Below, one piece after another: positions 1 to 64,000 of a stretch of 64,000 nucleotides of DNA (positions are counted from its first letter, which is position 1; every line of letters begins with the position of its first letter). This stretch comes from Solobacterium moorei (GTDB lineage Bacteria > Bacillota_I > Bacilli_A > Erysipelotrichales > Erysipelotrichaceae): contig NZ_AP028934.1 of NCBI RefSeq assembly GCF_036323475.1, forward strand, positions 372,001-436,000, in the 5' to 3' direction. Both the position numbers and the translations under genes were made by a program. The notes under the pieces were generated by a model that was given only the letters and a program-made list of their open reading frames with translations, made no database searches and was not told where the DNA came from.

Positions 1-1
1 A

Positions 2-805
2 GAACAGGCAATCAATGGTGGTAGTTTCCACATGGATTTCTACTTAGATCATTGGCACAATGGGTATAACACCTTATTACGTGATTATGAAACAGATGGA
101 GAAGATAATAGTTTCTTCCTAAAGAGTGGAAAAGGCGATATCTGTCGTTTCTTAAATGACTATATGCCTAAATACAAAGCAACAAAAAAGAATGGTTACA
201 TCTCTATGTTTACATGCAACCATGACACACCACGACCGACAAATACATTAACTCCAGAAGAGTTAAAGATTGCGTATGCATTTATCTTAACAATGCCAGG
301 TGTACCATTTATCTACTATGGCGATGAAATTGGTATGCGTTACATGAAGGATATCCGCTCTAAAGAGGGTGGATTCCATCGTACAGGCTCACGCACACCG
401 ATGCAGTGGGATAATAGTGCAAATAAGGGTTTTTCAACTGCAGAAGCACAAAAACTCTATCTAGCAGTGGATTCATCTGAAGATGCACCAAACGTAGCAG
501 ATCAAACGAATGATGAAAATTCACTCTACTCTACAACAAAGTCACTTGTGGCATTACGTCACATGCATGCAGACTTACAGGCTGATGCAGACTTCAATGT
601 GATTTATGCAGAACAGGAGAAGATGCCGTTTGTATACAAACGTGGAAAGTTGATACTAGCAATCAACCCTAGTGGTTTAGAAGAGACCATCTCTTTAGAT
701 GAGTTCCAGGGTTATCAGCCAATCTACACGATTGGAAAAGTATCTCTAGAAGATATAAATCTTACAATTGGTTCAAGCGCATTTGCAGTATTTCAAATAA
801 AGTAG
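2..805 (+). CDS. GH13 alpha-glucosidase, C-terminal part
   Basis: The reading frame is open from the window edge, so the gene starts upstream and only about 267 C-terminal residues are seen. It carries the late GH13 (alpha-amylase family) signatures: an NHDTPR segment with the transition-state-stabilising Asp, and a GVPFIYYGDEIGM segment typical of oligo-1,6-glucosidase, trehalose-6-phosphate hydrolase and related enzymes. A beta-sandwich C domain follows. The enzyme should hydrolyse alpha-glucosidic links in the cytoplasm. Exact substrate cannot be decided because the first catalytic regions are outside the window. A rho-independent terminator follows 11 bases after the stop codon. Confidence 0.85.
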   Translation, partial: EQAINGGSFHMDFYLDHWHNGYNTLLRDYETDGEDNSFFLKSGKGDICRFLNDYMPKYKATKKNGYISMFTCNHDTPRPTNTLTPEELKIAYAFILTMPGVPFIYYGDEIGMRYMKDIRSKEGGFHRTGSRTPMQWDNSANKGFSTAEAQKLYLAVDSSEDAPNVADQTNDENSLYSTTKSLVALRHMHADLQADADFNVIYAEQEKMPFVYKRGKLILAINPSGLEETISLDEFQGYQPIYTIGKVSLEDINLTIGSSAFAVFQIK

Positions 806-816
806 TTAATATTTGT

Positions 817-846
817 CCCTTATTCAAAAATGAATGAGGGATTTTT
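817..846 (+). terminator. Rho-independent terminator of the GH13 gene
   Basis: A 10-bp stem (CCCTTATTCA / TGAATGAGGG) with an AAAA loop is followed by a run of T. The group II intron begins three bases after this T run, which is the usual target of class C introns. Confidence 0.85.
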
Positions 847-1386
847 AGAGTGTGACGGGCATGTCGCAAACCTAACTGGTGAAAGTCCAGTCGTAGGTAG
901 TTACCGCCAAGCGTAGCGAACCACAAGCCGTAAGCCGTGAGGCTTTGGGTGAAGGAAGTGGTGTAGCGATTCTTTCGAGGTTACGAACAGAAATCTGATA
1001 TAAGGCTAAATGGAGGGTGAGATTGCTCTACAAATCGAAGCCCAAAAGGTAAACGTAAAACCAAAACAGTAAATCAGGAACTTGTGAAAGAAGAGAGAAA
1101 GGTATGTGACTTACCCTGTGAGGTCTTGTGGACGATGAATCCTAGACGTTTTCAAACAACTATAGTACCATCGGTCGGAAAAGGTCTATCACAAGAAGTC
1201 AGCTGAGCCCATAGTAGGTATACACCAGTACTGAAGGGGTTAATGTTTGTATAGTGCAAATCACTATATGTAAGAAAATGAATACTCTGGAATTGAGATA
1301 TCACCTAGAACCATAGAACGTAACTATGGATGGTGAAAAGGCAAGAAGAGAATTTCATTATTTGTGCAATAGAAGGAGGAGCAGCC

Positions 1387-2682
1387 ATGGAATTAATGGA
1401 CAAGATTCTAAGTCAAAAGAACTTACAAGAGGCGATGAAAAGAGTCAAGAGTAATAAAGGTGCATCGGGCATTGACAAGATGTCTGTGGAAGAAATTGAC
1501 GAATACTTCAGTAAACATATAGAAGAAATCAAAACTTCGATATGGGAAAAGAAATACAGACCTCGGGCAGTAAAAAGAGTCTATATCCCAAAACCAAATG
1601 GAAAGAAAAGACCATTGGGGATACCCGTTGTAGTGGATAGAGTAATCCAACAAGCAGTGGCACAAGTGTTTAGTGAACTCTATGACGAGTGCTTTAGTGA
1701 GCATAGTTACGGATTCAGACCAAACAGAAGTGCCCACCAAGCGATGGAGGAAGTACTCTTCTACCTAAACGAAGGGTGTGAATGGGTAATAGACCTAGAT
1801 ATTGAAAAGTACTTTGACACAGTGAATCATGATAAGTTGATATCCATACTTAGAGAGAAAGTAAAAGATGATGTAACGCTACATCTCGTAAGGTCCTTTT
1901 TGAGGGCTGGAATCATGGAAGATGGAATCATCCACAGAAATGAAGAAGGAGTTCCACAAGGAGGTCCGCTCAGTCCAATATTATCCAATATCTACCTAGA
2001 TAGGTTTGATAAGGAACTGGAAAGCAGAGGGCTAAGATTCGTAAGATACGCAGATGACTGTAATATCCTCGTGAAGAGTGAGATGTCAGCCAACAGAGTC
2101 ATGAAGTCTGTATCAAGTTGGCTAGAAAGAAAACTATTTCTAAAGGTCAACATGACAAAAACAAAAGTAGTAAGACCTAGCAATAGTTCGTTTCTTGGCT
2201 TCACGTTCTGGAAAAACAAAGATGGATGGAAAAGTATGCCTACATACGATAGGAAACAAAAACTATGTAAGAAAATAAAAGAAGTGCTATGCCGTAAAAA
2301 GGCAAGTGCACTTCCTTTATCGACTGTATTCACCCAAGTAAACCAAATCGTGAGAGGATGGATAAACTACTTCAGGATTGGCTCGATGAAGACCTTCTTA
2401 AAAGAATTTGGAGAATGGTTGCGACACAAGATACGTGTGATAATTCTAAAACAATGGAAGAAACCAAAACGTATCTATACCAACCTACAAAGTCTAAATC
2501 GGATACTCAAGGTCAATATCTCTGATGAAAGAATCTACAGTACAGCCAATACTAGACTAGGTCTATATCGACAGGCAAATGGAAACACAATAAAATTCTT
2601 ATTGAGTCCAAAGGTACTATCGATGAAAAGCAAAGACAGACCGGGATTAATCAATCCACTAGAATATTATCAATCTAAGTAA
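1387..2682 (+). CDS. ltrA: Group II intron reverse transcriptase/maturase
   Basis: This 431-residue protein copies the intron RNA into DNA and helps it splice. Visible are the RT finger and palm motifs, including IPKPNGKKRPLGIP, YGFRPNRSAHQA, GVPQGGPLSP and the catalytic YADD near residue 230. The maturase (GIIM) signature around IVRGWINYFRIG lies near residue 340. There is no HNH endonuclease domain, as usual for class C introns. I chose the ATG at 1387 because AGAAGGAGGA lies 7 bases before it; an in-frame ATG at 1330 has no such site. Confidence 0.9.
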   Translation: MELMDKILSQKNLQEAMKRVKSNKGASGIDKMSVEEIDEYFSKHIEEIKTSIWEKKYRPRAVKRVYIPKPNGKKRPLGIPVVVDRVIQQAVAQVFSELYDECFSEHSYGFRPNRSAHQAMEEVLFYLNEGCEWVIDLDIEKYFDTVNHDKLISILREKVKDDVTLHLVRSFLRAGIMEDGIIHRNEEGVPQGGPLSPILSNIYLDRFDKELESRGLRFVRYADDCNILVKSEMSANRVMKSVSSWLERKLFLKVNMTKTKVVRPSNSSFLGFTFWKNKDGWKSMPTYDRKQKLCKKIKEVLCRKKASALPLSTVFTQVNQIVRGWINYFRIGSMKTFLKEFGEWLRHKIRVIILKQWKKPKRIYTNLQSLNRILKVNISDERIYSTANTRLGLYRQANGNTIKFLLSPKVLSMKSKDRPGLINPLEYYQSK

Positions 2683-2704
2683 AGGTAGAAACAATACAAA
2701 TGTA

Positions 2705-2735
2705 GCGCCGTATACGAGACCCGTATGTACGGTGC
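2705..2735 (+). other. Group II intron domain V hairpin
   Basis: A 9-bp stem (2705-2713 with 2727-2735, allowing G-U pairs) carries CGC near its base, the catalytic triad form found in class C introns. It sits 22 bases after the maturase stop codon, as expected for the ribozyme core. Confidence 0.8.
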
Positions 2736-2780
2736 AATGAGAGGGTCGAGGAATATCTGGATAAGATATTCTCACTCTAC

Positions 2781-2980
2781 TCTATTGATATATCAAAAAG
2801 TAAAAGCATGTTAAAATATAAATGTTAAAAATTTAAAATATTTGATTATAGTAAAACACAATATCAACAACATACAATTCATTTGAAAAGTACTACCATA
2901 TACATCAATAGATAGAATTAATATATTTTAGGAAATGTTTCTCAGTTCTTCATACAGAATAGGTAAGGTGGTGAATCATA
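2781..2980. other. AT-rich intergenic region with an inverted repeat
   Basis: No gene is seen between the intron and the next start codon. A 14-base inverted repeat with one mismatch (2781-2794 TCTATTGATATATC and 2899-2912) spans most of it. The left arm begins exactly at the intron's 3' exon. It may be an operator pair or a remnant of an element; function unknown. Confidence 0.35.
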
Positions 2981-4447
2981 ATGAAAAACATAAAGAAACT
3001 GACATTATTACATTCAAATGATATGCATGGAGACTTCATGGTTGAGAAGATAGACGAGAAACTTGTCGGTGGAGTCAGCCTTTTATCTGGCTATGTCAGT
3101 AAAGTACGGCAAGAGGAACAGAGTGTTCTATATGCTGTTGCGGGAGATATGTTTAGAGGGTCTGTAATTGATACGGAATATAAGGGAATCTCTACAATTA
3201 ACATTATGAATGCTCTAGCACCTGATATCGCTACAATTGGAAACCATGAAATAGACTATGGAATTGCCCATCTGCTTTTTATTGAAAAATGCGCACTTTT
3301 CCCAATTATTAATGCAAATCTATACATCAAATCAAATGGTGTGCGTTTATTCCACCCGCATCAAGTATTTGAGATTGATGGGATGAAGATATTGTTCATT
3401 GGCATTATTACTGAAACGGTGATGCAAGCTGCTAAATCAGATGAAGTAGGATCCTTTATTGATACGGCAGATGCTGCTAAAGAAATTGGTAAAATCTGTG
3501 ATGCCTATAATGCCATCGATATCGATTTAACTGTATTACTTACACATATTGGTATCGAAGATGATAAGGCCCTCGCAGAACTCATCAGGCCAGAATGGGG
3601 TATTGATCTGATTATTGGCGGACACTCCCACACGCTCATGAAAAAACCGATTGTCGTAAATCATATTCCAATTGTACAAGCATATATGGGTACAGATTAT
3701 GTTGGTCGTTTTGATTTGAATATTGATACGGATCAAAATTGCCTAGATTCTTATACGTGGAAGTTAATTCCAATCAACAATGAAACATGTGTGCCAGATT
3801 ATCAAATTGAGCATATTATTCAAAAGTATAAGAGTATTACAGATCAAAAGTATGAAAGAGTACTTACACGTTTTTCTCGTGAATTAACACATCCAAATCG
3901 TAATGAAGAAACGGAAATTGGAAACCTATTTGCAGATATCTTTAAAGAGACGTTAGGAGTTGATATCGCAATGATTGGATCAGGATCGATTCGCTCGGAA
4001 GTGTTAGGTCCAATTGTAACATATGGAGATTTAGTAGAGTGTTTCCCATATGATGATTCTGTATATATGGTTAAAGTGACAGGGAAACAACTCAGACATA
4101 TGATTCATTATATGCAAAGAGATGAAGCATTTGCAGGGCATACCGAATACTACCAATTTTCGAAGGGTATCAGAATGATCTATTCAAAGTCAAAGCATAA
4201 GCTTGAAAAGTTCGAACTTGATAGACAAGTTGTAAAAGATGATGATTCAAGACGGTATTCTATTTGCTTGCAGGAATTCCACTTTAATAACTTTGAAGAT
4301 ACATTTAACATGTCGTTTGCAGAAGTAAAGAAAAATATGAAGCCGAGAGTGATTGCGACTTCTTGCTTTACAATACTTGAAGAATATTTAACAACCCATC
4401 CCAAACTTAAGTCAGTTGTTAAGGGGAGAAATCTTGTAGTTGATTAA
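2981..4447 (+). CDS. 5'-nucleotidase-family metallophosphoesterase
   Basis: This 488-residue protein belongs to the UshA/YfkN-like bifunctional nucleotidase family, which removes phosphate from nucleotides or cyclic nucleotides with two metal ions. The metal-binding motifs are present in order: SNDMHGD near residue 12, AGDMFRG near 55, GNHEIDYG near 85, THIG near 185 and GGHSHT near 210. The 5'-nucleotidase C-terminal domain follows (residues about 300-470). No signal peptide is visible, so the protein is probably cytoplasmic, unlike many relatives. A GGTGGTG site precedes the ATG. It stands alone, bounded by the group II intron and an IS element. Confidence 0.85.
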   Translation: MKNIKKLTLLHSNDMHGDFMVEKIDEKLVGGVSLLSGYVSKVRQEEQSVLYAVAGDMFRGSVIDTEYKGISTINIMNALAPDIATIGNHEIDYGIAHLLFIEKCALFPIINANLYIKSNGVRLFHPHQVFEIDGMKILFIGIITETVMQAAKSDEVGSFIDTADAAKEIGKICDAYNAIDIDLTVLLTHIGIEDDKALAELIRPEWGIDLIIGGHSHTLMKKPIVVNHIPIVQAYMGTDYVGRFDLNIDTDQNCLDSYTWKLIPINNETCVPDYQIEHIIQKYKSITDQKYERVLTRFSRELTHPNRNEETEIGNLFADIFKETLGVDIAMIGSGSIRSEVLGPIVTYGDLVECFPYDDSVYMVKVTGKQLRHMIHYMQRDEAFAGHTEYYQFSKGIRMIYSKSKHKLEKFELDRQVVKDDDSRRYSICLQEFHFNNFEDTFNMSFAEVKKNMKPRVIATSCFTILEEYLTTHPKLKSVVKGRNLVVD

Positions 4448-4464
4448 AAAAGGGTGTTATTTCA

Positions 4465-4494
4465 AAGAATTTTAAAGAATTGAATAAAAATGAT
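4465..4494. repeat. Left 30-bp target-site duplication of the IS1202-like element
   Basis: Thirty bases are identical to 6023-6052 and directly abut the element's left inverted repeat. Elements of the IS1202 group are known for unusually long target duplications (about 24-30 bp). Confidence 0.9.
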
Positions 4495-6022
4495 GTCAAC
4501 CAAAAATGAAAATGTCTTAAAAATTAACGAACATTAGCGGAGCTATAATAGTTCTGCTTTTTTGTAAATAATTGATATGAATACTTCCTCCAAGGGTGAG
4601 ATATCGGCGGAATATATACTTTCTTTTTCTCAGGAGTTTCAATGATATTATCGAACTCACCCGAATTTTCTTCAAACACTTGTACTTCTTCTAAGATGTA
4701 TAGTGTATCCATCGCATTGACAAAGATCTTTTGATCAAATGATTCAATAACCAATACCTCCATCTTAGGTCTTAGTGGAATTCTATTGTGTTCCTTGTCA
4801 TAGGCCATCCAATACTTGTTTTTGAACTTGATACAGTTGCCTTGATCGACTATTCTCGATGAAATGATTGCCAATGTTTGATTGATTGTTTCTATATCTG
4901 GTTGTACTTCAAATACAGAATTGGTACTATTCAAGTGTAGGGCGAACCTTGCATTGAATTCCTTTAGGTAGGATTTTAGGAACTTATTCGCGTCCGCCAT
5001 ACAAGTAATACGAGCACGTCTAAGTTCAACTGGCAAACGTGATTGGAAAGTCTGGTTGAGACGTTCGATGCGTCCTTTGGCTTGTGCGATGCTCGTTGTT
5101 TTGATTTCGACACCAAGGTTATGGCAGGCGTAGGAGAACTGTGTGAAGGTATCCTCGTCGTCGAAGGCCTTGGTTTTCTTTCTGTATTCAAATACGGTTC
5201 GTTTATCCGTATAGAATAGAGCGGGTATGCCATAGTCGACTAGTATCTGATGGAAAACGTTGTAATAGCCACGTAGGGTCTCCTGTATATCAAAGTGGGC
5301 TCCAACAGCAGTACCGGTCGCATCATCTACAGCTAGGTGTAGATGCCATATCTCGCCAGGAATCCATTCGTAGCTTGAAGCGTCCATTTGAATCATCTCT
5401 CCCATATATTTGGATCTAGATCTTCGTGAATGAGGCGTATCATCTTCAATTGATTCGATTTGTTCATTGATTGCGTTTCTGGCCTTTGTAGATGTTGTTT
5501 GGTCTAATCGTTTTGTCAAACGTTCCTTTAATTGTTTCTTGGTTTTTCGATGGGCCTTTGGGGACAAGACATCGTGTTCTGATAACCAGTTTCTAATAGT
5601 GGTGTCACTGATGGAGATGCCGAGGTCCATCTGGACGATTTCACTGAAATGAGTGATGTTGGCATCAAGATACTCGTTAAGATAGAGTTCAATGATTTTG
5701 TTTTTCGTTTCCAGTGAGAATGTGTTTGATGGTAATCGTCCACGATTACCATGTGAAAATGAGGATTTGCCTTCAGACTTATAACGTGTAATCAGGCGGT
5801 TGATAGTACGAATAGAACAATTTAGTTTTAATGCCGCACGGCGTTTATTGCCAGAATGATCAACCAGTTCTTTAATAATGTTGTATTTGTTTTCTTCCAT
5901 AGGGGTTAATATAATCTTTTTCATATTCAATCCAATCTAATGGAATGAATCATAACAATTCCTTTCTATAAATGGGGCATTTTCCCTTTCGGTTCATTAA
6001 GACAATATCAACTTCGATTCAG
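4495..6022 (-). mobile_element. IS1202-group (ISNCY) insertion sequence
   Basis: The element is 1528 bp, one transposase gene, bounded by imperfect terminal inverted repeats of about 27 bp (4495-4521 and 5996-6022, sharing the inner TGTCTTAA). An exact 30-bp direct repeat of the target flanks it. Identity of the duplication indicates a recent insertion. It landed between the nucleotidase gene and the metNIQ leader, and the right duplication ends at the first base of the probable -35 box of that leader. Confidence 0.9.
4524..5930 (-). CDS. IS1202-type DDE transposase
   Basis: This 468-residue protein has an N-terminal helix-turn-helix pair (residues about 15-125) and an integrase-type catalytic core. 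The probable catalytic residues are the Asp of MIQMDAS near 185, the Asp of FYTDKRT near 240 and the Glu of KGRIERLNQ near 290. The family cuts and pastes or copies its element through the terminal repeats. The gene fills the element and is uninterrupted. A second Met two codons in (5924) is an alternative start. Confidence 0.88.
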   Translation of the reverse strand: MNMKKIILTPMEENKYNIIKELVDHSGNKRRAALKLNCSIRTINRLITRYKSEGKSSFSHGNRGRLPSNTFSLETKNKIIELYLNEYLDANITHFSEIVQMDLGISISDTTIRNWLSEHDVLSPKAHRKTKKQLKERLTKRLDQTTSTKARNAINEQIESIEDDTPHSRRSRSKYMGEMIQMDASSYEWIPGEIWHLHLAVDDATGTAVGAHFDIQETLRGYYNVFHQILVDYGIPALFYTDKRTVFEYRKKTKAFDDEDTFTQFSYACHNLGVEIKTTSIAQAKGRIERLNQTFQSRLPVELRRARITCMADANKFLKSYLKEFNARFALHLNSTNSVFEVQPDIETINQTLAIISSRIVDQGNCIKFKNKYWMAYDKEHNRIPLRPKMEVLVIESFDQKIFVNAMDTLYILEEVQVFEENSGEFDNIIETPEKKKVYIPPISHPWRKYSYQLFTKKQNYYSSANVR

Positions 6023-6052
6023 AAGAATTTTAAAGAATTGAATAAAAATGAT
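6023..6052. repeat. Right 30-bp target-site duplication of the IS1202-like element
   Basis: It is identical to 4465-4494. Its last base is the first T of a TTGACA box that probably drives the metNIQ leader, so the insertion left that promoter intact. Confidence 0.9.
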
Positions 6053-6079
6053 TGACATTTCAAAAATTAAAAATAAACT
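6052..6079 (+). promoter_or_regulatory. Probable promoter of the metNIQ leader
   Basis: A consensus TTGACA lies at 6052-6057 and TAAACT at 6074-6079, 16 bases apart. A TATAAC at 6079-6084 is an alternative -10 with a longer spacer. The T-box RNA would start just downstream. Confidence 0.5.
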
Positions 6080-6084
6080 ATAAC

Positions 6085-6345
6085 CATAGGCGATGATAAG
6101 AAGAGTAGCTGAGAAATAGTATCACAGAGAGTCCTCGGGCGCTGAGAAGAGGATATACGAAGGTTTAGTGAAGATGGTCTTGGAGTTGCACTTCCGAAAT
6201 GTAGGGGGTGCCGGGATGTCCCGTTATAGACATAGAGTATGTTGGTACTCGATGAGGTATGTATTGTGAAGTACATATAAACTAAGGTGGTAACACGAGA
6301 TTATATATCCCGTCCTTACATGTAAGTGTAAGTGCGGGATTTTTG
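6085..6345 (+). promoter_or_regulatory. Methionine T-box riboswitch
   Basis: The leader has the stem I AGAGAG and GGGCGCTG elements, the conserved TTGGAG segment after the specifier loop, and the T-box sequence AAGGTGGTAACACGA at 6284-6298. A terminator follows at 6306-6344. The codon in the specifier position, just before GTCTTGGAG, is ATG (6174-6176), so the RNA should read uncharged tRNA-Met. That fits the methionine importer genes directly downstream: transcription continues when methionine is scarce. The specifier was assigned by eye, not by folding. Confidence 0.85.
6306..6344 (+). terminator. T-box terminator hairpin
   Basis: ATCCCG...TTACA pairs with TGTAA...CGGGAT and is followed by TTTTTG. 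The left arm begins only a few bases after the T-box sequence, as expected for an antiterminator/terminator switch. Confidence 0.85.
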
Positions 6346-6365
6346 TTTATAGATAGGAGGTAGCG

Positions 6366-7385
6366 ATGATTGAACTAAGCAATATTATTAAAACATTCAA
6401 AGCGAACAAGGAAAACATCCATGCGGTAAACGACGTTTCTCTAACCATCAACGATGGTGAAATCTACGGTATCATCGGATATTCTGGTGCTGGTAAGAGT
6501 ACGCTCATTCGTTTAATCAATCAGCTAGAAGTACAGACAGCTGGTGATGTAGTGATTGATGGTATTAACATCAAGGAACTTAGTCATAGAGAACTACGTT
6601 TGCAGCGTCAACAAATTGGCATGATTTTCCAGCATTTTAATCTCCTATGGAGTAGAACGGTTTCTGAGAATATTGAACTTCCTCTAGAGTTTGCACATGT
6701 CCCAAAAAAGGAAAGAAAACAAAGAGCAGCTGAGCTCATTGAAATGGTAGGCTTGACTGGTAGAGAGGATGCTTATCCTAGTGAGTTATCTGGCGGTCAG
6801 AAGCAAAGAGTTGGTATTGCAAGAGCATTAGCGAATTCCCCAAGAATTCTATTATGCGATGAAGCAACCTCTGCACTAGACCCTGATACAACGGAACAGA
6901 TTCTTGAACTATTAAGAGAAATCAATCGACGTTTAGGCATCACGATTGTGATGATTACACACCAAATGGAAGTTGTACAAAAAATCTGTATACGAATGGC
7001 AGTGATGAGCGATGGAAAGATTGTAGAAGAAGGAACGGTTAAGCAGTTATTCGAACATCCTAAACACATAGTTACAAGAAGATTTGTACAGAATGTGGAA
7101 GCGAATCAAACAATTGAAGAACTGGCTGAAAGCTTGAAAAAGAAGTATCCAAGTGGTAAGTTACTTCGCTTATCCTTTACAGGAAATAATGCGGAGCAGC
7201 CAACGATTATCAACGCGGCAAGACAAGTACCATTTGAGATATCAATTGTAGAATCAAATATCTCACAATCCTCTGTTGGGCCTATGGGTGTAACCTATAT
7301 TCATATCAGCGGTGGCGTAGATAGTGACTACAACAAGTTTGTGACATACTTAACTGACAACAATGTCATTGTGGAGGTGCTCTAA
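6366..7385 (+). CDS. metN: Methionine ABC importer, ATPase
   Basis: This 339-residue ATPase powers methionine import together with MetI and MetQ. Walker A is GYSGAGKST near residue 38, the ABC signature LSGGQKQR is near 141, and Walker B (ILLCDEATSALDP) is near 160. The C-terminal 75 residues match the NIL domain, which binds methionine and inhibits the pump when internal methionine is high. GATAGGAGG lies 5 bases before the ATG. The stop codon overlaps the metI start (TAATG), so the two are translationally coupled. A methionine-specific T-box controls the operon. Confidence 0.93.
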   Translation: MIELSNIIKTFKANKENIHAVNDVSLTINDGEIYGIIGYSGAGKSTLIRLINQLEVQTAGDVVIDGINIKELSHRELRLQRQQIGMIFQHFNLLWSRTVSENIELPLEFAHVPKKERKQRAAELIEMVGLTGREDAYPSELSGGQKQRVGIARALANSPRILLCDEATSALDPDTTEQILELLREINRRLGITIVMITHQMEVVQKICIRMAVMSDGKIVEEGTVKQLFEHPKHIVTRRFVQNVEANQTIEELAESLKKKYPSGKLLRLSFTGNNAEQPTIINAARQVPFEISIVESNISQSSVGPMGVTYIHISGGVDSDYNKFVTYLTDNNVIVEVL

Positions 7386-8044
7386 TGATAGGTGGTGTAC
7401 TAAATTTAGATCAGTTATTTAAAGCAATCAACGAAACAATCTACATGACAGTCATATCACTCACATTAGCGACAATCTTAGGATTGCTGATTGGTATTCT
7501 ACTGTACTGTACACAAACGGGTGGACTATTCCAAAATAAGCTGATCAACCGTGTGATTGATGTAATTATCAACGTATTACGTGCAATTCCATTTATCATC
7601 TTATTGATTATCTTAATTCCATTTACAAAGCTAATTGTAGGTTCCATGTTAGGAGCTACAGCAGCCTTACCTTCACTGGTATTTGCGGCAGCACCGTTCT
7701 ATGCACGAATGTGCATCATCGCATTCCAAGACGTAAATAAAGGTACTATTGAAGCAAGTAAAGCAATGGGTGCTAGCAATTGGCAAATTATTTTAAAAGT
7801 ATTACTTCCTGAAGCATTACCATCCTTGCTTTCAGGTATCACGGTAACGGGAATTTCTTTAATTTCTTATACAGCCATGGCAGGTGCCATCGGTGCTGGA
7901 GGGCTTGGAAACCTCGCATACTTGTATGGTTTTGCAAGAAGAAATGATTTAATACTTTATACTTCAACTGTCATCATTATCATCATTGTATTTGTTATAC
8001 AGTGGATTGGTGATGCAATCGTAAAACGAATCGACAAACGATAA
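7385..8044 (+). CDS. metI: Methionine ABC importer, permease
   Basis: The 219-residue membrane protein forms the channel of the MetNIQ importer. It has about five hydrophobic segments and the coupling-helix EAxxxxG region (EASKAMGASNWQIILKVLLPEALP near residue 125) that docks on MetN. Its start overlaps the metN stop codon, and metQ follows after 23 bases. Confidence 0.92.
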   Translation: MIGGVLNLDQLFKAINETIYMTVISLTLATILGLLIGILLYCTQTGGLFQNKLINRVIDVIINVLRAIPFIILLIILIPFTKLIVGSMLGATAALPSLVFAAAPFYARMCIIAFQDVNKGTIEASKAMGASNWQIILKVLLPEALPSLLSGITVTGISLISYTAMAGAIGAGGLGNLAYLYGFARRNDLILYTSTVIIIIIVFVIQWIGDAIVKRIDKR

Positions 8045-8067
8045 ATATATAAAAAGGGAGAAAACTT

Positions 8068-8913
8068 ATGAACAAGATTACAAAGATTATTGCAGTAGCA
8101 ACATTCGCATTAGGCTTAACAGCTTGCGGAACATCAAAGAAGGAAAGTGCATCTACAACAGATAACTCAAAGTTAACAGTGATCGCAACTGCTAACCCAC
8201 ACGCAGTGATTCTAGAAGAAGCTAAGTCCATCTTAAAGGAAAAGTACAACATCGACCTAGAAGTAACAATTACAGATGATTACTTCATTCCAAATGAAGC
8301 AGTATCGAACGGAGAAGCAGACGCAAACTTCTTCCAGCACGTACCATTCTTTGATAAGGAAAAGAATGAAAAAAACTATAAGATTTCTAATGTAGGGGGT
8401 ATTCATATTGAGCCATTTGGAATCTACTCGAAGACAATCAAGAAGGCTTCTGAAGTAAAGGATGGTTCAACAGTTGTTATTTCTAACTCTGTAGCAGATA
8501 ACGGTCGTATCCTAGCAATTCTTGCACAGGAAAACCTTGTGAAGTTACCAGAAAACGCAGATGTATTAAACTTAACAATCGCAGATATCGACAATGACAC
8601 AAACAATCCAAAGCACTTAAAGTTCCAGGAAGTAAAACCAGAATTACTCGCAACAGCTTATGAAAATGGTGAAGGTGATTTGGTAGCTATCAACGGAAAC
8701 TTTGCAATCAACGCTGGTCTAAAGCCAGGTTCTGATGCATTGATTCTTGAGAAGGCTGACAAATCTAACCCATATGTAAATATCATCGCTTGCCAAACAG
8801 GACATGAAAAGGGTGAGAAGATCCAAGCTTTAGTTAAGGTATTACAGTCTGAAGAAATCCGTGAATTCATCAAGAAGAACTGGTCTGATGGTTCCGTTAT
8901 CCCGGCTGAATAA
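8068..8913 (+). CDS. metQ: Methionine-binding lipoprotein (NlpA family)
   Basis: This 281-residue extracellular lipoprotein captures methionine for MetNI. An N-terminal signal peptide ends in a lipobox (LTAC, Cys about 21), after which a low-complexity linker leads to the NlpA-type binding domain. AAAAGGGAG precedes the ATG. It is the last gene of the operon and is followed by a strong terminator. Confidence 0.92.
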   Translation: MNKITKIIAVATFALGLTACGTSKKESASTTDNSKLTVIATANPHAVILEEAKSILKEKYNIDLEVTITDDYFIPNEAVSNGEADANFFQHVPFFDKEKNEKNYKISNVGGIHIEPFGIYSKTIKKASEVKDGSTVVISNSVADNGRILAILAQENLVKLPENADVLNLTIADIDNDTNNPKHLKFQEVKPELLATAYENGEGDLVAINGNFAINAGLKPGSDALILEKADKSNPYVNIIACQTGHEKGEKIQALVKVLQSEEIREFIKKNWSDGSVIPAE

Positions 8914-8925
8914 GAAAAACGAATT

Positions 8926-8953
8926 GCCATGCGAAAAGTCGCATGGTTTTTGT
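8926..8953 (+). terminator. Terminator of metNIQ
   Basis: GCCATGCGA pairs with TCGCATGGT across an AAAG loop, followed by TTTTTG. Confidence 0.88.
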
Positions 8954-9044
8954 TTGTAATCTTCAAATAATTACAAAAACACAGCACAATAGCACAATTA
9001 TCATGTATGATATTTGTAATGTAATAAGAGAGTAGGAGATTAGA

Positions 9045-10586
9045 ATGGCAGATAAAATTATCGTCTTAGATTTTGGAAGTCAATACAACCAGTTAATCGC
9101 ACGACGTATTCGTGAATTTGGAGTTTATAGTGAACTTCATCCAGGAGATATGACACTTGCGGAAATCGTCGCAATGCAAGATGTTAAGGGAATTATTTTC
9201 TCTGGTGGCCCAAACAGCGTATATGAAAAGGATGCACCTAAGTGTGATCCAGCCATCTTCACATCAGGCTTACCTATTTTAGGTATCTGTTATGGTATGC
9301 AGATGACACACTTCATGAATGGTGGAAATGTTACACCATCCGATAAGAAGGAATATGGTCGTACAGAAATCACAGTAGATACATCATCCCCATTATTTGC
9401 TGGTTTACCAGAAAAGCAGATTGTTTGGATGAGCCATGGTGACCAAGTATCTACACTAGCAGAAGGATTCCATTCGATTGCAAGTAGTGATACATGCCCA
9501 TTTGCCGCAAGCGCAAACGATGAAAAGAAGATCTACACATTACAGTTCCACCCAGAAGTACGTAACTCTGAGTATGGACTGGATATGTTAAGAAACTTTG
9601 TATTCAATATTGCTAAGGCTGAAAACAACTGGACAATGAAGGATTTCGTAAACCAACAGGTAGAAGAAATTAGAGCACAAGTCGGTGATGATAAGGTATT
9701 ACTAGCACTATCAGGTGGGGTAGACTCATCGGTTGTAGCTGCTTTATTAGATAAGGCAATTGGTAAGAATCTATACTGCATGTTCATCGATCATGGTCTT
9801 TTACGTAAGGGTGAAGCAGAAGGTGTTATGGAAACATTCACACGTAATATGTCACTCAACCTCATTAAGATTGATGCAAGAGAACGTTTCTTGAATAAGC
9901 TTGCTGGTGTATCAGACCCTGAGCAAAAGCGTAAGATTATTGGTAGTGAATTTATCTACACATTCCGTGATGAAGTAGCCAAACTCTTACAAGGAACAGA
10001 TATTAAGTGGTTAGCACAAGGAACACTTTATACAGACATTATTGAATCAGGAACAAAGACAGCACAGACAATTAAGTCGCATCATAACGTAGGTGGCTTG
10101 CCTGAAGATATGAACTTCAAGCTCATTGAACCATTAAACAAGTTGTTCAAAGATGAAGTACGCGCGTTAGGTACAGAGTTAGGATTACCAGAAGAAATGG
10201 TATGGCGTCAGCCATTCCCAGGCCCAGGACTTGGTATCCGTGTACTTGGGGAAATCACAGAAGAGAAGCTAGAAATCGTTCGTGATTCAGACTTAATCCT
10301 ACGTGAAGAAATCCGTAATGCAGGACTTGAAAGAGATATCTGGCAGTGCTTTACATGCTTACCAAATATCCGCTCTGTAGGTGTTATGGGAGACCAACGT
10401 ACATACGACTACACAGTCATTATCCGTGCAGTTACATCTATCGATGGTATGACAGCAGACTGGGCAAGAATCCCATACGACGTACTCGATAAGATCTCCA
10501 CACGTATTGTAAACGAAGTAAAACATGTAAACCGTGTAGCCATGGATATCACATCCAAGCCACCGGGAACAATTGAATGGGAATAG
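9045..10586 (+). CDS. guaA: GMP synthase (glutamine-hydrolysing)
   Basis: This 513-residue enzyme makes GMP from XMP, ATP and glutamine in the cytoplasm. The N-terminal glutamine amidotransferase domain has the nucleophile Cys in GICYGMQ (about residue 86) and the FHPE triad segment near 170. The ATP pyrophosphatase domain has the P-loop ALSGGVDSS near 222, and the C-terminal dimerisation domain ends in the canonical TIEWE. Length is normal and the gene is complete. TAGGAGATTAGA precedes the start. Its last codons are a well-known integration site for genomic islands, and the following 12 kb look like one. Confidence 0.97.
10572..10585. repeat. Left attachment-site copy at the guaA 3' end
   Basis: The 14 bases ATTGAATGGGAATA cover the last guaA codons and are repeated exactly at 22423-22436. 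This is the expected signature of an island integrated at guaA. Confidence 0.75.
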
Positions 10587-10607
10587 TAGCAAAAAAACAA
10601 AAAACCT

Positions 10608-10733
10608 TGTAAAATCAATGGTTACAGAAGATTAAAAACTTTAACTGGGATTAAAATGGGAACATTTGTTAAAAAGAATAAACTTAATAATAGTTCCAAG
10701 TGGTTTACATTTGGACAAAAAATTAGACCGTAG
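10608..10733 (+). pseudogene. Unidentified C-terminal gene fragment
   Basis: An open stretch of about 41 codons ends at a TAG just inside a terminator hairpin. It contains an internal ATG (10656) for 25 residues but no good ribosome binding site. The basic, Lys-rich text ending in FTFGQKIRP could be the tail of a lost island gene. I do not recognise the family. Confidence 0.25.
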
Positions 10734-10753
10734 TTTCAAACTGCGGTCTTTTT
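10725..10753 (+). terminator. Terminator inside the left end of the island
   Basis: An 11-bp stem GACCGTAGTTT / AAACTGCGGTC with a one-base apex and a T run. It may now also end guaA transcripts. Confidence 0.85.
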
Positions 10754-10839
10754 GCATGTATATATTTTACATTATCTAGCAAATAAATAATGCGACAATA
10801 AAATGTCGGTTTGAATAAGACTGAAAAGAAATGAAATAG

Positions 10840-10962
10840 CATTTATTAAAAGACCTTACAGATGAGCAGTTATCTTTTAAATATGCAAGTAAAGCAGATA
10901 TGCTGAATGTTGCACTGTTTAATAAAAGAGCAAAACGGTGGCGTGAAGAAAATCTGACTTAA
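10840..10962 (+). pseudogene. KilA-N-domain protein, C-terminal remnant
   Basis: Forty codons with no start codon read as a segment resembling the end of the bacterial KilA-N domain family: YASKADMLNVALF followed by KRAKRWREEN is close to the YA-EAD-LN-ALFG-TAK-WR-NP text I recall for that family. A stop codon lies directly before it and the rest of the gene is gone. The match is from memory. Confidence 0.5.
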
Positions 10963-11054
10963 AAGGAAATATAAGAGTAAAAATACATATAAAGGGTAAG
11001 CTTTGGTTTCTTACCATAGGTGTTGCATTTGATTTGGCAATTCGTCAATAAAAA

Positions 11055-11104
11055 AACTGACCCTAGTAGTTAGTTTTATTGCTAACTTTTGGAGTCAGTT
11101 TCTA
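11055..11104 (-). terminator. Terminator of the YeiH-type exporter gene
   Basis: On the minus strand AAACTGAC...GTTAGC pairs with GCTAAC/GTTAG and GTCAGTTT, ending in a T run. The outer arms (AAACTGAC / GTCAGTTT) are perfect. Confidence 0.75.
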
Positions 11105-11109
11105 AAAAA

Positions 11110-12144
11110 TTATAAGATACCTAGTACTTTTTGTAGTATTAGGGTTATTGAGGTTATTGCTATAAAACACACGGCACCTAGGGCAAGGGGTCTTGCTTCT
11201 GATTTTAATAGTTTTACTATATCACTATTAAAACCAATAGCTGACATTGCCATTACAATAAAAAATTTGGACAAGTCCTTAAAGGGTTTGAAAAATTCAA
11301 TATTTATTCCCTTGGCTAGGGCTATGGTTGTAATCAAACTTGCAATGATGAAGTAGATTATAAAGAATGGGAAAATTTGTATTATAGATATTTTCTTATT
11401 ATCTTCTTGCTCAGCGCTTCTCATCCTAATGAAGGCTAGTCCTAAGCATATTGGAATTATTGCTAGGGTTCTAGTCAATTTTACTGTTACAGCATTGTCA
11501 AGTGTCTGGCTACCTAGATTAAATAATGTATCCCATGTTGATGCGCATGCTGTAACTGATGATGTATCATTAACAGCAGATCCTGCAAATATACCAAAGG
11601 CATGACCATCGGTAGTAGAAAATCCAATCATACGACCTAGGCTTGGAAATAGAATGGCAGCTAAGATATTAAAAAAGAATATAACAGATATGGCTTGGGC
11701 TATTTCATCTTCATCTGCATCTATAACTGGAGCGGCAGCTGCAATTGCAGAGCCTCCACAAATTGATGAGCCAACGCCAACAAGTGTTGCGATCTTTCCT
11801 TTTATGAGCCCGGTCTTTGCGGCTATAATTGCGATTATCAGTGATGTAGATATGGTGGATAGGATGATGGGTAGGGACTCTCTGCCAGTTTTCAAAACTA
11901 TGCCAAGATCAAGTCCGAATCCAAGGAGGATTACAGCATATTGAAGGATTTTCTTTGATGTAAACCTCACACCTCCAATATAAGGTTTTTTGTCTTTTAT
12001 AATTTGACCTAGGGCCATTCCAATTAGAATACCAAAGACCGCTGGGCCTACTAGTGGGATTTTTTTGCCGATTATCTGGGATATTATTGCAATTATAAGG
12101 CAGAGAATAATCCCTTTTATATTTTTTTCTATAGATTTTATCAT
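11110..12144 (-). CDS. YeiH-family (UPF0324) putative sulfate exporter
   Basis: This 344-residue membrane protein has about ten hydrophobic segments. It shows family text such as LVGPAVFGILIGMALG, GVGSSICGGSAIAAAAPVI near residue 125 and FGIFAGSAVNDTSSVTA near 185. The family is annotated as putative sulfate or organosulfonate exporters, but the substrate is not proven. It is divergent from a LysR regulator, the same arrangement as yeiH/yeiE in enterobacteria, which suggests regulated export of a sulfur compound (inference). A TTTCGTTTTTT-rich leader and a GGAGA site precede the start. The AT-rich codon use is unlike guaA and supports acquisition by transfer. Confidence 0.85.
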   Translation of the reverse strand: MIKSIEKNIKGIILCLIIAIISQIIGKKIPLVGPAVFGILIGMALGQIIKDKKPYIGGVRFTSKKILQYAVILLGFGLDLGIVLKTGRESLPIILSTISTSLIIAIIAAKTGLIKGKIATLVGVGSSICGGSAIAAAAPVIDADEDEIAQAISVIFFFNILAAILFPSLGRMIGFSTTDGHAFGIFAGSAVNDTSSVTACASTWDTLFNLGSQTLDNAVTVKLTRTLAIIPICLGLAFIRMRSAEQEDNKKISIIQIFPFFIIYFIIASLITTIALAKGINIEFFKPFKDLSKFFIVMAMSAIGFNSDIVKLLKSEARPLALGAVCFIAITSITLILQKVLGIL

Positions 12145-12160
12145 ATATTCTCCTTTCGTT

Positions 12161-12221
12161 TTTTTATCATATAATAAATAAATATAATGTAAAATTATAA
12201 TTATTTACTATATGATAAAAA
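12161..12221. promoter_or_regulatory. Long inverted repeat between yeiH-type gene and lysR
   Basis: Two 21-base arms (12161-12181 and 12201-12221) match at 20 of 21 positions around a 19-base spacer. The repeat covers most of the 104-base divergent promoter region, so it is the likely binding site of the LysR-type regulator or a dyad formed by two promoters. Confidence 0.6.
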
Positions 12222-12248
12222 TTTATTATGATAAATATGGAGGATACT

Positions 12249-13124
12249 ATGTTAGATTTTAGGATAGAAAGTTTTTTGGAAGTATGTAAATATATGAATT
12301 TTACAAGGGCTGCTGAAAGCCTTAATATAACACAGCCAGCCATATCTACTCATATTAAATATCTAGAAACCTATTATAATTGTAAACTTTTTTATAGAAG
12401 TAAGAGGAATTTGTGTCTAACAGATGAAGGCAAGATTCTAAAATCTGCTTTGCTTTCTATGTCAAATGATCAAGATAAGTTGAAGGTTATATTAGCTGAG
12501 AAAAAAACTAAAAGTGAAAAAATTTCCTTGGGTTTTACTAGGTCGGTCGGAGAATATCTAATATTGGATAAGCTTATAGCCTTGATTAAAGAAAAAACTT
12601 CTTGTGATTTCCATATTTACTATGAAAATACGGACGAGATTTTAAGTGAAATTGATAGTGGGAGGATAGACTTTGCCATTATAGAGGGATTTATAAGATC
12701 TAGTGATTATTTTATTAAAAAATACAAAAGTGATAGGATTGTTTGCATCAGCCACAAGTACCACAAGTTTAAAAAACAAGTAAAAAAGTTAACAGACTTA
12801 TTAGATGAAAGAATTATTATTAGAGAAGACGGATCTGGTACCTTAGCTATATTAAAAAATTTTCTAATCATGGACAATATTGATACGAAAGATTTTGCAA
12901 ATATCATAGAAATAAATAATATGCGTTCCATAGTAGAAATGCTCAAGTCGGATTGTGGCATAAGTTTTATTTTTGAATCTTGTGTAAAAAAAGAACTAGA
13001 AGAAGGTGTTCTCATGGTTGTGGACCTAGAAGATTTCAATCTAGTTCATGATATATCCCTTGTTGCCAGAAAAAATTCAATATTTACTGATTTGTATTTG
13101 CAAATAGCTGAAGCTTTTTATTAG
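12249..13124 (+). CDS. LysR-family transcriptional regulator
   Basis: The 291-residue protein has an N-terminal winged helix-turn-helix (FLEVCKYMNFTRAAESLNITQPAISTHIKYLE, residues about 8-40, split here only for description) and a periplasmic-binding-like effector domain. It should sense a small ligand and control itself and the divergent YeiH-type exporter. I chose the ATG at 12249, which has GGAGG 6 bases before it; an in-frame ATG at 12228 lies upstream of that site. It belongs to the island cargo and shares the exporter's AT-rich codon bias. Confidence 0.88.
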   Translation: MLDFRIESFLEVCKYMNFTRAAESLNITQPAISTHIKYLETYYNCKLFYRSKRNLCLTDEGKILKSALLSMSNDQDKLKVILAEKKTKSEKISLGFTRSVGEYLILDKLIALIKEKTSCDFHIYYENTDEILSEIDSGRIDFAIIEGFIRSSDYFIKKYKSDRIVCISHKYHKFKKQVKKLTDLLDERIIIREDGSGTLAILKNFLIMDNIDTKDFANIIEINNMRSIVEMLKSDCGISFIFESCVKKELEEGVLMVVDLEDFNLVHDISLVARKNSIFTDLYLQIAEAFY

Positions 13125-13609
13125 AAAAAATTTCATAGTAATAGGTTAGGCTAAGATTGGTAAAGAAAAATATAGTTTTATAAAAGCAAAAAAACTGGCT
13201 AATTCCTAGTTATAAGGTGTTTTATATTAGGTGATTTTTTAGCAATATAATAAACTTAGATATAAGAACAAAGTCTGATTTTAAAATAGAAAAAATGTCA
13301 AAGATGTTTTGAAATTGGAAGCAACTATATTAGATGTACTATTTCTTTTGAACAGGAAGTAATTGACCAATTAGATATTAAAAACTTTCTAATTAAAATT
13401 ATTATAGAGTTATTGTCCGGTACTGGGACTGGTACGGGACTAAAAATTTGAAAACGTCCTATAATTAGATGAATTTAGTGATATTAGAAAAAATAAAGTC
13501 TAGTATTTTGAATGGTTTGGGATATATCGTACATTTGGAAAAGAAGAATGGGAGTAGAGCGAAAAATCATATAAATGGCTTTAAATAAGGCTTTTGAGCC
13601 TGTTATAAC
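13125..13609. other. Degraded DNA with a first paralogous island end
   Basis: No intact gene is seen. From 13422 to about 13560 the sequence aligns without gaps to 16964-17102, sharing ACTGGGACTGG at the start, TTTTGAATG 84 bases in and AAGAAGAATGGGARTA at the end. The shared text encodes a GTGTG-rich tail. GAATGGGAGTAG at 13546 also resembles the guaA attachment core. This is probably the end of an earlier island or the debris of a duplicated gene. Confidence 0.55.
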
Positions 13610-13658
13610 GTAAACGCTAAATAGGTAGTACCTGTATATTAATCATAAGTCATGTCAT

Positions 13659-13703
13659 AATCACCCTAGAACCCTTAAGAATCGTGAGGGTTTGGGGGTG
13701 ATT
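13659..13703 (+). promoter_or_regulatory. Hairpin covering the tnpA ribosome binding site
   Basis: AATCACCC...ACCCT pairs with AGGGT...GGGTGATT. The right arm contains the GGGGGTG that would serve tnpA. RNA entering from outside the element would fold and hide the site, a known way to keep transposase low. Confidence 0.65.
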
Positions 13704-13708
13704 ATTTT

Positions 13709-14062
13709 ATGATAATGACAGCGGCAGAGCTAAAGGCACAGCGATGGGTATCGATCATTATGGAATGTAAGACAAGTGGTCAATCTGTTCTACAGTGGTG
13801 TAACGAACATGGAATCAACGAAAAACAATATTGGTATTATCACCGAAAGTTGCGTAACCACTTGGCGCAAGAAGTCGGTAATCATATGGATATCTTTCCT
13901 GCAACTTTACCGCCATCATCAGATGTCACATTTCAAGAATTGAAGAAACCTATTCGACATGGTTCTGCACACATTCAATTGGGCAATCATCAGATAGAGA
14001 TCGGTGAAGATATTTCAGATGAGCTATTACTAAAGATCATTCGGGCGGTATCCCATGCTTAA
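13709..14062 (+). CDS. tnpA: IS66 accessory protein TnpA
   Basis: This 117-residue protein matches the IS66 Orf1 family: an N-terminal helix-turn-helix-like region with text such as SGQSVLQWCNEHGINEKQYWYYHRKLR (residues about 22-48). Its exact role in transposition is unclear, though it is needed in some IS66 elements. It overlaps tnpB by 8 bases, suggesting coupled translation. The start could also be the ATG two codons later. Confidence 0.85.
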   Translation: MIMTAAELKAQRWVSIIMECKTSGQSVLQWCNEHGINEKQYWYYHRKLRNHLAQEVGNHMDIFPATLPPSSDVTFQELKKPIRHGSAHIQLGNHQIEIGEDISDELLLKIIRAVSHA

Positions 14063-14414
14063 AGAGTATTGTGGTTTTAAGAAGATCTATATTGCATGTG
14101 GATATACAGATCTAAGAAATGGAATAGATGGGTTGGCTTCGATCATTCAGAACCATTTCTACCTAGATCCTTTTGATGAAGGAACGTTATTCTTGTTTTG
14201 TGGAAGAAAGACTAATCGTATGAAGGGACTGCTTTGGGAGGCAGATGGATTCCTATTATTGTATAAACGATTGGAGGAAGGAAGATTCCAATGGCCCAGA
14301 AAGACAGAAGACATAGAGAACATTAGTATCGAACAGTATCATTGGCTGTTTGAAGGCATGGCAATCATACAGAGGAAGACAATTCAGAAAGTAGAACGAA
14401 AGATGATACTGTAA
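14055..14414 (+). CDS. tnpB: IS66 accessory protein TnpB
   Basis: This 119-residue protein is the IS66 Orf2 homologue. It is recognised by YIACGYTDLRNGIDGLA near residue 11, LFLFCGRKTNRMKGLLWEADGFLLLYKRLEEGRFQWP around residues 50-85 and its normal length. It is required together with TnpA and TnpC for transposition in studied elements. It follows tnpA with an 8-base overlap and is separated from tnpC by 219 bases containing a large hairpin. Confidence 0.92.
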   Translation: MLKEYCGFKKIYIACGYTDLRNGIDGLASIIQNHFYLDPFDEGTLFLFCGRKTNRMKGLLWEADGFLLLYKRLEEGRFQWPRKTEDIENISIEQYHWLFEGMAIIQRKTIQKVERKMIL

Positions 14415-14455
14415 AAAAGTTATCCACAACTTTTATTAAGAAGATAGGCCTATAG

Positions 14456-14543
14456 ATGGCGTATAAGGCACATAAAAAGCAGTAGATGAATTTCTACACT
14501 CCAGCCCCCAAACTGCTTGATACGTGCCTTTTTATTACGCCAT
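14456..14543 (+). other. Large branched hairpin between tnpB and tnpC
   Basis: Three nested helices can form: ATGGCGTA with TACGCCAT, GGCAC with GTGCC, and AAGCAGT with ACTGCTT. A small GTAGA/TCTAC hairpin sits inside. Two smaller dyads flank it (AAGTTATCCACAACTT region at 14416 and TGTGGAAAA/TTTTCCACA at 14574-14597). It may lower tnpC expression or act as a structured RNA or DNA site. I know no described counterpart. Confidence 0.5.
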
Positions 14544-14633
14544 AGATATGCGCTGGTACCAGTAAAATATTTGTGTGGAAAATCAAAGTTTTCCACATTT
14601 GACGGCACCCTCATAATGGTTTATACATAAGCT

Positions 14634-16220
14634 ATGGAAATGAAAAAACTAAGTGAGGAAGAAGTAGAAAGCCTGCCAAAGGACATCATCATAAAGCTCT
14701 TTATGAGTATGCAAAGCAGTGTAGAAAGTCTAGAAGCTACTATCAAACTTCTTAGTGAACAGATCAAGATCATGAATCAAAGAAGCTTTGGCAGAAGTAC
14801 AGAGAAACAGAGTTCTGGAATCTTTGAACAGTTGGAACTCGGTTTTAATGAACCTGAAGTATTGTTTGATTTACTACAACCAGAGCCAACGTTAGAGGAA
14901 GCTGCACCAAGGAAGAAGGCAAAAGGAAAGCGGGCATCAGACATCCAGAAGATCACGAACCACCGTGAAGAATATATCGAACTATCCGAAGAAGAATTGA
15001 ATGAAAGATTTGGCAAGAGCGGATGGAAGAGACTGCCATATCAGATCATAACGAAACTGGAACATATACCAGCATCTTTCGAAGCGGTCACTTATAAAAT
15101 TGGTGTATATGCCGCAAAGGATAACCAGACAATCATACGAGCACAGAAGCCTGTAGAACTATGGCCAAACAGTATCGCTACCCCATCACTGGTGTCATCT
15201 ATCATATGGGGCAAATATGTCAATGCCGTACCGTTATATAGACAAGAAAAGACATACCAAGAAAACCAGATCAACATTTCACGATCCACCATGGCCAATT
15301 GGATGATCCAAGCATCCGACAACTATTTGATACATTTCTACGATAGGTTAAAAGAAGAAATGATCAAACAGGATATACTGCATGTGGATGAAACACCATT
15401 CGAGGTAAGCAAAGATGGCAGAAAAGCTGGCAGTAAGTCCTATATGTGGGTATATCGTACAGGGGCACATGAGGAAGAAAAGCGGATCGTCCTGTATGAT
15501 TATCGACGTACGAGGTCCCATGAACATCCGCAAAGATTCCTAGAGGGATTTAGAGGGACACTTGTATGTGATGGCTACAGTGCTTATCACCAGTTGGCCA
15601 AGGAAGATCCCGAAAGCTTTACCGTAGCTGGGTGCTGGACCCATCTCAAAAGAAAGTTCACGACGCTCATCAAAGCAGTGAAGACGAGTCAGACACTTGC
15701 CCAGGAAGCGGTAGATAGGATCAATAGAATCTATCACGAAGATAATCAATTGAAGGGATTGGGCGAACAAGAAAAGCTAAGACAGAGGAAAGAGAAAGTA
15801 GCACCCCTAGTGGATGAATTTTTCACATGGGTAAAAAGATATTGGGAGAATGTATCAAGAGAATCAGAAACAGGAAAAGGCTTTACCTATGCCCTGAATC
15901 AAGAATCCTATCTCAGAGAATTTCTAAAGGACGCAAGAATACCTCTAGATAACAATGCGGCAGAAAGAGCGATACGACCATTTACAGTAGGAAGAAAGAA
16001 CTGGATCATGATCGATACGATAAAAGGAGCACAGGCCAGTGCAGTACTCTATAGTATCGTAGAAACATGTAAAGCAAATGATATCAAGATATACGAATAT
16101 ATTCGCTATCTGTTAGAAGAACTTCCTAAAACGATACATGACCTAACGGTGGAGGTACCAGATAGATTACTACCTTGGTCAAAAGAACTACCAGATAACA
16201 TTTATAAAAATCGTACTTGA
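14634..16220 (+). CDS. tnpC: IS66 transposase TnpC
   Basis: This 528-residue DDE transposase has an N-terminal leucine-zipper-like segment (residues about 15-45), a helix-turn-helix region and a zinc-finger-like stretch. The catalytic core shows probable acidic residues in HVDETPFEV near 250, LVCDGYSAYH near 310 and NNAAERAIRPF near 442. The short C-terminal IS66 domain follows. The gene is complete. GGCACCCTC and the nearby dyads leave no strong ribosome binding site, so expression is probably low. Confidence 0.93.
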   Translation: MEMKKLSEEEVESLPKDIIIKLFMSMQSSVESLEATIKLLSEQIKIMNQRSFGRSTEKQSSGIFEQLELGFNEPEVLFDLLQPEPTLEEAAPRKKAKGKRASDIQKITNHREEYIELSEEELNERFGKSGWKRLPYQIITKLEHIPASFEAVTYKIGVYAAKDNQTIIRAQKPVELWPNSIATPSLVSSIIWGKYVNAVPLYRQEKTYQENQINISRSTMANWMIQASDNYLIHFYDRLKEEMIKQDILHVDETPFEVSKDGRKAGSKSYMWVYRTGAHEEEKRIVLYDYRRTRSHEHPQRFLEGFRGTLVCDGYSAYHQLAKEDPESFTVAGCWTHLKRKFTTLIKAVKTSQTLAQEAVDRINRIYHEDNQLKGLGEQEKLRQRKEKVAPLVDEFFTWVKRYWENVSRESETGKGFTYALNQESYLREFLKDARIPLDNNAAERAIRPFTVGRKNWIMIDTIKGAQASAVLYSIVETCKANDIKIYEYIRYLLEELPKTIHDLTVEVPDRLLPWSKELPDNIYKNRT

Positions 16221-16289
16221 GATACTTTACAACACTATCTCAAATACGATTTTATTTTATCTATATGGTACAACTGGTTTAGCGTTTAC

Positions 16290-16923
16290 AATTGGAATAA
16301 GACATGAAATCGAACATCAGAAAACGGATAGCATTGATGAATATATTGGAGCTAAACTACAAGCATGTGCATTAAATTATAATAGAGAGATAATCAAAAT
16401 GTTTGGGGATAAGCATAGCATAAAAGATAATTTGAGCTTAGCAATTCAATTTTCTCCAATATCACCCGAACAGGAACAGTTATTAAGAAAAGAATCAGTA
16501 AATGAAATACCGAGTAATGTAAAGAATTTTATTGCAACATTTGAATCCGAGTTGGATGATGAAGAATTAAAATCATTATACTATTCTTACAGGATTGTAT
16601 ACATTCCAATACAAGTAAATCGAGCCAATCAAGCAGATAGGGCAATAGAATTTATTTCTCCAGACAGTGACAAAGCAAAAGATGTAGAACGTGTGTTAGT
16701 TAAAGCTGTTGAAAAAGCGAAATTTTTGCCTAGTGATATCGTGAAAATGATGAACGAGGAAGGGTATTCTACATTTAGCATGCATTACCATACTCAATTA
16801 TGGAAGGCAAAAGATGCTAAAAATAAAAAATATAATTATGGAGTAAAAGTTTCTAAACAGTGGTATTGGTATGAAAATTGGATTGATGTAGTTAGAGATT
16901 ATTGCCAAAAGAATAATTTTTAG
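16290..16923 (+). pseudogene. DUF3644-like protein truncated by IS66
   Basis: The frame is open from the very edge of the IS66 element, reading GIRHEIEHQ, a segment typical of DUF3644 proteins, and continues for about 210 codons. The N-terminal part is missing. A start at 16399 would give 174 residues but has no clear ribosome binding site. DUF3644 proteins are uncharacterised and occur in mobile and defence regions. Assignment rests on a few remembered motifs. Confidence 0.5.
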
Positions 16924-16930
16924 CTTAACT

Positions 16931-17140
16931 ATGGATATATTCGAGGATATATCTGATGCTGGAACTGGGACTGGGATGGGTAAAATAATCCAAAAACAAG
17001 CTAAAATGGAACGAAATTCCCAATACTAAATAAACGAAAAGCCTTTGTTTTGAATGCTTTTAAATATAGTGAACAATATAAAAAGAAGAATGGGAATAAC
17101 AGAAGCAAATATGTTACTGTTATAAAATGCCTGAAAATAC
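16931..17140. other. Second paralogous island end
   Basis: A 32-codon open stretch (16931-17029) ends in a GTGTGMGKI-rich tail, followed by a decayed frame with KKNGNNRSKY. The 124 bases from 16964 align gap-free with those from 13422 and finish at GAATGGGAATA (17088-17098), an 11-base match to the guaA attachment core. It is either an internal attachment site or a gene duplicated with its flank. Confidence 0.5.
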
Positions 17141-17178
17141 GGGAATTGATCGATTTTGATGAAGTAAAATTATCTGAA

Positions 17179-17201
17179 TGATACTGTTTTGATACTAAAA
17201 A
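17179..17201. repeat. 23-bp direct repeat, copy 1
   Basis: Twenty-three bases beginning TGATACTGTTTTGATAC are identical to 22303-22325, 5124 bp away in the same orientation. Within the repeat GATACT occurs twice, 11 bases apart. The copies bracket the mobilisation remnants and the ABC transporter. Confidence 0.8.
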
Positions 17202-17355
17202 GCTGAAATAGCAGGTTCAAAAGGGAGTTGTTGAATTTAGGTAAATAGTTTAGAAAGCCTTCCATCATTTTGGTGACGGTTATTTTAATAGGAGAACGTA
17301 TATTGAATAAAATATAGTTTGAAAATGTGCGCTCATAGAGAGTGCAAAGCTCCCA

Positions 17356-17529
17356 ATGGTTAAAATTGACCGGGATTTATTTCTTAGGAAGGAACTACGT
17401 GATAGATATACCAAAGAGATTGTGGAGATAGCAATTCATTATAATCCTGCATATGCTGGAATATATGAGGAAACGAAAAATTTGCTTACCTTAAAGACTG
17501 AGAGAATTATCTTCTCTTGTCAGTTGTAA
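17356..17529 (+). pseudogene. EcsC-family protein fragment
   Basis: A 57-codon stretch reads MVKIDRDLFLRKELRDRY and PAYAGI, matching from memory the start of EcsC-family proteins (DRxxFLRKEL...AI...PAQAGI). The rest of the family's length, over 200 residues, is missing and the frame runs into a MobC fragment at a deletion joint. It is not expected to be functional. Confidence 0.5.
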
Positions 17530-17692
17530 CTCAGCAAACCTGAATCAAATTGCAAAGGTGGTAAACACTACAGGAGTTATTTACAAAGATGATATTGAAA
17601 GTATCAAGAAAGCCTTGCAGGGAGAACTACTTTTCTTATCAGAATTTAGAGAAAAGGTTTCCGACTATATTATCAATGAGGTTGTAGGATAA
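17528..17692 (+). pseudogene. MobC relaxosome protein, C-terminal fragment
   Basis: About 54 codons read NLNQIAKVVNTTGVIY and then a DDIESIKK helix, the typical C-terminus of plasmid/ICE MobC proteins that help the relaxase bind oriT. The N-terminal half is gone, replaced by the EcsC fragment. Its TAA overlaps the relaxase ATG (TAATG), which preserves the original mobC-mobA operon layout. Confidence 0.65.
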
Positions 17693-18068
17693 TGGCTGTT
17701 ACAAAGATACATCCGATTAAAACAACTCTTAAAAGGCAATAGACTATATCTGTAACGGAGATAAAACAGATGATGAAATCTATGTTACAACACATGTTGT
17801 AGCAGGAGAGTTAAAGACAAAATCAAGTAAAAATTTGTTCAAAAAGCTGAATGAGCATTCTAAGGATTTACAAACTAAACAAGAAGAAATAATCAAGATG
17901 CACAATTCATTAGCAGCACAGTATGAGGAATTGAAGCATCTGAAGAATAATATGGATGATTATCTTGGCAGAGATAAAACGGAGAAAAAGGAATCGGTTA
18001 TTGGTGTGGTTAAGAAGCATCAGGCTGAAGAAAGAAAAAATCCTAAGAAAAAAATCGAAAGAAGCTGA
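17692..18068 (+). pseudogene. MobA/VirD2-type relaxase remnant
   Basis: The start MAVTKIHPIKTTLK is the usual N-terminus of ICE relaxases. A TAG at codon 17 comes from a frameshift; the +1 frame continues AIDYICNGDKTDDEIYVTTHV. A large internal deletion then joins this to the coiled-coil C-terminus (77 residues from 17835, with YEELKHLKNNMDDYLG). The catalytic His triad region is absent, so mobilisation functions are dead. The fragment records that the island was once a mobilisable or conjugative element. Confidence 0.7.
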
Positions 18069-18082
18069 AAGATAATTTTGTG

Positions 18083-18118
18083 GTCGGTGTGGTTTTGGAC
18101 TGCACCGGCTCTTTTTTA
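18083..18118 (+). terminator. Terminator after the relaxase remnant
   Basis: GTCGGTGT pairs with GCACCGGC across a loop and is followed by CTTTTTTATTTTTT. It would insulate the ABC transporter genes from upstream transcription. Confidence 0.75.
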
Positions 18119-18203
18119 TTTTTTGAACAAGATTAACAAAAAAGTAAAATTAATACAATTGATCATATGCAATTAATGGTAACTATCATTACACGCCGAA
18201 ATA

Positions 18204-18237
18204 TGGTATACTCATCATAGTTAGCCATAGCTAACTA
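18204..18237 (+). promoter_or_regulatory. Promoter with perfect palindromic operator for the ABC genes
   Basis: An extended -10 (TGG then TATACT at 18207-18212) is followed at once by a perfect dyad, TAGTTAGC-cata-GCTAACTA (18218-18237), positioned over the likely transcription start. This is the layout of a repressor operator, for example of the TetR or MarR type. No such regulator gene is near, so it may have been lost or be elsewhere. Confidence 0.6.
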
Positions 18238-18349
18238 ATCATCGCTGAAGCAGTTTTAATAGTTGCTGACGATGAATATATGAGAGTTTTTTAATAAAGG
18301 GTTATATAGTTGGCTTTATTCAAGCTAGGAAAGCAGAGAAGGGAGAAAA

Positions 18350-19069
18350 ATGATGGAGGGGAAAAATGAATTGTTTTTAAAAATTAATAACATTAAAAAA
18401 TCTTTTGGAAGTGGAGATTCAAAGCAGGAAGTACTTCGCGGAGTTAATTTTAGTGCGAATAAAGGAGAAATATGTTTATTATTAGGACCATCCGGTTCTG
18501 GTAAGTCTACTTTGTTAAATATTATTGGTGGTATTGATGAGTCAGATTCAGGAGAGATTTTAATAGACGGTGAATCCTTAAGAGAAAAAAGTGAGAGATA
18601 CTTAACCATGTATCGCAGAAAACACCTTGGTTATGTGTTTCAAATGTATAACCTTATCTCTAATTTAAACGTGGTCGAAAATATTGAAGTGGGGGCCTAT
18701 TTATCTGATAATCCATTAGAAGTAGATGATCTACTACATACTCTTGGATTATACGAACACCGTTATAAACTACCAAATCAGTTGTCAGGTGGTCAACAAC
18801 AAAGGGTGTCTATTGGAAGGGCGATTGTAAAAAAACCGGATATTTTACTGTGCGATGAGCCTACCGGTGCCTTGGACTATAAGACTTCTAAGGAAATTCT
18901 AAGCTTGATTGAAGAAATTAACCATAAATATGGAAATACTATTTTGATTGTTTCTCATAATGAAGCTTTGAAGCATATGTCAGACCATGTCATTAAGCTT
19001 AGAGATGGAAAAGTGCACGAAGACTATAGAAATGATCATAAAATTTCTGCAATAGAATTGGAATGGTGA
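18350..19069 (+). CDS. ABC transporter ATPase (MacB/LolD-like)
   Basis: This 239-residue ATPase has Walker A GPSGSGKST near residue 45, a Q-loop VFQMYNLI near 93, the signature LSGGQQQR near 145 and Walker B ILLCDEPTGALD near 167. The sequence fits the MacB/LolD/FtsE subgroup, whose members pair with FtsX-like permeases and act on peptides, antibiotics or the envelope. AAGGGAG lies before the ATG; an in-frame ATG at 18366 is an alternative. The permease gene overlaps its stop region. Cargo of the guaA island. Confidence 0.88.
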   Translation: MMEGKNELFLKINNIKKSFGSGDSKQEVLRGVNFSANKGEICLLLGPSGSGKSTLLNIIGGIDESDSGEILIDGESLREKSERYLTMYRRKHLGYVFQMYNLISNLNVVENIEVGAYLSDNPLEVDDLLHTLGLYEHRYKLPNQLSGGQQQRVSIGRAIVKKPDILLCDEPTGALDYKTSKEILSLIEEINHKYGNTILIVSHNEALKHMSDHVIKLRDGKVHEDYRNDHKISAIELEW

Positions 19070-21723
19070 TTTCTATGAAAAGAAAGAAAAATATTTTAAA
19101 TCGAAGGATTTTTAAAGAATTAAAGGGAGGGCTTCCTAAATATTTTGCCATAGGAATTTTTTTGACTTTAATGATTGGTTTTATCTCAGGCCTTTATGTG
19201 GCGAATGGTAGCATGGAGCAGTCGCTAAATAGATTTATGCTGTCCAATAAATTGGAAGATGGACATTTTGAATTAAAAGAAAAAGCGAATGCAGATTTAT
19301 TATCTAAAATTCAAAGTGGAGAAAAGGCTAATCTGAAAGAGTACTATTTGCATAAGGCAAATGACGAGTTTGATAAAACCTTTGAAAAGGAATTTAAAGA
19401 ACAGTTTGAAGCGGAAAGCAAACGACAGTATGAAAAATTATTATTGAGGCAAGGTTTAAACAAAGAAAAGATAGCTCAGGAATTGAATCTTGGATTTGAA
19501 AAATATAAACAAACAGATGATTATGCAAAAAGCTATAAAAAGGCTTATGACAAAGCCTATAGTGAGGGCCGAGAAAAAGTAAAACAAGAAGTCGATGCAG
19601 AATATAAAAAAGTGGAAAAAAAATTTGACTTAAATGATGCTGACGTTAAAGCGGTTCCGGTAACGGTTCATCCTTTCTTTTATAAAAATGAGGTCGAGGA
19701 TTACAACTTAGACGGGAAAAAGGATGGAAAAATTCGACTTTATCAAAAGACAGATGAAATCAACCGAGCGGATGTTCTTGAAGGAAGATTACCTGAAAAC
19801 AAAAACGAAATAGCGATTGACCGAATGCATGCAGATAATGTGGGCTTAAAAGTTGGGGATCGTATAAAGGTCGGAAAGAAAATGTATACGATAAGTGGAC
19901 TTATTGCTTATGTGAATTACTCCACTTTGTTTGAAAAAAATACAGAGGTCGTGTTTGATGCAATCACTTTTGATATAGGAATGGTCACAGGTGAAGCCTT
20001 CCAAAATATTGTTGAAGATACGCATTATTCTTATGCTTGGACGTATAAATCTAAACCAAAGGATAAATATATAGAAAAAGAATTATCGGATTCTTTTATT
20101 AAAGTTTTGGCAAGCCAAGTTATTACTGATGAGAATGAGATAAAAGACTATTTGCCTGCTTATGAGAATCAAGCGGTACAATTTGCTCCTAAAGATATTG
20201 TAAAAGATAGAGCTTGGGGAGGGCTTTTGCTCAGTATTTTAATGGTAGTCATTGCCTTTATTATTGCCATTACTACAACTAATACCATAAATATGGAAGC
20301 TTATCAAATTGGGACTTTGAAAGCTCTTGGCTATACGAAAGGGGAACTTATAAGGCACTATATCGCTCCTCCAATATTTGTTACTCTTATAGCAGCAATA
20401 CTGGGAAATATCTTAGGATATAGTGTCTTTAAAGACGTAGTTGTAAACCTTTATTACAATTCCTATTCTTTACCAAGTTATAAAACTCTTTGGAATAGTG
20501 AAGCTCTTATAAAGACAACACTAATTCCTTTGACGATTATGCTATTAGTAAATTTGATTGTAGTATCTCATGCTATGAAATATTCAAGCTTAGATTATCT
20601 AAGAAGAAATTTCAAGAAGGACAAAGCAAAAAGAAGTATCAAATTGCCGAATTGGAAGTTTTTTAGTAGATATAGAACAAGAATTATTTTACAAAATATT
20701 CCTAATTATTTCATGCTGTTTATCGGAATCGTATTTGTCTCTATTTTGTTGTCACTAGCTATTGGATTACCAGATTCTCTAAACTACTACAAGAGTCATT
20801 CTTCTGATATGATGATTGCAGACTACCAATACATCTTGAAAGACTACAAAGATGATGGAAAAATAATCAGTACTAATACGGAGAAAGCAGAAAAATTTTC
20901 TTTAACGATTCTTTCAAGGAAAGGCAAAGAGCATGAAGAAGATATTAACCTCTATGGTCTTGCTGACAAGAGTTCTTATGTGAAAATCAATCATTTAGAA
21001 AATCTAAAGGAGAATGAAGTATATATTACAAAATCATATCAGGACAAGTTTCAGGCTAATGTGGGAGATACTATTATTCTTAACGAAAAATATGAGAATA
21101 AAAGCTATGAATTTAAAGTGATTGGAATTTACGATAAATCTGCACAACTTGGTGTATTTATGCCGATAAAAAAGAGTAATGTTTTATTCGGCAAAGAAGA
21201 AGGTTTCTTTAGCGGCTATTTATCAAGTCAAAAAATTAATGATATAGACGAAAATTTGATCTACACTGTAATTACAAAACAAGATATTACAAAAATGGTG
21301 GATCAGATGGAACATAGTATGGGTTCTTTTGTAAAATATTTTCAAGTTTTATGCTTCTCTTTGGCGTTTATATTAATGTTTCTTTTGACCAAGATTATTA
21401 TTGAAAAAAATAGTAATGCTATTTCGATGACAAAAATTTTAGGATATACCAATAAAGAAATCTCAAAGCTTTATATCAGTTCAACAACGATATTAGTGAT
21501 ACTGTTTACATTTTGTGCTGTGTTTATTGGAAATACAGTTATGAATTATTATTGGCAATCGCTGATGAGGCAGATGAGTGGTTGGTTTGAATATCGTATC
21601 TCTACCATAGGATATGTAAAAATGTTATTAATTATTTTTGCTGCCTATTTCGTTGTAGTGAAGCTAGATTTTAGGAGAATTAAGAAAATTCCTATGGATG
21701 AAGCTTTAAAAAATGTAGAGTGA
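19063..21723 (+). CDS. FtsX-like ABC permease, large
   Basis: This protein of about 886 residues has an N-terminal membrane segment (residues 25-45), a long charged extracellular region (about 75-380), three membrane segments near 390-500, then a second FtsX unit with an anchor near 545 and three segments near 765-870. It is a double-FtsX permease partner of the preceding ATPase. The extracellular part includes a highly charged, Lys/Glu-rich helical stretch (about 85-190) likely to be a coiled coil. The frame opens at 19063, overlapping the ATPase stop; the ATG at 19075 (MKRKKNIL) is equally plausible. Substrate is unknown. Confidence 0.85.
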   Translation: MVISMKRKKNILNRRIFKELKGGLPKYFAIGIFLTLMIGFISGLYVANGSMEQSLNRFMLSNKLEDGHFELKEKANADLLSKIQSGEKANLKEYYLHKANDEFDKTFEKEFKEQFEAESKRQYEKLLLRQGLNKEKIAQELNLGFEKYKQTDDYAKSYKKAYDKAYSEGREKVKQEVDAEYKKVEKKFDLNDADVKAVPVTVHPFFYKNEVEDYNLDGKKDGKIRLYQKTDEINRADVLEGRLPENKNEIAIDRMHADNVGLKVGDRIKVGKKMYTISGLIAYVNYSTLFEKNTEVVFDAITFDIGMVTGEAFQNIVEDTHYSYAWTYKSKPKDKYIEKELSDSFIKVLASQVITDENEIKDYLPAYENQAVQFAPKDIVKDRAWGGLLLSILMVVIAFIIAITTTNTINMEAYQIGTLKALGYTKGELIRHYIAPPIFVTLIAAILGNILGYSVFKDVVVNLYYNSYSLPSYKTLWNSEALIKTTLIPLTIMLLVNLIVVSHAMKYSSLDYLRRNFKKDKAKRSIKLPNWKFFSRYRTRIILQNIPNYFMLFIGIVFVSILLSLAIGLPDSLNYYKSHSSDMMIADYQYILKDYKDDGKIISTNTEKAEKFSLTILSRKGKEHEEDINLYGLADKSSYVKINHLENLKENEVYITKSYQDKFQANVGDTIILNEKYENKSYEFKVIGIYDKSAQLGVFMPIKKSNVLFGKEEGFFSGYLSSQKINDIDENLIYTVITKQDITKMVDQMEHSMGSFVKYFQVLCFSLAFILMFLLTKIIIEKNSNAISMTKILGYTNKEISKLYISSTTILVILFTFCAVFIGNTVMNYYWQSLMRQMSGWFEYRISTIGYVKMLLIIFAAYFVVVKLDFRRIKKIPMDEALKNVE

Positions 21724-21856
21724 GTATCACTAAAATGACGAGCTTTGAGGGAAGAAACTATATTAGCGAGGAATCGAGCAGTCACAGGGCATCTAAAGAA
21801 ACAAACACAAAGAAAGAGCCCAGATCTAGGACTGTAGAAAAAGCATAAAATTATAG

Positions 21857-22024
21857 CAAATAAAAAGATTTGAACCTATCCTACTTCCACTAATCTATTA
21901 TTTTGCACTAACATTCTTGATGAAACAGACCGAAGAAAAGTGGCTGCTAGAAAAATTTGGAGATAGATATGTTGAATATTGTAAGAGGGTGAATAGAATC
22001 ATTCCTTGGCGTAAATATAAATAA
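21857..22024 (+). pseudogene. Isoprenylcysteine methyltransferase-like protein, C-terminal fragment
   Basis: Fifty-five codons without start read a hydrophobic segment then TEEKWLLEKFGDRYVEYCKR and IPW, the usual end of the isoprenylcysteine carboxyl methyltransferase/phospholipid methyltransferase membrane family. The N-terminal membrane part is absent. It is another piece of island debris. Confidence 0.6.
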
Positions 22025-22078
22025 ATATATGCTTTGCATAATAAATTAACAAAGAAAAACAGGGCGCAATAAAATTAG

Positions 22079-22261
22079 TTGGGCGCCCAAGTGAATTTAT
22101 ACAAAATAGGAAAAGAAGTGAGAAGTGCTATTGAAAAAATTGGTGGCACTATGTCGGAAGATTTGTCTGTTCCAGAGAAAAGCATTCAACAAATAGAAAA
22201 AGAACAAATGAAACGTCTAAAGGATAAAGCGAAAAAGGGCAAATTGATGTTGGATGAATAA
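22079..22261 (+). pseudogene. DinD (DNA-damage-inducible protein D) C-terminal fragment
   Basis: Sixty codons from a TTG, with no ribosome binding site, read KEVRSAIEKIGGTMSEDL and PEKSIQQIEKEQ, matching the C-terminal region of DinD as I remember it. The KilA-N/BRO-like N-terminal body of DinD is missing. The stop codon is followed within 42 bases by the 23-bp direct repeat. Confidence 0.6.
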
Positions 22262-22302
22262 TATTTGTCCAAAGAAAATCATTCATATTGTAGTATCACC
22301 AT

Positions 22303-22325
22303 TGATACTGTTTTGATACTAAAAA
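22303..22325. repeat. 23-bp direct repeat, copy 2
   Basis: It is identical to 17179-17201. It lies about 100 bases inside the right end of the island. Confidence 0.8.
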
Positions 22326-22422
22326 ACTCTAAAACCACAAATAATAGGTATAGAAATAGCTAAAAACAGAAGCTAAAAAGATATTGATATAAAATTAAAG
22401 AAACAAATATGCCATGGTAATT

Positions 22423-22436
22423 ATTGAATGGGAATA
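22423..22436. repeat. Right attachment-site copy (attR)
   Basis: ATTGAATGGGAATA repeats the 14 bases at the guaA stop codon. It is followed 12 bases later by a terminator that is likely the original guaA terminator. Confidence 0.75.
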
Positions 22437-22448
22437 AAATCTAATAAG

Positions 22449-22485
22449 CCCTGTACATTAGTTGAAAGATGTACAGGGATTTTCT
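22449..22485 (+). terminator. Probable original guaA terminator
   Basis: CCCTGTACAT pairs with ATGTACAGGG, followed by ATTTTC. No complete gene ends just upstream, but the attR copy of the guaA end does, so this hairpin was probably 30 bases behind guaA before the island inserted. Confidence 0.8.
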
Positions 22486-22543
22486 CTTATTCAAAACAAA
22501 AGTGATACAATGTATTCAATAGTGATAAGGGGAATAAATAATT

Positions 22544-24682
22544 ATGTTAAAAAACCCGCGTTGTTTATATGAAAGTAGTATAGATAATTTTATAGCAATA
22601 GACCGAGATACTATTTTTGGAAAGTTATGTGAAGGTTATCATGGAGATACTCTTACTACAACAAGAGAAGCTTGGTTAAATGAGATAGAGATTCTGCAAA
22701 ATCAATTATTGTTATGGAAAGACTCGAATGGTCAGATTATTTTCGAGTACGATATCCCACGATTAGGGAAAAGAATTGATGTAGTATTACTATTAAAAGG
22801 GATTATTTTTTGCCTTGAGTTTAAAGTTGGCGAATCAAAGATAATTGAAAATGATATTGATCAAGTCCTGGACTATGCTTTGGATTTAAGGAACTTTCAT
22901 AAATTTAGTGAATCTAAAGTAATCGTCCCAATTTTAATTGCGACAAAATACCAAAAACATTCTTCAATCATTCAGAAATCTGTATATAACGATAAAGTAC
23001 TGAATCCACTTGTGACAGGTGAAGGTGGTATTCAGGAGCTTATAAACAAAGTGATAAGTTTATATCCAGATGAAGAAGATATAGATAGCAACTGGCTTAT
23101 TAGTCCTTATGCACCAACACCAACAATTATAGAAGCAGCTAGAACACTTTATGAAAGTCATTCTGTAGAGAACATCACAAGACATGAAGCTGATAAGGTT
23201 ATGACTGATACTACAATTGCGTACATTCTTGATGTTATCAAACGTAGTAAAGAAAATGGTGAGAAGAGTATTTGTTTTGTAACTGGAGTTCCGGGTGCTG
23301 GAAAAACATTAGTTGGTTTAGATGTGGCTGTAAAGCAGACATACCGAGGGACTGATGCACCAGTCTTAGATGAAGGTGCGATATATCTATCGGGGAATGG
23401 TCCTCTAGTTGCAGTACTGAATGAGGCTTTAGCACTTGATAATTATACAAAGTGTAAAGCTAAAGGTGAGAAGAAGAATAAATCTGACTCCAAGCGAGAG
23501 GTAAGTAAGTTTATACAAATCATTCACCGATATAGAGATACCATGCTTGCAAAGATTAAAAATCCTGTTGAAAATGGCATTTTAGAAATTGATGAGGCTA
23601 AAGCTGTAAAGATGCAAGATGCAGGATATGGTGAAGTTGAGCATGTTGCAATATTTGATGAAGCACAAAGATCCTGGACGCATGAAAGATTAATGAATTA
23701 TCTAAAACGAGGAGGAACATACGGAAATAAGCTTAAGGTTCCTAATTTTCCTATGTCTGAAGCATCATTCCTTATTTGGTCACTTGATCAACGCGAAGAC
23801 TGGGCAACTATTGTATGTCTAGTAGGTGGAGGACAAGAAATCAATACAGGTGAAGCAGGTATTTCAGAATGGATTAAATCATTAAATGAGACATTTACGC
23901 ATTGGAAGGTTTATATCTCTCCAAAATTAACAGAAGCTGAATATGCGGAAGGACAAGTTAATGAATTATTAAAGCATAATCCAAATGTTACTTACTCTGA
24001 TAGTTTACATTTAGGAGTTTCTTTACGCTCCTATAGAGCAGAAAAGTTATCAGCTTTTGTACATGCACTTTTAGATATCAATGGTAATGCAGCTTCCATT
24101 TTTGTAGAGATAAAAGATAAATATCCGATTGTATTAACTAGAGATATGGAAAAAGCTAAGAAATGGCTGCAAAGTAAAGTGAGAGGAACAGAAAGAACAG
24201 GCGTTCTAATTAGTAAAGAATCTGCAAGATATAAACCATTAGGTATTCATGTATTACCATCTGGTGATGAGGATGCGGTGCATTGGTTCCTTGAAGATAA
24301 ACAAGATACTAGATCTTCTAATTATCTAGAGGATGCTGCAACTGAAATTCAGGTTCAAGGATTAGAGTTGGATTATACTTGTCTTTTGTGGGATGCGGAT
24401 ATGCGTTATGAAAACGGTAAATGGCATTTTTACCGTTTCAATGGAAAAACTGCATGGAAAGAAATTACTAATAATAAAGAAACTAGTTCAGAACGTATTA
24501 AATATATGTTAAATGCGTATAGAGTACTTCTAACACGTGCAAGAGTAGGAATGGTTATTTGTGTCCCAGAAGGTAACGGTACCAAGAATCCTAATGGTTA
24601 TTGGGAAGATAGTACACGATTACCAGAGTATTATGATGGTACTTACGAATATTTAAGAAGTTTAGGAATTGAAGAGATTTAA
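22544..24682 (+). CDS. DUF2075 ATPase/helicase with N-terminal PD-(D/E)XK-like nuclease
   Basis: This 712-residue protein has an N-terminal region (residues about 60-110) with the text KRIDVVLLL...FCLEFKVGES, the D-x(n)-ExK pattern of restriction-like nucleases. A SF1-type ATPase follows: Walker A TGVPGAGKT near 248, Walker B IFDEAQRSW near 370, and a late helicase segment AYRVLLTRARVG near 660. The DUF2075 family is described as Schlafen group 3-like or viral-type helicases. The role could be DNA repair or anti-phage defence; neither is shown. A NUDIX gene follows with 4 bases between, so they form an operon. Confidence 0.8.
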   Translation: MLKNPRCLYESSIDNFIAIDRDTIFGKLCEGYHGDTLTTTREAWLNEIEILQNQLLLWKDSNGQIIFEYDIPRLGKRIDVVLLLKGIIFCLEFKVGESKIIENDIDQVLDYALDLRNFHKFSESKVIVPILIATKYQKHSSIIQKSVYNDKVLNPLVTGEGGIQELINKVISLYPDEEDIDSNWLISPYAPTPTIIEAARTLYESHSVENITRHEADKVMTDTTIAYILDVIKRSKENGEKSICFVTGVPGAGKTLVGLDVAVKQTYRGTDAPVLDEGAIYLSGNGPLVAVLNEALALDNYTKCKAKGEKKNKSDSKREVSKFIQIIHRYRDTMLAKIKNPVENGILEIDEAKAVKMQDAGYGEVEHVAIFDEAQRSWTHERLMNYLKRGGTYGNKLKVPNFPMSEASFLIWSLDQREDWATIVCLVGGGQEINTGEAGISEWIKSLNETFTHWKVYISPKLTEAEYAEGQVNELLKHNPNVTYSDSLHLGVSLRSYRAEKLSAFVHALLDINGNAASIFVEIKDKYPIVLTRDMEKAKKWLQSKVRGTERTGVLISKESARYKPLGIHVLPSGDEDAVHWFLEDKQDTRSSNYLEDAATEIQVQGLELDYTCLLWDADMRYENGKWHFYRFNGKTAWKEITNNKETSSERIKYMLNAYRVLLTRARVGMVICVPEGNGTKNPNGYWEDSTRLPEYYDGTYEYLRSLGIEEI

Positions 24683-24686
24683 TGTT

Positions 24687-25085
24687 ATGAAAACAATAAA
24701 TGTAGTCGCTGCAGTAATAAGAGATGAAGACAAGGTGCTTGCAACTGCGCGAGGATACGGAGAATATAAAGGTTGGTGGGAGTTTCCTGGTGGGAAGATT
24801 GAATCTGGGGAAACACCAAAAGAAGCTTTAGTTAGGGAAATTCAAGAGGAGTTAGATATTCGTATAGAGATAAATGAATATATTACTACAGTTGAATACG
24901 ATTATCCACAGTTTCATTTATCTATGCAATGTTATTTTTGTAATAGACTATCTGGTAATTTAACATTAAAGGAAGCCGAAAGTTCTAGGTGGCTATCAAA
25001 GGAAAAACTTAATTCAGTGAAGTGGTTGCCAGCTGATATGATACTACTAGATTACATAAGAGTATTTCTGGAGAAGAGGTGTTGA
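24687..25085 (+). CDS. NUDIX hydrolase (MutT-like)
   Basis: This 132-residue protein has a complete Nudix box, GGKIESGETPKEALVREIQEEL with all the metal-binding Glu residues, and the beginning VVAAVIRDEDKVLATARG seen in 8-oxo-dGTP diphosphatases. It probably hydrolyses damaged or modified nucleotides. Start chosen at the ATG at 24687; an in-frame TTG at 24669 would overlap the helicase gene. Coupling to a nuclease-helicase is notable: the pair may handle modified nucleotides or phage DNA (inference). Confidence 0.85.
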   Translation: MKTINVVAAVIRDEDKVLATARGYGEYKGWWEFPGGKIESGETPKEALVREIQEELDIRIEINEYITTVEYDYPQFHLSMQCYFCNRLSGNLTLKEAESSRWLSKEKLNSVKWLPADMILLDYIRVFLEKRC

Positions 25086-25143
25086 TAAAATAATTTCACG
25101 TAAAATAGCCCTCATTATTAGATAATATTATTACTATTGAAAT

Positions 25144-25198
25144 TTATGAAAATACTAAATAAACGCAAATTCCCAAATCTATTTTCATAATATTTTTA
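25144..25198. terminator. Bidirectional terminator between NUDIX gene and rpoN
   Basis: Perfect 11-bp arms TTATGAAAATA and TATTTTCATAA surround a 25-base loop, with T-rich sequence on the plus side and A-rich DNA on the other. The two genes converge here. Confidence 0.55.
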
Positions 25199-25211
25199 TA
25201 ATCTTAAAGTT

Positions 25212-26435
25212 TTATTTGTTATTTTGATATCTCTTTTTGGAGTTCGATATGCAAAGAGATTTTCTATATTTTGCTATGGTTCTTCTTGAAACATCAAATC
25301 CGAGTAATTCAAGTTCATTAGAAATTTGCTCGTCTGTTAATGGGTGATCAGATAACTCATTACTAATTGAAGATTTGATAAACTTAATAATAAGGTCTTT
25401 ACTCGTTCCTCCTTTTGTATGAGAAGTGAAAAGCAATTTGACGGGATAAATTTCATTTTGGAATTCAAAATATTTATTTGATAATGTTCTAGATACAGTA
25501 GATTCATGAAATCCTGATTTCTCAGCTATTAATTGTAATGTACATGTCTCTAACTCATCGTTATATAGAAAATATGACTTTTGTAAATTGACTAATATAT
25601 TTGCAAGTAATAATAAAGTTTTATTTCTTTTGTTTATATGATCTATAAAAATATTTGCCTCGTTAAAATACTTGATCAAATCTGGATTACTACAAATCTC
25701 TTTTGAATAATTATTATAGATTTGAACTTGACCAAAATCTTTTGGAATAAGAGTAATATTTTCATCTTCTATAATAATAGAGAAATCTGGAATAATTATT
25801 TTTTTGGGATCAAACTGATATTCTTGACATGGATATGGCATGCATGTTTTTATCTGGCTAATATAAATATATATTTGATCTAATGAGCAATTCTCAGACT
25901 TAGAAATTTTTTTATATTCGCCATTTATAATCTCTTTTTGATATGTAATGAGAATGTGATGTGCTTTTGTAAAATTCTTTGCTTTTAGTTGAATGCAAAT
26001 ACTTTCTAAAGGATTTGATGCAAAAACTCCCAAAGGTTCAAATGACTGGAGTATTTTCAATGTACTTTCGATTAATTCAGGTTTAACATTCAAATTGTTT
26101 GAGTACTCAAAGACTGTCTCAGTAATAAAGCCATTATTATCTAAAGATTCAATAATATAATTTGCAACATGTTGATCTATAGAGTATTTGCATGTATGTA
26201 ATTGAAAATACAAATCTTCTTTCAATGATTTTTTTGAAGAGAAGAAATTATTTACTAGTTGATTCATGTCTGATGGAGGAGTATATTCAATTAACGGATT
26301 ATTATTAGCTACTTCAGTTATTAGATCTATAATATCACTTGAATTTAGTTTTAAGATATCTAATGATTGCTTCATTGTTTGATTTAAATTAAAAGATGGT
26401 TTTAATGATTGAATTGTTTTAAATTGCTGTTTCAC
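25212..26435 (-). CDS. rpoN: RNA polymerase sigma-54 factor
   Basis: This 407-residue protein shows the sigma-54 N-terminal Gln/Leu-rich activator-interaction region (SLKPSFNLNQTMKQSLDIL), a core-binding middle part and a C-terminal DNA-binding part ending in an RpoN box (RRTIAKYRK, canonical ARRTVAKYRE). It directs polymerase to -24/-12 promoters and needs an AAA+ activator, here the LevR-like protein encoded divergently. It is shorter than the 430-480 residues common elsewhere, as in other small Firmicutes RpoN proteins. A GTG start is preceded by AAAGGAGA. The IS30 element sits in its promoter region. Confidence 0.92.
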   Translation of the reverse strand: MKQQFKTIQSLKPSFNLNQTMKQSLDILKLNSSDIIDLITEVANNNPLIEYTPPSDMNQLVNNFFSSKKSLKEDLYFQLHTCKYSIDQHVANYIIESLDNNGFITETVFEYSNNLNVKPELIESTLKILQSFEPLGVFASNPLESICIQLKAKNFTKAHHILITYQKEIINGEYKKISKSENCSLDQIYIYISQIKTCMPYPCQEYQFDPKKIIIPDFSIIIEDENITLIPKDFGQVQIYNNYSKEICSNPDLIKYFNEANIFIDHINKRNKTLLLLANILVNLQKSYFLYNDELETCTLQLIAEKSGFHESTVSRTLSNKYFEFQNEIYPVKLLFTSHTKGGTSKDLIIKFIKSSISNELSDHPLTDEQISNELELLGFDVSRRTIAKYRKSLCISNSKKRYQNNK

Positions 26436-26580
26436 ATTATGTCTCCTTTATAAATTATTCTATATGTAAGAGCCAAACTGTCTAAATTAAATATTTGATA
26501 AAAGTATCGATAATATTGCATGCATGTTTAAGTTAATTTATCATATATCTATTTTTATGAAAAGTACAAAAAATTATAGT

Positions 26581-26593
26581 GAAGAGACTTTAC
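26581..26593. repeat. Left 13-bp target duplication of IS30 copy 1
   Basis: GAAGAGACTTTAC is identical to 28232-28244 and directly flanks the element. Confidence 0.8.
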
Positions 26594-28231
26594 CCTCAAT
26601 TATTTTTAAAAGTTCCTCTTTGCACTATTTTCTTAGTGAAAGTTCCCTTTTATGATAATGGCACAAGGGATATGTGCCAGGAAAGTGGAGAAAAGGAGGA
26701 ATATTTTATGACTAGCACATACAAACAGCTTTCTTTTGACGAACGACTCATTATTCAAAATCTGTTGTCTGATCCTAACATCACGCTCAAGATGATTGCC
26801 CTTACTCTTAACAGGAGTCCCAAGGCCATTCGCTATGAGATAACACACCATCTTAGAATTGTCGTCCGTGCCAATACTCATAATAAGTGTGGTAGACAAA
26901 ATCAATGTAATCGCACAAGGTTATGTACTCACTGTCTACAAGGTCGTTGTAAGTTCTGTAAACATGATAACTGCAATGATCTATGTTCCGATTTCATCTC
27001 TTCACCAATATGCAAACATACATCTCGTTTCCCCTATGTCTGCAACAATTGCCCAGATGCCAAAACCTGCAAGTTGCCAAAGGTATTCTATATGGCCGAT
27101 GTTGCCCAAAAACAGAGGGATGACAATGTCAGTAGTTGGAAGGAAGGACCAAAGAAATCAGAAGCACAAATGAAGATGATTGTCGATGCCTTTGAGAAAG
27201 GCGTCAAACAGAACCTTTCACCAGACATCATCATACACAACAATCAGTTGGACATATCAGTATCTACCGCATATCGTTATATTCATTTTCGTCATATGGG
27301 CGCCATCATCAATGTAGACCTCAAGCGTCAGGTCAAATATAAAACACGCTCTTCCAGCAAACATGTCGTGATACCAATCAACTATGATTGGCTTGAAGGC
27401 AGAAGATATGAAGACTATCTCGAACGTATCGAGAATGAAGATGTTTCCATCAATATATGGCAAATGGATACAATACTCGGCAAGCAAGGCGATGAAGAGA
27501 AATGTGTCCTTTCACTCCTGCATACAAGATCGAATCTACAGTTATATTTTCTGTTAAAGGAAAAAAGCATGTTGGCTGTCCAGCGTGCATTCGAAATCAT
27601 CAAGGATGTACTGGGACCTGAACTATTTTCTATGACCTTTCCAATCATTCTTACTGACAATGGCTCTGAGTTCCACGATCCTCTAAGTCTAGAGACCGAT
27701 GCATATACAGGAGAAAAACTAATATCCATCTACTACTGCAAGGCCGGAAGAAGTGATCAGAAAGGTAAATGTGAGAAGAACCATGAACACTTTAGAGAAT
27801 GTGTTCCAAAGGGAAAGAGTATGAATGCATTGACCCAGAAGGACATCAACTATGTGTCTGACATGGTAAACAATTATCCTCGTAGATCCTTAAACTACAA
27901 TTCACCTATCGATATCGCCGCTCTATCACTAAACAAAAAGGTGTTAAGTCTTAACAAGTTGACTCACCTCAACATCAAACAAGTTAAGCTTACACCTATC
28001 ATCCACTAGCCGATTTGGCACATATCCCTAACCTACAAAAAGGAACTTTCGATGAGAAAAAATTTAAACCATCATTGAAAGCCGAGCTTTCGTATGCCCA
28101 AATCGCCTGTCTATACATATTCAATATCACAAAATATCTTATAAGTACACTATTACAGTAAAATGTTTCTTCTCTTTAGCCCTAAAAATGGGGAACTTTC
28201 GTTGAAAAGGAACTTTCGTTGAAAATTGAGC
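26594..28231 (+). mobile_element. IS30-family element between rpoN and levR
   Basis: The element is 1638 bp with imperfect terminal repeats (CCTCAATT...AAGTTCCT against GCTCAATT...AAGTTCCT) and a 13-bp target duplication. A second inverted repeat pair, AGGGATATGTGCCA, lies inside the ends (26666-26679 and 28016-28029) and brackets the transposase gene. It separates rpoN from levR and so displaces regulatory DNA of one or both. It shares its terminal CCTCAA/TTGAGC layout with the IS30 element at 59.7 kb but little internal DNA. Confidence 0.88.
26708..28009 (+). CDS. IS30-family transposase
   Basis: This 433-residue protein starts with the IS30 helix-turn-helix (YKQLSFDERLIIQNLL, then IALTLNRSPKAIRYEI). 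A Cys-rich segment with about eleven Cys residues (about 65-130) suggests a zinc-binding insert. The integrase-like core has probable catalytic residues in WQMDTILG near 255, LTDNGSEF near 318 and KCEKNHEHFR near 355. I chose the ATG at 26708, preceded by AAAAGGAGG; the frame is open further upstream but that would run into the terminal repeat. Confidence 0.92.
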   Translation: MTSTYKQLSFDERLIIQNLLSDPNITLKMIALTLNRSPKAIRYEITHHLRIVVRANTHNKCGRQNQCNRTRLCTHCLQGRCKFCKHDNCNDLCSDFISSPICKHTSRFPYVCNNCPDAKTCKLPKVFYMADVAQKQRDDNVSSWKEGPKKSEAQMKMIVDAFEKGVKQNLSPDIIIHNNQLDISVSTAYRYIHFRHMGAIINVDLKRQVKYKTRSSSKHVVIPINYDWLEGRRYEDYLERIENEDVSINIWQMDTILGKQGDEEKCVLSLLHTRSNLQLYFLLKEKSMLAVQRAFEIIKDVLGPELFSMTFPIILTDNGSEFHDPLSLETDAYTGEKLISIYYCKAGRSDQKGKCEKNHEHFRECVPKGKSMNALTQKDINYVSDMVNNYPRRSLNYNSPIDIAALSLNKKVLSLNKLTHLNIKQVKLTPIIH

Positions 28232-28244
28232 GAAGAGACTTTAC
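28232..28244. repeat. Right 13-bp target duplication of IS30 copy 1
   Basis: It is identical to 26581-26593. Confidence 0.8.
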
Positions 28245-28438
28245 AGCTCTAATATGATTATGTAATGTATAACTTAGAGATAGTCTGTTGCTTAGTATAA
28301 TCTGTTAATTGTTATAGAGAATACGTTAAATAAAGGGTTGGTTTTACTAAATATACTTTTCATCATTTTACTATATAATCTTACCTTATGGTTAAGGGAT
28401 AAAACTAAATGATTGCTTATCGATACTAGGGGGGGCAT
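28245..28438 (+). promoter_or_regulatory. Leader region of the LevR-like gene
   Basis: About 190 AT-rich bases separate the IS30 duplication from the activator start. A TATAAT at about 28374 and a strong TAGGGGGGG ribosome binding site at 28427 are visible; a matching -35 box is not convincing. Confidence 0.35.
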
Positions 28439-31156
28439 ATGAAAGAAAGATTATTAAAAATTATCAGAGATAATACAAAAAATGGAGAATATAAGCAAAG
28501 TACTATTGTGAATTTAAGCCGAATATTGAAAATTTCGAAAGTTAATATTCTTGAACTGATTAAGAAACTACTAGATGATGGATCGATTTTAAAGGTTACA
28601 GAAAATCCGGTATTTTTTATAGATCGTTATATATTTGAGAATATGTATAAAACTAAGGTAAAAGGTAATTCTATAAATGATATAGATACATATATTTCTT
28701 TACTCAGTAGTAATCCTCAAGATTTTAAGAAATTAATAGGCTGGGATAGAAGTCTATCGCAGTTAGTTGAACAATGTAAGGCAACTATTTCTTATCCGCC
28801 AAATGGATTACCTATGATGTTACATGGAGCAACTGGTACTGGTAAGAGCTTGATAGCCAAATTATCCTATGAATATGCGGAAAATCATAATTTTCTACAA
28901 AAAGAGAAAAGATTTGTTTCTGTAAATTGTTCTGAATATGCAAATAATCCTGAATTACTCACAGCAAATTTATTCGGATATGTTAAGGGAGCTTTTACAG
29001 GCGCAGATCGTGATGTAGAGGGATTAATCTCGTTAGCAGATGGAGGCGTCTTATTTTTGGATGAGGTACATAATTTAAAGGGAGAGTGCCAGGAAAAACT
29101 TTTCCAGTTCATGGATCAGTCTATATATCATAGGGTTGGTGATAATAAAACTTGGTATACTTCTCAAGTACGATTAATTGTTGCAACAACAGAAGAACCG
29201 GATAAGGTTTTGTTGCGTACACTTTTAAGAAGAATCCCAATGATAATTGAAATTCCTTCATTAGAAAATAGAGGATTACAGGAGAAGGTAGAAATATTAC
29301 ATCATATTTTTAATCTTGAACAAACTCGTCTTAACATTAAGATAAAAATGTCTTCTCAAGTATATAATCTTTTGATATCTAGCAAATATGATGGAAATAT
29401 TGGAGGACTTAAAAGTGTAATACAATCATGTTGTATAAATTCATTATTTCAAATTAATTCATTAAATGAAATGGAAATTACTTTGAGGAATCTTCCTGAG
29501 AATTTTTTGAAAAAAGTTCGCATTGAGAAGATTGTGGCTAATCATACTGAAGAATTCATATATGTTGATAATTTAGTAAAAAGAATAGGGACTAATAATC
29601 GAATAATAAAACTATGTGAAGGAATCATCAATTTATATACAAAAAAAGATGATCAGAAATTTTATGATAGAGCGTCTAAAAAGATATTAGAGTATTTAGA
29701 TGAGAGTTTAATTGATGGAAACATGCAAAATAAAACTGACTTTTATAATGAAGGGATACGTCATATTTTGCAGTTGGTCAATATGCATTATCATCTGGAA
29801 TTAAGTAATAACAATATATTAGCAATGAGTAGATTGTTTATAGATTTCATGCATAATGCACATGTTATTGCAGAGTGGTCACGTGAACGAGAGGATAACA
29901 TTAGTATAATTTTAGAAAAATTAAAAAATGATAATCTGCGTTTAGATAGTATTTCAGTAGAAATCATTAATTATTTTGAAAATTATCTGGATATGAAACT
30001 TTCAAATTTGGAATTAATTATGCTATTGCTTTTTTTACAAATGTACTCTGTTACAAATATAATTGAGCGACGTAGTGCCGTAATTCTTGCACATGGGTTT
30101 TCAACAGCAAGTTCTATTGCTTCAGCTGCGAATCAATTTTTAGGGAAATATATCTATGACTCTATTGATGTGCCACTAAATGTAGATTCAACTACTGTCA
30201 TAAAGCAGCTAAATTCATATATATCTAAACTAAATAATATAGAGGAATTGATATTATTAGTTGATATGGGATCGCTTGAGAGTATATATACTGGGTTGAA
30301 TCTAAGAAATGCAAAGATAGGAATTATAAATCAAGTTACAACTTCTAGTGCTTTAGAAATAGGATCTAGTTTACTACGTAATGAAACTTTAGAGGTAATA
30401 TTTGATCGTGTGGCTAATCAAGGTGCAATTAAATACCGTATTGAAAATAATCTACGAAAAACTCCATTAATCCTATGTTCTTGCATGAGTGGAATGGGGG
30501 CTGCAGAAAGACTTAGAGAGGTTATTATGAGTTCGTTACCTGCAAACTCAATAATTAAAGTTAAATCTTATAATTACTATGATTTATTAAAAAACTCAAT
30601 AAATGATATGTTATTTGAAGATGGTAAAGTAATTTGTGTTGTAGGAACAATGAACCCAAATATTAAAGGTTTAAATTTTATTGCAATCGAGGATTTAGTA
30701 ATTAATACTGATAGTCAAAATTTTGACGAGTACTTTAAAGATTATCTATCCACAGAAGACTTAGACTTTTTCAAGAAAAATATTTTAAAGAATTTTTCAC
30801 TTTCTAATATTATGAATACTTTAACTATTTTGAATCCGAATAAATTGCTTGAATATGTAACGGAAGCGCTTGAGAATTTGCAAAATCGAATGAAGGTACA
30901 TTTATCTAGTAAAATATGCTTAGGATTATATATGCATGTATGTTGTTTAATAGAACGTTTGATTTTGCATCAAGATATAGAAACATATCCAAATATTGAG
31001 GAATTTGTAGAGAAGCAAAATACTTTTATTTCATATGTAAAAGACTCATTTAAAGAAATAGAATATTATTATAAAGTACAAATACCTACAGAAGAAATAG
31101 GTTATATCTTTGACTATATTAATGCACAAGAAACGGGTGTATCTGATGGTTTTTAG
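28439..31156 (+). CDS. LevR-family sigma-54 activator with PRD and PTS domains
   Basis: This 905-residue protein has an N-terminal winged helix (1-60) and a sigma-54 AAA+ domain with Walker A GATGTGKS near 130 and the sigma-54 contact loop GAFTGA near 184. A PTS regulation domain follows (about 395-490), then an EIIA-Man-like domain with ILAHGFSTASS near 550, an EIIB-like segment (LILCSCMSGMG near 680) and a second PRD at the end. This is the LevR/ManR layout: PTS phosphorylation on His residues tells the protein when sugar is available. It should activate the PTS operon downstream through the -24/-12 promoter at 31320. Confidence 0.92.
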   Translation: MKERLLKIIRDNTKNGEYKQSTIVNLSRILKISKVNILELIKKLLDDGSILKVTENPVFFIDRYIFENMYKTKVKGNSINDIDTYISLLSSNPQDFKKLIGWDRSLSQLVEQCKATISYPPNGLPMMLHGATGTGKSLIAKLSYEYAENHNFLQKEKRFVSVNCSEYANNPELLTANLFGYVKGAFTGADRDVEGLISLADGGVLFLDEVHNLKGECQEKLFQFMDQSIYHRVGDNKTWYTSQVRLIVATTEEPDKVLLRTLLRRIPMIIEIPSLENRGLQEKVEILHHIFNLEQTRLNIKIKMSSQVYNLLISSKYDGNIGGLKSVIQSCCINSLFQINSLNEMEITLRNLPENFLKKVRIEKIVANHTEEFIYVDNLVKRIGTNNRIIKLCEGIINLYTKKDDQKFYDRASKKILEYLDESLIDGNMQNKTDFYNEGIRHILQLVNMHYHLELSNNNILAMSRLFIDFMHNAHVIAEWSREREDNISIILEKLKNDNLRLDSISVEIINYFENYLDMKLSNLELIMLLLFLQMYSVTNIIERRSAVILAHGFSTASSIASAANQFLGKYIYDSIDVPLNVDSTTVIKQLNSYISKLNNIEELILLVDMGSLESIYTGLNLRNAKIGIINQVTTSSALEIGSSLLRNETLEVIFDRVANQGAIKYRIENNLRKTPLILCSCMSGMGAAERLREVIMSSLPANSIIKVKSYNYYDLLKNSINDMLFEDGKVICVVGTMNPNIKGLNFIAIEDLVINTDSQNFDEYFKDYLSTEDLDFFKKNILKNFSLSNIMNTLTILNPNKLLEYVTEALENLQNRMKVHLSSKICLGLYMHVCCLIERLILHQDIETYPNIEEFVEKQNTFISYVKDSFKEIEYYYKVQIPTEEIGYIFDYINAQETGVSDGF

Positions 31157-31227
31157 AATTTGAAGAAATAATAATCCAATAAAATGCTGTGATGAATAAG
31201 TTTATAGATTCACTTATATAGATGTGA

Positions 31228-31270
31228 TGCCTGGACCTTTGCTTTATGTGTAAGGAGCCGGGCCTTTTAT
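31228..31270 (+). terminator. Terminator of the LevR-like gene
   Basis: CCTGGACCTT pairs with AAGGAGCCGGG (one internal mismatch) and is followed by CCTTTTATTATTT. It separates the regulator from the sigma-54 promoter. Confidence 0.65.
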
Positions 31271-31319
31271 TATTTAAACGGTTCGCTATTTTGTAATTAT
31301 ATATACTCATCTAAGGCAA

Positions 31320-31335
31320 TGGCACAATTTATGCT
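31320..31335 (+). promoter_or_regulatory. Sigma-54 (-24/-12) promoter of the PTS operon
   Basis: TGGCACAATTTATGCT matches the consensus TGGCAC-N5-TTGCW at all but one base, with the correct GG-to-GC spacing. It lies 61 bases before the EIIA start codon and downstream of a sigma-54 activator gene, which strongly supports it. Confidence 0.9.
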
Positions 31336-31380
31336 TGTATAAAAGTGATTATAAAATCTTGAAAGGAGGGAGATGCCAAA

Positions 31381-31791
31381 GTGGTGAACTTAATATTAGC
31401 TTCACATGGTGATTTATCAAAGGGTATTCTTAATTCCACAATGATGATCACAGGTGATCTACATAAAAATGTAGAAACATTTAGTCTTTATCCTGGAGAA
31501 AATCCACTTGATTATGCTAATGAATTAAAAAACAGAATAATGAGAACTAAAGATACCTGGATAATAATTGCAGATATTCAAGGCGGAAGTGTACATACAG
31601 CACTATTACAGCTTACAACATTAGATAATGTAATAGTTTTCTCTGGTATGAATCTAAATCTTGTATTAGGTATTATGCTCGATGATTATGAAGATTTATC
31701 AGAAGATCATCTTCGTACGATTATTGATGAAGCTAGAGCGGGAATTACATGTAAAAAACAGATGGAAGTACAAATTGAAGATGAGTTTTAG
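31381..31791 (+). CDS. PTS EIIA, mannose family
   Basis: This 136-residue cytoplasmic protein receives phosphate from HPr and passes it to EIIB. The family signature LILASHGDLSKG puts the phosphorylated His at residue 9. A GTG start is used, with AAAGGAGGGA 9 bases upstream. It is the first gene of a five-gene operon controlled by sigma-54. Confidence 0.9.
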   Translation: MVNLILASHGDLSKGILNSTMMITGDLHKNVETFSLYPGENPLDYANELKNRIMRTKDTWIIIADIQGGSVHTALLQLTTLDNVIVFSGMNLNLVLGIMLDDYEDLSEDHLRTIIDEARAGITCKKQMEVQIEDEF

Positions 31792-31811
31792 GAGAAAGGA
31801 GGGACTTTGAA

Positions 31812-32558
31812 ATGCAAAGTAAATTTATGGAATTATTTCCTAGTAAAAAACCTATCATTGGAATGTTACATTTAAAAGGTAGTACAGATGAAGAAGTATT
31901 GAGAATAGCAAAGCAAGAGATTGATATCTATTATGAAAATGGAGTAGATGCCGTTTTGGTTGAGAATTATTTTGGGACATATCATCATATGATTCCAATT
32001 CTAGAGTATCTTCAGAAAAATTATCACGATCATATTTATGGGGTGAATTGTCTATACCAAAATACATTATCATTTGAACTCGCAATAAGATTTGGGGCAC
32101 ATTTTATTCAAATTGATGCTATATCCGGACATCTAATTGAACGAGAAGATATTAGTTATGCGGAGTTTATTAAATTATATCGCTCAAGATATTCAGGCTA
32201 TATTATTGGTGGAGTACGGTTTAAACATCAACCATATTTATCAGGAAGAAGTCTAGAAGATGATCTGAAAATCGCAATGACGCGATGTGATGCAATTGCA
32301 GTATCACAAGATGAAACTGGGCAAGAAACAAGTATGGAAAAGATTTTGGAGTTTAGAAATATAATTGGCGATTTTCCTTTGATCGTTGGCGCTGGCATGA
32401 CAGCTAAAAATTGTATAAAACAACTTTCTGTAGCAGATGGAGCGATTGTTGGTAGTTATTTCAAGGATACTCATATAGCGACAGGAGTTGTCTGCGAAAA
32501 CCATGTTGAAAAACTAATATCTGCAAGAGATGCATTATTAGAAAGGGAATTAAAATGA
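31812..32558 (+). CDS. BtpA/SgcQ-family protein
   Basis: This 248-residue protein matches the BtpA family of TIM-barrel-like proteins: KPIIGMLHLKGS near the start, ENGVDAVLVENYFG near 40, GVNCLYQN near 77 and the C-terminal GADGAIVGSYFKD-type phosphate-binding end (here VADGAIVGSYFK near 215). Members named SgcQ occur in sugar PTS operons, where the reaction is unknown. Its place between EIIA and EIIB makes a role in metabolism of the imported sugar likely. GAAAGGAGGG precedes it, and its stop overlaps the EIIB start. Confidence 0.85.
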   Translation: MQSKFMELFPSKKPIIGMLHLKGSTDEEVLRIAKQEIDIYYENGVDAVLVENYFGTYHHMIPILEYLQKNYHDHIYGVNCLYQNTLSFELAIRFGAHFIQIDAISGHLIEREDISYAEFIKLYRSRYSGYIIGGVRFKHQPYLSGRSLEDDLKIAMTRCDAIAVSQDETGQETSMEKILEFRNIIGDFPLIVGAGMTAKNCIKQLSVADGAIVGSYFKDTHIATGVVCENHVEKLISARDALLERELK

Positions 32559-33025
32559 TAGTTTTATTACGTATAGATCATAGACTATTACATGGTCAAG
32601 TTGCATTTTCGTGGACTAAAAGTATAAGTACAGACTGTATCTTAATTGCAAGTGATGCTGTTGTGCAAGATGAGCTAAGAATGACGGCTCTTAGGGTATC
32701 AAAACCTAATGGTGTTAAGTTAGTAATGAAAAATATCGAGGATTCCCTGAAAGCATTAAATTCAGGTGTTACAGATAAATATAAGCTGATGATCTTATGT
32801 GAAAATATTGAAGATGCATCAAAGCTAGCATTTGGATATGACAAAATTACATCCATTAATCTAGGAGGAATAAAAAATGAATCTGGAAAGCGTCAAATTT
32901 CAAAAGCTATATCTGTAAATGATGCTGAAGTTGAATTGTTGAAGAAGTTAAATGAAAAGGGAATCGAACTTGAAGTACGTATGGTTCCTGATGATGCAAA
33001 ACAAAATGTAATGAATCTTATTTAA
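32555..33025 (+). CDS. PTS EIIB, mannose/sorbose family
   Basis: This 156-residue protein carries RIDHRLLHGQV with the phosphorylated His at about residue 13. It transfers phosphate from EIIA to the sugar during uptake through EIIC/EIID. The ATG overlaps the preceding stop codon by 4 bases (ATGA), showing coupled translation. Confidence 0.9.
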   Translation: MIVLLRIDHRLLHGQVAFSWTKSISTDCILIASDAVVQDELRMTALRVSKPNGVKLVMKNIEDSLKALNSGVTDKYKLMILCENIEDASKLAFGYDKITSINLGGIKNESGKRQISKAISVNDAEVELLKKLNEKGIELEVRMVPDDAKQNVMNLI

Positions 33026-33041
33026 AAGAAAGGAATAGATT

Positions 33042-33821
33042 ATGGAATTATTATTTGAAACTTTATTAATTACATTAGTTGCAGCTTTTGGATTTTCTCA
33101 TGATGGTGTTGGAAGTACAATGTGGAATAGACCGATTGTCATTGCTCCACTTGTTGGATTAGTTCTAGGTGACCTTAGAACAGGGATAATGACAGGTGCA
33201 ACACTAGAGCTGATCTGGTTAGGAGCATTTCCTATTGGAGCAAGCTGCCCACCAGAGATGGTTTCAGGTGCAATCATAGGAACAAGTTTTGTAATAAAGA
33301 GTGGTGCAGATCCAAGTGCTGCTGTGGCGTTAGCAGTTCCAGTAGCTACTTTAGTATTGATGATCAAAAATGGACTCAGAGTTCTTATTACTTCACCAGT
33401 AATATGTGCACATGCAGATAAGTGTGCTGCAGCTGGAGATGCAAAGGGTGTTGAAAGAACAGAACAACTGGGATGGGTATTCGAAATAACATCATTATCT
33501 GCCATTGTTGCAATTTCCTACTACTTAGGCGCACCATTTATCCAAGATATCGTAGCGTCAATTCCACCATTTATTAATCATGGCTTACAGATTGCTACAG
33601 GTATTATCCCGGCAATTGGATTTGCAATGTTGGTAAAAATGATAATTACAAAAGATGTTGCTGCATTTTTCTTTGGTGGTTTCTTATTATCTGCATATTT
33701 GAAAGTCCCAGTATTTGGAGTTGCTTTAATGGCGTGTGTAATTGTTAGTGTTATCTTAACAATTAAGAAAAATAATAATGTAGTACTAAAGGAGGAAATT
33801 ATTGATGACAACGAATTCTAA
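33042..33821 (+). CDS. PTS EIIC, mannose family
   Basis: This 259-residue membrane protein forms the sugar channel with EIID. It has about seven hydrophobic segments and the family text GVGSTMWNRPIVIAPLVGLVLGD near residue 20 and GATLELIWLGAFPIGASCPPE near 55. AAAGGAATAG precedes the start. The sugar cannot be told from sequence. Confidence 0.9.
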   Translation: MELLFETLLITLVAAFGFSHDGVGSTMWNRPIVIAPLVGLVLGDLRTGIMTGATLELIWLGAFPIGASCPPEMVSGAIIGTSFVIKSGADPSAAVALAVPVATLVLMIKNGLRVLITSPVICAHADKCAAAGDAKGVERTEQLGWVFEITSLSAIVAISYYLGAPFIQDIVASIPPFINHGLQIATGIIPAIGFAMLVKMIITKDVAAFFFGGFLLSAYLKVPVFGVALMACVIVSVILTIKKNNNVVLKEEIIDDNEF

Positions 33822-34623
33822 TACAAAATTAGACAAAAAGGATTTAATGGGTGTGTTCTGGAGATCTTGGCGTCAAGATGCTGTATGGAATTTTGAGCGT
33901 CAACAGAACCTTGGTTCTGCATATACTATGTCAAGATTAGTGGGTAAATTATACAAGGATGATAAAGAAAAACGGGCTCGAGCTCTTCAAAGACATTTGG
34001 ACTTTATGGCTATTACACCTCATTTATCCACACTTTTGTATGGTATATTGGCAGCTATGGAAGAAGAGAATGCTAATAATTCGGATTTTGATGAAACATC
34101 AATTAGTGCGGTAAGAGCATCTTTAATGGGACCTATCGCTGGTGTTGGCGATTCACTCATATGGGGAACACTACGTATTATTGCAGCTGGTATAGCAATC
34201 TCATTTTCGGCTGGAGGAAGTATTTTAGGTCCTATACTATTTCTTTTGATAATCAATCTGCCATCAATTCCTTTAAGATATGTTTGCCTATTTAAAGGAT
34301 ATGAAATGGGAACAAATTTCTTTAAGAAGATTCAAGACTCTGGAATAATGGATACTGTTACATATGTAGCATCAACAGTAGGCTTAATGGTAATTGGTTG
34401 TATGACAGCATCATTAGTCAGCTTTGAAATTCCTCTTATGGTTGGTAGTGGAGATTTTGTTCAACCATTGCAATCATATTTAGACCAAATTATGCCAGCT
34501 TTATTGCCATTAGGTGTCTTCGGAGTAATGTATTTCTTGTTAGGGAAAAAGGTTAAAACAACCACTATCTTACTCGGAACAATAGTTTTAAGTATTGTAC
34601 TTTCATATTTTGGTATCGTTTAA
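33805..34623 (+). CDS. PTS EIID, mannose family
   Basis: This 272-residue membrane protein partners EIIC. Typical are the N-terminal DLMGVFWRSW, the central IGPIAGVGDSLIWGTLRII-like segment (MGPIAGVGDSLIWGT near residue 112) and C-terminal hydrophobic helices. I placed the start at the ATG at 33805, 8 bases behind GGAGGA; a TTG directly before it is also in frame. It overlaps the end of the EIIC gene by 17 bases and closes the operon. Confidence 0.9.
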   Translation: MTTNSNTKLDKKDLMGVFWRSWRQDAVWNFERQQNLGSAYTMSRLVGKLYKDDKEKRARALQRHLDFMAITPHLSTLLYGILAAMEEENANNSDFDETSISAVRASLMGPIAGVGDSLIWGTLRIIAAGIAISFSAGGSILGPILFLLIINLPSIPLRYVCLFKGYEMGTNFFKKIQDSGIMDTVTYVASTVGLMVIGCMTASLVSFEIPLMVGSGDFVQPLQSYLDQIMPALLPLGVFGVMYFLLGKKVKTTTILLGTIVLSIVLSYFGIV

Positions 34624-34648
34624 ACATATAATCAATTAGTTACTAAAT

Positions 34649-34686
34649 GGAGGGGTTAGCCGAATTAGTTTGGCTACTCCTTTTTG
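34649..34686 (+). terminator. Terminator of the PTS operon
   Basis: GGAG-GGGTTAGCC pairs with GGCTACTCC, followed by TTTTTG. Confidence 0.8.
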
Positions 34687-35056
34687 CAATCTTTGTATTA
34701 ATTATTTTTAGGTGCATTATGATATAATAAATAGTGAAGATTGTTTTTTTTCTTTGTTTATAAATAAGAAGAACGTTAGTTTGCTTTATACAAATTAATA
34801 AATTTTTTCTTATGATAAAACTATGTTCAACGAGTACACGTGACATTTTGCGTTAATGTGTTCATCTAATAATACTGCGAATAAAATATGGTAATTAATT
34901 TTAAATCTAGTGTTTTAATATTGTGGATTTAAATTAACATTATTTTAAAAATATATAGCACCATAAATTCGAATGGGAATCTATTAAATAAATAGTGATT
35001 AACTCAATCTATTTTCATTAGGGGAAGACGTTGTTTTAAACTTAAGGGGGATTTGG
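34687..35056. other. AT-rich intergenic region before the helicase operon
   Basis: No gene or convincing structure is seen in 370 bases. Likely holds the promoter of the downstream operon. GAATGGGAAT at 34971-34980 resembles the guaA attachment core by 10 bases, probably by chance. AAGGGGGA precedes the next start codon. Confidence 0.4.
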
Positions 35057-38000
35057 ATGAAACATATTAATGAACTTATTGGCATTTTAGAAGGTGCTAT
35101 TTTTGACGATATAATAAATAGCAATGAAGTTGACTGTATCAAAAAATGGGTTGATAAAAATAGAAATCTTACTAATGATATATTGCATATTGAACTAATT
35201 GAAATGATAGACAATGCTATTGATGAATCGAAACTTAGTGATGATACTAAATCTTCTATCTATGCAATTTGTAAAAAAATTTTATCAGACACAACCGATG
35301 CACATGCTAAAACCTATGAACTAAATGGAATTATTAAAGGAATTATTTGTGATGGGAAAATACATGACATTGAGTTTGAAAAACTAAGAAAGTGGATTGA
35401 TTCATATGGCCACATTGTAAAAGAGTATATGCTAGGTGAAAAACTATGCAATGAAATAGAAAATATTATAAAACAAAATTCTTTTGCAAAAATTGATCAA
35501 ACAGAAGTAATTAAATATTTTGATAAGATTGTAAAGAATATTGCTTTTGAAGAAAAATTAGATTATTTATGTAAACTTACAGAAGAGAGAAAAATAATTG
35601 GAGTGGAACTAATTGATATATTAGATAATGAAACTGCAATTAAAGAAATCCACAGCAGGGCAGAGAGAAAATTAATTCAAATGATGAACTCATATAGTGG
35701 ATATTGTGCAAAGTCCGAAATTATCATTATTTCTTTAACTCTCATTGCTATGCTTGCATATAATGGAAATTTTTACGATAGTGTAAGAGAAACATATCAA
35801 ATCCTTTATTCAAAATATACTGAACAGAAAGTTGAAGGGGTGATTAGAGATGTATTATCTAATTACAAATATGATTCTGAATCAAATAGTAGAGGAAGAA
35901 GAATAAATACTGTATTGGAAAATTCAATTGTCCCACAACCTTTTTTACATGGCTTTTTTGATTTTATCTATGATATCTATAAATTAAATTTTGAATATAG
36001 TCTCCCTGATGACTTACAGGAGGACTTTGCCTTTGTTTTTGATTGGCTAAAAAAATCGATACAAACAACCGGTGATGACATATCCATAAATGTAACTAAG
36101 AAAACATATAAGTTGATCGCTACAACTAAACAGTTAATTAATAGCGCTGATGGCACGGAAGCTTTAATCAGACTAAGTAGTATTATAGTAAAGCTAATAG
36201 ATAAGAGATTTTGGAATCGAAATATCAAAGTTTCTAATCCATATTTAAAAAAAGGATATGAAAGCTGGGAAAAGAGTATTAAAGATCCGAATCATGCATG
36301 GTCAGAAAATACGAGGTTAAAACAGGGACTACGGTCTAAATGGGAAGCAAAATTTATATTAATGGATGACTCTGTGCACCTGATTACACCAATTCATCGG
36401 ATAAAAGCAGATTATGATTATAGAGAATTAGCTATTGTTGTTATGAATGGTAACGAAGAATTATATAGAAACAATACTTGTGATATACGAGAGATTATTG
36501 GTGGGTATCAAATTAATACAAATAATATTGAAATCACTAAGCCATTAGGGAAAGTTACCTATAAGTTAATGGAAGGTAGCAGGGTAATTTATGATAGTGG
36601 AGATAAACTATATCGAGATTGTATTGTTTTTAAAGATGATAATCAGGAATTTAAGCAAGAAATAAAAAATAATACAGATTATGAAGGGAAAATAATTATT
36701 GCATATCAGGACAGCAATAGTGATTGTGAAATGATATGTAAGAAAGAATACTTTTCTTTAGGATATCAACTAGTAAAGTTTGGTGATGTAATACAAATTG
36801 GAGATACACTTTTCAACTTTTCCTCGATGAATGAACCTGGTATTTTTGGTGATAAATATCTGAATTGTTATGTTAGACAGGATAAACAAAATAAGCTGTT
36901 GCCTGTATATTCGGGAATTTGCTATGTTATGTTTGAGGTGGATAATTCTTCAAATAAATTTGAAATTTTTATCAATGGTAAGATTTATAGACTGAAAGAT
37001 CTTGAATTTAGAACGATTGAAAAATTAGGTAGAACACAATATGTGATCAAACTTGAAATTCATAAATCAGACATCTATAGAATTGAAGTTAATCAATTAC
37101 TGCCTGAAAAAGTGGAATGTGTTTTAAAGAAAGAGTTTGTGTATGATACATTGCTCGAATATTCAAGTGAATTAATAAATAGATCGCAATATAAAGTTAA
37201 TTTTAAGTCTCATCTTGCAAATAAAAACTTTGAGATAACGGTAGATAGTAGCAATTTCAGATTAGATTTTATTCAGTTTGATCTTCACGGGAATAAATAT
37301 TGTTATTTAATTCCTTTTGAGTTTAAATTTTATCAAATCGACAATGAGAAATGGCACTTTGTAGATGAAGATATTTGGGTAGATGATATCAATGAAAATA
37401 CTGTCTTAAACATCTATAATACACAATTTGATAGTGTATTCATTTTGACTGATGTAGGTAAAATGAAAGATGATGAGATCAGAATAATCAATAAAGACTT
37501 TTATAAACAACTTAAGATACATTTTTTAATTACATATTCTGATTTATACAATTTTGTAAGTTTAATATTTACGGAAAATGGAAAACCAAAATTTTTAATA
37601 CGAATTTATAATAGATGCGTTATTGACTCTGAATTAACACAAATACAATGTGTTGATTATCCAAAAAAAATAGCGGTTACTCCAGTATACTGCGGAAAGA
37701 ATAAAATCTATTATGAAATCAAAAATAAATCTGGTGAAAAAATATATAAGAGTAAACTATTGGAAAGTGGAGAAACTGATTTTTTGAGCGAATTTGAATC
37801 ATTTAAAGAATATACTTTGATTTTTTTCGAAAAGACAAAGAAGTTGCAGTTAAAACCAAGACCTCTATACGAAGTAAATAAAACTTTTTATGCAAGAGAG
37901 GATCTTACAGGGAAAGTGTTCAAAATATCTGATATTTATATCCATAAAACTATTAGGGGAGTATTTACTGAAAAACATTATGAAACGAATAATTACTATC

Positions 38001-38278
38001 TCAAATTTCTAAAATTACTTAATTTAAAAGAGGGTATATTTGAAGGCGAAATTTATAGAAAATATTCAACGGGGAATTACTATCTATCAAATATCAACCC
38101 AGTTGAGATAGAACTTTGCAGCGGTATCATAAATGATTCAGTTGAAATTTATATGGCAAATGAAGGGGATGGACTACTATTTGACTATGAGCATAGAGGA
38201 GTTTTAAATGCTATGGATTCACAGACGGCATCAGATATATTCATGTATACAGTTGTATTAGAGGATAATTTAGAATGA
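35057..38278 (+). CDS. Large defence-operon protein with TerB-like repeats
   Basis: I do not recognise a named family for this 1073-residue protein. Two related N-terminal units (residues 12-33 and 94-115) share the pattern 'G-(I/A)-D--I---E---(I/L)-KW(V/I)D', which is typical of TerB-like helical domains. Residues to about 400 look mainly helical; the remaining 670 are rich in beta-type, aromatic and Lys/Asn text, like repeated beta-sandwich modules. No nuclease or ATPase motif or membrane segment is visible. Its stop overlaps the helicase start (ATGA), so both products are made together. The size and partner recall DruH of Druantia type III, but I cannot confirm homology. Confidence 0.65.
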   Translation: MKHINELIGILEGAIFDDIINSNEVDCIKKWVDKNRNLTNDILHIELIEMIDNAIDESKLSDDTKSSIYAICKKILSDTTDAHAKTYELNGIIKGIICDGKIHDIEFEKLRKWIDSYGHIVKEYMLGEKLCNEIENIIKQNSFAKIDQTEVIKYFDKIVKNIAFEEKLDYLCKLTEERKIIGVELIDILDNETAIKEIHSRAERKLIQMMNSYSGYCAKSEIIIISLTLIAMLAYNGNFYDSVRETYQILYSKYTEQKVEGVIRDVLSNYKYDSESNSRGRRINTVLENSIVPQPFLHGFFDFIYDIYKLNFEYSLPDDLQEDFAFVFDWLKKSIQTTGDDISINVTKKTYKLIATTKQLINSADGTEALIRLSSIIVKLIDKRFWNRNIKVSNPYLKKGYESWEKSIKDPNHAWSENTRLKQGLRSKWEAKFILMDDSVHLITPIHRIKADYDYRELAIVVMNGNEELYRNNTCDIREIIGGYQINTNNIEITKPLGKVTYKLMEGSRVIYDSGDKLYRDCIVFKDDNQEFKQEIKNNTDYEGKIIIAYQDSNSDCEMICKKEYFSLGYQLVKFGDVIQIGDTLFNFSSMNEPGIFGDKYLNCYVRQDKQNKLLPVYSGICYVMFEVDNSSNKFEIFINGKIYRLKDLEFRTIEKLGRTQYVIKLEIHKSDIYRIEVNQLLPEKVECVLKKEFVYDTLLEYSSELINRSQYKVNFKSHLANKNFEITVDSSNFRLDFIQFDLHGNKYCYLIPFEFKFYQIDNEKWHFVDEDIWVDDINENTVLNIYNTQFDSVFILTDVGKMKDDEIRIINKDFYKQLKIHFLITYSDLYNFVSLIFTENGKPKFLIRIYNRCVIDSELTQIQCVDYPKKIAVTPVYCGKNKIYYEIKNKSGEKIYKSKLLESGETDFLSEFESFKEYTLIFFEKTKKLQLKPRPLYEVNKTFYAREDLTGKVFKISDIYIHKTIRGVFTEKHYETNNYYLKFLKLLNLKEGIFEGEIYRKYSTGNYYLSNINPVEIELCSGIINDSVEIYMANEGDGLLFDYEHRGVLNAMDSQTASDIFMYTVVLEDNLE

Positions 38279-41200
38279 AAAAACTTAACCCAATCGAGAA
38301 GTCACGTTATATTACGAATAGATATAAAGAATATTTGAAATCATCATTTAATTTTGGTGAAGGAAGGCTACAAAATTTATTCTTAGAAGAATTAAAGAAA
38401 GAGAATTTATTCAAGGGTCCGTATGTTGATATGAATTTTCCTTTTCAAAGGGGAAAAAATATTAAATCTTTGATTGATGAAGGGATTATATGTGAGTCTT
38501 TTCGAAAACTAAATGATATTAACTTTACTAGACCTTTATATTCTCATCAAGAAGAAGCAATACGCATTATTGGGAAAGGACATAGTGCAGTAATTACTAC
38601 GGGAACAGGTTCTGGGAAAACTGAAAGCTTCTTGTATCCAATTCTTAACGATTTACTTTTTGATGTTGAGAAAGGAAATAAGGAAGTTGGAATACGCGCA
38701 ATTTTTCTTTATCCAATGAATGCACTTGTTAATGATCAAATAGAACGAATTAGAAATATTCTATCAACATGCCCGGAGATAACATTTGGTTTTTTTACTG
38801 GAGAAACACCAGAAAAAGCAACATCAAATACAAGAAAAAAGTTGGGTGAAGAAAATAAAGCTATTATACCCGATAATGAACTAGTATCAAGAGAAGAAAT
38901 ACGTAATAATCCTCCTCATTTGTTATTTACAAACTATTCAATGCTGGAGTATCTATTAATACGTCCAAATGATTATTCTCTTTTTGAAGAGGATAGATTA
39001 AAGAATTGGAAATTTGTGATACTAGATGAAGCACATACTTATAATGGATCATTGGGGATTGAAATATCATTATTATTGCGAAGACTGACAGGCTTGGCAC
39101 AAAAGCGCCCAAGGTTTATATTGACTAGTGCAACTTTAGGACGACAAGGTAAATCAGAAGGGGATATCATCAAGTTTGCAAATAACTTAACATCAGCTGA
39201 TTTTGAGCTTGATGATATAATTTTCTCAAAAAGAATTGATCTAAAAGGACAAGGGCTATACAGAGTTTTGGGGAGTGATTATATAGCATTAAAAAATAAC
39301 CTTGAATCTTTAGATAATATTCAACAAATAACAAATAAATATTATTCTTGCCAGTCTTCGGATATACGTGAAGTTTTATATGAATTACTATCCAAAGATA
39401 TAAATGTTCATGAATTATGTGAATTGTTAAGAAACGGTGCAAAGGAATTTAGGTCACTTTATCAAAAATTTAAAGAATTTGTTTTAGAGGAAGAACTCAT
39501 AGCTTTAATTGATATTATCAATAATGCTGAAAAAAATGGGATTGGGTTATTCGATTTGAAATATCATTCTTTTGTACGTCCACTTTCCGGTGCATATATT
39601 ACATATGGGAAAGAGCCTAAATTAACCCTCACAAAAACTAATGAAATTGATGGAATGAAAGCTTTTGAGATTGGTAACTGTCGATTTTGCAATTCAATTT
39701 ATATTATTGGAAAAATAAAAAAAAGAGAAAGTGATGGATTGAGTTATCTTCTACAAAATAAGGAAGTAGATATTTATGAAAATTATGGAAATGATCAATT
39801 TGTAAGATTAGATTATTTCTTGCTTGAAAATGTTATTAGTGAAGATGAGTCAGAGAAAGAACAACTCGAGGAATATAGTATTTGTGCAAAATGTGGTGAA
39901 ATCCATGAGCCAAGTAATCTAAACGCAAACGGTTGTAATTGTGGAGATGATTACCGTTTTATTGCTTATCTTGTTCCACATGGGAATAAGAAAGATGAAT
40001 TTTCAATCTATAATAATATTACTCAATGCCCATGTTGTGGACATAAAGGTAAAATGGGGGTAGTAAAAGCATTGAATATAGGTAAGGATGAAGGAACAGC
40101 ATTAATAGCACAAACATTATATGAGGCTATTGATGAGGATGAGCAAGAGCCTATAAGTGTTAAGAAAATTTCACTAAAATCCATAGATAACCTTTCTAAG
40201 AAGTTACCAGAGAAGAAGACTAAACAATTCCTTGCATTTTCAGATAGTAGACAGCAAGCAAGTTTTGCTGCAGTCTTTTTCGATTCTAACCATGTCCGTA
40301 TGTTAAGGAAACGCTTGATATGGGAAATTATTGTAAAAAATCAATTTAAAGATATGACTGTTGATGAACTCGCTTCATATCTTACGGAAGAAATAAAGAC
40401 AAAAGATCTATTTCAAAATGATATGAATTCCCATAAAAATGCATGGGCTGCAATTATGGTAGATCTATTAAAAGTGGATGGTTCATATGATGGCGAAGCT
40501 CTGGGCTTATATTATTTTAACTTAGATATTCAACATATACTTGATCTGTTAGATTATGAAGAAATTGAAGATTTATTTTCAGAGCTTGGTTGCAATATGA
40601 ATAAGGATGAATTAAATACCCTTATGCAAATCGTTCTATCAGTATTTAAAATAACACCTGCAATTAGCTATGCTAAGTCTACACTTACGCCAGAGGAAAA
40701 AGAGAATTTTTTAGGTTATAGACAGTTTAACAACTATGTAATTGAAAAAGGTAGTCAGGGTAAGAGAGGCACTAGAAGTTTTTTGCCAATTAACAAAAAT
40801 GATAATGGTCAAGTTAGATTTGTAAAAAAAGTATTTGATTGTTCTTCGGGAAATGCAATAAAGATACTACAATATATTTTTACTATTTTAGTTCAAGGAA
40901 ATGAGTGTTGTAAAAGCGATCCCCTATTAGTAAAGCATGATAAGGAAGATTCATACCAAATAAATGTAAGCAGGTATATTGTTAAGAATTATAAGACGTC
41001 TAAATTTTATCGATGCAATAAATGTGGAAGACTGACGCCGTACAATCTCAGAGGAAAGTGCCCTCAAGATAACTGTAGTGGAACATTGATAGAGACTGAT
41101 CCAGATAAAGTTTTATCAAATAATTTTTATCGTAAACAATATAAAGAGAAAAAAATAGAACGTATTGTTATTCAAGAACATACTGCACAACTTAATAGAA

Positions 41201-43395
41201 AACAAGCAAGGGACTATCAAGTTGATTTTAAGAATAAAAAGATTAACATTTTAAGTTGTTCTACAACTTTTGAAATGGGTATTGATATTGGCGGGTTAGA
41301 AACGATTTTTATGAGAAATGTTCCACCAACTCCGGCAAATTATGTGCAGAGAGCTGGACGCGCAGGTAGAAGAAAAGATAGCGCTGCATATATTCTTACA
41401 TATTGTGGAACGGGATCGCATGATTATACATATTTTTCGGAACCGGAAAGAATGATCTCAGGAGTGATAAATCCGCCGTACTTTAATGTGCTAAACAAGA
41501 AAATCATAGTTAGACATCTAATGGCAGCGAGCTTAGGATATTATTTCAGATTGTATCCAGAACTATTTAGTAACTTAGATGCATTTATCTTCAATGGTGG
41601 AGTAGAACGATTCAACGAATATATCCAATCACATCCAGATGATTTAAATCAATATATAAATCAAAAAATTCTACCGGAAAAACAGTATGATAACTATAAG
41701 GATTTTAAATGGATCGAACAGATGGGCGGAGAAGATGAAAAACTGAGTAATTTTGCTGATACAATCTGGCAGATAATGGATGAATACGAAGAGGCTAAGA
41801 AACAAGCAATAGCCGATGACCGTGGGGCAGACTCAGATTATTACAAAGGTCAAATTGAGGCACTAAAGAAAGAAAATGTTTTAGAGTATTTATCCAAATA
41901 TTGCGTTATTCCAAAGTATGGATTCCCAGTAGATGTTGTGGATCTCCAAATTTATGAAAAAGGTGTGCCACAAAATAACTATGCAATGAGCAGAGATTTA
42001 AAAGTTGCTATTTCTGAATATGCACCAGATTCTGAGGTCATTGTTGATAAAAAGAAATACACATCTAAATACATCACTCTTAAGAGAAATTCAGAGTTTA
42101 CAAAGAACTGGTTTGTTAAATGCCGACATTGCGAAAAAATCAATATATTTGTTAGCAGAAATGAACGAGCAAAATGTAAGTATTGCGGGCAGGAAATCTC
42201 AACAGAGATAAATGAATACTATATTGAACCGCGCAATGGATTTAAGACAGGTGAAGGCAAAGAAAGCTTACATCTTAAACCAAAAAGATCATATGCAGGT
42301 GAAGTTATCTATCTTGGCGGGGGAAAACCTGATGATAAGAAACTTGCTATTGGAAATTGTATGTTTATTGAAACGAGTAGTGAAGACAGAATGCTTGTAA
42401 TGAACAAATCAAGTTTCTATTTGTGTCCAACATGTGGATATAGTGAGATTGGCAATACCATAGGTAGTTTCTCTGCACCACAAGATAAGGTAAAGCATAA
42501 AAATTTCAAACAATATTCATGCTCATGCGATACATTAGAAAAGGTTCACTTAGGTCACAAATTTGAGACTGATGTCACAAGATTTACTATACCTATGCTT
42601 TACAGTAATGAAAAAACTGGTTATTCAGAAGCTTTAACATTTCTATATGCTTTCCTTGAAGGGGTAAGCATTGCATTAGGTATAGAACGATTTGATATTA
42701 ATGGTGTCGTAGAAGAAAATTTTGAGATGAATAGCTATGATGTACTTCTTTATGATAATGTACCTGGTGGTGCAGGACATGTTAAACGTTTACTTAGCAA
42801 GGAAGCAGTTGTAAGATCCTTGCAAGAAGGCCTAAATAAAGTTAGCAAAGATTGTTGTGATGAAAATACATCTTGCTATAATTGTTTGAGAAATTATTAC
42901 AATCAACCCCATCATGGTTTATTAGTGCGAAAATTTGCAATAGATAAAATTAAACAACTATTACTAGCTATTGAAAAATCAGCAGAATCTTTCCGAAATA
43001 ATAATTCTGGTTGGCTTAACCAACAAAAAGCTCCGAACAGTGAAATGCAACTCATTCTAGGAACAGATGGTAGAAATCCCGGTACAGAAACAGCAAGTGA
43101 GATTTGGTCTGATTTATTAGATGATTGTTTTGATGATAACGAAGTTTCTCTTATTACACAACTTAAGAATAATAGTCCAGAAATGATAGCGGCTCCGTAT
43201 TATAGAAAGACGGTTAAGATAAAAGAAACAGGTGAGGAATTCATTACGAGTCTAATTTGGTACGATAAGAAAGTTATATTATTCCTAAATGATGTACACA
43301 ATGATTATCTATTATCAATTAAGACAGGTTGGAATGTTTATAGTACTAAACAAGGTTTTGATGCGATGGAATTACTTTCAAAGGTGGGTAAATAG
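38275..43395 (+). CDS. DEAH-box helicase with zinc clusters and DUF1998 domain
   Basis: This 1706-residue SF2 helicase has Walker A TTGTGSGKTES near residue 113, DEAH in ILDEAHTYNG near 250, and a C-terminal motor with STTFEMGIDIG near 1003 and QRAGRAGRR near 1025. Cys pairs of zinc-binding type occur near 474, 536-555, 585, 914-938, 1283-1305 and 1383. The end has a DUF1998 region with PGGAGHV near 1500 and a Cys cluster (CCDE..SCYNC) near 1525. DUF1998 helicases include MrfA (DNA repair), DrmA/DrmB of DISARM and DruE of Druantia. It is embedded in an operon with overlapping or abutting genes, which favours defence. AT-rich, Asn/Lys-rich codon use. Confidence 0.88.
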   Translation: MKKLNPIEKSRYITNRYKEYLKSSFNFGEGRLQNLFLEELKKENLFKGPYVDMNFPFQRGKNIKSLIDEGIICESFRKLNDINFTRPLYSHQEEAIRIIGKGHSAVITTGTGSGKTESFLYPILNDLLFDVEKGNKEVGIRAIFLYPMNALVNDQIERIRNILSTCPEITFGFFTGETPEKATSNTRKKLGEENKAIIPDNELVSREEIRNNPPHLLFTNYSMLEYLLIRPNDYSLFEEDRLKNWKFVILDEAHTYNGSLGIEISLLLRRLTGLAQKRPRFILTSATLGRQGKSEGDIIKFANNLTSADFELDDIIFSKRIDLKGQGLYRVLGSDYIALKNNLESLDNIQQITNKYYSCQSSDIREVLYELLSKDINVHELCELLRNGAKEFRSLYQKFKEFVLEEELIALIDIINNAEKNGIGLFDLKYHSFVRPLSGAYITYGKEPKLTLTKTNEIDGMKAFEIGNCRFCNSIYIIGKIKKRESDGLSYLLQNKEVDIYENYGNDQFVRLDYFLLENVISEDESEKEQLEEYSICAKCGEIHEPSNLNANGCNCGDDYRFIAYLVPHGNKKDEFSIYNNITQCPCCGHKGKMGVVKALNIGKDEGTALIAQTLYEAIDEDEQEPISVKKISLKSIDNLSKKLPEKKTKQFLAFSDSRQQASFAAVFFDSNHVRMLRKRLIWEIIVKNQFKDMTVDELASYLTEEIKTKDLFQNDMNSHKNAWAAIMVDLLKVDGSYDGEALGLYYFNLDIQHILDLLDYEEIEDLFSELGCNMNKDELNTLMQIVLSVFKITPAISYAKSTLTPEEKENFLGYRQFNNYVIEKGSQGKRGTRSFLPINKNDNGQVRFVKKVFDCSSGNAIKILQYIFTILVQGNECCKSDPLLVKHDKEDSYQINVSRYIVKNYKTSKFYRCNKCGRLTPYNLRGKCPQDNCSGTLIETDPDKVLSNNFYRKQYKEKKIERIVIQEHTAQLNRKQARDYQVDFKNKKINILSCSTTFEMGIDIGGLETIFMRNVPPTPANYVQRAGRAGRRKDSAAYILTYCGTGSHDYTYFSEPERMISGVINPPYFNVLNKKIIVRHLMAASLGYYFRLYPELFSNLDAFIFNGGVERFNEYIQSHPDDLNQYINQKILPEKQYDNYKDFKWIEQMGGEDEKLSNFADTIWQIMDEYEEAKKQAIADDRGADSDYYKGQIEALKKENVLEYLSKYCVIPKYGFPVDVVDLQIYEKGVPQNNYAMSRDLKVAISEYAPDSEVIVDKKKYTSKYITLKRNSEFTKNWFVKCRHCEKINIFVSRNERAKCKYCGQEISTEINEYYIEPRNGFKTGEGKESLHLKPKRSYAGEVIYLGGGKPDDKKLAIGNCMFIETSSEDRMLVMNKSSFYLCPTCGYSEIGNTIGSFSAPQDKVKHKNFKQYSCSCDTLEKVHLGHKFETDVTRFTIPMLYSNEKTGYSEALTFLYAFLEGVSIALGIERFDINGVVEENFEMNSYDVLLYDNVPGGAGHVKRLLSKEAVVRSLQEGLNKVSKDCCDENTSCYNCLRNYYNQPHHGLLVRKFAIDKIKQLLLAIEKSAESFRNNNSGWLNQQKAPNSEMQLILGTDGRNPGTETASEIWSDLLDDCFDDNEVSLITQLKNNSPEMIAAPYYRKTVKIKETGEEFITSLIWYDKKVILFLNDVHNDYLLSIKTGWNVYSTKQGFDAMELLSKVGK

Positions 43396-43397
43396 TC

Positions 43398-45101
43398 ATG
43401 GCGATAATGATACCGGACATACCAAAAGAATTTAACGTCAAAAGTCGTGAAGGCTCAATGTTTGAAGAATTGAGTAGGCTATCTGATGAATATTATGTTT
43501 TTCATTCGTTTGAAATTGTTACTTTAAAGGGTAATGTGATTACAGAAAGTGAAACTGATTTTGTGATTTTTCATCCTAGAAAAGGATTGATTTGTCTTGA
43601 GGCAAAAGCAGGACAAGTTAAATATGAAAAAGGATACTGGCAGTATGGAAGTGGCGTGATTATGAAACATAATGGTCCATATTGCCAAGCGAAAAAGAAC
43701 AAGTGGAAACTTAGAGACTACATGATCTCGCACGGGCTGGAATATGAAAGCAATAACTGTAAGAAGATTCATGCAGTATGGTTTCCTGATGTACCGTTGG
43801 ATAATTTCAATAATGTTAATTTACCAGGAGAAGGGGATATTAATATAACTCTTACTGCAGATGCATTTGGACATATTCAAGAATGCATCGATAAGATTTT
43901 TGCCTACGAAGGTCAGGATAGATGTTTAACGAAATTATCTGATCAAAGTGTGAAAAAAATACTGAATAGGGTACTTGCACCATCCTTTAATTTAATATCA
44001 TTACAACAAGTTGAAAAAGAGAGGAATATTAGTGTTTTCAAGCGTTTGTTAAATGAGCAGGTAGCACTTCTTAACTATCTAGAAGATCAAAATAACGCTA
44101 TTATAAATGGACTTGCTGGAACCGGAAAAACAGTTATCGCTGTCGAGAAAGCAAGGCGTCATGCAATTCAAAACCAGAAAGTGTTATTCCTTTGCTATAA
44201 CTCATATTTAAAAGATCATTTACGAGAAGTATATTCAGATCCAAATATTGCATATTATACAGTGGCAGGACTTTCGCAAAAATTTTGTGGGAAAGTTGAT
44301 TATAAAGTTTTACAAGATAAATTGATAGAAATGCTACTTGATGGTACCTTCCCGTATCAGCATGTAATTGTAGATGAAGGTCAAGATTTTGGAAGAGAAG
44401 AAATTGACGAAGTGGAAATTATCAACATACTAAAAGAATTGACGGTTGAAAGTAAAAAACAAAATGGCACATTCTATTTGTTTTATGATAAAAATCAAAT
44501 GGTACAATCAACTGTTATTCCTGATTATATTAAGAATGCTGAATGTAAGTTAACACTTTATAGAAATTGTAGAAATACCGAAAATATCGCATTGACTTCA
44601 TTAAGATTTTTAGGTTCGGACAAATCCCCTAAACTGTACCCAGATGCTGTAGTTGGTGAACACCCTGAAATAGGTATTTGTAAAGGTAAAGACGAAACGA
44701 TTATGCTATTGAATGCAGAAATTGATAAATATGTTGATGCAGGATATAACGATGTTACAGTACTTACTTGTAAGACTGAAGAAAGTAGTGTTATAGCTGA
44801 GTGCTGTAAAGATTCGAAATATAGATATAAACGAGGATATGTTAGATTTACAACTTGCAGAAAATTTAAAGGATTAGAATCTGATGTGATTATTGTCATC
44901 GATATAGATAAGAAATCATTCGATGATGAAGGTAAAATGCTGATGTATGTAGGGACATCAAGAGCTAAATTTAAACTAAGTTGTATCATTAACATGTCGG
45001 AGGATGAATGCCTAGAAATAATGCGGGAAAGAAATGTGAAATCAAATAGAAATATTCGAAAATCATTTGCTACATTTTTTAATTCAAAAATTATTCAATA
45101 A
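43398..45101 (+). CDS. NERD-domain nuclease fused to UvrD-like helicase
   Basis: The 567-residue protein starts with a NERD domain (residues about 15-130): ETDFVIFHPRKGL and LEAKAGQV near 52-75 give the D-ExK pattern of this nuclease-related fold. An SF1 ATPase follows, with Walker A GLAGTGKT near 238, Walker B VDEGQDF near 322, a segment RKFKGLESDVIIVIDID near 495 and MYVGTSRAKFKL near 520. It starts 2 bases after the helicase stop, so it is the third gene of the operon and is followed by a terminator. NERD-helicase proteins recur in defence islands and may degrade foreign DNA. Confidence 0.85.
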   Translation: MAIMIPDIPKEFNVKSREGSMFEELSRLSDEYYVFHSFEIVTLKGNVITESETDFVIFHPRKGLICLEAKAGQVKYEKGYWQYGSGVIMKHNGPYCQAKKNKWKLRDYMISHGLEYESNNCKKIHAVWFPDVPLDNFNNVNLPGEGDINITLTADAFGHIQECIDKIFAYEGQDRCLTKLSDQSVKKILNRVLAPSFNLISLQQVEKERNISVFKRLLNEQVALLNYLEDQNNAIINGLAGTGKTVIAVEKARRHAIQNQKVLFLCYNSYLKDHLREVYSDPNIAYYTVAGLSQKFCGKVDYKVLQDKLIEMLLDGTFPYQHVIVDEGQDFGREEIDEVEIINILKELTVESKKQNGTFYLFYDKNQMVQSTVIPDYIKNAECKLTLYRNCRNTENIALTSLRFLGSDKSPKLYPDAVVGEHPEIGICKGKDETIMLLNAEIDKYVDAGYNDVTVLTCKTEESSVIAECCKDSKYRYKRGYVRFTTCRKFKGLESDVIIVIDIDKKSFDDEGKMLMYVGTSRAKFKLSCIINMSEDECLEIMRERNVKSNRNIRKSFATFFNSKIIQ

Positions 45102-45136
45102 ATTTTAGAATTTTCTATAGTATTTGGATAATATTA

Positions 45137-45178
45137 AAAGGAAGATACCTGACTAACACTAGTCTAGTATCTTCCTTT
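45137..45178. terminator. Terminator of the helicase operon
   Basis: A perfect 12-bp stem AAAGGAAGATAC / GTATCTTCCTTT with an 18-base loop lies 35 bases after the last stop codon. It can act in both directions. Confidence 0.75.
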
Positions 45179-45231
45179 GTTCATCTTGTTCTTGTGTATA
45201 TATACTTAATTCTTTGAGAGAATCTTTTTAA

Positions 45232-45300
45232 TTACTTTTGTTTTCTATTTTGTTAAATAGCTTTTCTAAGAATAAGATGCGTTTATATATTGTTTTTCTC
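45232..45300 (-). CDS. Possible 22-residue small protein
   Basis: ATG AGA AAA ... on the minus strand gives a basic, amphipathic 22-residue peptide (MRKTIYKRILFLEKLF...). AGGAGATG is 6 bases before the ATG, and a palindrome lies upstream. It has no known relative and could be chance, a leader peptide or the small component of a larger unit. Confidence 0.3.
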
Positions 45301-45322
45301 ATAATCTACATCTCCTATCTAT

Positions 45323-45340
45323 GATTAGTTTACGCTAACT
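45323..45340 (-). promoter_or_regulatory. Operator-like palindrome TTAGTT-N6-AACTAA
   Basis: Perfect 6-base arms surround TACGCT just upstream of the small open frame on the minus strand. The sequence recalls the TAGTTAGC/GCTAACTA operator at 18218, so the same class of repressor might bind both. Confidence 0.4.
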
Positions 45341-45399
45341 AACTCAAACTTGCAAGTATCTTGCTTGTAATAAAAATTAAACTACAGGTTCATTGTGGA

Positions 45400-45965
45400 T
45401 GATGGTTGCGGTAGGTAAAATAATAACTGTACCAAGAAGGATGGTGTCAAAAGTGAAGATACTGTAATATCCCAGTGAAGATGGTTTGCTCAACCTGCTG
45501 GGGTATCTGGAATGAAGCTCGGGGCTAAGAGAAAGGATACTTTCTTACGGCTGGCTGCATCGAAGTAGTAATACTAGATGAAGGGTGCAATTCCTGAAAG
45601 TAACAGATGGCACACATCATTGTGCAATATAGTCCAGAATACATATCGGTGGAAGAATAGAGGGTTACTTGAATAAAGTGCCTGAATCTTAGTTAGGTAT
45701 ATATTGGCATTATATATAAACCTAAGAATAGCCAATAATCCACTCTGTCGTGAAGCGAAGAAATTCGTGTATAAGATATGGAAGAAGATTCTCTTAATAG
45801 CCTAGAGACAGGTTCTGAGTCAGAAAAAGGAAGATCACAGAACAAATGCTGAAGAGTTGGGTGAAAAGTGTGGGTAATCAATCCCACCAGAGCTTCGTGA
45901 TGAAAGTCTAGGGAAGAGATGCAGGGAATTGCTAACCTTGCACAGCCTCTTTTCTCTCTGTAGGA
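45400..45965 (+). ncRNA. Candidate large structured non-coding RNA
   Basis: There is no sizeable open frame, yet the DNA is richer in G and in compensating helices than its surroundings. Examples: ATATCCCAG/CTGGGGTAT (45467-45475 with 45498-45506) enclosing GGTT/AACC; GAAAG/CTTTC near 45530; GCACA/TGTGC (45610-45625); TTAGGTATATA/TATATAAACCTAA near 45693-45725; GTTCTG/CAGAAC near 45810-45844; GTGGG/CCCAC (45870-45887); and GCAGG/CCTTGC near 45921-45941. Strand is a guess. It lacks a group II domain V, RNase P or tmRNA signatures. Compare with ROOL, GOLLD, OLE and similar giant RNAs. Confidence 0.45.
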
Positions 45966-46113
45966 TAACAATATTTTTGCAATGATGATGTAGGGTGAAT
46001 AAAAGCCCATTACAGTGTTTTCACTTTTAGCATCACATTGGTATTTACATGCATGTCAAAGGATGGTATATTGATGTACCATCTTTATGGAATATATTGG
46101 AGGTGATGGAGTT

Positions 46114-46374
46114 ATGAATTATCCTATCGTTAGTTTAAGTGCTACTGGTGATAATATTCGTCGCTTGCTAAAAGAACATAAAGTGAAGACCAGTGAGCTA
46201 GCAGATTACCTTGGTTTTTCAGACGTACAGGCAGTTTACAAGTGGGAACGTGGAGAATGTTTACCAACATTAGAAAACTGTTTTGCGCTAAGTAAATATT
46301 TGCATGTACAAGTAGAAGACATCTTGGTTTGCATGGACGAGATGCCTTCTTTATTTTTGCCTTTGGGTATATAA
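46114..46374 (+). CDS. XRE-family helix-turn-helix regulator
   Basis: This 86-residue protein is almost entirely an XRE-type helix-turn-helix: IRRLLKEHKVKTSELADYLGF then VQAVYKWERGECLPTLENC (residues about 14-55). The start is taken at 46114, behind GGAGGTGATGGAG; an in-frame ATG at 46087 lies before that site. It may regulate the Sel1-repeat gene 45 bases downstream (inference). Confidence 0.85.
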   Translation: MNYPIVSLSATGDNIRRLLKEHKVKTSELADYLGFSDVQAVYKWERGECLPTLENCFALSKYLHVQVEDILVCMDEMPSLFLPLGI

Positions 46375-46419
46375 TTTGGAAAAGAATGTTCATTACTACT
46401 TGGACAGGGAGATTAAAAT

Positions 46420-47043
46420 ATGAAAATTGAATTTGAGAATGAGAATAAAGTAGCTCTTGAAGATTTTAATGGAGACTATTTTAATTCGATGGGTGCTGAT
46501 TTTTATCGCGATGGAAATTATAAAACTGCTATTGAATACTATCGTATTGCGGCGTCGATGGGTAATGTTCAATCACTAGCGAATCTTGGATATTGTTACT
46601 ACTATGGTAGAGGTTGTGAGAAGGATCTTAAACTTGCGTTTGCGTATTTTAAGATGGCTGCACGCTTTAAGAATACAGATGCTTTATATAAGTTAAGCAC
46701 GATGTATGAACATGGCAAGGGCGTAAAGAAAAATGATGAGATTGCGGAATACTATCTAATGACTGCTTTCCATTCTCTAAATGAATTGCCAGAAGTTGCT
46801 AGATTAGATTATCCAAGTGTATTGTTTGCGATGGGTAAGAGATTCTTAACAATTGGTGAAGAGGAAGGCGATTATGAAGTTGCGTATACTCTTTTGAGAG
46901 GTGCACAAGAAGGCTATGAATTCCAAATCAATCAGGGCTGTCACTATTATGAAAAGATGCTAGCAGAGGTTGAGGAGATATTGCAGAGAGAATGTTTTGA
47001 TCCTTATAGGGATGAAGATGAGGATGAACCATTTTTAAACTAA
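46420..47043 (+). CDS. Sel1-repeat (TPR-like) protein
   Basis: This 207-residue protein has at least three Sel1-type repeats of about 36 residues, such as AIEYYRIAASMGNVQSLANLGYCYYYGRGCEKD and LAFAYFKMAARFKNTDALYKLSTMYEHGKGVKKN. Such repeats bind other proteins. No signal peptide is seen, so it is cytoplasmic. The C-terminus is strongly acidic (DEDEDEP). A peptidase-like gene begins one base after its stop. Confidence 0.85.
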   Translation: MKIEFENENKVALEDFNGDYFNSMGADFYRDGNYKTAIEYYRIAASMGNVQSLANLGYCYYYGRGCEKDLKLAFAYFKMAARFKNTDALYKLSTMYEHGKGVKKNDEIAEYYLMTAFHSLNELPEVARLDYPSVLFAMGKRFLTIGEEEGDYEVAYTLLRGAQEGYEFQINQGCHYYEKMLAEVEEILQRECFDPYRDEDEDEPFLN

Positions 47044-47044
47044 T

Positions 47045-47737
47045 ATGAGATATTATTTATGCAGTAGTTTAGTTGATTATTCAAAGATGGAACTTCACAA
47101 TGAATATCATTGGGTTGAAGATCTGGTAAAGCATGTTCATTTTCCATGCCACGTATTACTTGTTGCGTCTTCACCTGATGATATCGAAAAGACAAGACAC
47201 TATGCACAAGAAATTGTGGATGTCATGGATAAACATGGTTTATGCTTATCGGGGTTTGATATCTTAGATCGTAGTAGTGCAAAGCGTATAAAAGAGCTTA
47301 TTAATAAGGCAGATATGATTATCGCAATGGGTGGCCATGTTCCGACACAGAATACTTTCTTCCAAGAGATTGATTTGAAGAAACATCTTCAAGACTTTAA
47401 TGGAATTTGGATTGGTAGTTCTGCTGGCAGTATGAATAGTGCTACGCTTGTCTATGCCCAACCAGAACTAGAAGGTGAAGTAATTGATCCAACATACAAG
47501 CGATTTGTGCGTGGATTAGGATTAACAAAGAAGATCATTCTTCCTCACTATTCTTCTTGGAAGAATGATGTAGTGGATGGCTTTCGACTTCTAGAGGATG
47601 TTACCTATCCTGATAGCCGAGGATATGTGTTCTATCTAATGGAAGATGGCAGTTATGTACTTGGTGATACAGAAGAGAAGATAGAAGAAGTTGTTGGTGA
47701 ATACTATATTCTTCGTGATGGGGTAATGATTCAGTAA
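47045..47737 (+). CDS. S51-like peptidase (type 1 glutamine amidotransferase-like)
   Basis: This 230-residue protein resembles the S51 dipeptidase E/cyanophycinase fold: AMGGHVPTQNTFF near residue 97 and the nucleophile elbow GSSAGSMN near 130, with Ser in place of the amidotransferase Cys. A LPHYSSW segment near 177 may supply the His. It could cleave acidic dipeptides; substrate unknown. It abuts the Sel1 gene, so they form an operon ended by a shared bidirectional terminator. Confidence 0.8.
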   Translation: MRYYLCSSLVDYSKMELHNEYHWVEDLVKHVHFPCHVLLVASSPDDIEKTRHYAQEIVDVMDKHGLCLSGFDILDRSSAKRIKELINKADMIIAMGGHVPTQNTFFQEIDLKKHLQDFNGIWIGSSAGSMNSATLVYAQPELEGEVIDPTYKRFVRGLGLTKKIILPHYSSWKNDVVDGFRLLEDVTYPDSRGYVFYLMEDGSYVLGDTEEKIEEVVGEYYILRDGVMIQ

Positions 47738-47750
47738 TATATACAAAATG

Positions 47751-47782
47751 AAATGGTATCCGGTGTGTTGGATACCATTTTT
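47751..47782. terminator. Bidirectional terminator
   Basis: AATGGTATCC pairs with GGATACCATT, flanked by A-rich and T-rich runs. It serves the converging S51-like and phosphoesterase genes. Confidence 0.85.
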
Positions 47783-47786
47783 ACAA

Positions 47787-48434
47787 TTAGAATTTTGTGA
47801 CAAAGTATGGATATAGGAATGACTTCTCTGTGTGTTCAGAAGGTTCTACTTCGATGATTGTCTTTTGGTAACCGTTGACAATCTTTGTGCCACTTTCGTG
47901 TATAAGTTCTCTTTGAAACTGTCCATACTCTTGGTGTACATGTCCATGTACCATGTATGCAGGTTTATACTTATCAAGTAATTCGTTAAAGCATGCATAT
48001 CCTGTATGTGGCAGATCATCTAGGTCGCCATAGCCTTCAGCAGGTGCGTGTGTCACGAGAATATCGACTCCCTTGGAAATCCAAAGGCTTGGCTTGAGTT
48101 TGTTGATGCGTTTTTGCATCTGGGCTTCGGTATACATGAATGGAGAATCGTTATATTTCATACATCCTCCAAGTCCTGCAATGCGTAATCCTTTGTATTC
48201 GTATACACGACCATCTATATCGACACATCCTTCTGGCGCATGTCGTAAGTACGCTGTATCGTGGTTGCCATGGACGTAGAAGAGCGGTTTACTTGCGACT
48301 GTCACAAGGAATTCAAGGTATCTTGCTGGTAAATCTCCACAGGAGATAATCAGGTCGATATCTTTTAATTTATTTGGTGTGTAGTAATCATATAGATAGG
48401 GATCTATCTGATCGCTAATGACTAGTATCTTCAT
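47787..48434 (-). CDS. Calcineurin-like metallophosphoesterase
   Basis: The 215-residue protein has the two-metal phosphoesterase motifs: ISDQID near the start (Gln-Ile in place of the usual Asp-His order is unusual), SCGDL near 32, HGNHD near 57, THAP near 128 and HGHVHQ near 163. Substrate is unknown. Its start overlaps the end of the BMP-like gene by 20 bases, so the two are co-expressed. Confidence 0.85.
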   Translation of the reverse strand: MKILVISDQIDPYLYDYYTPNKLKDIDLIISCGDLPARYLEFLVTVASKPLFYVHGNHDTAYLRHAPEGCVDIDGRVYEYKGLRIAGLGGCMKYNDSPFMYTEAQMQKRINKLKPSLWISKGVDILVTHAPAEGYGDLDDLPHTGYACFNELLDKYKPAYMVHGHVHQEYGQFQRELIHESGTKIVNGYQKTIIEVEPSEHTEKSFLYPYFVTKF

Positions 48435-50211
48435 CTGTTGTTTTAATCTCCGTCAATTCATCTCGTGGGATATTATTAGAAGAAAGCTCTCCAACAATAT
48501 TATTGTTTAACCAGTTAATTCGAATAATATCCAATGGTTGTAAGGTGCTATCTGCTTCAATGATTTGTTTACCGGTACGGGTTTCAATTGGACCGGTAAA
48601 TGGAACAATTGTACCTTCTTTGATTGCGGTAATAAAGTGATTCATACTACGCAAGATTGTAGTTGATGTGGATGATGGTAGGTATAGTTCTTCTGCACCT
48701 GATGATAAGCCTAACCAATAGCTTTGTTCACTGATTTCCTTGTGTGTCAAAATATCCTGTACAAGTAAATCATAGAAGAGTGACCAGTTGTAAATTGGTG
48801 CTGCTAGACATTCTTCTTGTGCTTCTTCGAATCGGTATAAACCCGGTTTATGTGTTGTGGAACGATTATCCATGATAATCGCATTCTGGCATGGTTCTTT
48901 TAAGATATGTACTTTTGCGTCTGGGGAGGTCCATGATACGCCAAGTGCGAATGCATTGAGTTCAATCACAGATACTTCATTATCATAGGGTAAATAGCCA
49001 ATGAGACGCTGATCATGTACCATGCCTGCTAAGATACCCATTAGGAAGAATAACTCATAGCTACGTAATGCATAGGTATTGATAATATGTGATACAAGGG
49101 GAGTACAATGATTCATGAACTTATGATCAGGATAGTCTGTAGCAGCCTTTAATGTATCTTTTAATAAGAGTGGGCTTGTAGTGATAATCCATTCATGGTC
49201 TTGACACGCTTGCTGGATGATCTTCTCAGTTGTTTTTGTGTCTGAACAACCTGTATAGGCAGTGGTATTAAGGACACCTTCGTAGCGGTTGTTCAGATAG
49301 GTCCTTCCACTTTCGATTACGGCTGTCTGTAAATCATTTAAATCATCAGCCGGATAGAGGAAGGCCATCGTTAGGGGGTTGCGTTCGGAATAGTATTGTT
49401 TACGGAAGTTGAGTAGGGAAAGGATGGATTGTGACTTTGCCTTGTACTCAAGACTTACGTTACTTTCACTACGATTGAATTCCTTTAAGATACGTTCAAT
49501 ACGATGACGTAGGATGATACGATTCTTATCTAGCAAACTATCAAAGGTAAAGATCGATAAGTAGATTAAGAATGCATCAGAGATATTAAAGGATGGCTGG
49601 TTTTGTGTAATGTCCTTTGTGACAAGTTCAAAACGATAGAAGGCACCTTGGAAAGTATGGATAAGATCCTGTGGCCATTTGGTTTCTAGGTTTTGTCCTA
49701 ACATATCTGCGAGAAGTTGGTAACTTCCGGGAATTGTGAAGTATGGTGTATATAAATTTGTGACTTTCTGGAATCTTAAAAATTCTTCGTACACCTGCAT
49801 TTCTTGTGAATCATTATGGACAGGCATGATACGGGTAATCTCTGCCATGATGGAAGGCGCTTGTAAGTACTTCAGTACGGATACGCGTTTATTTCCTTCC
49901 TTGACAAAGAATGCATGCATGTATTCATAAACTTGAATTGGTTCACGGATTCCTTCTTCAATCTGTGCAGTATATAGTCTAGACCACTTTGCGGCAAACT
50001 CGGTATCTTCATCTAAAGTTGGCATCCAATTTTCGGTAAAGGATGTAGCTCTTGAGGAAGTGACTGTACCTACCACTAGGTCTAAAGGAATTTCTAAGAT
50101 GCCTACATATACCTTGGGTAGATCGCTGAAAATACTGTTGTTTAAAACTGCTAATGTTTCTTCGTCGGCTTTGCCTTTTTTACGAGCTAATGTGTATTCA
50201 GAAAGTGACAT
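48415..50211 (-). CDS. ParB-like/BMP-family fusion protein
   Basis: The 598-residue protein has an N-terminal ParB/sulfiredoxin-like segment (PIQVYEYMHAFFVKEGNKR near residue 90, like the family's 'dGnHR' text). The second half (about 290-600) resembles the BMP/Med substrate-binding fold (MAFLYPADDLNDLQTAV; FLMGILAGMVHDQRLIGYLP). There is no signal peptide or lipobox, so it is cytoplasmic and perhaps regulatory rather than a transporter component. The ATG at 50211 is 8 bases behind GGAG; an upstream ATG at 50220 overlaps that site. It is co-transcribed with the phosphoesterase. Confidence 0.75.
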   Translation of the reverse strand: MSLSEYTLARKKGKADEETLAVLNNSIFSDLPKVYVGILEIPLDLVVGTVTSSRATSFTENWMPTLDEDTEFAAKWSRLYTAQIEEGIREPIQVYEYMHAFFVKEGNKRVSVLKYLQAPSIMAEITRIMPVHNDSQEMQVYEEFLRFQKVTNLYTPYFTIPGSYQLLADMLGQNLETKWPQDLIHTFQGAFYRFELVTKDITQNQPSFNISDAFLIYLSIFTFDSLLDKNRIILRHRIERILKEFNRSESNVSLEYKAKSQSILSLLNFRKQYYSERNPLTMAFLYPADDLNDLQTAVIESGRTYLNNRYEGVLNTTAYTGCSDTKTTEKIIQQACQDHEWIITTSPLLLKDTLKAATDYPDHKFMNHCTPLVSHIINTYALRSYELFFLMGILAGMVHDQRLIGYLPYDNEVSVIELNAFALGVSWTSPDAKVHILKEPCQNAIIMDNRSTTHKPGLYRFEEAQEECLAAPIYNWSLFYDLLVQDILTHKEISEQSYWLGLSSGAEELYLPSSTSTTILRSMNHFITAIKEGTIVPFTGPIETRTGKQIIEADSTLQPLDIIRINWLNNNIVGELSSNNIPRDELTEIKTTDEDTSH

Positions 50212-50307
50212 AAGTATCATCTCCTAGCGGTACTATTATACTTGAATATGCGGCTATGGTCTAATTGCGAACACTTGATATATAATCACAAGGGAGGGAA
50301 GTAAACT

Positions 50308-50805
50308 ATGGTTGAATTCGTTAAATATACATCCATATTAGGAAATATCACGATTGCAATAGAAGCTGATACTCTCATCGGTTTATGGTTTGATGGTCAA
50401 AAATATGATAGAGCGGATATGCAGGGAGAATTTTCTACTTCTATTTCTACGATGGCTAGAAAAACAATAAAGTGGCTCGATGAATATTTTTCTGGTAAAA
50501 ATCCAGAAATGACTCTGAAGATTTCTCCTAAGGGAACTGTGTTCCAGCAAGCTGTGTGGGAATGCTTGTTAGCAATTCCATACGGAGAAACAAGAAGTTA
50601 TAGTGATATAAAAGAACTTGTTTGTAGGAAGTTAGGAAAAACATCCATGTCAAACCAAGCAATCGGAACAGCCGTTGGTCATAATCCAATCTCGATTATT
50701 ATTCCATGTCACCGCGTGATTGGAAAAGATGGTAGTCTTCATGGATACGCAGGTGGTTTAGAGAGGAAGCGTTGGTTATTACAACACGAAAAAACGGCTG
50801 AATAA
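50308..50805 (+). CDS. ogt: Methylated-DNA-protein cysteine methyltransferase
   Basis: This 165-residue suicide enzyme removes alkyl groups from O6-alkylguanine. The acceptor Cys sits in IIIPCHRVIG near residue 130, and the helix-turn-helix region (GETRSYSDI) and C-terminal GYAGGLERKRWLLQHE are typical. GGGAGGGAAG precedes the start. It stands alone, 52 bases before a CDF exporter gene. Confidence 0.93.
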   Translation: MVEFVKYTSILGNITIAIEADTLIGLWFDGQKYDRADMQGEFSTSISTMARKTIKWLDEYFSGKNPEMTLKISPKGTVFQQAVWECLLAIPYGETRSYSDIKELVCRKLGKTSMSNQAIGTAVGHNPISIIIPCHRVIGKDGSLHGYAGGLERKRWLLQHEKTAE

Positions 50806-50857
50806 TCAGAACATATTTTGAAAATGATGTTAGAATAACTACATTCGAGGTGAGAAT

Positions 50858-51958
50858 ATGGATCGTAATCAAGAGATTGTTCGTACAAGTATTTTAGGAA
50901 TTATAGTAAATGTAATGCTAGCAGGTTTTAAGGTTATGGTTGGATTGTTGTCTGGTTCTATCGCAATCATATTGGATGCGGTGAATAATGTATCAGATGC
51001 CTTTTCATCCATTATTACTATCATCAGTACAAAACTAGCTGCTAAAAAACCAGATCATAAGCATCCGTATGGATATGGCAGAATTGAATACCTCAGTGCA
51101 TTAGTAATTTCTTTGATCATTGTATATGCTGGTATCACGTCATTTATAGAGTCAATCAAGAGTATCTTAGAACCAAGTACACCAGAGTATACAACAGTTG
51201 GATTAGTTATTATTTTTGTGGCTGTATTAGCTAAATTCTTTATGGGCATGTATGTGAAGAAGACAGGAGAGAGATTGAACTCTGGTTCACTGATTGCCTC
51301 TGGTGAAGATAGTCGTATGGACTCCATTATTTCTGCAAGTACACTTGTTGCGGCATTGTTATTTATTGTTACGAATATCGATATTAGTTCATATCTTGCG
51401 GTTGTTATATCTATTATGATTATCAAAGCAGGTTATGAGATTGCGGCCTCTACGATATCCTCTATTTTAGGAGAACGTGCAGATAAGGAACTAACAAGTA
51501 AAATTAAAAAGATTGTCATGACGTTTGAAGAAGTTCATGGTGTATATGATTTATTCTTAAGTAATTATGGCCCAAATAAGAACCTAGCATCACTGCATAT
51601 TGAAGTGGATGATACGATGACTGCAGATGAGATTGATGAACTACAACGTAGAATCGAAGACAAGGTTTTTGATGAAACGCATGTATTCGTGACGGGTGTT
51701 AGTGTGTATGCATACAATACGAAGGATGATGATGCGAAACGCATCTATAAGGACATCCGTAGGATTGTTACATCTTTTGAGCATGTAATTCAGATGCATG
51801 GCTTTTTTGTGCAGGGGAATGAAATACGTTTTGATATTGTCATTGACTTTAATTGTGATGATCGTGAAGCACTATATCAACACATTGTTCAGGATATACA
51901 GGAACGTTATCCAGATTACCAGTTCACGACAACTTTAGATAGCGACATCAGTGATTGA
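50858..51958 (+). CDS. Cation diffusion facilitator exporter
   Basis: This 366-residue protein has six predicted membrane segments. The metal-site text includes LDAVNNVSDAFSS near residue 40 (N-x(3)-D), DHKHPYGYGRIEY near 68 and ASGEDSRMDSIIS near 147 (D-x(3)-D). The C-terminal cytoplasmic domain is longer than usual, with two ferredoxin-like repeats (about 210-285 and 290-360). It should export Zn(II), Fe(II), Mn(II) or similar against protons. A terminator hairpin overlaps its last codons. Confidence 0.88.
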   Translation: MDRNQEIVRTSILGIIVNVMLAGFKVMVGLLSGSIAIILDAVNNVSDAFSSIITIISTKLAAKKPDHKHPYGYGRIEYLSALVISLIIVYAGITSFIESIKSILEPSTPEYTTVGLVIIFVAVLAKFFMGMYVKKTGERLNSGSLIASGEDSRMDSIISASTLVAALLFIVTNIDISSYLAVVISIMIIKAGYEIAASTISSILGERADKELTSKIKKIVMTFEEVHGVYDLFLSNYGPNKNLASLHIEVDDTMTADEIDELQRRIEDKVFDETHVFVTGVSVYAYNTKDDDAKRIYKDIRRIVTSFEHVIQMHGFFVQGNEIRFDIVIDFNCDDREALYQHIVQDIQERYPDYQFTTTLDSDISD

Positions 51959-51970
51959 TGTCGTTATTTT
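51942..51970 (+). terminator. Terminator overlapping the CDF stop codon
   Basis: GCGACATCA pairs with TGATGTCGT, followed by TATTTT. The stop codon is inside the hairpin. Almost the same hairpin occurs at 52363. Confidence 0.75.
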
Positions 51971-52061
51971 CTGTGCCTAATTTATGAAAGCTATGTAAAA
52001 TGACCGCATATCATTTTGCATTATTTAGAATAGGACACATTGTCGAAAGGAGTTAAATGAT

Positions 52062-52322
52062 ATGAAAAAGAAAATCAATACGATTGTAGGATCAATTGGA
52101 GCATTTGTTGGAATCTTCGTTTTCATCACTTATATCCCACAGATTATTGCAAATTTAAATGGTATAAAGGGGCAACCGCAACAGCCACTTACAGCAGCTG
52201 TTTCATGTTTGATTTGGGTTATTTATGGTTGGACTAAGGAGCCAAAGAAGGACTATATCTTAATTATTCCAAATACATTTGGGGTTGTGTTAGGATTCTT
52301 AACATTCATAACGGCTCTATAA
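52062..52322 (+). CDS. SemiSWEET-type sugar transporter
   Basis: This 86-residue protein has three membrane segments and SemiSWEET features: the PQ motif in YIPQI near residue 25, CLIWVIYGW near 50 and IPNTFGVVLG near 70. Two copies form a channel for sugar, often sucrose or glucose. GAAAGGAG precedes the start. It is bracketed by two near-identical terminators. Confidence 0.85.
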   Translation: MKKKINTIVGSIGAFVGIFVFITYIPQIIANLNGIKGQPQQPLTAAVSCLIWVIYGWTKEPKKDYILIIPNTFGVVLGFLTFITAL

Positions 52323-52362
52323 TAGGTATTATCCAGCGTATAAAATTTATACAACGTTATAG

Positions 52363-52390
52363 AACGACATCAGTGATTGATGTTGTTTTT
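52363..52390 (+). terminator. Terminator of the SemiSWEET gene
   Basis: AACGACATCA pairs with TGATGTTGTT, followed by TTTT. It differs from the hairpin at 51942 by only two bases over 21. Confidence 0.8.
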
Positions 52391-52467
52391 AAATGATCAT
52401 ATGACTTAGGGTGGTAGCCTAATTATTTTTTTCATATTACAATAGTATCGATAGATAGGTGGTAATT

Positions 52468-53496
52468 ATGAAAATATTGAGTATTGCCGTACCATGTTAT
52501 AACTCTCAGGACTACATGGAGCACTGTGTAGAGACGTTATTAACAGGTGGTAAAAAAGTAGAAATTATTATCGTAGATGATGGTTCAAAGGATGGTACAG
52601 CTGAGATTGCTGATCGTCTTGCGGAAAAATATCCAACAATTATCAAAGCTGTACATCAAGAAAATGGTGGGCATGGCGAAGCAGTCAATACAGGTATTAA
52701 GAATGCGACTGGTGTATTCTTCAAGGTTGTCGATAGTGATGACTGGCTTGGAGAGGAAGCGCTCGCAACTTTACTTGAGAAGCTAGAAATGTTCAGCAAC
52801 AGTGGGGAAGATGCTGTAAATGTTCCTGACTTAGTATTATGTAACTATATCTATGACAAAGTAGGTGTAAAGAATAAGAAGGTAATCAACTACAAGGGTT
52901 ATTTGCCACTCAATCGTACATTTACTTGGAAAGATGTGAAGAAGATGCCTCCAGGCAAGTATATGACCATGCATGCGTGCGTATATCGTACAGAAGTATT
53001 GCGTGAAAGTCATTTGGTATTACCTAAGCATACGTTCTATGTAGATAACATCTATGTATTCAAGCCTTTACCATATGTAAAGAAGTTGTACTACTTAGAT
53101 ATTAATCTTTACCATTACTTTATTGGTCGTGATGATCAATCTGTAAACGAAAAGGTTATGATTAAAAGGCTCGACCAACAGTTACGTGTCAATAAGATTA
53201 TGATTGATACGCTAAGTGCATATGATAAGTCTATTCCTAACTGTACGGAGTACATGTATTCCTATTTAGAGATTATCTCTGCAATCACTTCGGTTCTAGC
53301 AACATTATCTGGAACCCCAGAACATCTTGCGATGAAGGAGAACTTATGGAAGTACATGCAGGAAACAGATGAAGAAATCTATCATAAGGTTCGTTATTCC
53401 TTTGTTGGCAGAGCTGTTAACTTGCCAGGTAAGTTTGGTCAGAGTGCATTACTAACAATTTATAAACTTGCACAAAAACTATATGGATTTAACTAA
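52468..53496 (+). CDS. Glycosyltransferase family 2
   Basis: This 342-residue protein has the GT-A fold start ILSIAVPCYNSQDYMEHC, IIVDDGSKDGT near residue 38, ENGGHGEAVNTGI near 70 and the DSDDW motif (D-x-D metal site) near 92. It probably adds a sugar to a cell-surface glycan; donor and acceptor are unknown. The ATG at 52468 is preceded by TAGGTGG; an in-frame GTG at 52459 overlaps this site. No membrane segment is present. Confidence 0.88.
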   Translation: MKILSIAVPCYNSQDYMEHCVETLLTGGKKVEIIIVDDGSKDGTAEIADRLAEKYPTIIKAVHQENGGHGEAVNTGIKNATGVFFKVVDSDDWLGEEALATLLEKLEMFSNSGEDAVNVPDLVLCNYIYDKVGVKNKKVINYKGYLPLNRTFTWKDVKKMPPGKYMTMHACVYRTEVLRESHLVLPKHTFYVDNIYVFKPLPYVKKLYYLDINLYHYFIGRDDQSVNEKVMIKRLDQQLRVNKIMIDTLSAYDKSIPNCTEYMYSYLEIISAITSVLATLSGTPEHLAMKENLWKYMQETDEEIYHKVRYSFVGRAVNLPGKFGQSALLTIYKLAQKLYGFN

Positions 53497-53516
53497 GCGG
53501 ATGATTCCGCTTTTCT
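53495..53516 (+). terminator. Terminator of the glycosyltransferase gene
   Basis: AAGCGG / CCGCTTTT short hairpin starting in the stop codon. Confidence 0.6.
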
Positions 53517-53598
53517 TTGGGCAGTACACGTGCATAAGGATGGAATCAGAGTATAATAAACCACAGTTTCATTTGAAACAGATAGGAGTGTAATAAAG

Positions 53599-53838
53599 AT
53601 GGATAAGACAGCGAAAATGATTATCGAATTAGTGCCAGATGAGGTTATGCATAAGATTCCTTTCTTTGTAAGAGAACATGCGACAAAGGATACAGTGGCT
53701 AAGATTGCTAAGGAACATCCAGAGTTATATACTCAAGCACAGCAGTGTGATGAGTTACAAGGTGAACTAAAGGAACAACTCAGCAAAATCATCAACGACA
53801 TCTTCGATCAGAAGATGAAAAAACACGGATATAAATAA
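53599..53838 (+). CDS. Small helical protein, unknown function
   Basis: This 79-residue protein has no signal peptide or membrane segment. It looks fully helical, with a C-terminal coiled-coil stretch (ELQGELKEQLSKIIND, about 52-67) and a basic tail. ATAGGAGTG precedes the ATG, and a terminator follows directly, so it is a genuine single-gene unit. I do not recognise its family. Confidence 0.7.
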   Translation: MDKTAKMIIELVPDEVMHKIPFFVREHATKDTVAKIAKEHPELYTQAQQCDELQGELKEQLSKIINDIFDQKMKKHGYK

Positions 53839-53844
53839 TATCTT

Positions 53845-53866
53845 TGGGGCTGATGCCCTTTTTTCT
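53845..53866 (+). terminator. Terminator of the small helical protein gene
   Basis: GGGC-TGAT-GCCC followed by TTTTTTC. Confidence 0.65.
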
Positions 53867-53936
53867 TTGATAGAGTACAATAGTGGCAAAGATACATTAA
53901 CAAACCAACCTGTGATAAAATAAAGGCGGTGATAAT

Positions 53937-54596
53937 ATGAAAAAAGTAATCGCAATTGTTGAAGACGAAAAAGATTTAAATGAATTAGTAAAAAGATATT
54001 TAGAGAAAGAAGAATATGAAGTACGTTCCTATTTGGATTTTGATGAGGCTTACTCTCATACTTCTGATGAAGATGTGCATCTATGGATTCTTGATATTAT
54101 GTTAGGAGATAAGAGTGGGTTTGACCTCATTGAAGCCATCCGTTCTTATCGTTCTGAAGTTCCTGTTATCTTTATGTCTGCACGTGATAAGGAATTTGAC
54201 CGTATCATTGGTTTAGAAAAGGGAAGTGATGACTATATTACGAAGCCATTCTCTCCGAAAGAACTTGTGTTACGTGTCAATAACTTGATTCGTCGTATTT
54301 ATAAAGATGAAGCAGAACATATCAAGGTAGATGGATATGAAATCGATGAAGCACAGAGAATTGTCATTGAGGATGATAAGCAGATTGATTTAACAACCAA
54401 AGAGTTCGAGCTTTTGATGATGTTTGTGAATAACCGCGGTACTGCTTTCCCACGAGAACAGATTCTATCCCAAGTATGGGAAGAGAATTATTTTGGTAGC
54501 GACCGTGTCGTAGATGATACGTTACGAAGACTTAGAAAGAAAATGCCGAATTTAAGTATTCATACGATTTATGGATTCGGTTATAGGCTCGGATAA
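53937..54596 (+). CDS. OmpR-family response regulator
   Basis: This 219-residue protein has a receiver domain with acidic pocket (VEDE, residues 8-11), phosphorylated Asp 53 (ILDIMLG), the switch Ser in FMSARDKE and Lys in YITKPF. It is followed by an OmpR winged helix (residues 125-219, LTTKEFELLMMFVNN and DDTLRRLRKKM). It is the partner of the histidine kinase whose start codon overlaps its stop (TAATG). AAAGGCGGTG precedes the start. Confidence 0.93.
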   Translation: MKKVIAIVEDEKDLNELVKRYLEKEEYEVRSYLDFDEAYSHTSDEDVHLWILDIMLGDKSGFDLIEAIRSYRSEVPVIFMSARDKEFDRIIGLEKGSDDYITKPFSPKELVLRVNNLIRRIYKDEAEHIKVDGYEIDEAQRIVIEDDKQIDLTTKEFELLMMFVNNRGTAFPREQILSQVWEENYFGSDRVVDDTLRRLRKKMPNLSIHTIYGFGYRLG

Positions 54597-55999
54597 TGAA
54601 GCGCATACGAATGTGGTTGCGCGAGTTGAGCTTGTCGCAACAGTTACTCAGCATGGTCTTTCTTTTCATCATGATTTTTGCAATGTTCGTGATTATCTTT
54701 CTTTCGCCATCGATCGAACGGTTTACGGAAGCAGAAATGTATAATCGCTTGCATAGTGCACAAGAAAGTTTAATTTTATATGCCGACCAAAATCCAGGAC
54801 AGTCTTTGGACTTTGTACAGTCGGATGGTGCAATCAGTGCATACTTATTTGATCATGAAAAGAATACTTTCACGGTCATCTATGGAAGTAAGATGGATCA
54901 GACTTTAAAAGAAAGACTGAAGACAAATGCGAATGTTCCATATTCTGGTACGATGGATTCTTACTACACACCAGAGGCACAGTTAGATGGAACCAATGCG
55001 CCTGGAGATAATATCGTACTATATTCAAGAACGTTATTAAATGATGGACGCGAACTGATTACGGTTATGTCAAACGCTGCTCAACAACGGTTACGTGATA
55101 GTTTGATCAATGGAGTTGTACTGTTAAACGTTAGTTTCGTCATTGGCTTTATGGTGGTGTTGTTGATATGGGTGACGACTTTGATCTTACCGTTATCGCA
55201 AATCAAGTACTATATTGCTAAAATCAAGAATGAGGAAGACGCGGAATTATTAGTACAGCGTAATGATGAGATTGGTGAAGTTGCGGATGCACTTCGTGAC
55301 ATGAATGCACAGCTTAAGAAACAAAATCGTGAGAAGGAAGAAATGATTCAGAATATTTCTCATGACTTAAAGACACCAATCGCGACCATTAAGTCATATG
55401 GAGAATCCATTAAAGACGGTATTTATCCATATGAAACATTAGAGAAGTCTGTTGATGTTATCATTGAGCATGCAAATCGTTTGGAAAAGAAAGTGAAGAG
55501 TTTAATCATCCTCAACAAGATGGACTATCTAAAGGATACAGTTGAGGAAGGTAATCATCTCAACATGAATAAAATCATTGATAAGGCATTGCTATCACTC
55601 AAGGTTGTTCGTCCAGAGATTAATTTTATCTGTGAGTTGGATGAAGAGGTTTGTTTCCATGGTGAAGAAGAACCGTGGCGTATTGTTGTGGAAAATCTGA
55701 TTGATAATTCATTGCGTTATGCGAAGAGTTATATCAAGGTGACACTACAAGAAGATGAACTCTGTGTAATTAATGATGGTAAGAATATTTCGAAAGACCG
55801 TTTGAGTACTTTATTTCATCGTTATGAAAAGGGAACGGATGGACAGTTTGGTTTAGGACTATCCATTGTTCATCGTGTTGTGACAACATATGGCTACCGC
55901 GTAGCGGCAGAAAACCTCACCGAAGGTGTATGTTTTAGAATCTGGCATGATGCCAAGAAACAGAAAACAAAGAAAACAAACGAAAATCATCCAGCATAA
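54596..55999 (+). CDS. Sensor histidine kinase
   Basis: This 467-residue membrane kinase has a first membrane helix at about 15-37, an extracellular sensor of about 130 residues, a second helix near 172-197 and a HAMP linker. The HisKA box NISHDLKTPIATIKSYGES (His near 255) and HATPase N box VENLIDNSLRYAKS and G box GLGLSIVH follow. It phosphorylates the preceding response regulator. The stimulus cannot be read from the sequence. The gene is coupled to the regulator by a one-base overlap. Confidence 0.92.
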   Translation: MKRIRMWLRELSLSQQLLSMVFLFIMIFAMFVIIFLSPSIERFTEAEMYNRLHSAQESLILYADQNPGQSLDFVQSDGAISAYLFDHEKNTFTVIYGSKMDQTLKERLKTNANVPYSGTMDSYYTPEAQLDGTNAPGDNIVLYSRTLLNDGRELITVMSNAAQQRLRDSLINGVVLLNVSFVIGFMVVLLIWVTTLILPLSQIKYYIAKIKNEEDAELLVQRNDEIGEVADALRDMNAQLKKQNREKEEMIQNISHDLKTPIATIKSYGESIKDGIYPYETLEKSVDVIIEHANRLEKKVKSLIILNKMDYLKDTVEEGNHLNMNKIIDKALLSLKVVRPEINFICELDEEVCFHGEEEPWRIVVENLIDNSLRYAKSYIKVTLQEDELCVINDGKNISKDRLSTLFHRYEKGTDGQFGLGLSIVHRVVTTYGYRVAAENLTEGVCFRIWHDAKKQKTKKTNENHPA

Positions 56000-56052
56000 A
56001 CTTGCATAAATGGGTGAAAAATTCACCAATATCGATTAGAATATAAAGACAT

Positions 56053-56814
56053 ATGAAAAAAACAGAACAGATTTACGGTGTAAAAACAACATATATCACA
56101 GAAGGTGAAGGGAAAGATATGATCCTTCTGCATGGATGGGGTCAGAATAAGGAAATGATGCAAGCAATCTTTGATCACTACAAAGATCGCTATCGTGTCT
56201 TTGCAATTGATTTTCCTGGCTTTGGTGAGAGTGATAATCCACCAGTTGCTTGGGGTGTACCTGATTATGAAGCTTTCCTAGAAGACTTTATCACAGTCAA
56301 TCAGATTCATAACCCAATTCTTATTGGGCATTCCTTTGGTTGTCGCGTAGCGATTCGCTATTCCGCAAAGAATCCAGAGAATGTAAGGAAGATGTGTTTG
56401 ACAGGTGCTGCAGGCATACGTCCTAAGCAATCTCTTGAAAGTAAGATTCGCGTCAAGCTGTTTAAGGCTGGTAAGTGGCTATTAAAAGTAACTGGTCAGA
56501 CAAAGAAACTTGAAGAATTACAAAAGAATGCTGGTTCAGAAGACTATCGTAATGCGCAAGGAATTATGAGACCTACTTTTGTAAAGGTGGTTAATGATGA
56601 TGTAACAGAGTTATTGCCTTTGGTGAAGTGTCCTGTATTACTTGTATGGGGTGATTTAGATACAGCTGCGCCACTGTGGATGGGACAACAGATGGAGAAG
56701 ATGATGCCAGATGCAGGTCTTGCAATATTTGCGGGTGATGACCATTGGGCATATTGGCACCAAGCGGACCGTTTCAATCGTGTTCTGGATATATTCTTAA
56801 AGGAGACGGCTTAG
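56053..56814 (+). CDS. Alpha/beta hydrolase
   Basis: This 253-residue protein has the alpha/beta hydrolase oxyanion text LLHGWGQN near residue 27, the nucleophile elbow GHSFGC (Ser near 98), the acid in VWGDLDTAAP near 208 and the late His in GDDHWAYWH near 235. It is a carboxylesterase-like enzyme of unknown substrate. It has no signal peptide. The Mur ligase gene starts one base after its stop, so a link to the cell envelope is plausible (inference). Confidence 0.85.
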   Translation: MKKTEQIYGVKTTYITEGEGKDMILLHGWGQNKEMMQAIFDHYKDRYRVFAIDFPGFGESDNPPVAWGVPDYEAFLEDFITVNQIHNPILIGHSFGCRVAIRYSAKNPENVRKMCLTGAAGIRPKQSLESKIRVKLFKAGKWLLKVTGQTKKLEELQKNAGSEDYRNAQGIMRPTFVKVVNDDVTELLPLVKCPVLLVWGDLDTAAPLWMGQQMEKMMPDAGLAIFAGDDHWAYWHQADRFNRVLDIFLKETA

Positions 56815-56815
56815 T

Positions 56816-58387
56816 ATGGAAAGATGGATACTTGCAGTTGCGACAATCGTTGCAATGTTGATACCAACAAAACATGCATTACACATGTTTCAACAGAATC
56901 GCTATGAAATAGGTAGATATAGTAAATGGCTTGTTGGAAACAAAAAGATGATTCAGGGGATGTTGGTCACAACACTTTGCTATATTATTGTTGCAGGATT
57001 ATTAACATACTTTGCTGGATTTAAAATCTTTGTATGGGTATGGTTAGTACTATTGCTTCTTGTGACAGGTATTAATGTTATTCGAGAAAAGAATAAGAAG
57101 TATATTAAACCACTTGTATATACGGGTCGTGTAAAACGTCAAATCGTAGTTATGGCTTTATTGCAGATTGGATTGTTACTTCTCAATAATAAGTTCTTAC
57201 CACAGTATGCATGCATATCTACAATAGTGATTATCCTGCCTTGGATTTTAATCTTCTTTGTAGGATGGATTACTTCACCAATTGAGGCACTTGTTAAACA
57301 GTGGTTTATTGGACAAGCAAAGAAGATTCTTTGTGAAGATAAAGATTTGATCAAGATTGGTATTACTGGTAGCTACGGTAAAACATCTACTAAGAATGTC
57401 ATGCAGGCAATGATTGGCGAACAGTTTAATACACTAATGACACCAGCTTCTTACAATACACCAATGGGTATTACAATTACGATTCGTACTTTATTAAAAC
57501 CGATTCATAAAGTATTTATATGTGAGATGGGTGCTGACCATGTTGGTGAAATTACTTACTTGATGAAGTTTGTACAACCATCTATTGGTGTTGTAACTTC
57601 AATTGGACCACAACACCTAGCAACTTTTGGCTCTCAAGAGAATATCGTCAAAGAAAAGATGCAGATGATGGAACTATTACCAAAGGATGGTCTAGGAGTC
57701 CTCAACTATGATAATGATTTTATTCGTAACTACCGCTTAAAGAATCTAGTTAAGACAGTCAGTTATGGAGTAAAGAGTAGAGATGTAGATTATTACGCAG
57801 ATGATATTACATACACACGTATGGGTTCATCTTTTACGGTCGTTCATCGCAACGAACGTGTACGTATCGAAACAAAGCTTCTTGGTGAACTAAATATTCT
57901 CAATATTCTATCCGCAATCTGTGTCGCAAGACATCTCAATGTGCCATGGCCAACGATTCAACGTGCAGCTAAGACAATGAAACAAGTAGAACATCGCTTA
58001 GAACTAAAGACAATCAATGGCTATCGCTTTATCGATGATGCGTTTAACTCAAACCCAGTAGGCTCCGCAATGGCACTTGAGGTGCTATCAATGATGCCAA
58101 ATACACGTTATGTTGTAACACCAGGTATGATTGATCTAGGTACAATCCAAGACGACGCAAATAAAGAGTTCGGTCGTAAGATGAAGGGCAAAGTAGATGA
58201 GGTTATCCTCGTTGGTGAAATTCAAACGAAGTCTATCTATGAAGGTCTACAGGAAGTTGGATTTGATATGAACCGCGTTATCGTTGTAAAGACAGTCAAA
58301 GAAGCTTTTGACCATATCTATCGACATGCGTTACCTTCCGATACAATTCTATTGGAGAATGATTTGCCAGACGCATTTAGTCACTAA
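56816..58387 (+). CDS. MurF-like Mur ligase with membrane N-terminus
   Basis: This 523-residue protein begins with four to five hydrophobic segments (about 1-160), which canonical MurF lacks. The Mur ligase part follows: P-loop GITGSYGKTSTK near 185, ASYNTPMGI near 215, EMGADHVGEI near 242, LGELNILNILSAI near 360 and DDAFNSNP near 405. MurF adds D-Ala-D-Ala to UDP-MurNAc-tripeptide. The membrane-anchored form is the main ligase in some Firmicutes or a paralogue acting on another envelope precursor; I cannot tell which. Terminated by a bidirectional hairpin. Confidence 0.82.
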   Translation: MERWILAVATIVAMLIPTKHALHMFQQNRYEIGRYSKWLVGNKKMIQGMLVTTLCYIIVAGLLTYFAGFKIFVWVWLVLLLLVTGINVIREKNKKYIKPLVYTGRVKRQIVVMALLQIGLLLLNNKFLPQYACISTIVIILPWILIFFVGWITSPIEALVKQWFIGQAKKILCEDKDLIKIGITGSYGKTSTKNVMQAMIGEQFNTLMTPASYNTPMGITITIRTLLKPIHKVFICEMGADHVGEITYLMKFVQPSIGVVTSIGPQHLATFGSQENIVKEKMQMMELLPKDGLGVLNYDNDFIRNYRLKNLVKTVSYGVKSRDVDYYADDITYTRMGSSFTVVHRNERVRIETKLLGELNILNILSAICVARHLNVPWPTIQRAAKTMKQVEHRLELKTINGYRFIDDAFNSNPVGSAMALEVLSMMPNTRYVVTPGMIDLGTIQDDANKEFGRKMKGKVDEVILVGEIQTKSIYEGLQEVGFDMNRVIVVKTVKEAFDHIYRHALPSDTILLENDLPDAFSH

Positions 58388-58389
58388 TG

Positions 58390-58416
58390 AAAAAGTCCAC
58401 TCACACGTGGGCTTTT
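58390..58416. terminator. Bidirectional terminator
   Basis: AAAAGTCCAC pairs with GTGGGCTTTT across a TCACAC loop. It ends the Mur ligase gene and, on the other strand, the MFS gene. Confidence 0.8.
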
Positions 58417-59647
58417 AGTTTGTCTTAATTGTTTTGATAAAGAAGAAGATACCTAATACAAAGAAGATTGCGATACTTCCTACACCAGCACTGATGGAAC
58501 CTGTAATCTGTGATACAAGCGAAACAGATGCTGTACCTAGGAAAGCTGCACCTTTACCACAGATATCCATCAATCCAAAGTACTCACCAGACTGTTCTGC
58601 AGGAATAATCTTTGTAAAGTAGGAGCGTGATAAAGCTTGAATACCACCCTGGAATAAACCTACACATACCGCAAGAATCCAGAATTCAGCTTGTGTATCC
58701 AAGAAGATTGCGAAGATAGCGATACCCAGATATGCAAAGATACAGAGTAGAATCAATCGTGTAGTATCAAATTTCTGTGCTAATCGACCAAATGTAAGAG
58801 CAGCAGGGAAGGCGACAATCTGTGTTAGCAATAATGCAAGTAATAAACTTGTGCTACTTAATCCTAACGCTGTTCCATACGCAGTCGCTAAATCAATAAT
58901 CGTATAAACACCATCAATATAGAAGAAGAATGAGATTAAGAATAAGAAGATTTTCTTATGCTTTGTTGCATTCTTGAGTGTGTTTCCTAAGCGTTTAAAG
59001 CTCTCTGCAATAGCGTTTTTTGTATTTTCAATATAATGGTTTTGTTTATATGTCTTTAATAAAGGTAACGAGAATACAAACCACCAAACAGCTGTAATTG
59101 TAAAGGCAATCGTCATTGCAAGACTTCCTGAAATGCCAATCTGTTTACCGCCAAGAATCACTGCAAGTGATAATACAAATGGAATACAGGAGCCGATATA
59201 TCCCCATGCATATCCTGAGGAGGATACGCTATCTAGGCGTTCTTCCGTTGTGATATCTCCTAACATGGAATCATAGAAGATGATACTAGAAGAGTATACT
59301 GCCTTAGCGATGATGAAGAATATTAGGAACATCAACCAATGTGAGATAAATCCCATCATAAAGCATAAGGCTGATCCGGCAAGCACAGATACAAAGAAGA
59401 TTGGTTTTTTAAATCCTTTGAAGTCTGTAATTGTACCAATCACTGGTCCTAAGAAGGCGACGCATAATGTTGCGGCTGATGCGGCATATCCCCAATATGC
59501 TAGATAACTAACGGATGATAATCCATCTTTCTCCGCTAAACTATTGAAGTATAGCGGCATAATCGTTGATACCAATAGTATGAAGGCAGAGTTACCGACA
59601 TCATATAAGATCCAGTCTTTTTCAGCCTTAGTAAGTTTTATAAACAT
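58415..59647 (-). CDS. MFS transporter, UMF1 family
   Basis: This 410-residue protein has about twelve membrane segments. The start DWILYDVGNSAFILLVSTIMPLYF and internal YDSMLGDITTEERLDSVSSSGYAWGYIG are close to the UMF1/Atg22-like family of the major facilitator superfamily. Substrate in bacteria is unknown; fungal relatives release amino acids from the vacuole. GGGGAGATTGAAC precedes the ATG. Confidence 0.85.
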   Translation of the reverse strand: MFIKLTKAEKDWILYDVGNSAFILLVSTIMPLYFNSLAEKDGLSSVSYLAYWGYAASAATLCVAFLGPVIGTITDFKGFKKPIFFVSVLAGSALCFMMGFISHWLMFLIFFIIAKAVYSSSIIFYDSMLGDITTEERLDSVSSSGYAWGYIGSCIPFVLSLAVILGGKQIGISGSLAMTIAFTITAVWWFVFSLPLLKTYKQNHYIENTKNAIAESFKRLGNTLKNATKHKKIFLFLISFFFYIDGVYTIIDLATAYGTALGLSSTSLLLALLLTQIVAFPAALTFGRLAQKFDTTRLILLCIFAYLGIAIFAIFLDTQAEFWILAVCVGLFQGGIQALSRSYFTKIIPAEQSGEYFGLMDICGKGAAFLGTASVSLVSQITGSISAGVGSIAIFFVLGIFFFIKTIKTN

Positions 59648-59712
59648 AGTTCAATCTCCCCTACGATATTGATTATGCGTTAAAATAAGTTATGAAACAA
59701 TTATTTTTGTAA

Positions 59713-59726
59713 CAAATAGAAAAAAT
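59713..59726. repeat. Left 14-bp target duplication of IS30 copy 2
   Basis: CAAATAGAAAAAAT is identical to 61432-61445 and directly flanks the element. Confidence 0.8.
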
Positions 59727-61431
59727 CCTCAAGTGAAAAGTTAAATTCCACTTCTAAGGTACGAAAGTTGAATTTAGTTATTCACCAAGCTCTAGTTGAA
59801 TTTACTCTTACACTTCTAGTTCAATATAAGTGCCGATTCTTCGTGTTTTAGGAGGAAAACATTATGTTAACGAAGAATTCACACATGTCTTATTCAGATA
59901 GACAGATCATTGAAACTGGTATCGAAAATGGTTCTACCAAACAAGCTATCGCTACTACCCTTGGTAAAGACAAATCAACCATAGGAAAAGAAATCAAATT
60001 CCATCGTGTCCTTGCATACAAATGTAATCTGCCTCTAGAGTGTGCTAACTACAAACGCTGTAAACATGAACGCTATTGTACTCTGGATTGTATCGATTAT
60101 GTCCCTTTCAAATGTACTCGCAGGGACAAGTCACCAGGAGCTTGTAATGGATGTGGAAACTATCGCTCTTGTCGCTATGAAAAATATCGATACTCTGCCC
60201 TCGATGCACAGCACGACTACCAGATGACACTTACATCTTCACGACAAGGTGTCAATGCGACAGTAAATGATATCAAGCAGCTCGGTGAACTCTTATTACC
60301 ATTGATTAAGAAAGGTCAGTCCATCTACTCTATTCTTCAAAGCCACAAAGAGATCAAGCTATCCGAAAAGACGATATACAACTATATCGAAAATGGTGTC
60401 TTCCAAGATGTGGGTGTATCGATCGGTGCCATCGATTTGAAACGTGTCGTAAGACGAAAGATGTCCAAACAAAAGCGCAATACATACAAGCCACGTAAAG
60501 ACAATCGATACCTGACAGGAAGAAAGTACTCCGACTTCTTGATATACATGGAAAAGAATCCAAATGCCAAGGTCGTAGAGATGGATACGGTATACAACGA
60601 CGTGTCCAACGGACCTTTCCTACAGACCTTCAAATTCAGAGAGTATGACCTGTTGATATGTATCTATCAAACCGTAAAGGACTCCTTACATATGTTGGAT
60701 GGGATCCTATTATTGGAAAAGATATTAGGAAAAGAAATGTTCGAAAAAGAAGCCGAGGTCATATTAACAGACAGAGGAAGTGAATTCGTCCTAGCTGAAG
60801 AAGCGGAGATACGTGAAGATGGAACTCGCAGGACACGTATGTTCTACTGTGATTCAATGGCCTCTTGGCAGAAAGGTAGTCTAGAGAACCTACACCTATT
60901 GGTAAGAGAGATATGCCCAAAGGGATGTGATCTCCATGCATTGGGACTTACATCACAAGAAAAGGCAAATCTCATCAGTATCCATATTAATTCATATCCA
61001 AAAGAAAAGCTGCACGGAAGATCGTCCATACAGCTGCTCCATTTCTACAACGAAGAAATGGCCAAGAAACTCTATGATTTTGGAATTACCGAAATCCCAC
61101 CAGACGAAGTAATTCTAAAACCATATCTTCTAAAGTAAGAAGATAACCAAAAAGTTTCAGAATCAATCACACACGAAGGATCGGCATATAACTTTCACCA
61201 AACAACGAAGTAGAATCAACTCTTACAAATTTTTTGAACAGTAGATTCTGCCTACCTTTCATGCGCTCATTTTTCTGTTACTTCACCTTCATTCTAACTA
61301 AAATAAAATCATTTTCAACTTAAAAATAGTACCATCTTGGATTATCAATCCTTGCCAGTACTATTTCTGAATGACTTACTTCCACTTTATTGTTTATTCT
61401 TTAGAAGTGGAATTTAACTTTTCACTTGAGC
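59727..61431 (+). mobile_element. IS30-family element 2
   Basis: The 1705-bp element has terminal inverted repeats that are perfect for 29-30 bases after the first base (CTCAAGTGAAAAGTTAAATT and onward), and a 14-bp target duplication. A subterminal inverted repeat (GCCGAT-C/T-CTTCGTGT at about 59831 and 61173) brackets the transposase gene. The 3' non-coding part (61139-61400) holds only short dyads. High repeat identity suggests a recent, intact insertion between the MFS gene and a hypothetical gene. Confidence 0.9.
59864..61138 (+). CDS. IS30-family transposase
   Basis: This 424-residue protein begins with the IS30 helix-turn-helix (MSYSDRQIIETGI, then IATTLGKDKSTIGKEIKFH). A Cys-rich insert (CNLPLECANYKRCKHERYC to CGNYRSCRYEKY, about 50-105) probably binds zinc. 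The DDE core has probable catalytic residues in VEMDTVYND near 245, ILTDRGSEF near 303 and WQKGSLENLH near 338. AGGAGGAAAACATT precedes the ATG. Related in layout to, but clearly different from, the transposase at 26.7 kb. Confidence 0.93.
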   Translation: MLTKNSHMSYSDRQIIETGIENGSTKQAIATTLGKDKSTIGKEIKFHRVLAYKCNLPLECANYKRCKHERYCTLDCIDYVPFKCTRRDKSPGACNGCGNYRSCRYEKYRYSALDAQHDYQMTLTSSRQGVNATVNDIKQLGELLLPLIKKGQSIYSILQSHKEIKLSEKTIYNYIENGVFQDVGVSIGAIDLKRVVRRKMSKQKRNTYKPRKDNRYLTGRKYSDFLIYMEKNPNAKVVEMDTVYNDVSNGPFLQTFKFREYDLLICIYQTVKDSLHMLDGILLLEKILGKEMFEKEAEVILTDRGSEFVLAEEAEIREDGTRRTRMFYCDSMASWQKGSLENLHLLVREICPKGCDLHALGLTSQEKANLISIHINSYPKEKLHGRSSIQLLHFYNEEMAKKLYDFGITEIPPDEVILKPYLLK

Positions 61432-61445
61432 CAAATAGAAAAAAT
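61432..61445. repeat. Right 14-bp target duplication of IS30 copy 2
   Basis: It is identical to 59713-59726. Confidence 0.8.
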
Positions 61446-61500
61446 TCATACAGTGAACACAATTAAATGGGTAATATGACGATAATAAAAATCCTACAAG

Positions 61501-62565
61501 CTATATTTCATAGGATTTTAAATATCTACCTTCATTTGGATAGTATTCTGGCTGTGCAACAATATTATGCTGTACTAACAATTCATTAACTGTACCGAAG
61601 ATTAAATGATAGATTTCATTAGCAATATCACGAACATCGATATTATGTTGAATTGACAATAAATTTTGTTCTCTGTTTAACAGATTAAGGCATTCAATCA
61701 GGGTTTGCGAGCATGCGTCAATAACAATTTTGGAAACTTCATCACCGACTTTAAAATCATCAGGGTAATATACTGGAACATTTATGATTCCGCCTTTTGT
61801 ATAACCCAATTGATCGAAGATTGAAATAAAATCCTCTGATATCTTATTTCCATTAACTAAGGAATGGAATGTTAGGCTCAATTCATCAGCAGAATATTTT
61901 ATTGTAGTATCTAATTGATGGGACTTCTGTAACATGAGTTGACGATAGAAATCATTTCGATTACCATTACAATCCCCAAAAGAGCTGAATGTTCCGTAAC
62001 TGGTTGTAAGACGATTATAAGAGCACAATAATTTATTGCTATATATGCTTAAAGATTTACACTTTTCATACATGATAATAAGGTAATCTGAGCTATCTTG
62101 ATGTATCTTATGAGTTGTAATTAAGTTATGTTTTGCAAGCTCATCAAATATTGTTCCATCAAGAATATAACCACATAACATATGATATAGATTTATCTGA
62201 TCTGGAAAACCATTCTGAATTTGATGAATGGTTTTAATCAAGACATCAGTCTGTTGCGCTATTGAATAATAAATCTTCTTGCTAGCAAGCGAAATATATC
62301 GTTTTAAAATAGGTAAATCTTTTTCGATAAATATAGGAATATTTAATGACAGTTTATTGTCATGGAGTTGAATTACTTCAATCGTTAATAAACGGTTTAT
62401 GATTTCCTTATTTGGGTATTGATTAATATCGATACTATTTGGTAGGCAATTTATGATGTCTGAAAGGACTTGGAAAACAGAAGGATCATTTAAAATAATC
62501 CTTGGATTATTGTTATCCTTAATCATTGATATATCATTTTCGTAATAAAAAATATCGAACTCCAT
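61501..62565 (-). CDS. Hypothetical protein, unknown function
   Basis: This 354-residue protein is not recognised. It has no signal peptide, membrane segment or obvious catalytic motif. Ile, Asn and Leu are frequent and helices are likely throughout; IIN/LLTIEVIQLHDNKLSL (about 62-80) could be a winged-helix-like unit, and similar text near 145 (ELAKHNLITTHKI) suggests a second one. A regulatory role is only a guess. The start is at ATG 62565, with a weak GGAAAC upstream. Upstream DNA is AT-rich with no clear promoter. Confidence 0.6.
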   Translation of the reverse strand: MEFDIFYYENDISMIKDNNNPRIILNDPSVFQVLSDIINCLPNSIDINQYPNKEIINRLLTIEVIQLHDNKLSLNIPIFIEKDLPILKRYISLASKKIYYSIAQQTDVLIKTIHQIQNGFPDQINLYHMLCGYILDGTIFDELAKHNLITTHKIHQDSSDYLIIMYEKCKSLSIYSNKLLCSYNRLTTSYGTFSSFGDCNGNRNDFYRQLMLQKSHQLDTTIKYSADELSLTFHSLVNGNKISEDFISIFDQLGYTKGGIINVPVYYPDDFKVGDEVSKIVIDACSQTLIECLNLLNREQNLLSIQHNIDVRDIANEIYHLIFGTVNELLVQHNIVAQPEYYPNEGRYLKSYEI

Positions 62566-62735
62566 AAGTTTCCTCTAACTTCATTATATTCTATACGAAT
62601 AATATCTTATATCCAAGACCTCTTAATAGAGCAAGTAAACGAGATTAATAGATTAGTGATTATCGCTAAATTATCGAAAACACTTTACATAGTGACATCA
62701 TTACATTAGCGTATAAATGTAGAAGGGAAGATAAA

Positions 62736-62936
62736 ATGTCGAAAAGAAGTAGTGGTGATTTTAATCAAAAAGAATATAATGCAAAGTGGCGAGCAGAAAA
62801 CATGATGAGAGTATCTGCTACATACAAAAATGAATTTGTTTTAGCGTTCCGTGAAGCATGCCAAAAACTTGGCATAAGTCAAGCCGAAGTAATCAGAAAT
62901 GCAATGCAAGATGCTATTGAAAAGGCAGAAAAATAA
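62736..62936 (+). CDS. Ribbon-helix-helix-like small DNA-binding protein
   Basis: This 66-residue protein has a strand (MRVSATY) followed by two helices (EFVLAFREACQKLGIS and QAEVIRNAMQDAIEKAE), the Arc/MetJ ribbon-helix-helix pattern. It probably binds DNA as a dimer, perhaps to its own promoter. GAAGGGAAG precedes the start, and a strong terminator follows. No toxin or partner gene is next to it. Confidence 0.75.
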   Translation: MSKRSSGDFNQKEYNAKWRAENMMRVSATYKNEFVLAFREACQKLGISQAEVIRNAMQDAIEKAEK

Positions 62937-62968
62937 AAAGTTGCCCAAAAGTTGACCAACGCATAAGA

Positions 62969-62992
62969 AAACCCGCCAAATAGCGGGTTTTT
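62969..62992 (+). terminator. Terminator of the small DNA-binding protein gene
   Basis: AAACCCGC pairs with GCGGGTTT around CAAATA, followed by TTA. On the minus strand it may also end the tRNA transcript. Confidence 0.85.
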
Positions 62993-63001
62993 ACGTAATG
63001 G

Positions 63002-63072
63002 AGCGAGTGAGCGGAATTGAACCGCCGTGTCCACCTTGGCAAGGTGGCGTTCTACCATTGAACTACACTCGC
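63002..63072 (-). tRNA. tRNA-Gly (anticodon GCC)
   Basis: The 71-nt cloverleaf has acceptor GCGAGTG/CACTCGC, anticodon loop CTTGCCAAG and T loop TTCAATT. CCA is not encoded. It is the last of three clustered tRNA genes. Confidence 0.95.
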
Positions 63073-63080
63073 AATAATGG

Positions 63081-63154
63081 CGGTCCCGACGAGATTCGAA
63101 CTCGCGATCTTCTCCGTGACAGGGAGACGAGATAAACCACTACTCCACGGGACC
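63081..63154 (-). tRNA. tRNA-Asp (anticodon GTC)
   Basis: The 74-nt cloverleaf has acceptor GGTCCCG/CGGGACC, anticodon loop CTGTCAC and T loop TTCGAAT. CCA is not encoded. Confidence 0.95.
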
Positions 63155-63163
63155 AATGTATGG

Positions 63164-63251
63164 CGAGGAAAGAGGGATTTGAACCCTCGCGCCGGTTTCC
63201 CGACCTATGCCCTTAGCAGGGGCACCTCTTCGGCCTCTTGAGTATTTCCTC
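63164..63251 (-). tRNA. tRNA-Ser (anticodon GCT)
   Basis: This 88-nt gene has the long variable arm of class II tRNAs. Acceptor is GAGGAAA/TTTCCTC, the anticodon loop CTGCTAA reads AGC/AGT codons, and the T loop is TTCAAAT. CCA is not encoded. Confidence 0.93.
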
Positions 63252-63360
63252 AACTATTGCCAAGTGCATACTGACTAACCGTTCAGCGCTTTACTATATT
63301 ACCATGGTCATTTTTTCATTGCAAGATGTTTTTTGCTTTTTTGATGAATTTTTGCAAAGC

Positions 63361-63846
63361 CTAGCGCTGAAAGGCTTTTTTCAAGAATACAAGATGATTG
63401 GTGACTGTTTCGCGTGCTGCACATAGCTTATCAGCCCAACATACAACCCAAGCTTCTTTGGATTGTGGTGGGTACATTGTTAGTGGAAACATGTGATGCA
63501 CAATAATATCTTCCTCAATTGGTCCAATATGATAATCTTCCTTAGCGTTATTGGCTGCAGTATACGGATGTGTGAAACCATGTAATCCGAAGTGTTTTTG
63601 TGGAATATGCCAATCATACAAGAAATAGTCATGCAACAAAGCACCTGTAATCATCGCGGAGTAGTCTACATCAAAATTGTAAGTTTCTGCTAATTCACAA
63701 GCTGTAAGTGCGACGTCAATACAATGTGCATATACAGTTGTCTTTCCGTGTTGAATAAAGTTCTTTACCAAACTATATCTGCCTGTTTTTTCTAAGCGTT
63801 CTACTTCATCCATGACCGCTTTGTAGTGTTTGTTTTGCATATTCAT
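63361..63846 (-). CDS. HD-domain phosphohydrolase
   Basis: This 161-residue protein has an HD pattern: His in YAHCID near residue 40, the HD pair in ALLHDYFLYDW near 72, HPYTAANNA near 92 and D in CWADKLCAAR near 140. It is likely a metal-dependent phosphohydrolase on nucleotides or similar. It lies just upstream of the tRNA cluster on the same strand. A second Met (63840) is an alternative start; no clear ribosome binding site was seen. Confidence 0.82.
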   Translation of the reverse strand: MNMQNKHYKAVMDEVERLEKTGRYSLVKNFIQHGKTTVYAHCIDVALTACELAETYNFDVDYSAMITGALLHDYFLYDWHIPQKHFGLHGFTHPYTAANNAKEDYHIGPIEEDIIVHHMFPLTMYPPQSKEAWVVCWADKLCAARETVTNHLVFLKKAFQR

Positions 63847-64000
63847 ACTAATAATTTATACGATTCAGCACAAAATGAACAGAAATATTATCTAGTTTTG
63901 AGAAAATTTATACAGATAGAGATATTTGCTGGAGATTTTATTTGGATAAATCTTAGAAGTATGTCATATTAAATTTACAAGATTTACGAGAAGAGAGGTT
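63847..64000. other. Intergenic region at the window edge
   Basis: No coding sequence is seen. The last bases (GAGAAGAGAGG) look like the ribosome binding site of a plus-strand gene starting outside the window. Confidence 0.3.

Follow-up and report, generated by a model that had tools for sequence, protein, structure and literature searches.

A candidate anti-phage operon of Solobacterium moorei that combines a DruE-like helicase, a sensor-like protein and a NERD-UvrD nuclease-helicase

Three tightly packed genes of Solobacterium moorei raise the question of whether they form a variant of Druantia type III with an added nuclease-helicase or an anti-phage system of another make, and of how the third gene belongs to the other two. 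The window analysed here is a stretch of 64,000 nucleotides (contig NZ_AP028934.1, positions 372,001 to 436,000) from a genome that consists of one 2.6-Mb contig. The initial annotation had claimed a three-gene operon closed by a strong terminator. The three open reading frames are real (Table 1), with a 4-base overlap between genes 1 and 2 and a 2-base gap between genes 2 and 3, and the operon ends 3′ of gene 3 in a 12-bp hairpin of −25.2 kcal/mol including its flanks. The U tract of this hairpin is short and the hairpin is absent from the list of a consensus terminator scan, and hence we regard it as a likely rather than a certain terminator. The neighbours are a mannose-type PTS IID gene upstream (Pfam) and Sel1/peptidase genes. 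About 270 bases downstream of the hairpin lies a full-length ROOL RNA, a large structured RNA (45447–46028, + strand; Rfam RF03087, 336 bits; gathering score 99). It was rejected as a component of the system, as it was not found near seven homologous operons. In a second defence-like locus of the window (18350–24682), a 239-aa ATPase is of the mad3-like kind (108 bits) and a protein of 712 aa matches the PADLOC candidate PDC-S41 (810 bits).

Table 1. Positions of the operon features within the window
Feature	Position	Strand	Description	Evidence
Gene 1	35057..38278	+	1073 aa, sensor-like protein, new family	ORF, 23 homologous loci
Gene 1, residues 1-160	35057..35536	+	two tandem four-helix repeats	AlphaFold model, alignment, phrog_3989 E 9e-17
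Gene 1, residues 165-410	35549..36286	+	conserved helical core	BLASTP and profile matches
Gene 1, residues 430-1073	36344..38275	+	Ig/FN3-like beta-domain array	AlphaFold model, fold comparisons
Gene 2	38275..43395	+	1706 aa, DruE-like YprA-family SF2 helicase	PADLOC DruE1 613 bits, Pfam, tree
Gene 2, residues 1458-1538	42646..42888	+	MZB/DUF1998 zinc domain	Pfam PF09369; model matches MrfA
Gene 2, residues 1577-1706 (C-ext)	43003..43392	+	putative docking site of the gene 3 product	co-occurrence, kinship with the ARMADA II C-terminus
Gene 3	43398..45101	+	567 aa, NERD nuclease-UvrD-type SF1 helicase fusion	PADLOC RTasNERD-Hel 210 bits, invariant catalytic residues
Hairpin	45137..45178	+	probable intrinsic terminator	folding, z -5.8

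Gene 2 places the operon among known systems. Its Pfam domains are DEAD, Helicase_C and the MZB/DUF1998 zinc domain, and its helicase motifs, like many of its CxxC pairs, are fully conserved across 11 homologues. The description of gene 2 as an SF2 helicase with Cys pairs and a DUF1998 end was therefore right except for its last element: DUF1998 is not terminal, and ∼130 residues follow it. Among PADLOC families, DruE1 (613 bits) ranks above DruE3 (542 bits), and the next family outside Druantia reaches 95 bits. A tree that also included DruE3, Druantia-I-like, ARMADA and MrfA helicases groups those encoded beside gene 1-type proteins as a separate clade (SH-aLRT 100). Within the YprA family, this clade belongs to the defence branch, with the Druantia and ARMADA helicases and not with MrfA. 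A grouping with the MrfA repair helicases, which the initial annotation had named as evidence against a defence role, was thus not found. Gene 2 is therefore a YprA/DUF1998 helicase of the DruE type, whose clade is distinct from those of DruE3, Druantia-I-like systems, ARMADA and MrfA. Homology thus gives good support to the proposal of an anti-phage system of the Druantia kind, and the operon as a whole is very probably a defence system.

Gene 1 gave no match in Pfam, NCBIfam or PADLOC. Its AlphaFold model shows a helical half followed by an array of beta domains, which resembles Ig/FN3-type arrays at the fold level; searches with the whole model returned generic arrays of this type only and barely probed the helical half. 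The two TerB-like repeats of the initial annotation are present as tandem four-helix repeats, but the label TerB lacks convincing support, as Pfam TerB matched a single one of 13 family members, at E 0.033. These repeats instead match the phage family phrog_3989. Relatives of them also occur in a BRCT protein of Vibrio phage K139 (L093, 1159–2064) and in a DnaQ-BRCT protein (L004, 919–2250). The conserved part of the protein is the helical core, and a profile of close homologues recovered this core from divergent proteins paired with other DruE-like helicases (L034, L138, L139, L140 and, weakly, L082). The protein in L140 (5821–10116), of 1431 aa and encoded upstream of a DruE-like helicase, has a different N-terminus that by eye resembles a helix-hairpin-helix domain. 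The N-terminal module of gene 1-like proteins thus seems to be variable. Gene 1 represents a sensor-like family of its own.

A scan of our collection of 84,980 species genomes found gene 1 homologues at 23 loci, mostly in Lachnospiraceae but also in Erysipelotrichaceae, Bacilli MAGs, Acholeplasma and Succiniclasticum. The gene is rare: the 273 genomes searched in the window's family contain two full-length copies, and the 397 of Lachnospiraceae three. Viral contigs gave no gene 1 homologues and only remote helicase homologues. The initial annotation had held that its proposal would fall if the three genes rarely occurred together. Where the flank is sufficient, a DruE-like helicase directly adjoins gene 1 in all homologous loci except L033, with the order reversed in L003 and L035, where the helicase lies ahead of the gene 1 homologue; gene 3, on the other hand, is optional and tied to the helicase tail. 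In one locus (L020, 9632–9708), a c-di-GMP-I riboswitch aptamer on the same strand ends ∼290 bases upstream of the gene 1 homologue, which starts at 10001. The exception, L033 (10001–23183, Succiniclasticum), is a DISARM-like locus. Its gene 1 homologue (35% identity) forms one protein with a GajB-like helicase, next to which DrmA, DrmB, a cytosine methylase and a NERD-UvrD protein are encoded. The gene 1 module is therefore shared by two distinct YprA lineages.

Gene 3 encodes an intact NERD nuclease-helicase, as had been proposed. Its NERD part, a PD-(D/E)xK nuclease, is joined to a helicase of the UvrD type, and eight homologues show no variation in the motifs of the SF1 helicase or in residues E52, D54, E68 and K70 of the NERD active site. 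Its presence follows the length of gene 2. The clade of gene 2 contains long helicases (∼1700 aa) with a C-terminal extension of ∼130 residues (C-ext), which are followed by a NERD-UvrD gene, and short helicases (∼1550–1590 aa), which have neither the extension nor a NERD-UvrD gene next to them. In systems of this type, C-ext and gene 3 occur together in 11 loci, both are absent in 15 and no locus is mixed, across three divergent helicase lineages; the 11 include L013, where gene 3 is a 61-residue fragment, and L014 was excluded from the tally, since its contig stops 269 bases past the helicase. The break in L013 (18330–19120) is one into which an integrase-like gene of the opposite strand runs. 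A genome-wide search of 11 genomes with short helicases found no NERD-UvrD gene in ten and only unrelated copies in the remaining one. L134 and L138 carry a long helicase with NERD-UvrD, and L137, L139 and L140 have neither C-ext nor NERD-UvrD. Compared with the window, the helicase core of L138 is 31–35% identical, its C-ext scores 124 bits and its NERD-UvrD protein is 52% identical. When C-ext alone was used as the query against 397 Lachnospiraceae genomes, it matched one unrelated protein and six helicases, seven proteins in all. Directly after each of the six helicases lies an SF1 helicase gene; four of these genes encode NERD-UvrD proteins, two of them paired with helicases of a third lineage (L150 and L151), and the other two encode RelE-UvrD proteins of ARMADA II. 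The search was not exhaustive, as it missed the diverged C-ext of L021 (G659). The association of C-ext with gene 3 has a Fisher p of 1.3e-7 when kinship is ignored, whereas counting kinship leaves three independent pairs, all concordant, with p 0.25. We therefore rejected the counts of long and short helicases as phylogenetic proof; the rule has no exception in this set, yet falls short of statistical proof.

The same tail connects the operon to ARMADA type II. An hhalign comparison relates C-ext to the terminal domain of ARMADA II helicases with a probability of 95.2% (E 2.5e-8, score 53, against 21 for the best of 200 column-shuffled controls). C-ext matches neither the preceding ARMADA II segment nor the tails of Druantia-I helicases or DruE3. 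As the C-ext profile failed to pick up ARMADA II in the genus of the window, one genome of which is the MAG uncultured Erysipelotrichaceae RUG11183, the kinship suggested by this match is remote. Bell et al. reported that many ARMADA II helicases end in extra inactivated Vsr- and EEP-type domains, that the next gene encodes a GajB-like helicase needed for defence, and that defence requires all four genes, including the UvrD-type one (PMC12458937). We found no statement in that paper tying the terminal domains to the GajB-like helicase of the next gene. A Vsr fold for C-ext, a label taken from the work of Bell et al. and from the match to ARMADA II, was not backed by a fold search, in which a 298-residue model (mean pLDDT 69) matched MrfA and DrmAB via its DUF1998 part and otherwise unrelated folds. 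Like ARMADA II, the operon thus has a YprA helicase with a related final domain and an adjacent UvrD-type SF1 helicase gene; unlike ARMADA II, its SF1 partner bears NERD rather than RelE, the BrxHII helicase and PglX methylase were not found beside it, and the two YprA helicases belong to different clades.

Other known systems share single elements with the operon. RTasNERD-Hel, the best PADLOC family for gene 3, has the same fusion of NERD and UvrD, but there is no reverse transcriptase among the three genes and the companion of gene 3 is a YprA helicase. DISARM also has a YprA-type helicase, and in the DISARM-like L033 a homologue of gene 1 occurs together with NERD-UvrD; however, the helicase and DUF1998 of DISARM are separate proteins, DrmA and DrmB, accompanied by a methylase, while the operon has one fused protein, which scores only 58 bits against DrmA, and no methylase. 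In TALON the NERD nuclease is accompanied by TPR-CSD and TBP genes, whereas here NERD is fused to UvrD and has no such neighbours. For Shango, which consists of a TerB protein, an ATPase and a helicase (SngA–C), PADLOC gives only SngC (94 bits, on the helicase domains of gene 2), with no match to SngA or SngB in the operon. Gene 2 is a DruE-family YprA helicase, as found in Druantia generally, by its PADLOC ranking and the tree, and genes 1 and 3 match no PADLOC model of DruA–D, DruM, DruF or DruG of types I and II. We class the operon as a variant of the Druantia/ARMADA lineage, characterized by its new family of sensor-like proteins and its proposed plug-in nuclease-helicase. Searches of the openly accessible literature, which leaves out most subscription papers, found no account of this gene combination. 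Bell et al. also described a Druantia-III-like branch whose DruE-related helicases are mostly devoid of nuclease domains (PMC12458937); the clade of gene 2 may be this branch, and the main text of that paper mentions no link of the branch to NERD-UvrD, C-ext or the gene 1 family.

Our preferred reading is a DruE-like chromosomal anti-phage system, in which gene 1 would be the sensor, C-ext would dock the gene 3 protein and gene 3 would cut. In Druantia type III, DruE is a helicase-nuclease and DruH, which has Ig-like domains, probably acts as a sensor (PMC13192584), and by analogy with the layout of DruH (PMC13192584, PMC13316683) gene 1 is likely an infection sensor or adaptor. A phage product could be bound by its Ig/FN3-like array together with the variable N-terminal module, and the conserved helical core may then license the helicase, as the DruH-like layout suggests. 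Gene 2 would load on phage DNA that contains single-stranded DNA and translocate, like its relatives MrfA and DruE. The presence of gene 3 only with a matching helicase tail suggests that NERD-UvrD plugs into this tail, and from the strict co-occurrence and the related domain of ARMADA II we infer that C-ext is a docking site for a swappable SF1 helicase module. With its active sites intact, NERD-UvrD is predicted to unwind and cut DNA, and its absence together with C-ext from the short-helicase systems points to an effector that is an optional plug-in of the system. We give this whole chain a probability of roughly 0.55.

Three other readings were weighed against it. The operon might be a diverged Druantia type III, in which gene 1 would be a DruH that has lost its sequence similarity and NERD-UvrD would replace the PLD nuclease of DruE3, and we regard this as unlikely. 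The gene order and layout are identical, with a big protein of helical N-terminus and Ig-like domains (PMC13192584) encoded just ahead of a DruE-family helicase, and the helical cores look alike by eye. However, the profile check against DruH, suggested by the initial annotation, was negative: gene 1 matches no PADLOC DruH model, whereas E. coli DruH matches 11, and three sets of hhalign comparisons gave probabilities of at most 0.2%. With no detectable homology and the same layout, gene 1 resembles DruH in layout, not in sequence, and we rejected it as a DruH homologue at the sequence level. Gene 2 likewise lies outside the DruE3 clade and has C-ext only, in place of the PLD nuclease tail, after DUF1998; NERD-UvrD is an extra gene relative to type III, and those systems of the clade whose helicase is short lack both a PLD tail and NERD-UvrD. 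What remains of the proposed Druantia III variant is therefore its layout. A role in DNA repair or stress instead of defence, which could be argued from the mitomycin C repair by the YprA relative MrfA (cited in PMC12458937) and from the gene 1-like repeats of the DnaQ-BRCT protein, is very unlikely: gene 2 does not group with MrfA, the distribution is rare and patchy with divergent partners, the gene 1 module also sits in the DISARM-type locus L033, and restriction-modification or other defence-like genes, picked by eye, adjoin several homologous loci.

The remaining reading concerns the docking step. NERD-UvrD could be an independent accessory and C-ext a regulator of the helicase, for example by autoinhibition, with the two travelling jointly through adjacency in the DNA. 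C-ext ends gene 2 and abuts gene 3, such that a single recombination could move or delete both, NERD-UvrD proteins are known in other contexts too, as in L033, and adjacent operon genes co-occur for many causes besides physical contact, which also counts against our preferred reading. Mere linkage, though, would be expected to leave one without the other at times, while no exception was seen across three helicase lineages, and ARMADA II carries a related C-terminal domain beside a different SF1 helicase; we consider an independent accessory improbable. Returning to the docking reading, we see about an even chance of a broader pattern, in which DruE/YprA helicases are modular platforms whose C-terminal docking domain, in the gene 2 clade and in ARMADA II, recruits an exchangeable NERD- or RelE-type SF1 helicase; the domain and its partner gene would move as a cassette between lineages, and the upstream sensor would be swapped separately, even into DISARM.

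In summary, our analysis defines a sensor-like family exchanged between Druantia-like and DISARM-like machinery, and it makes the recruitment of a partner helicase-nuclease by Druantia/ARMADA helicases directly testable. It also suggests a simple rule, by which the last 130 residues may tell whether a member of this large and poorly understood class of defence helicases pairs with a second motor.
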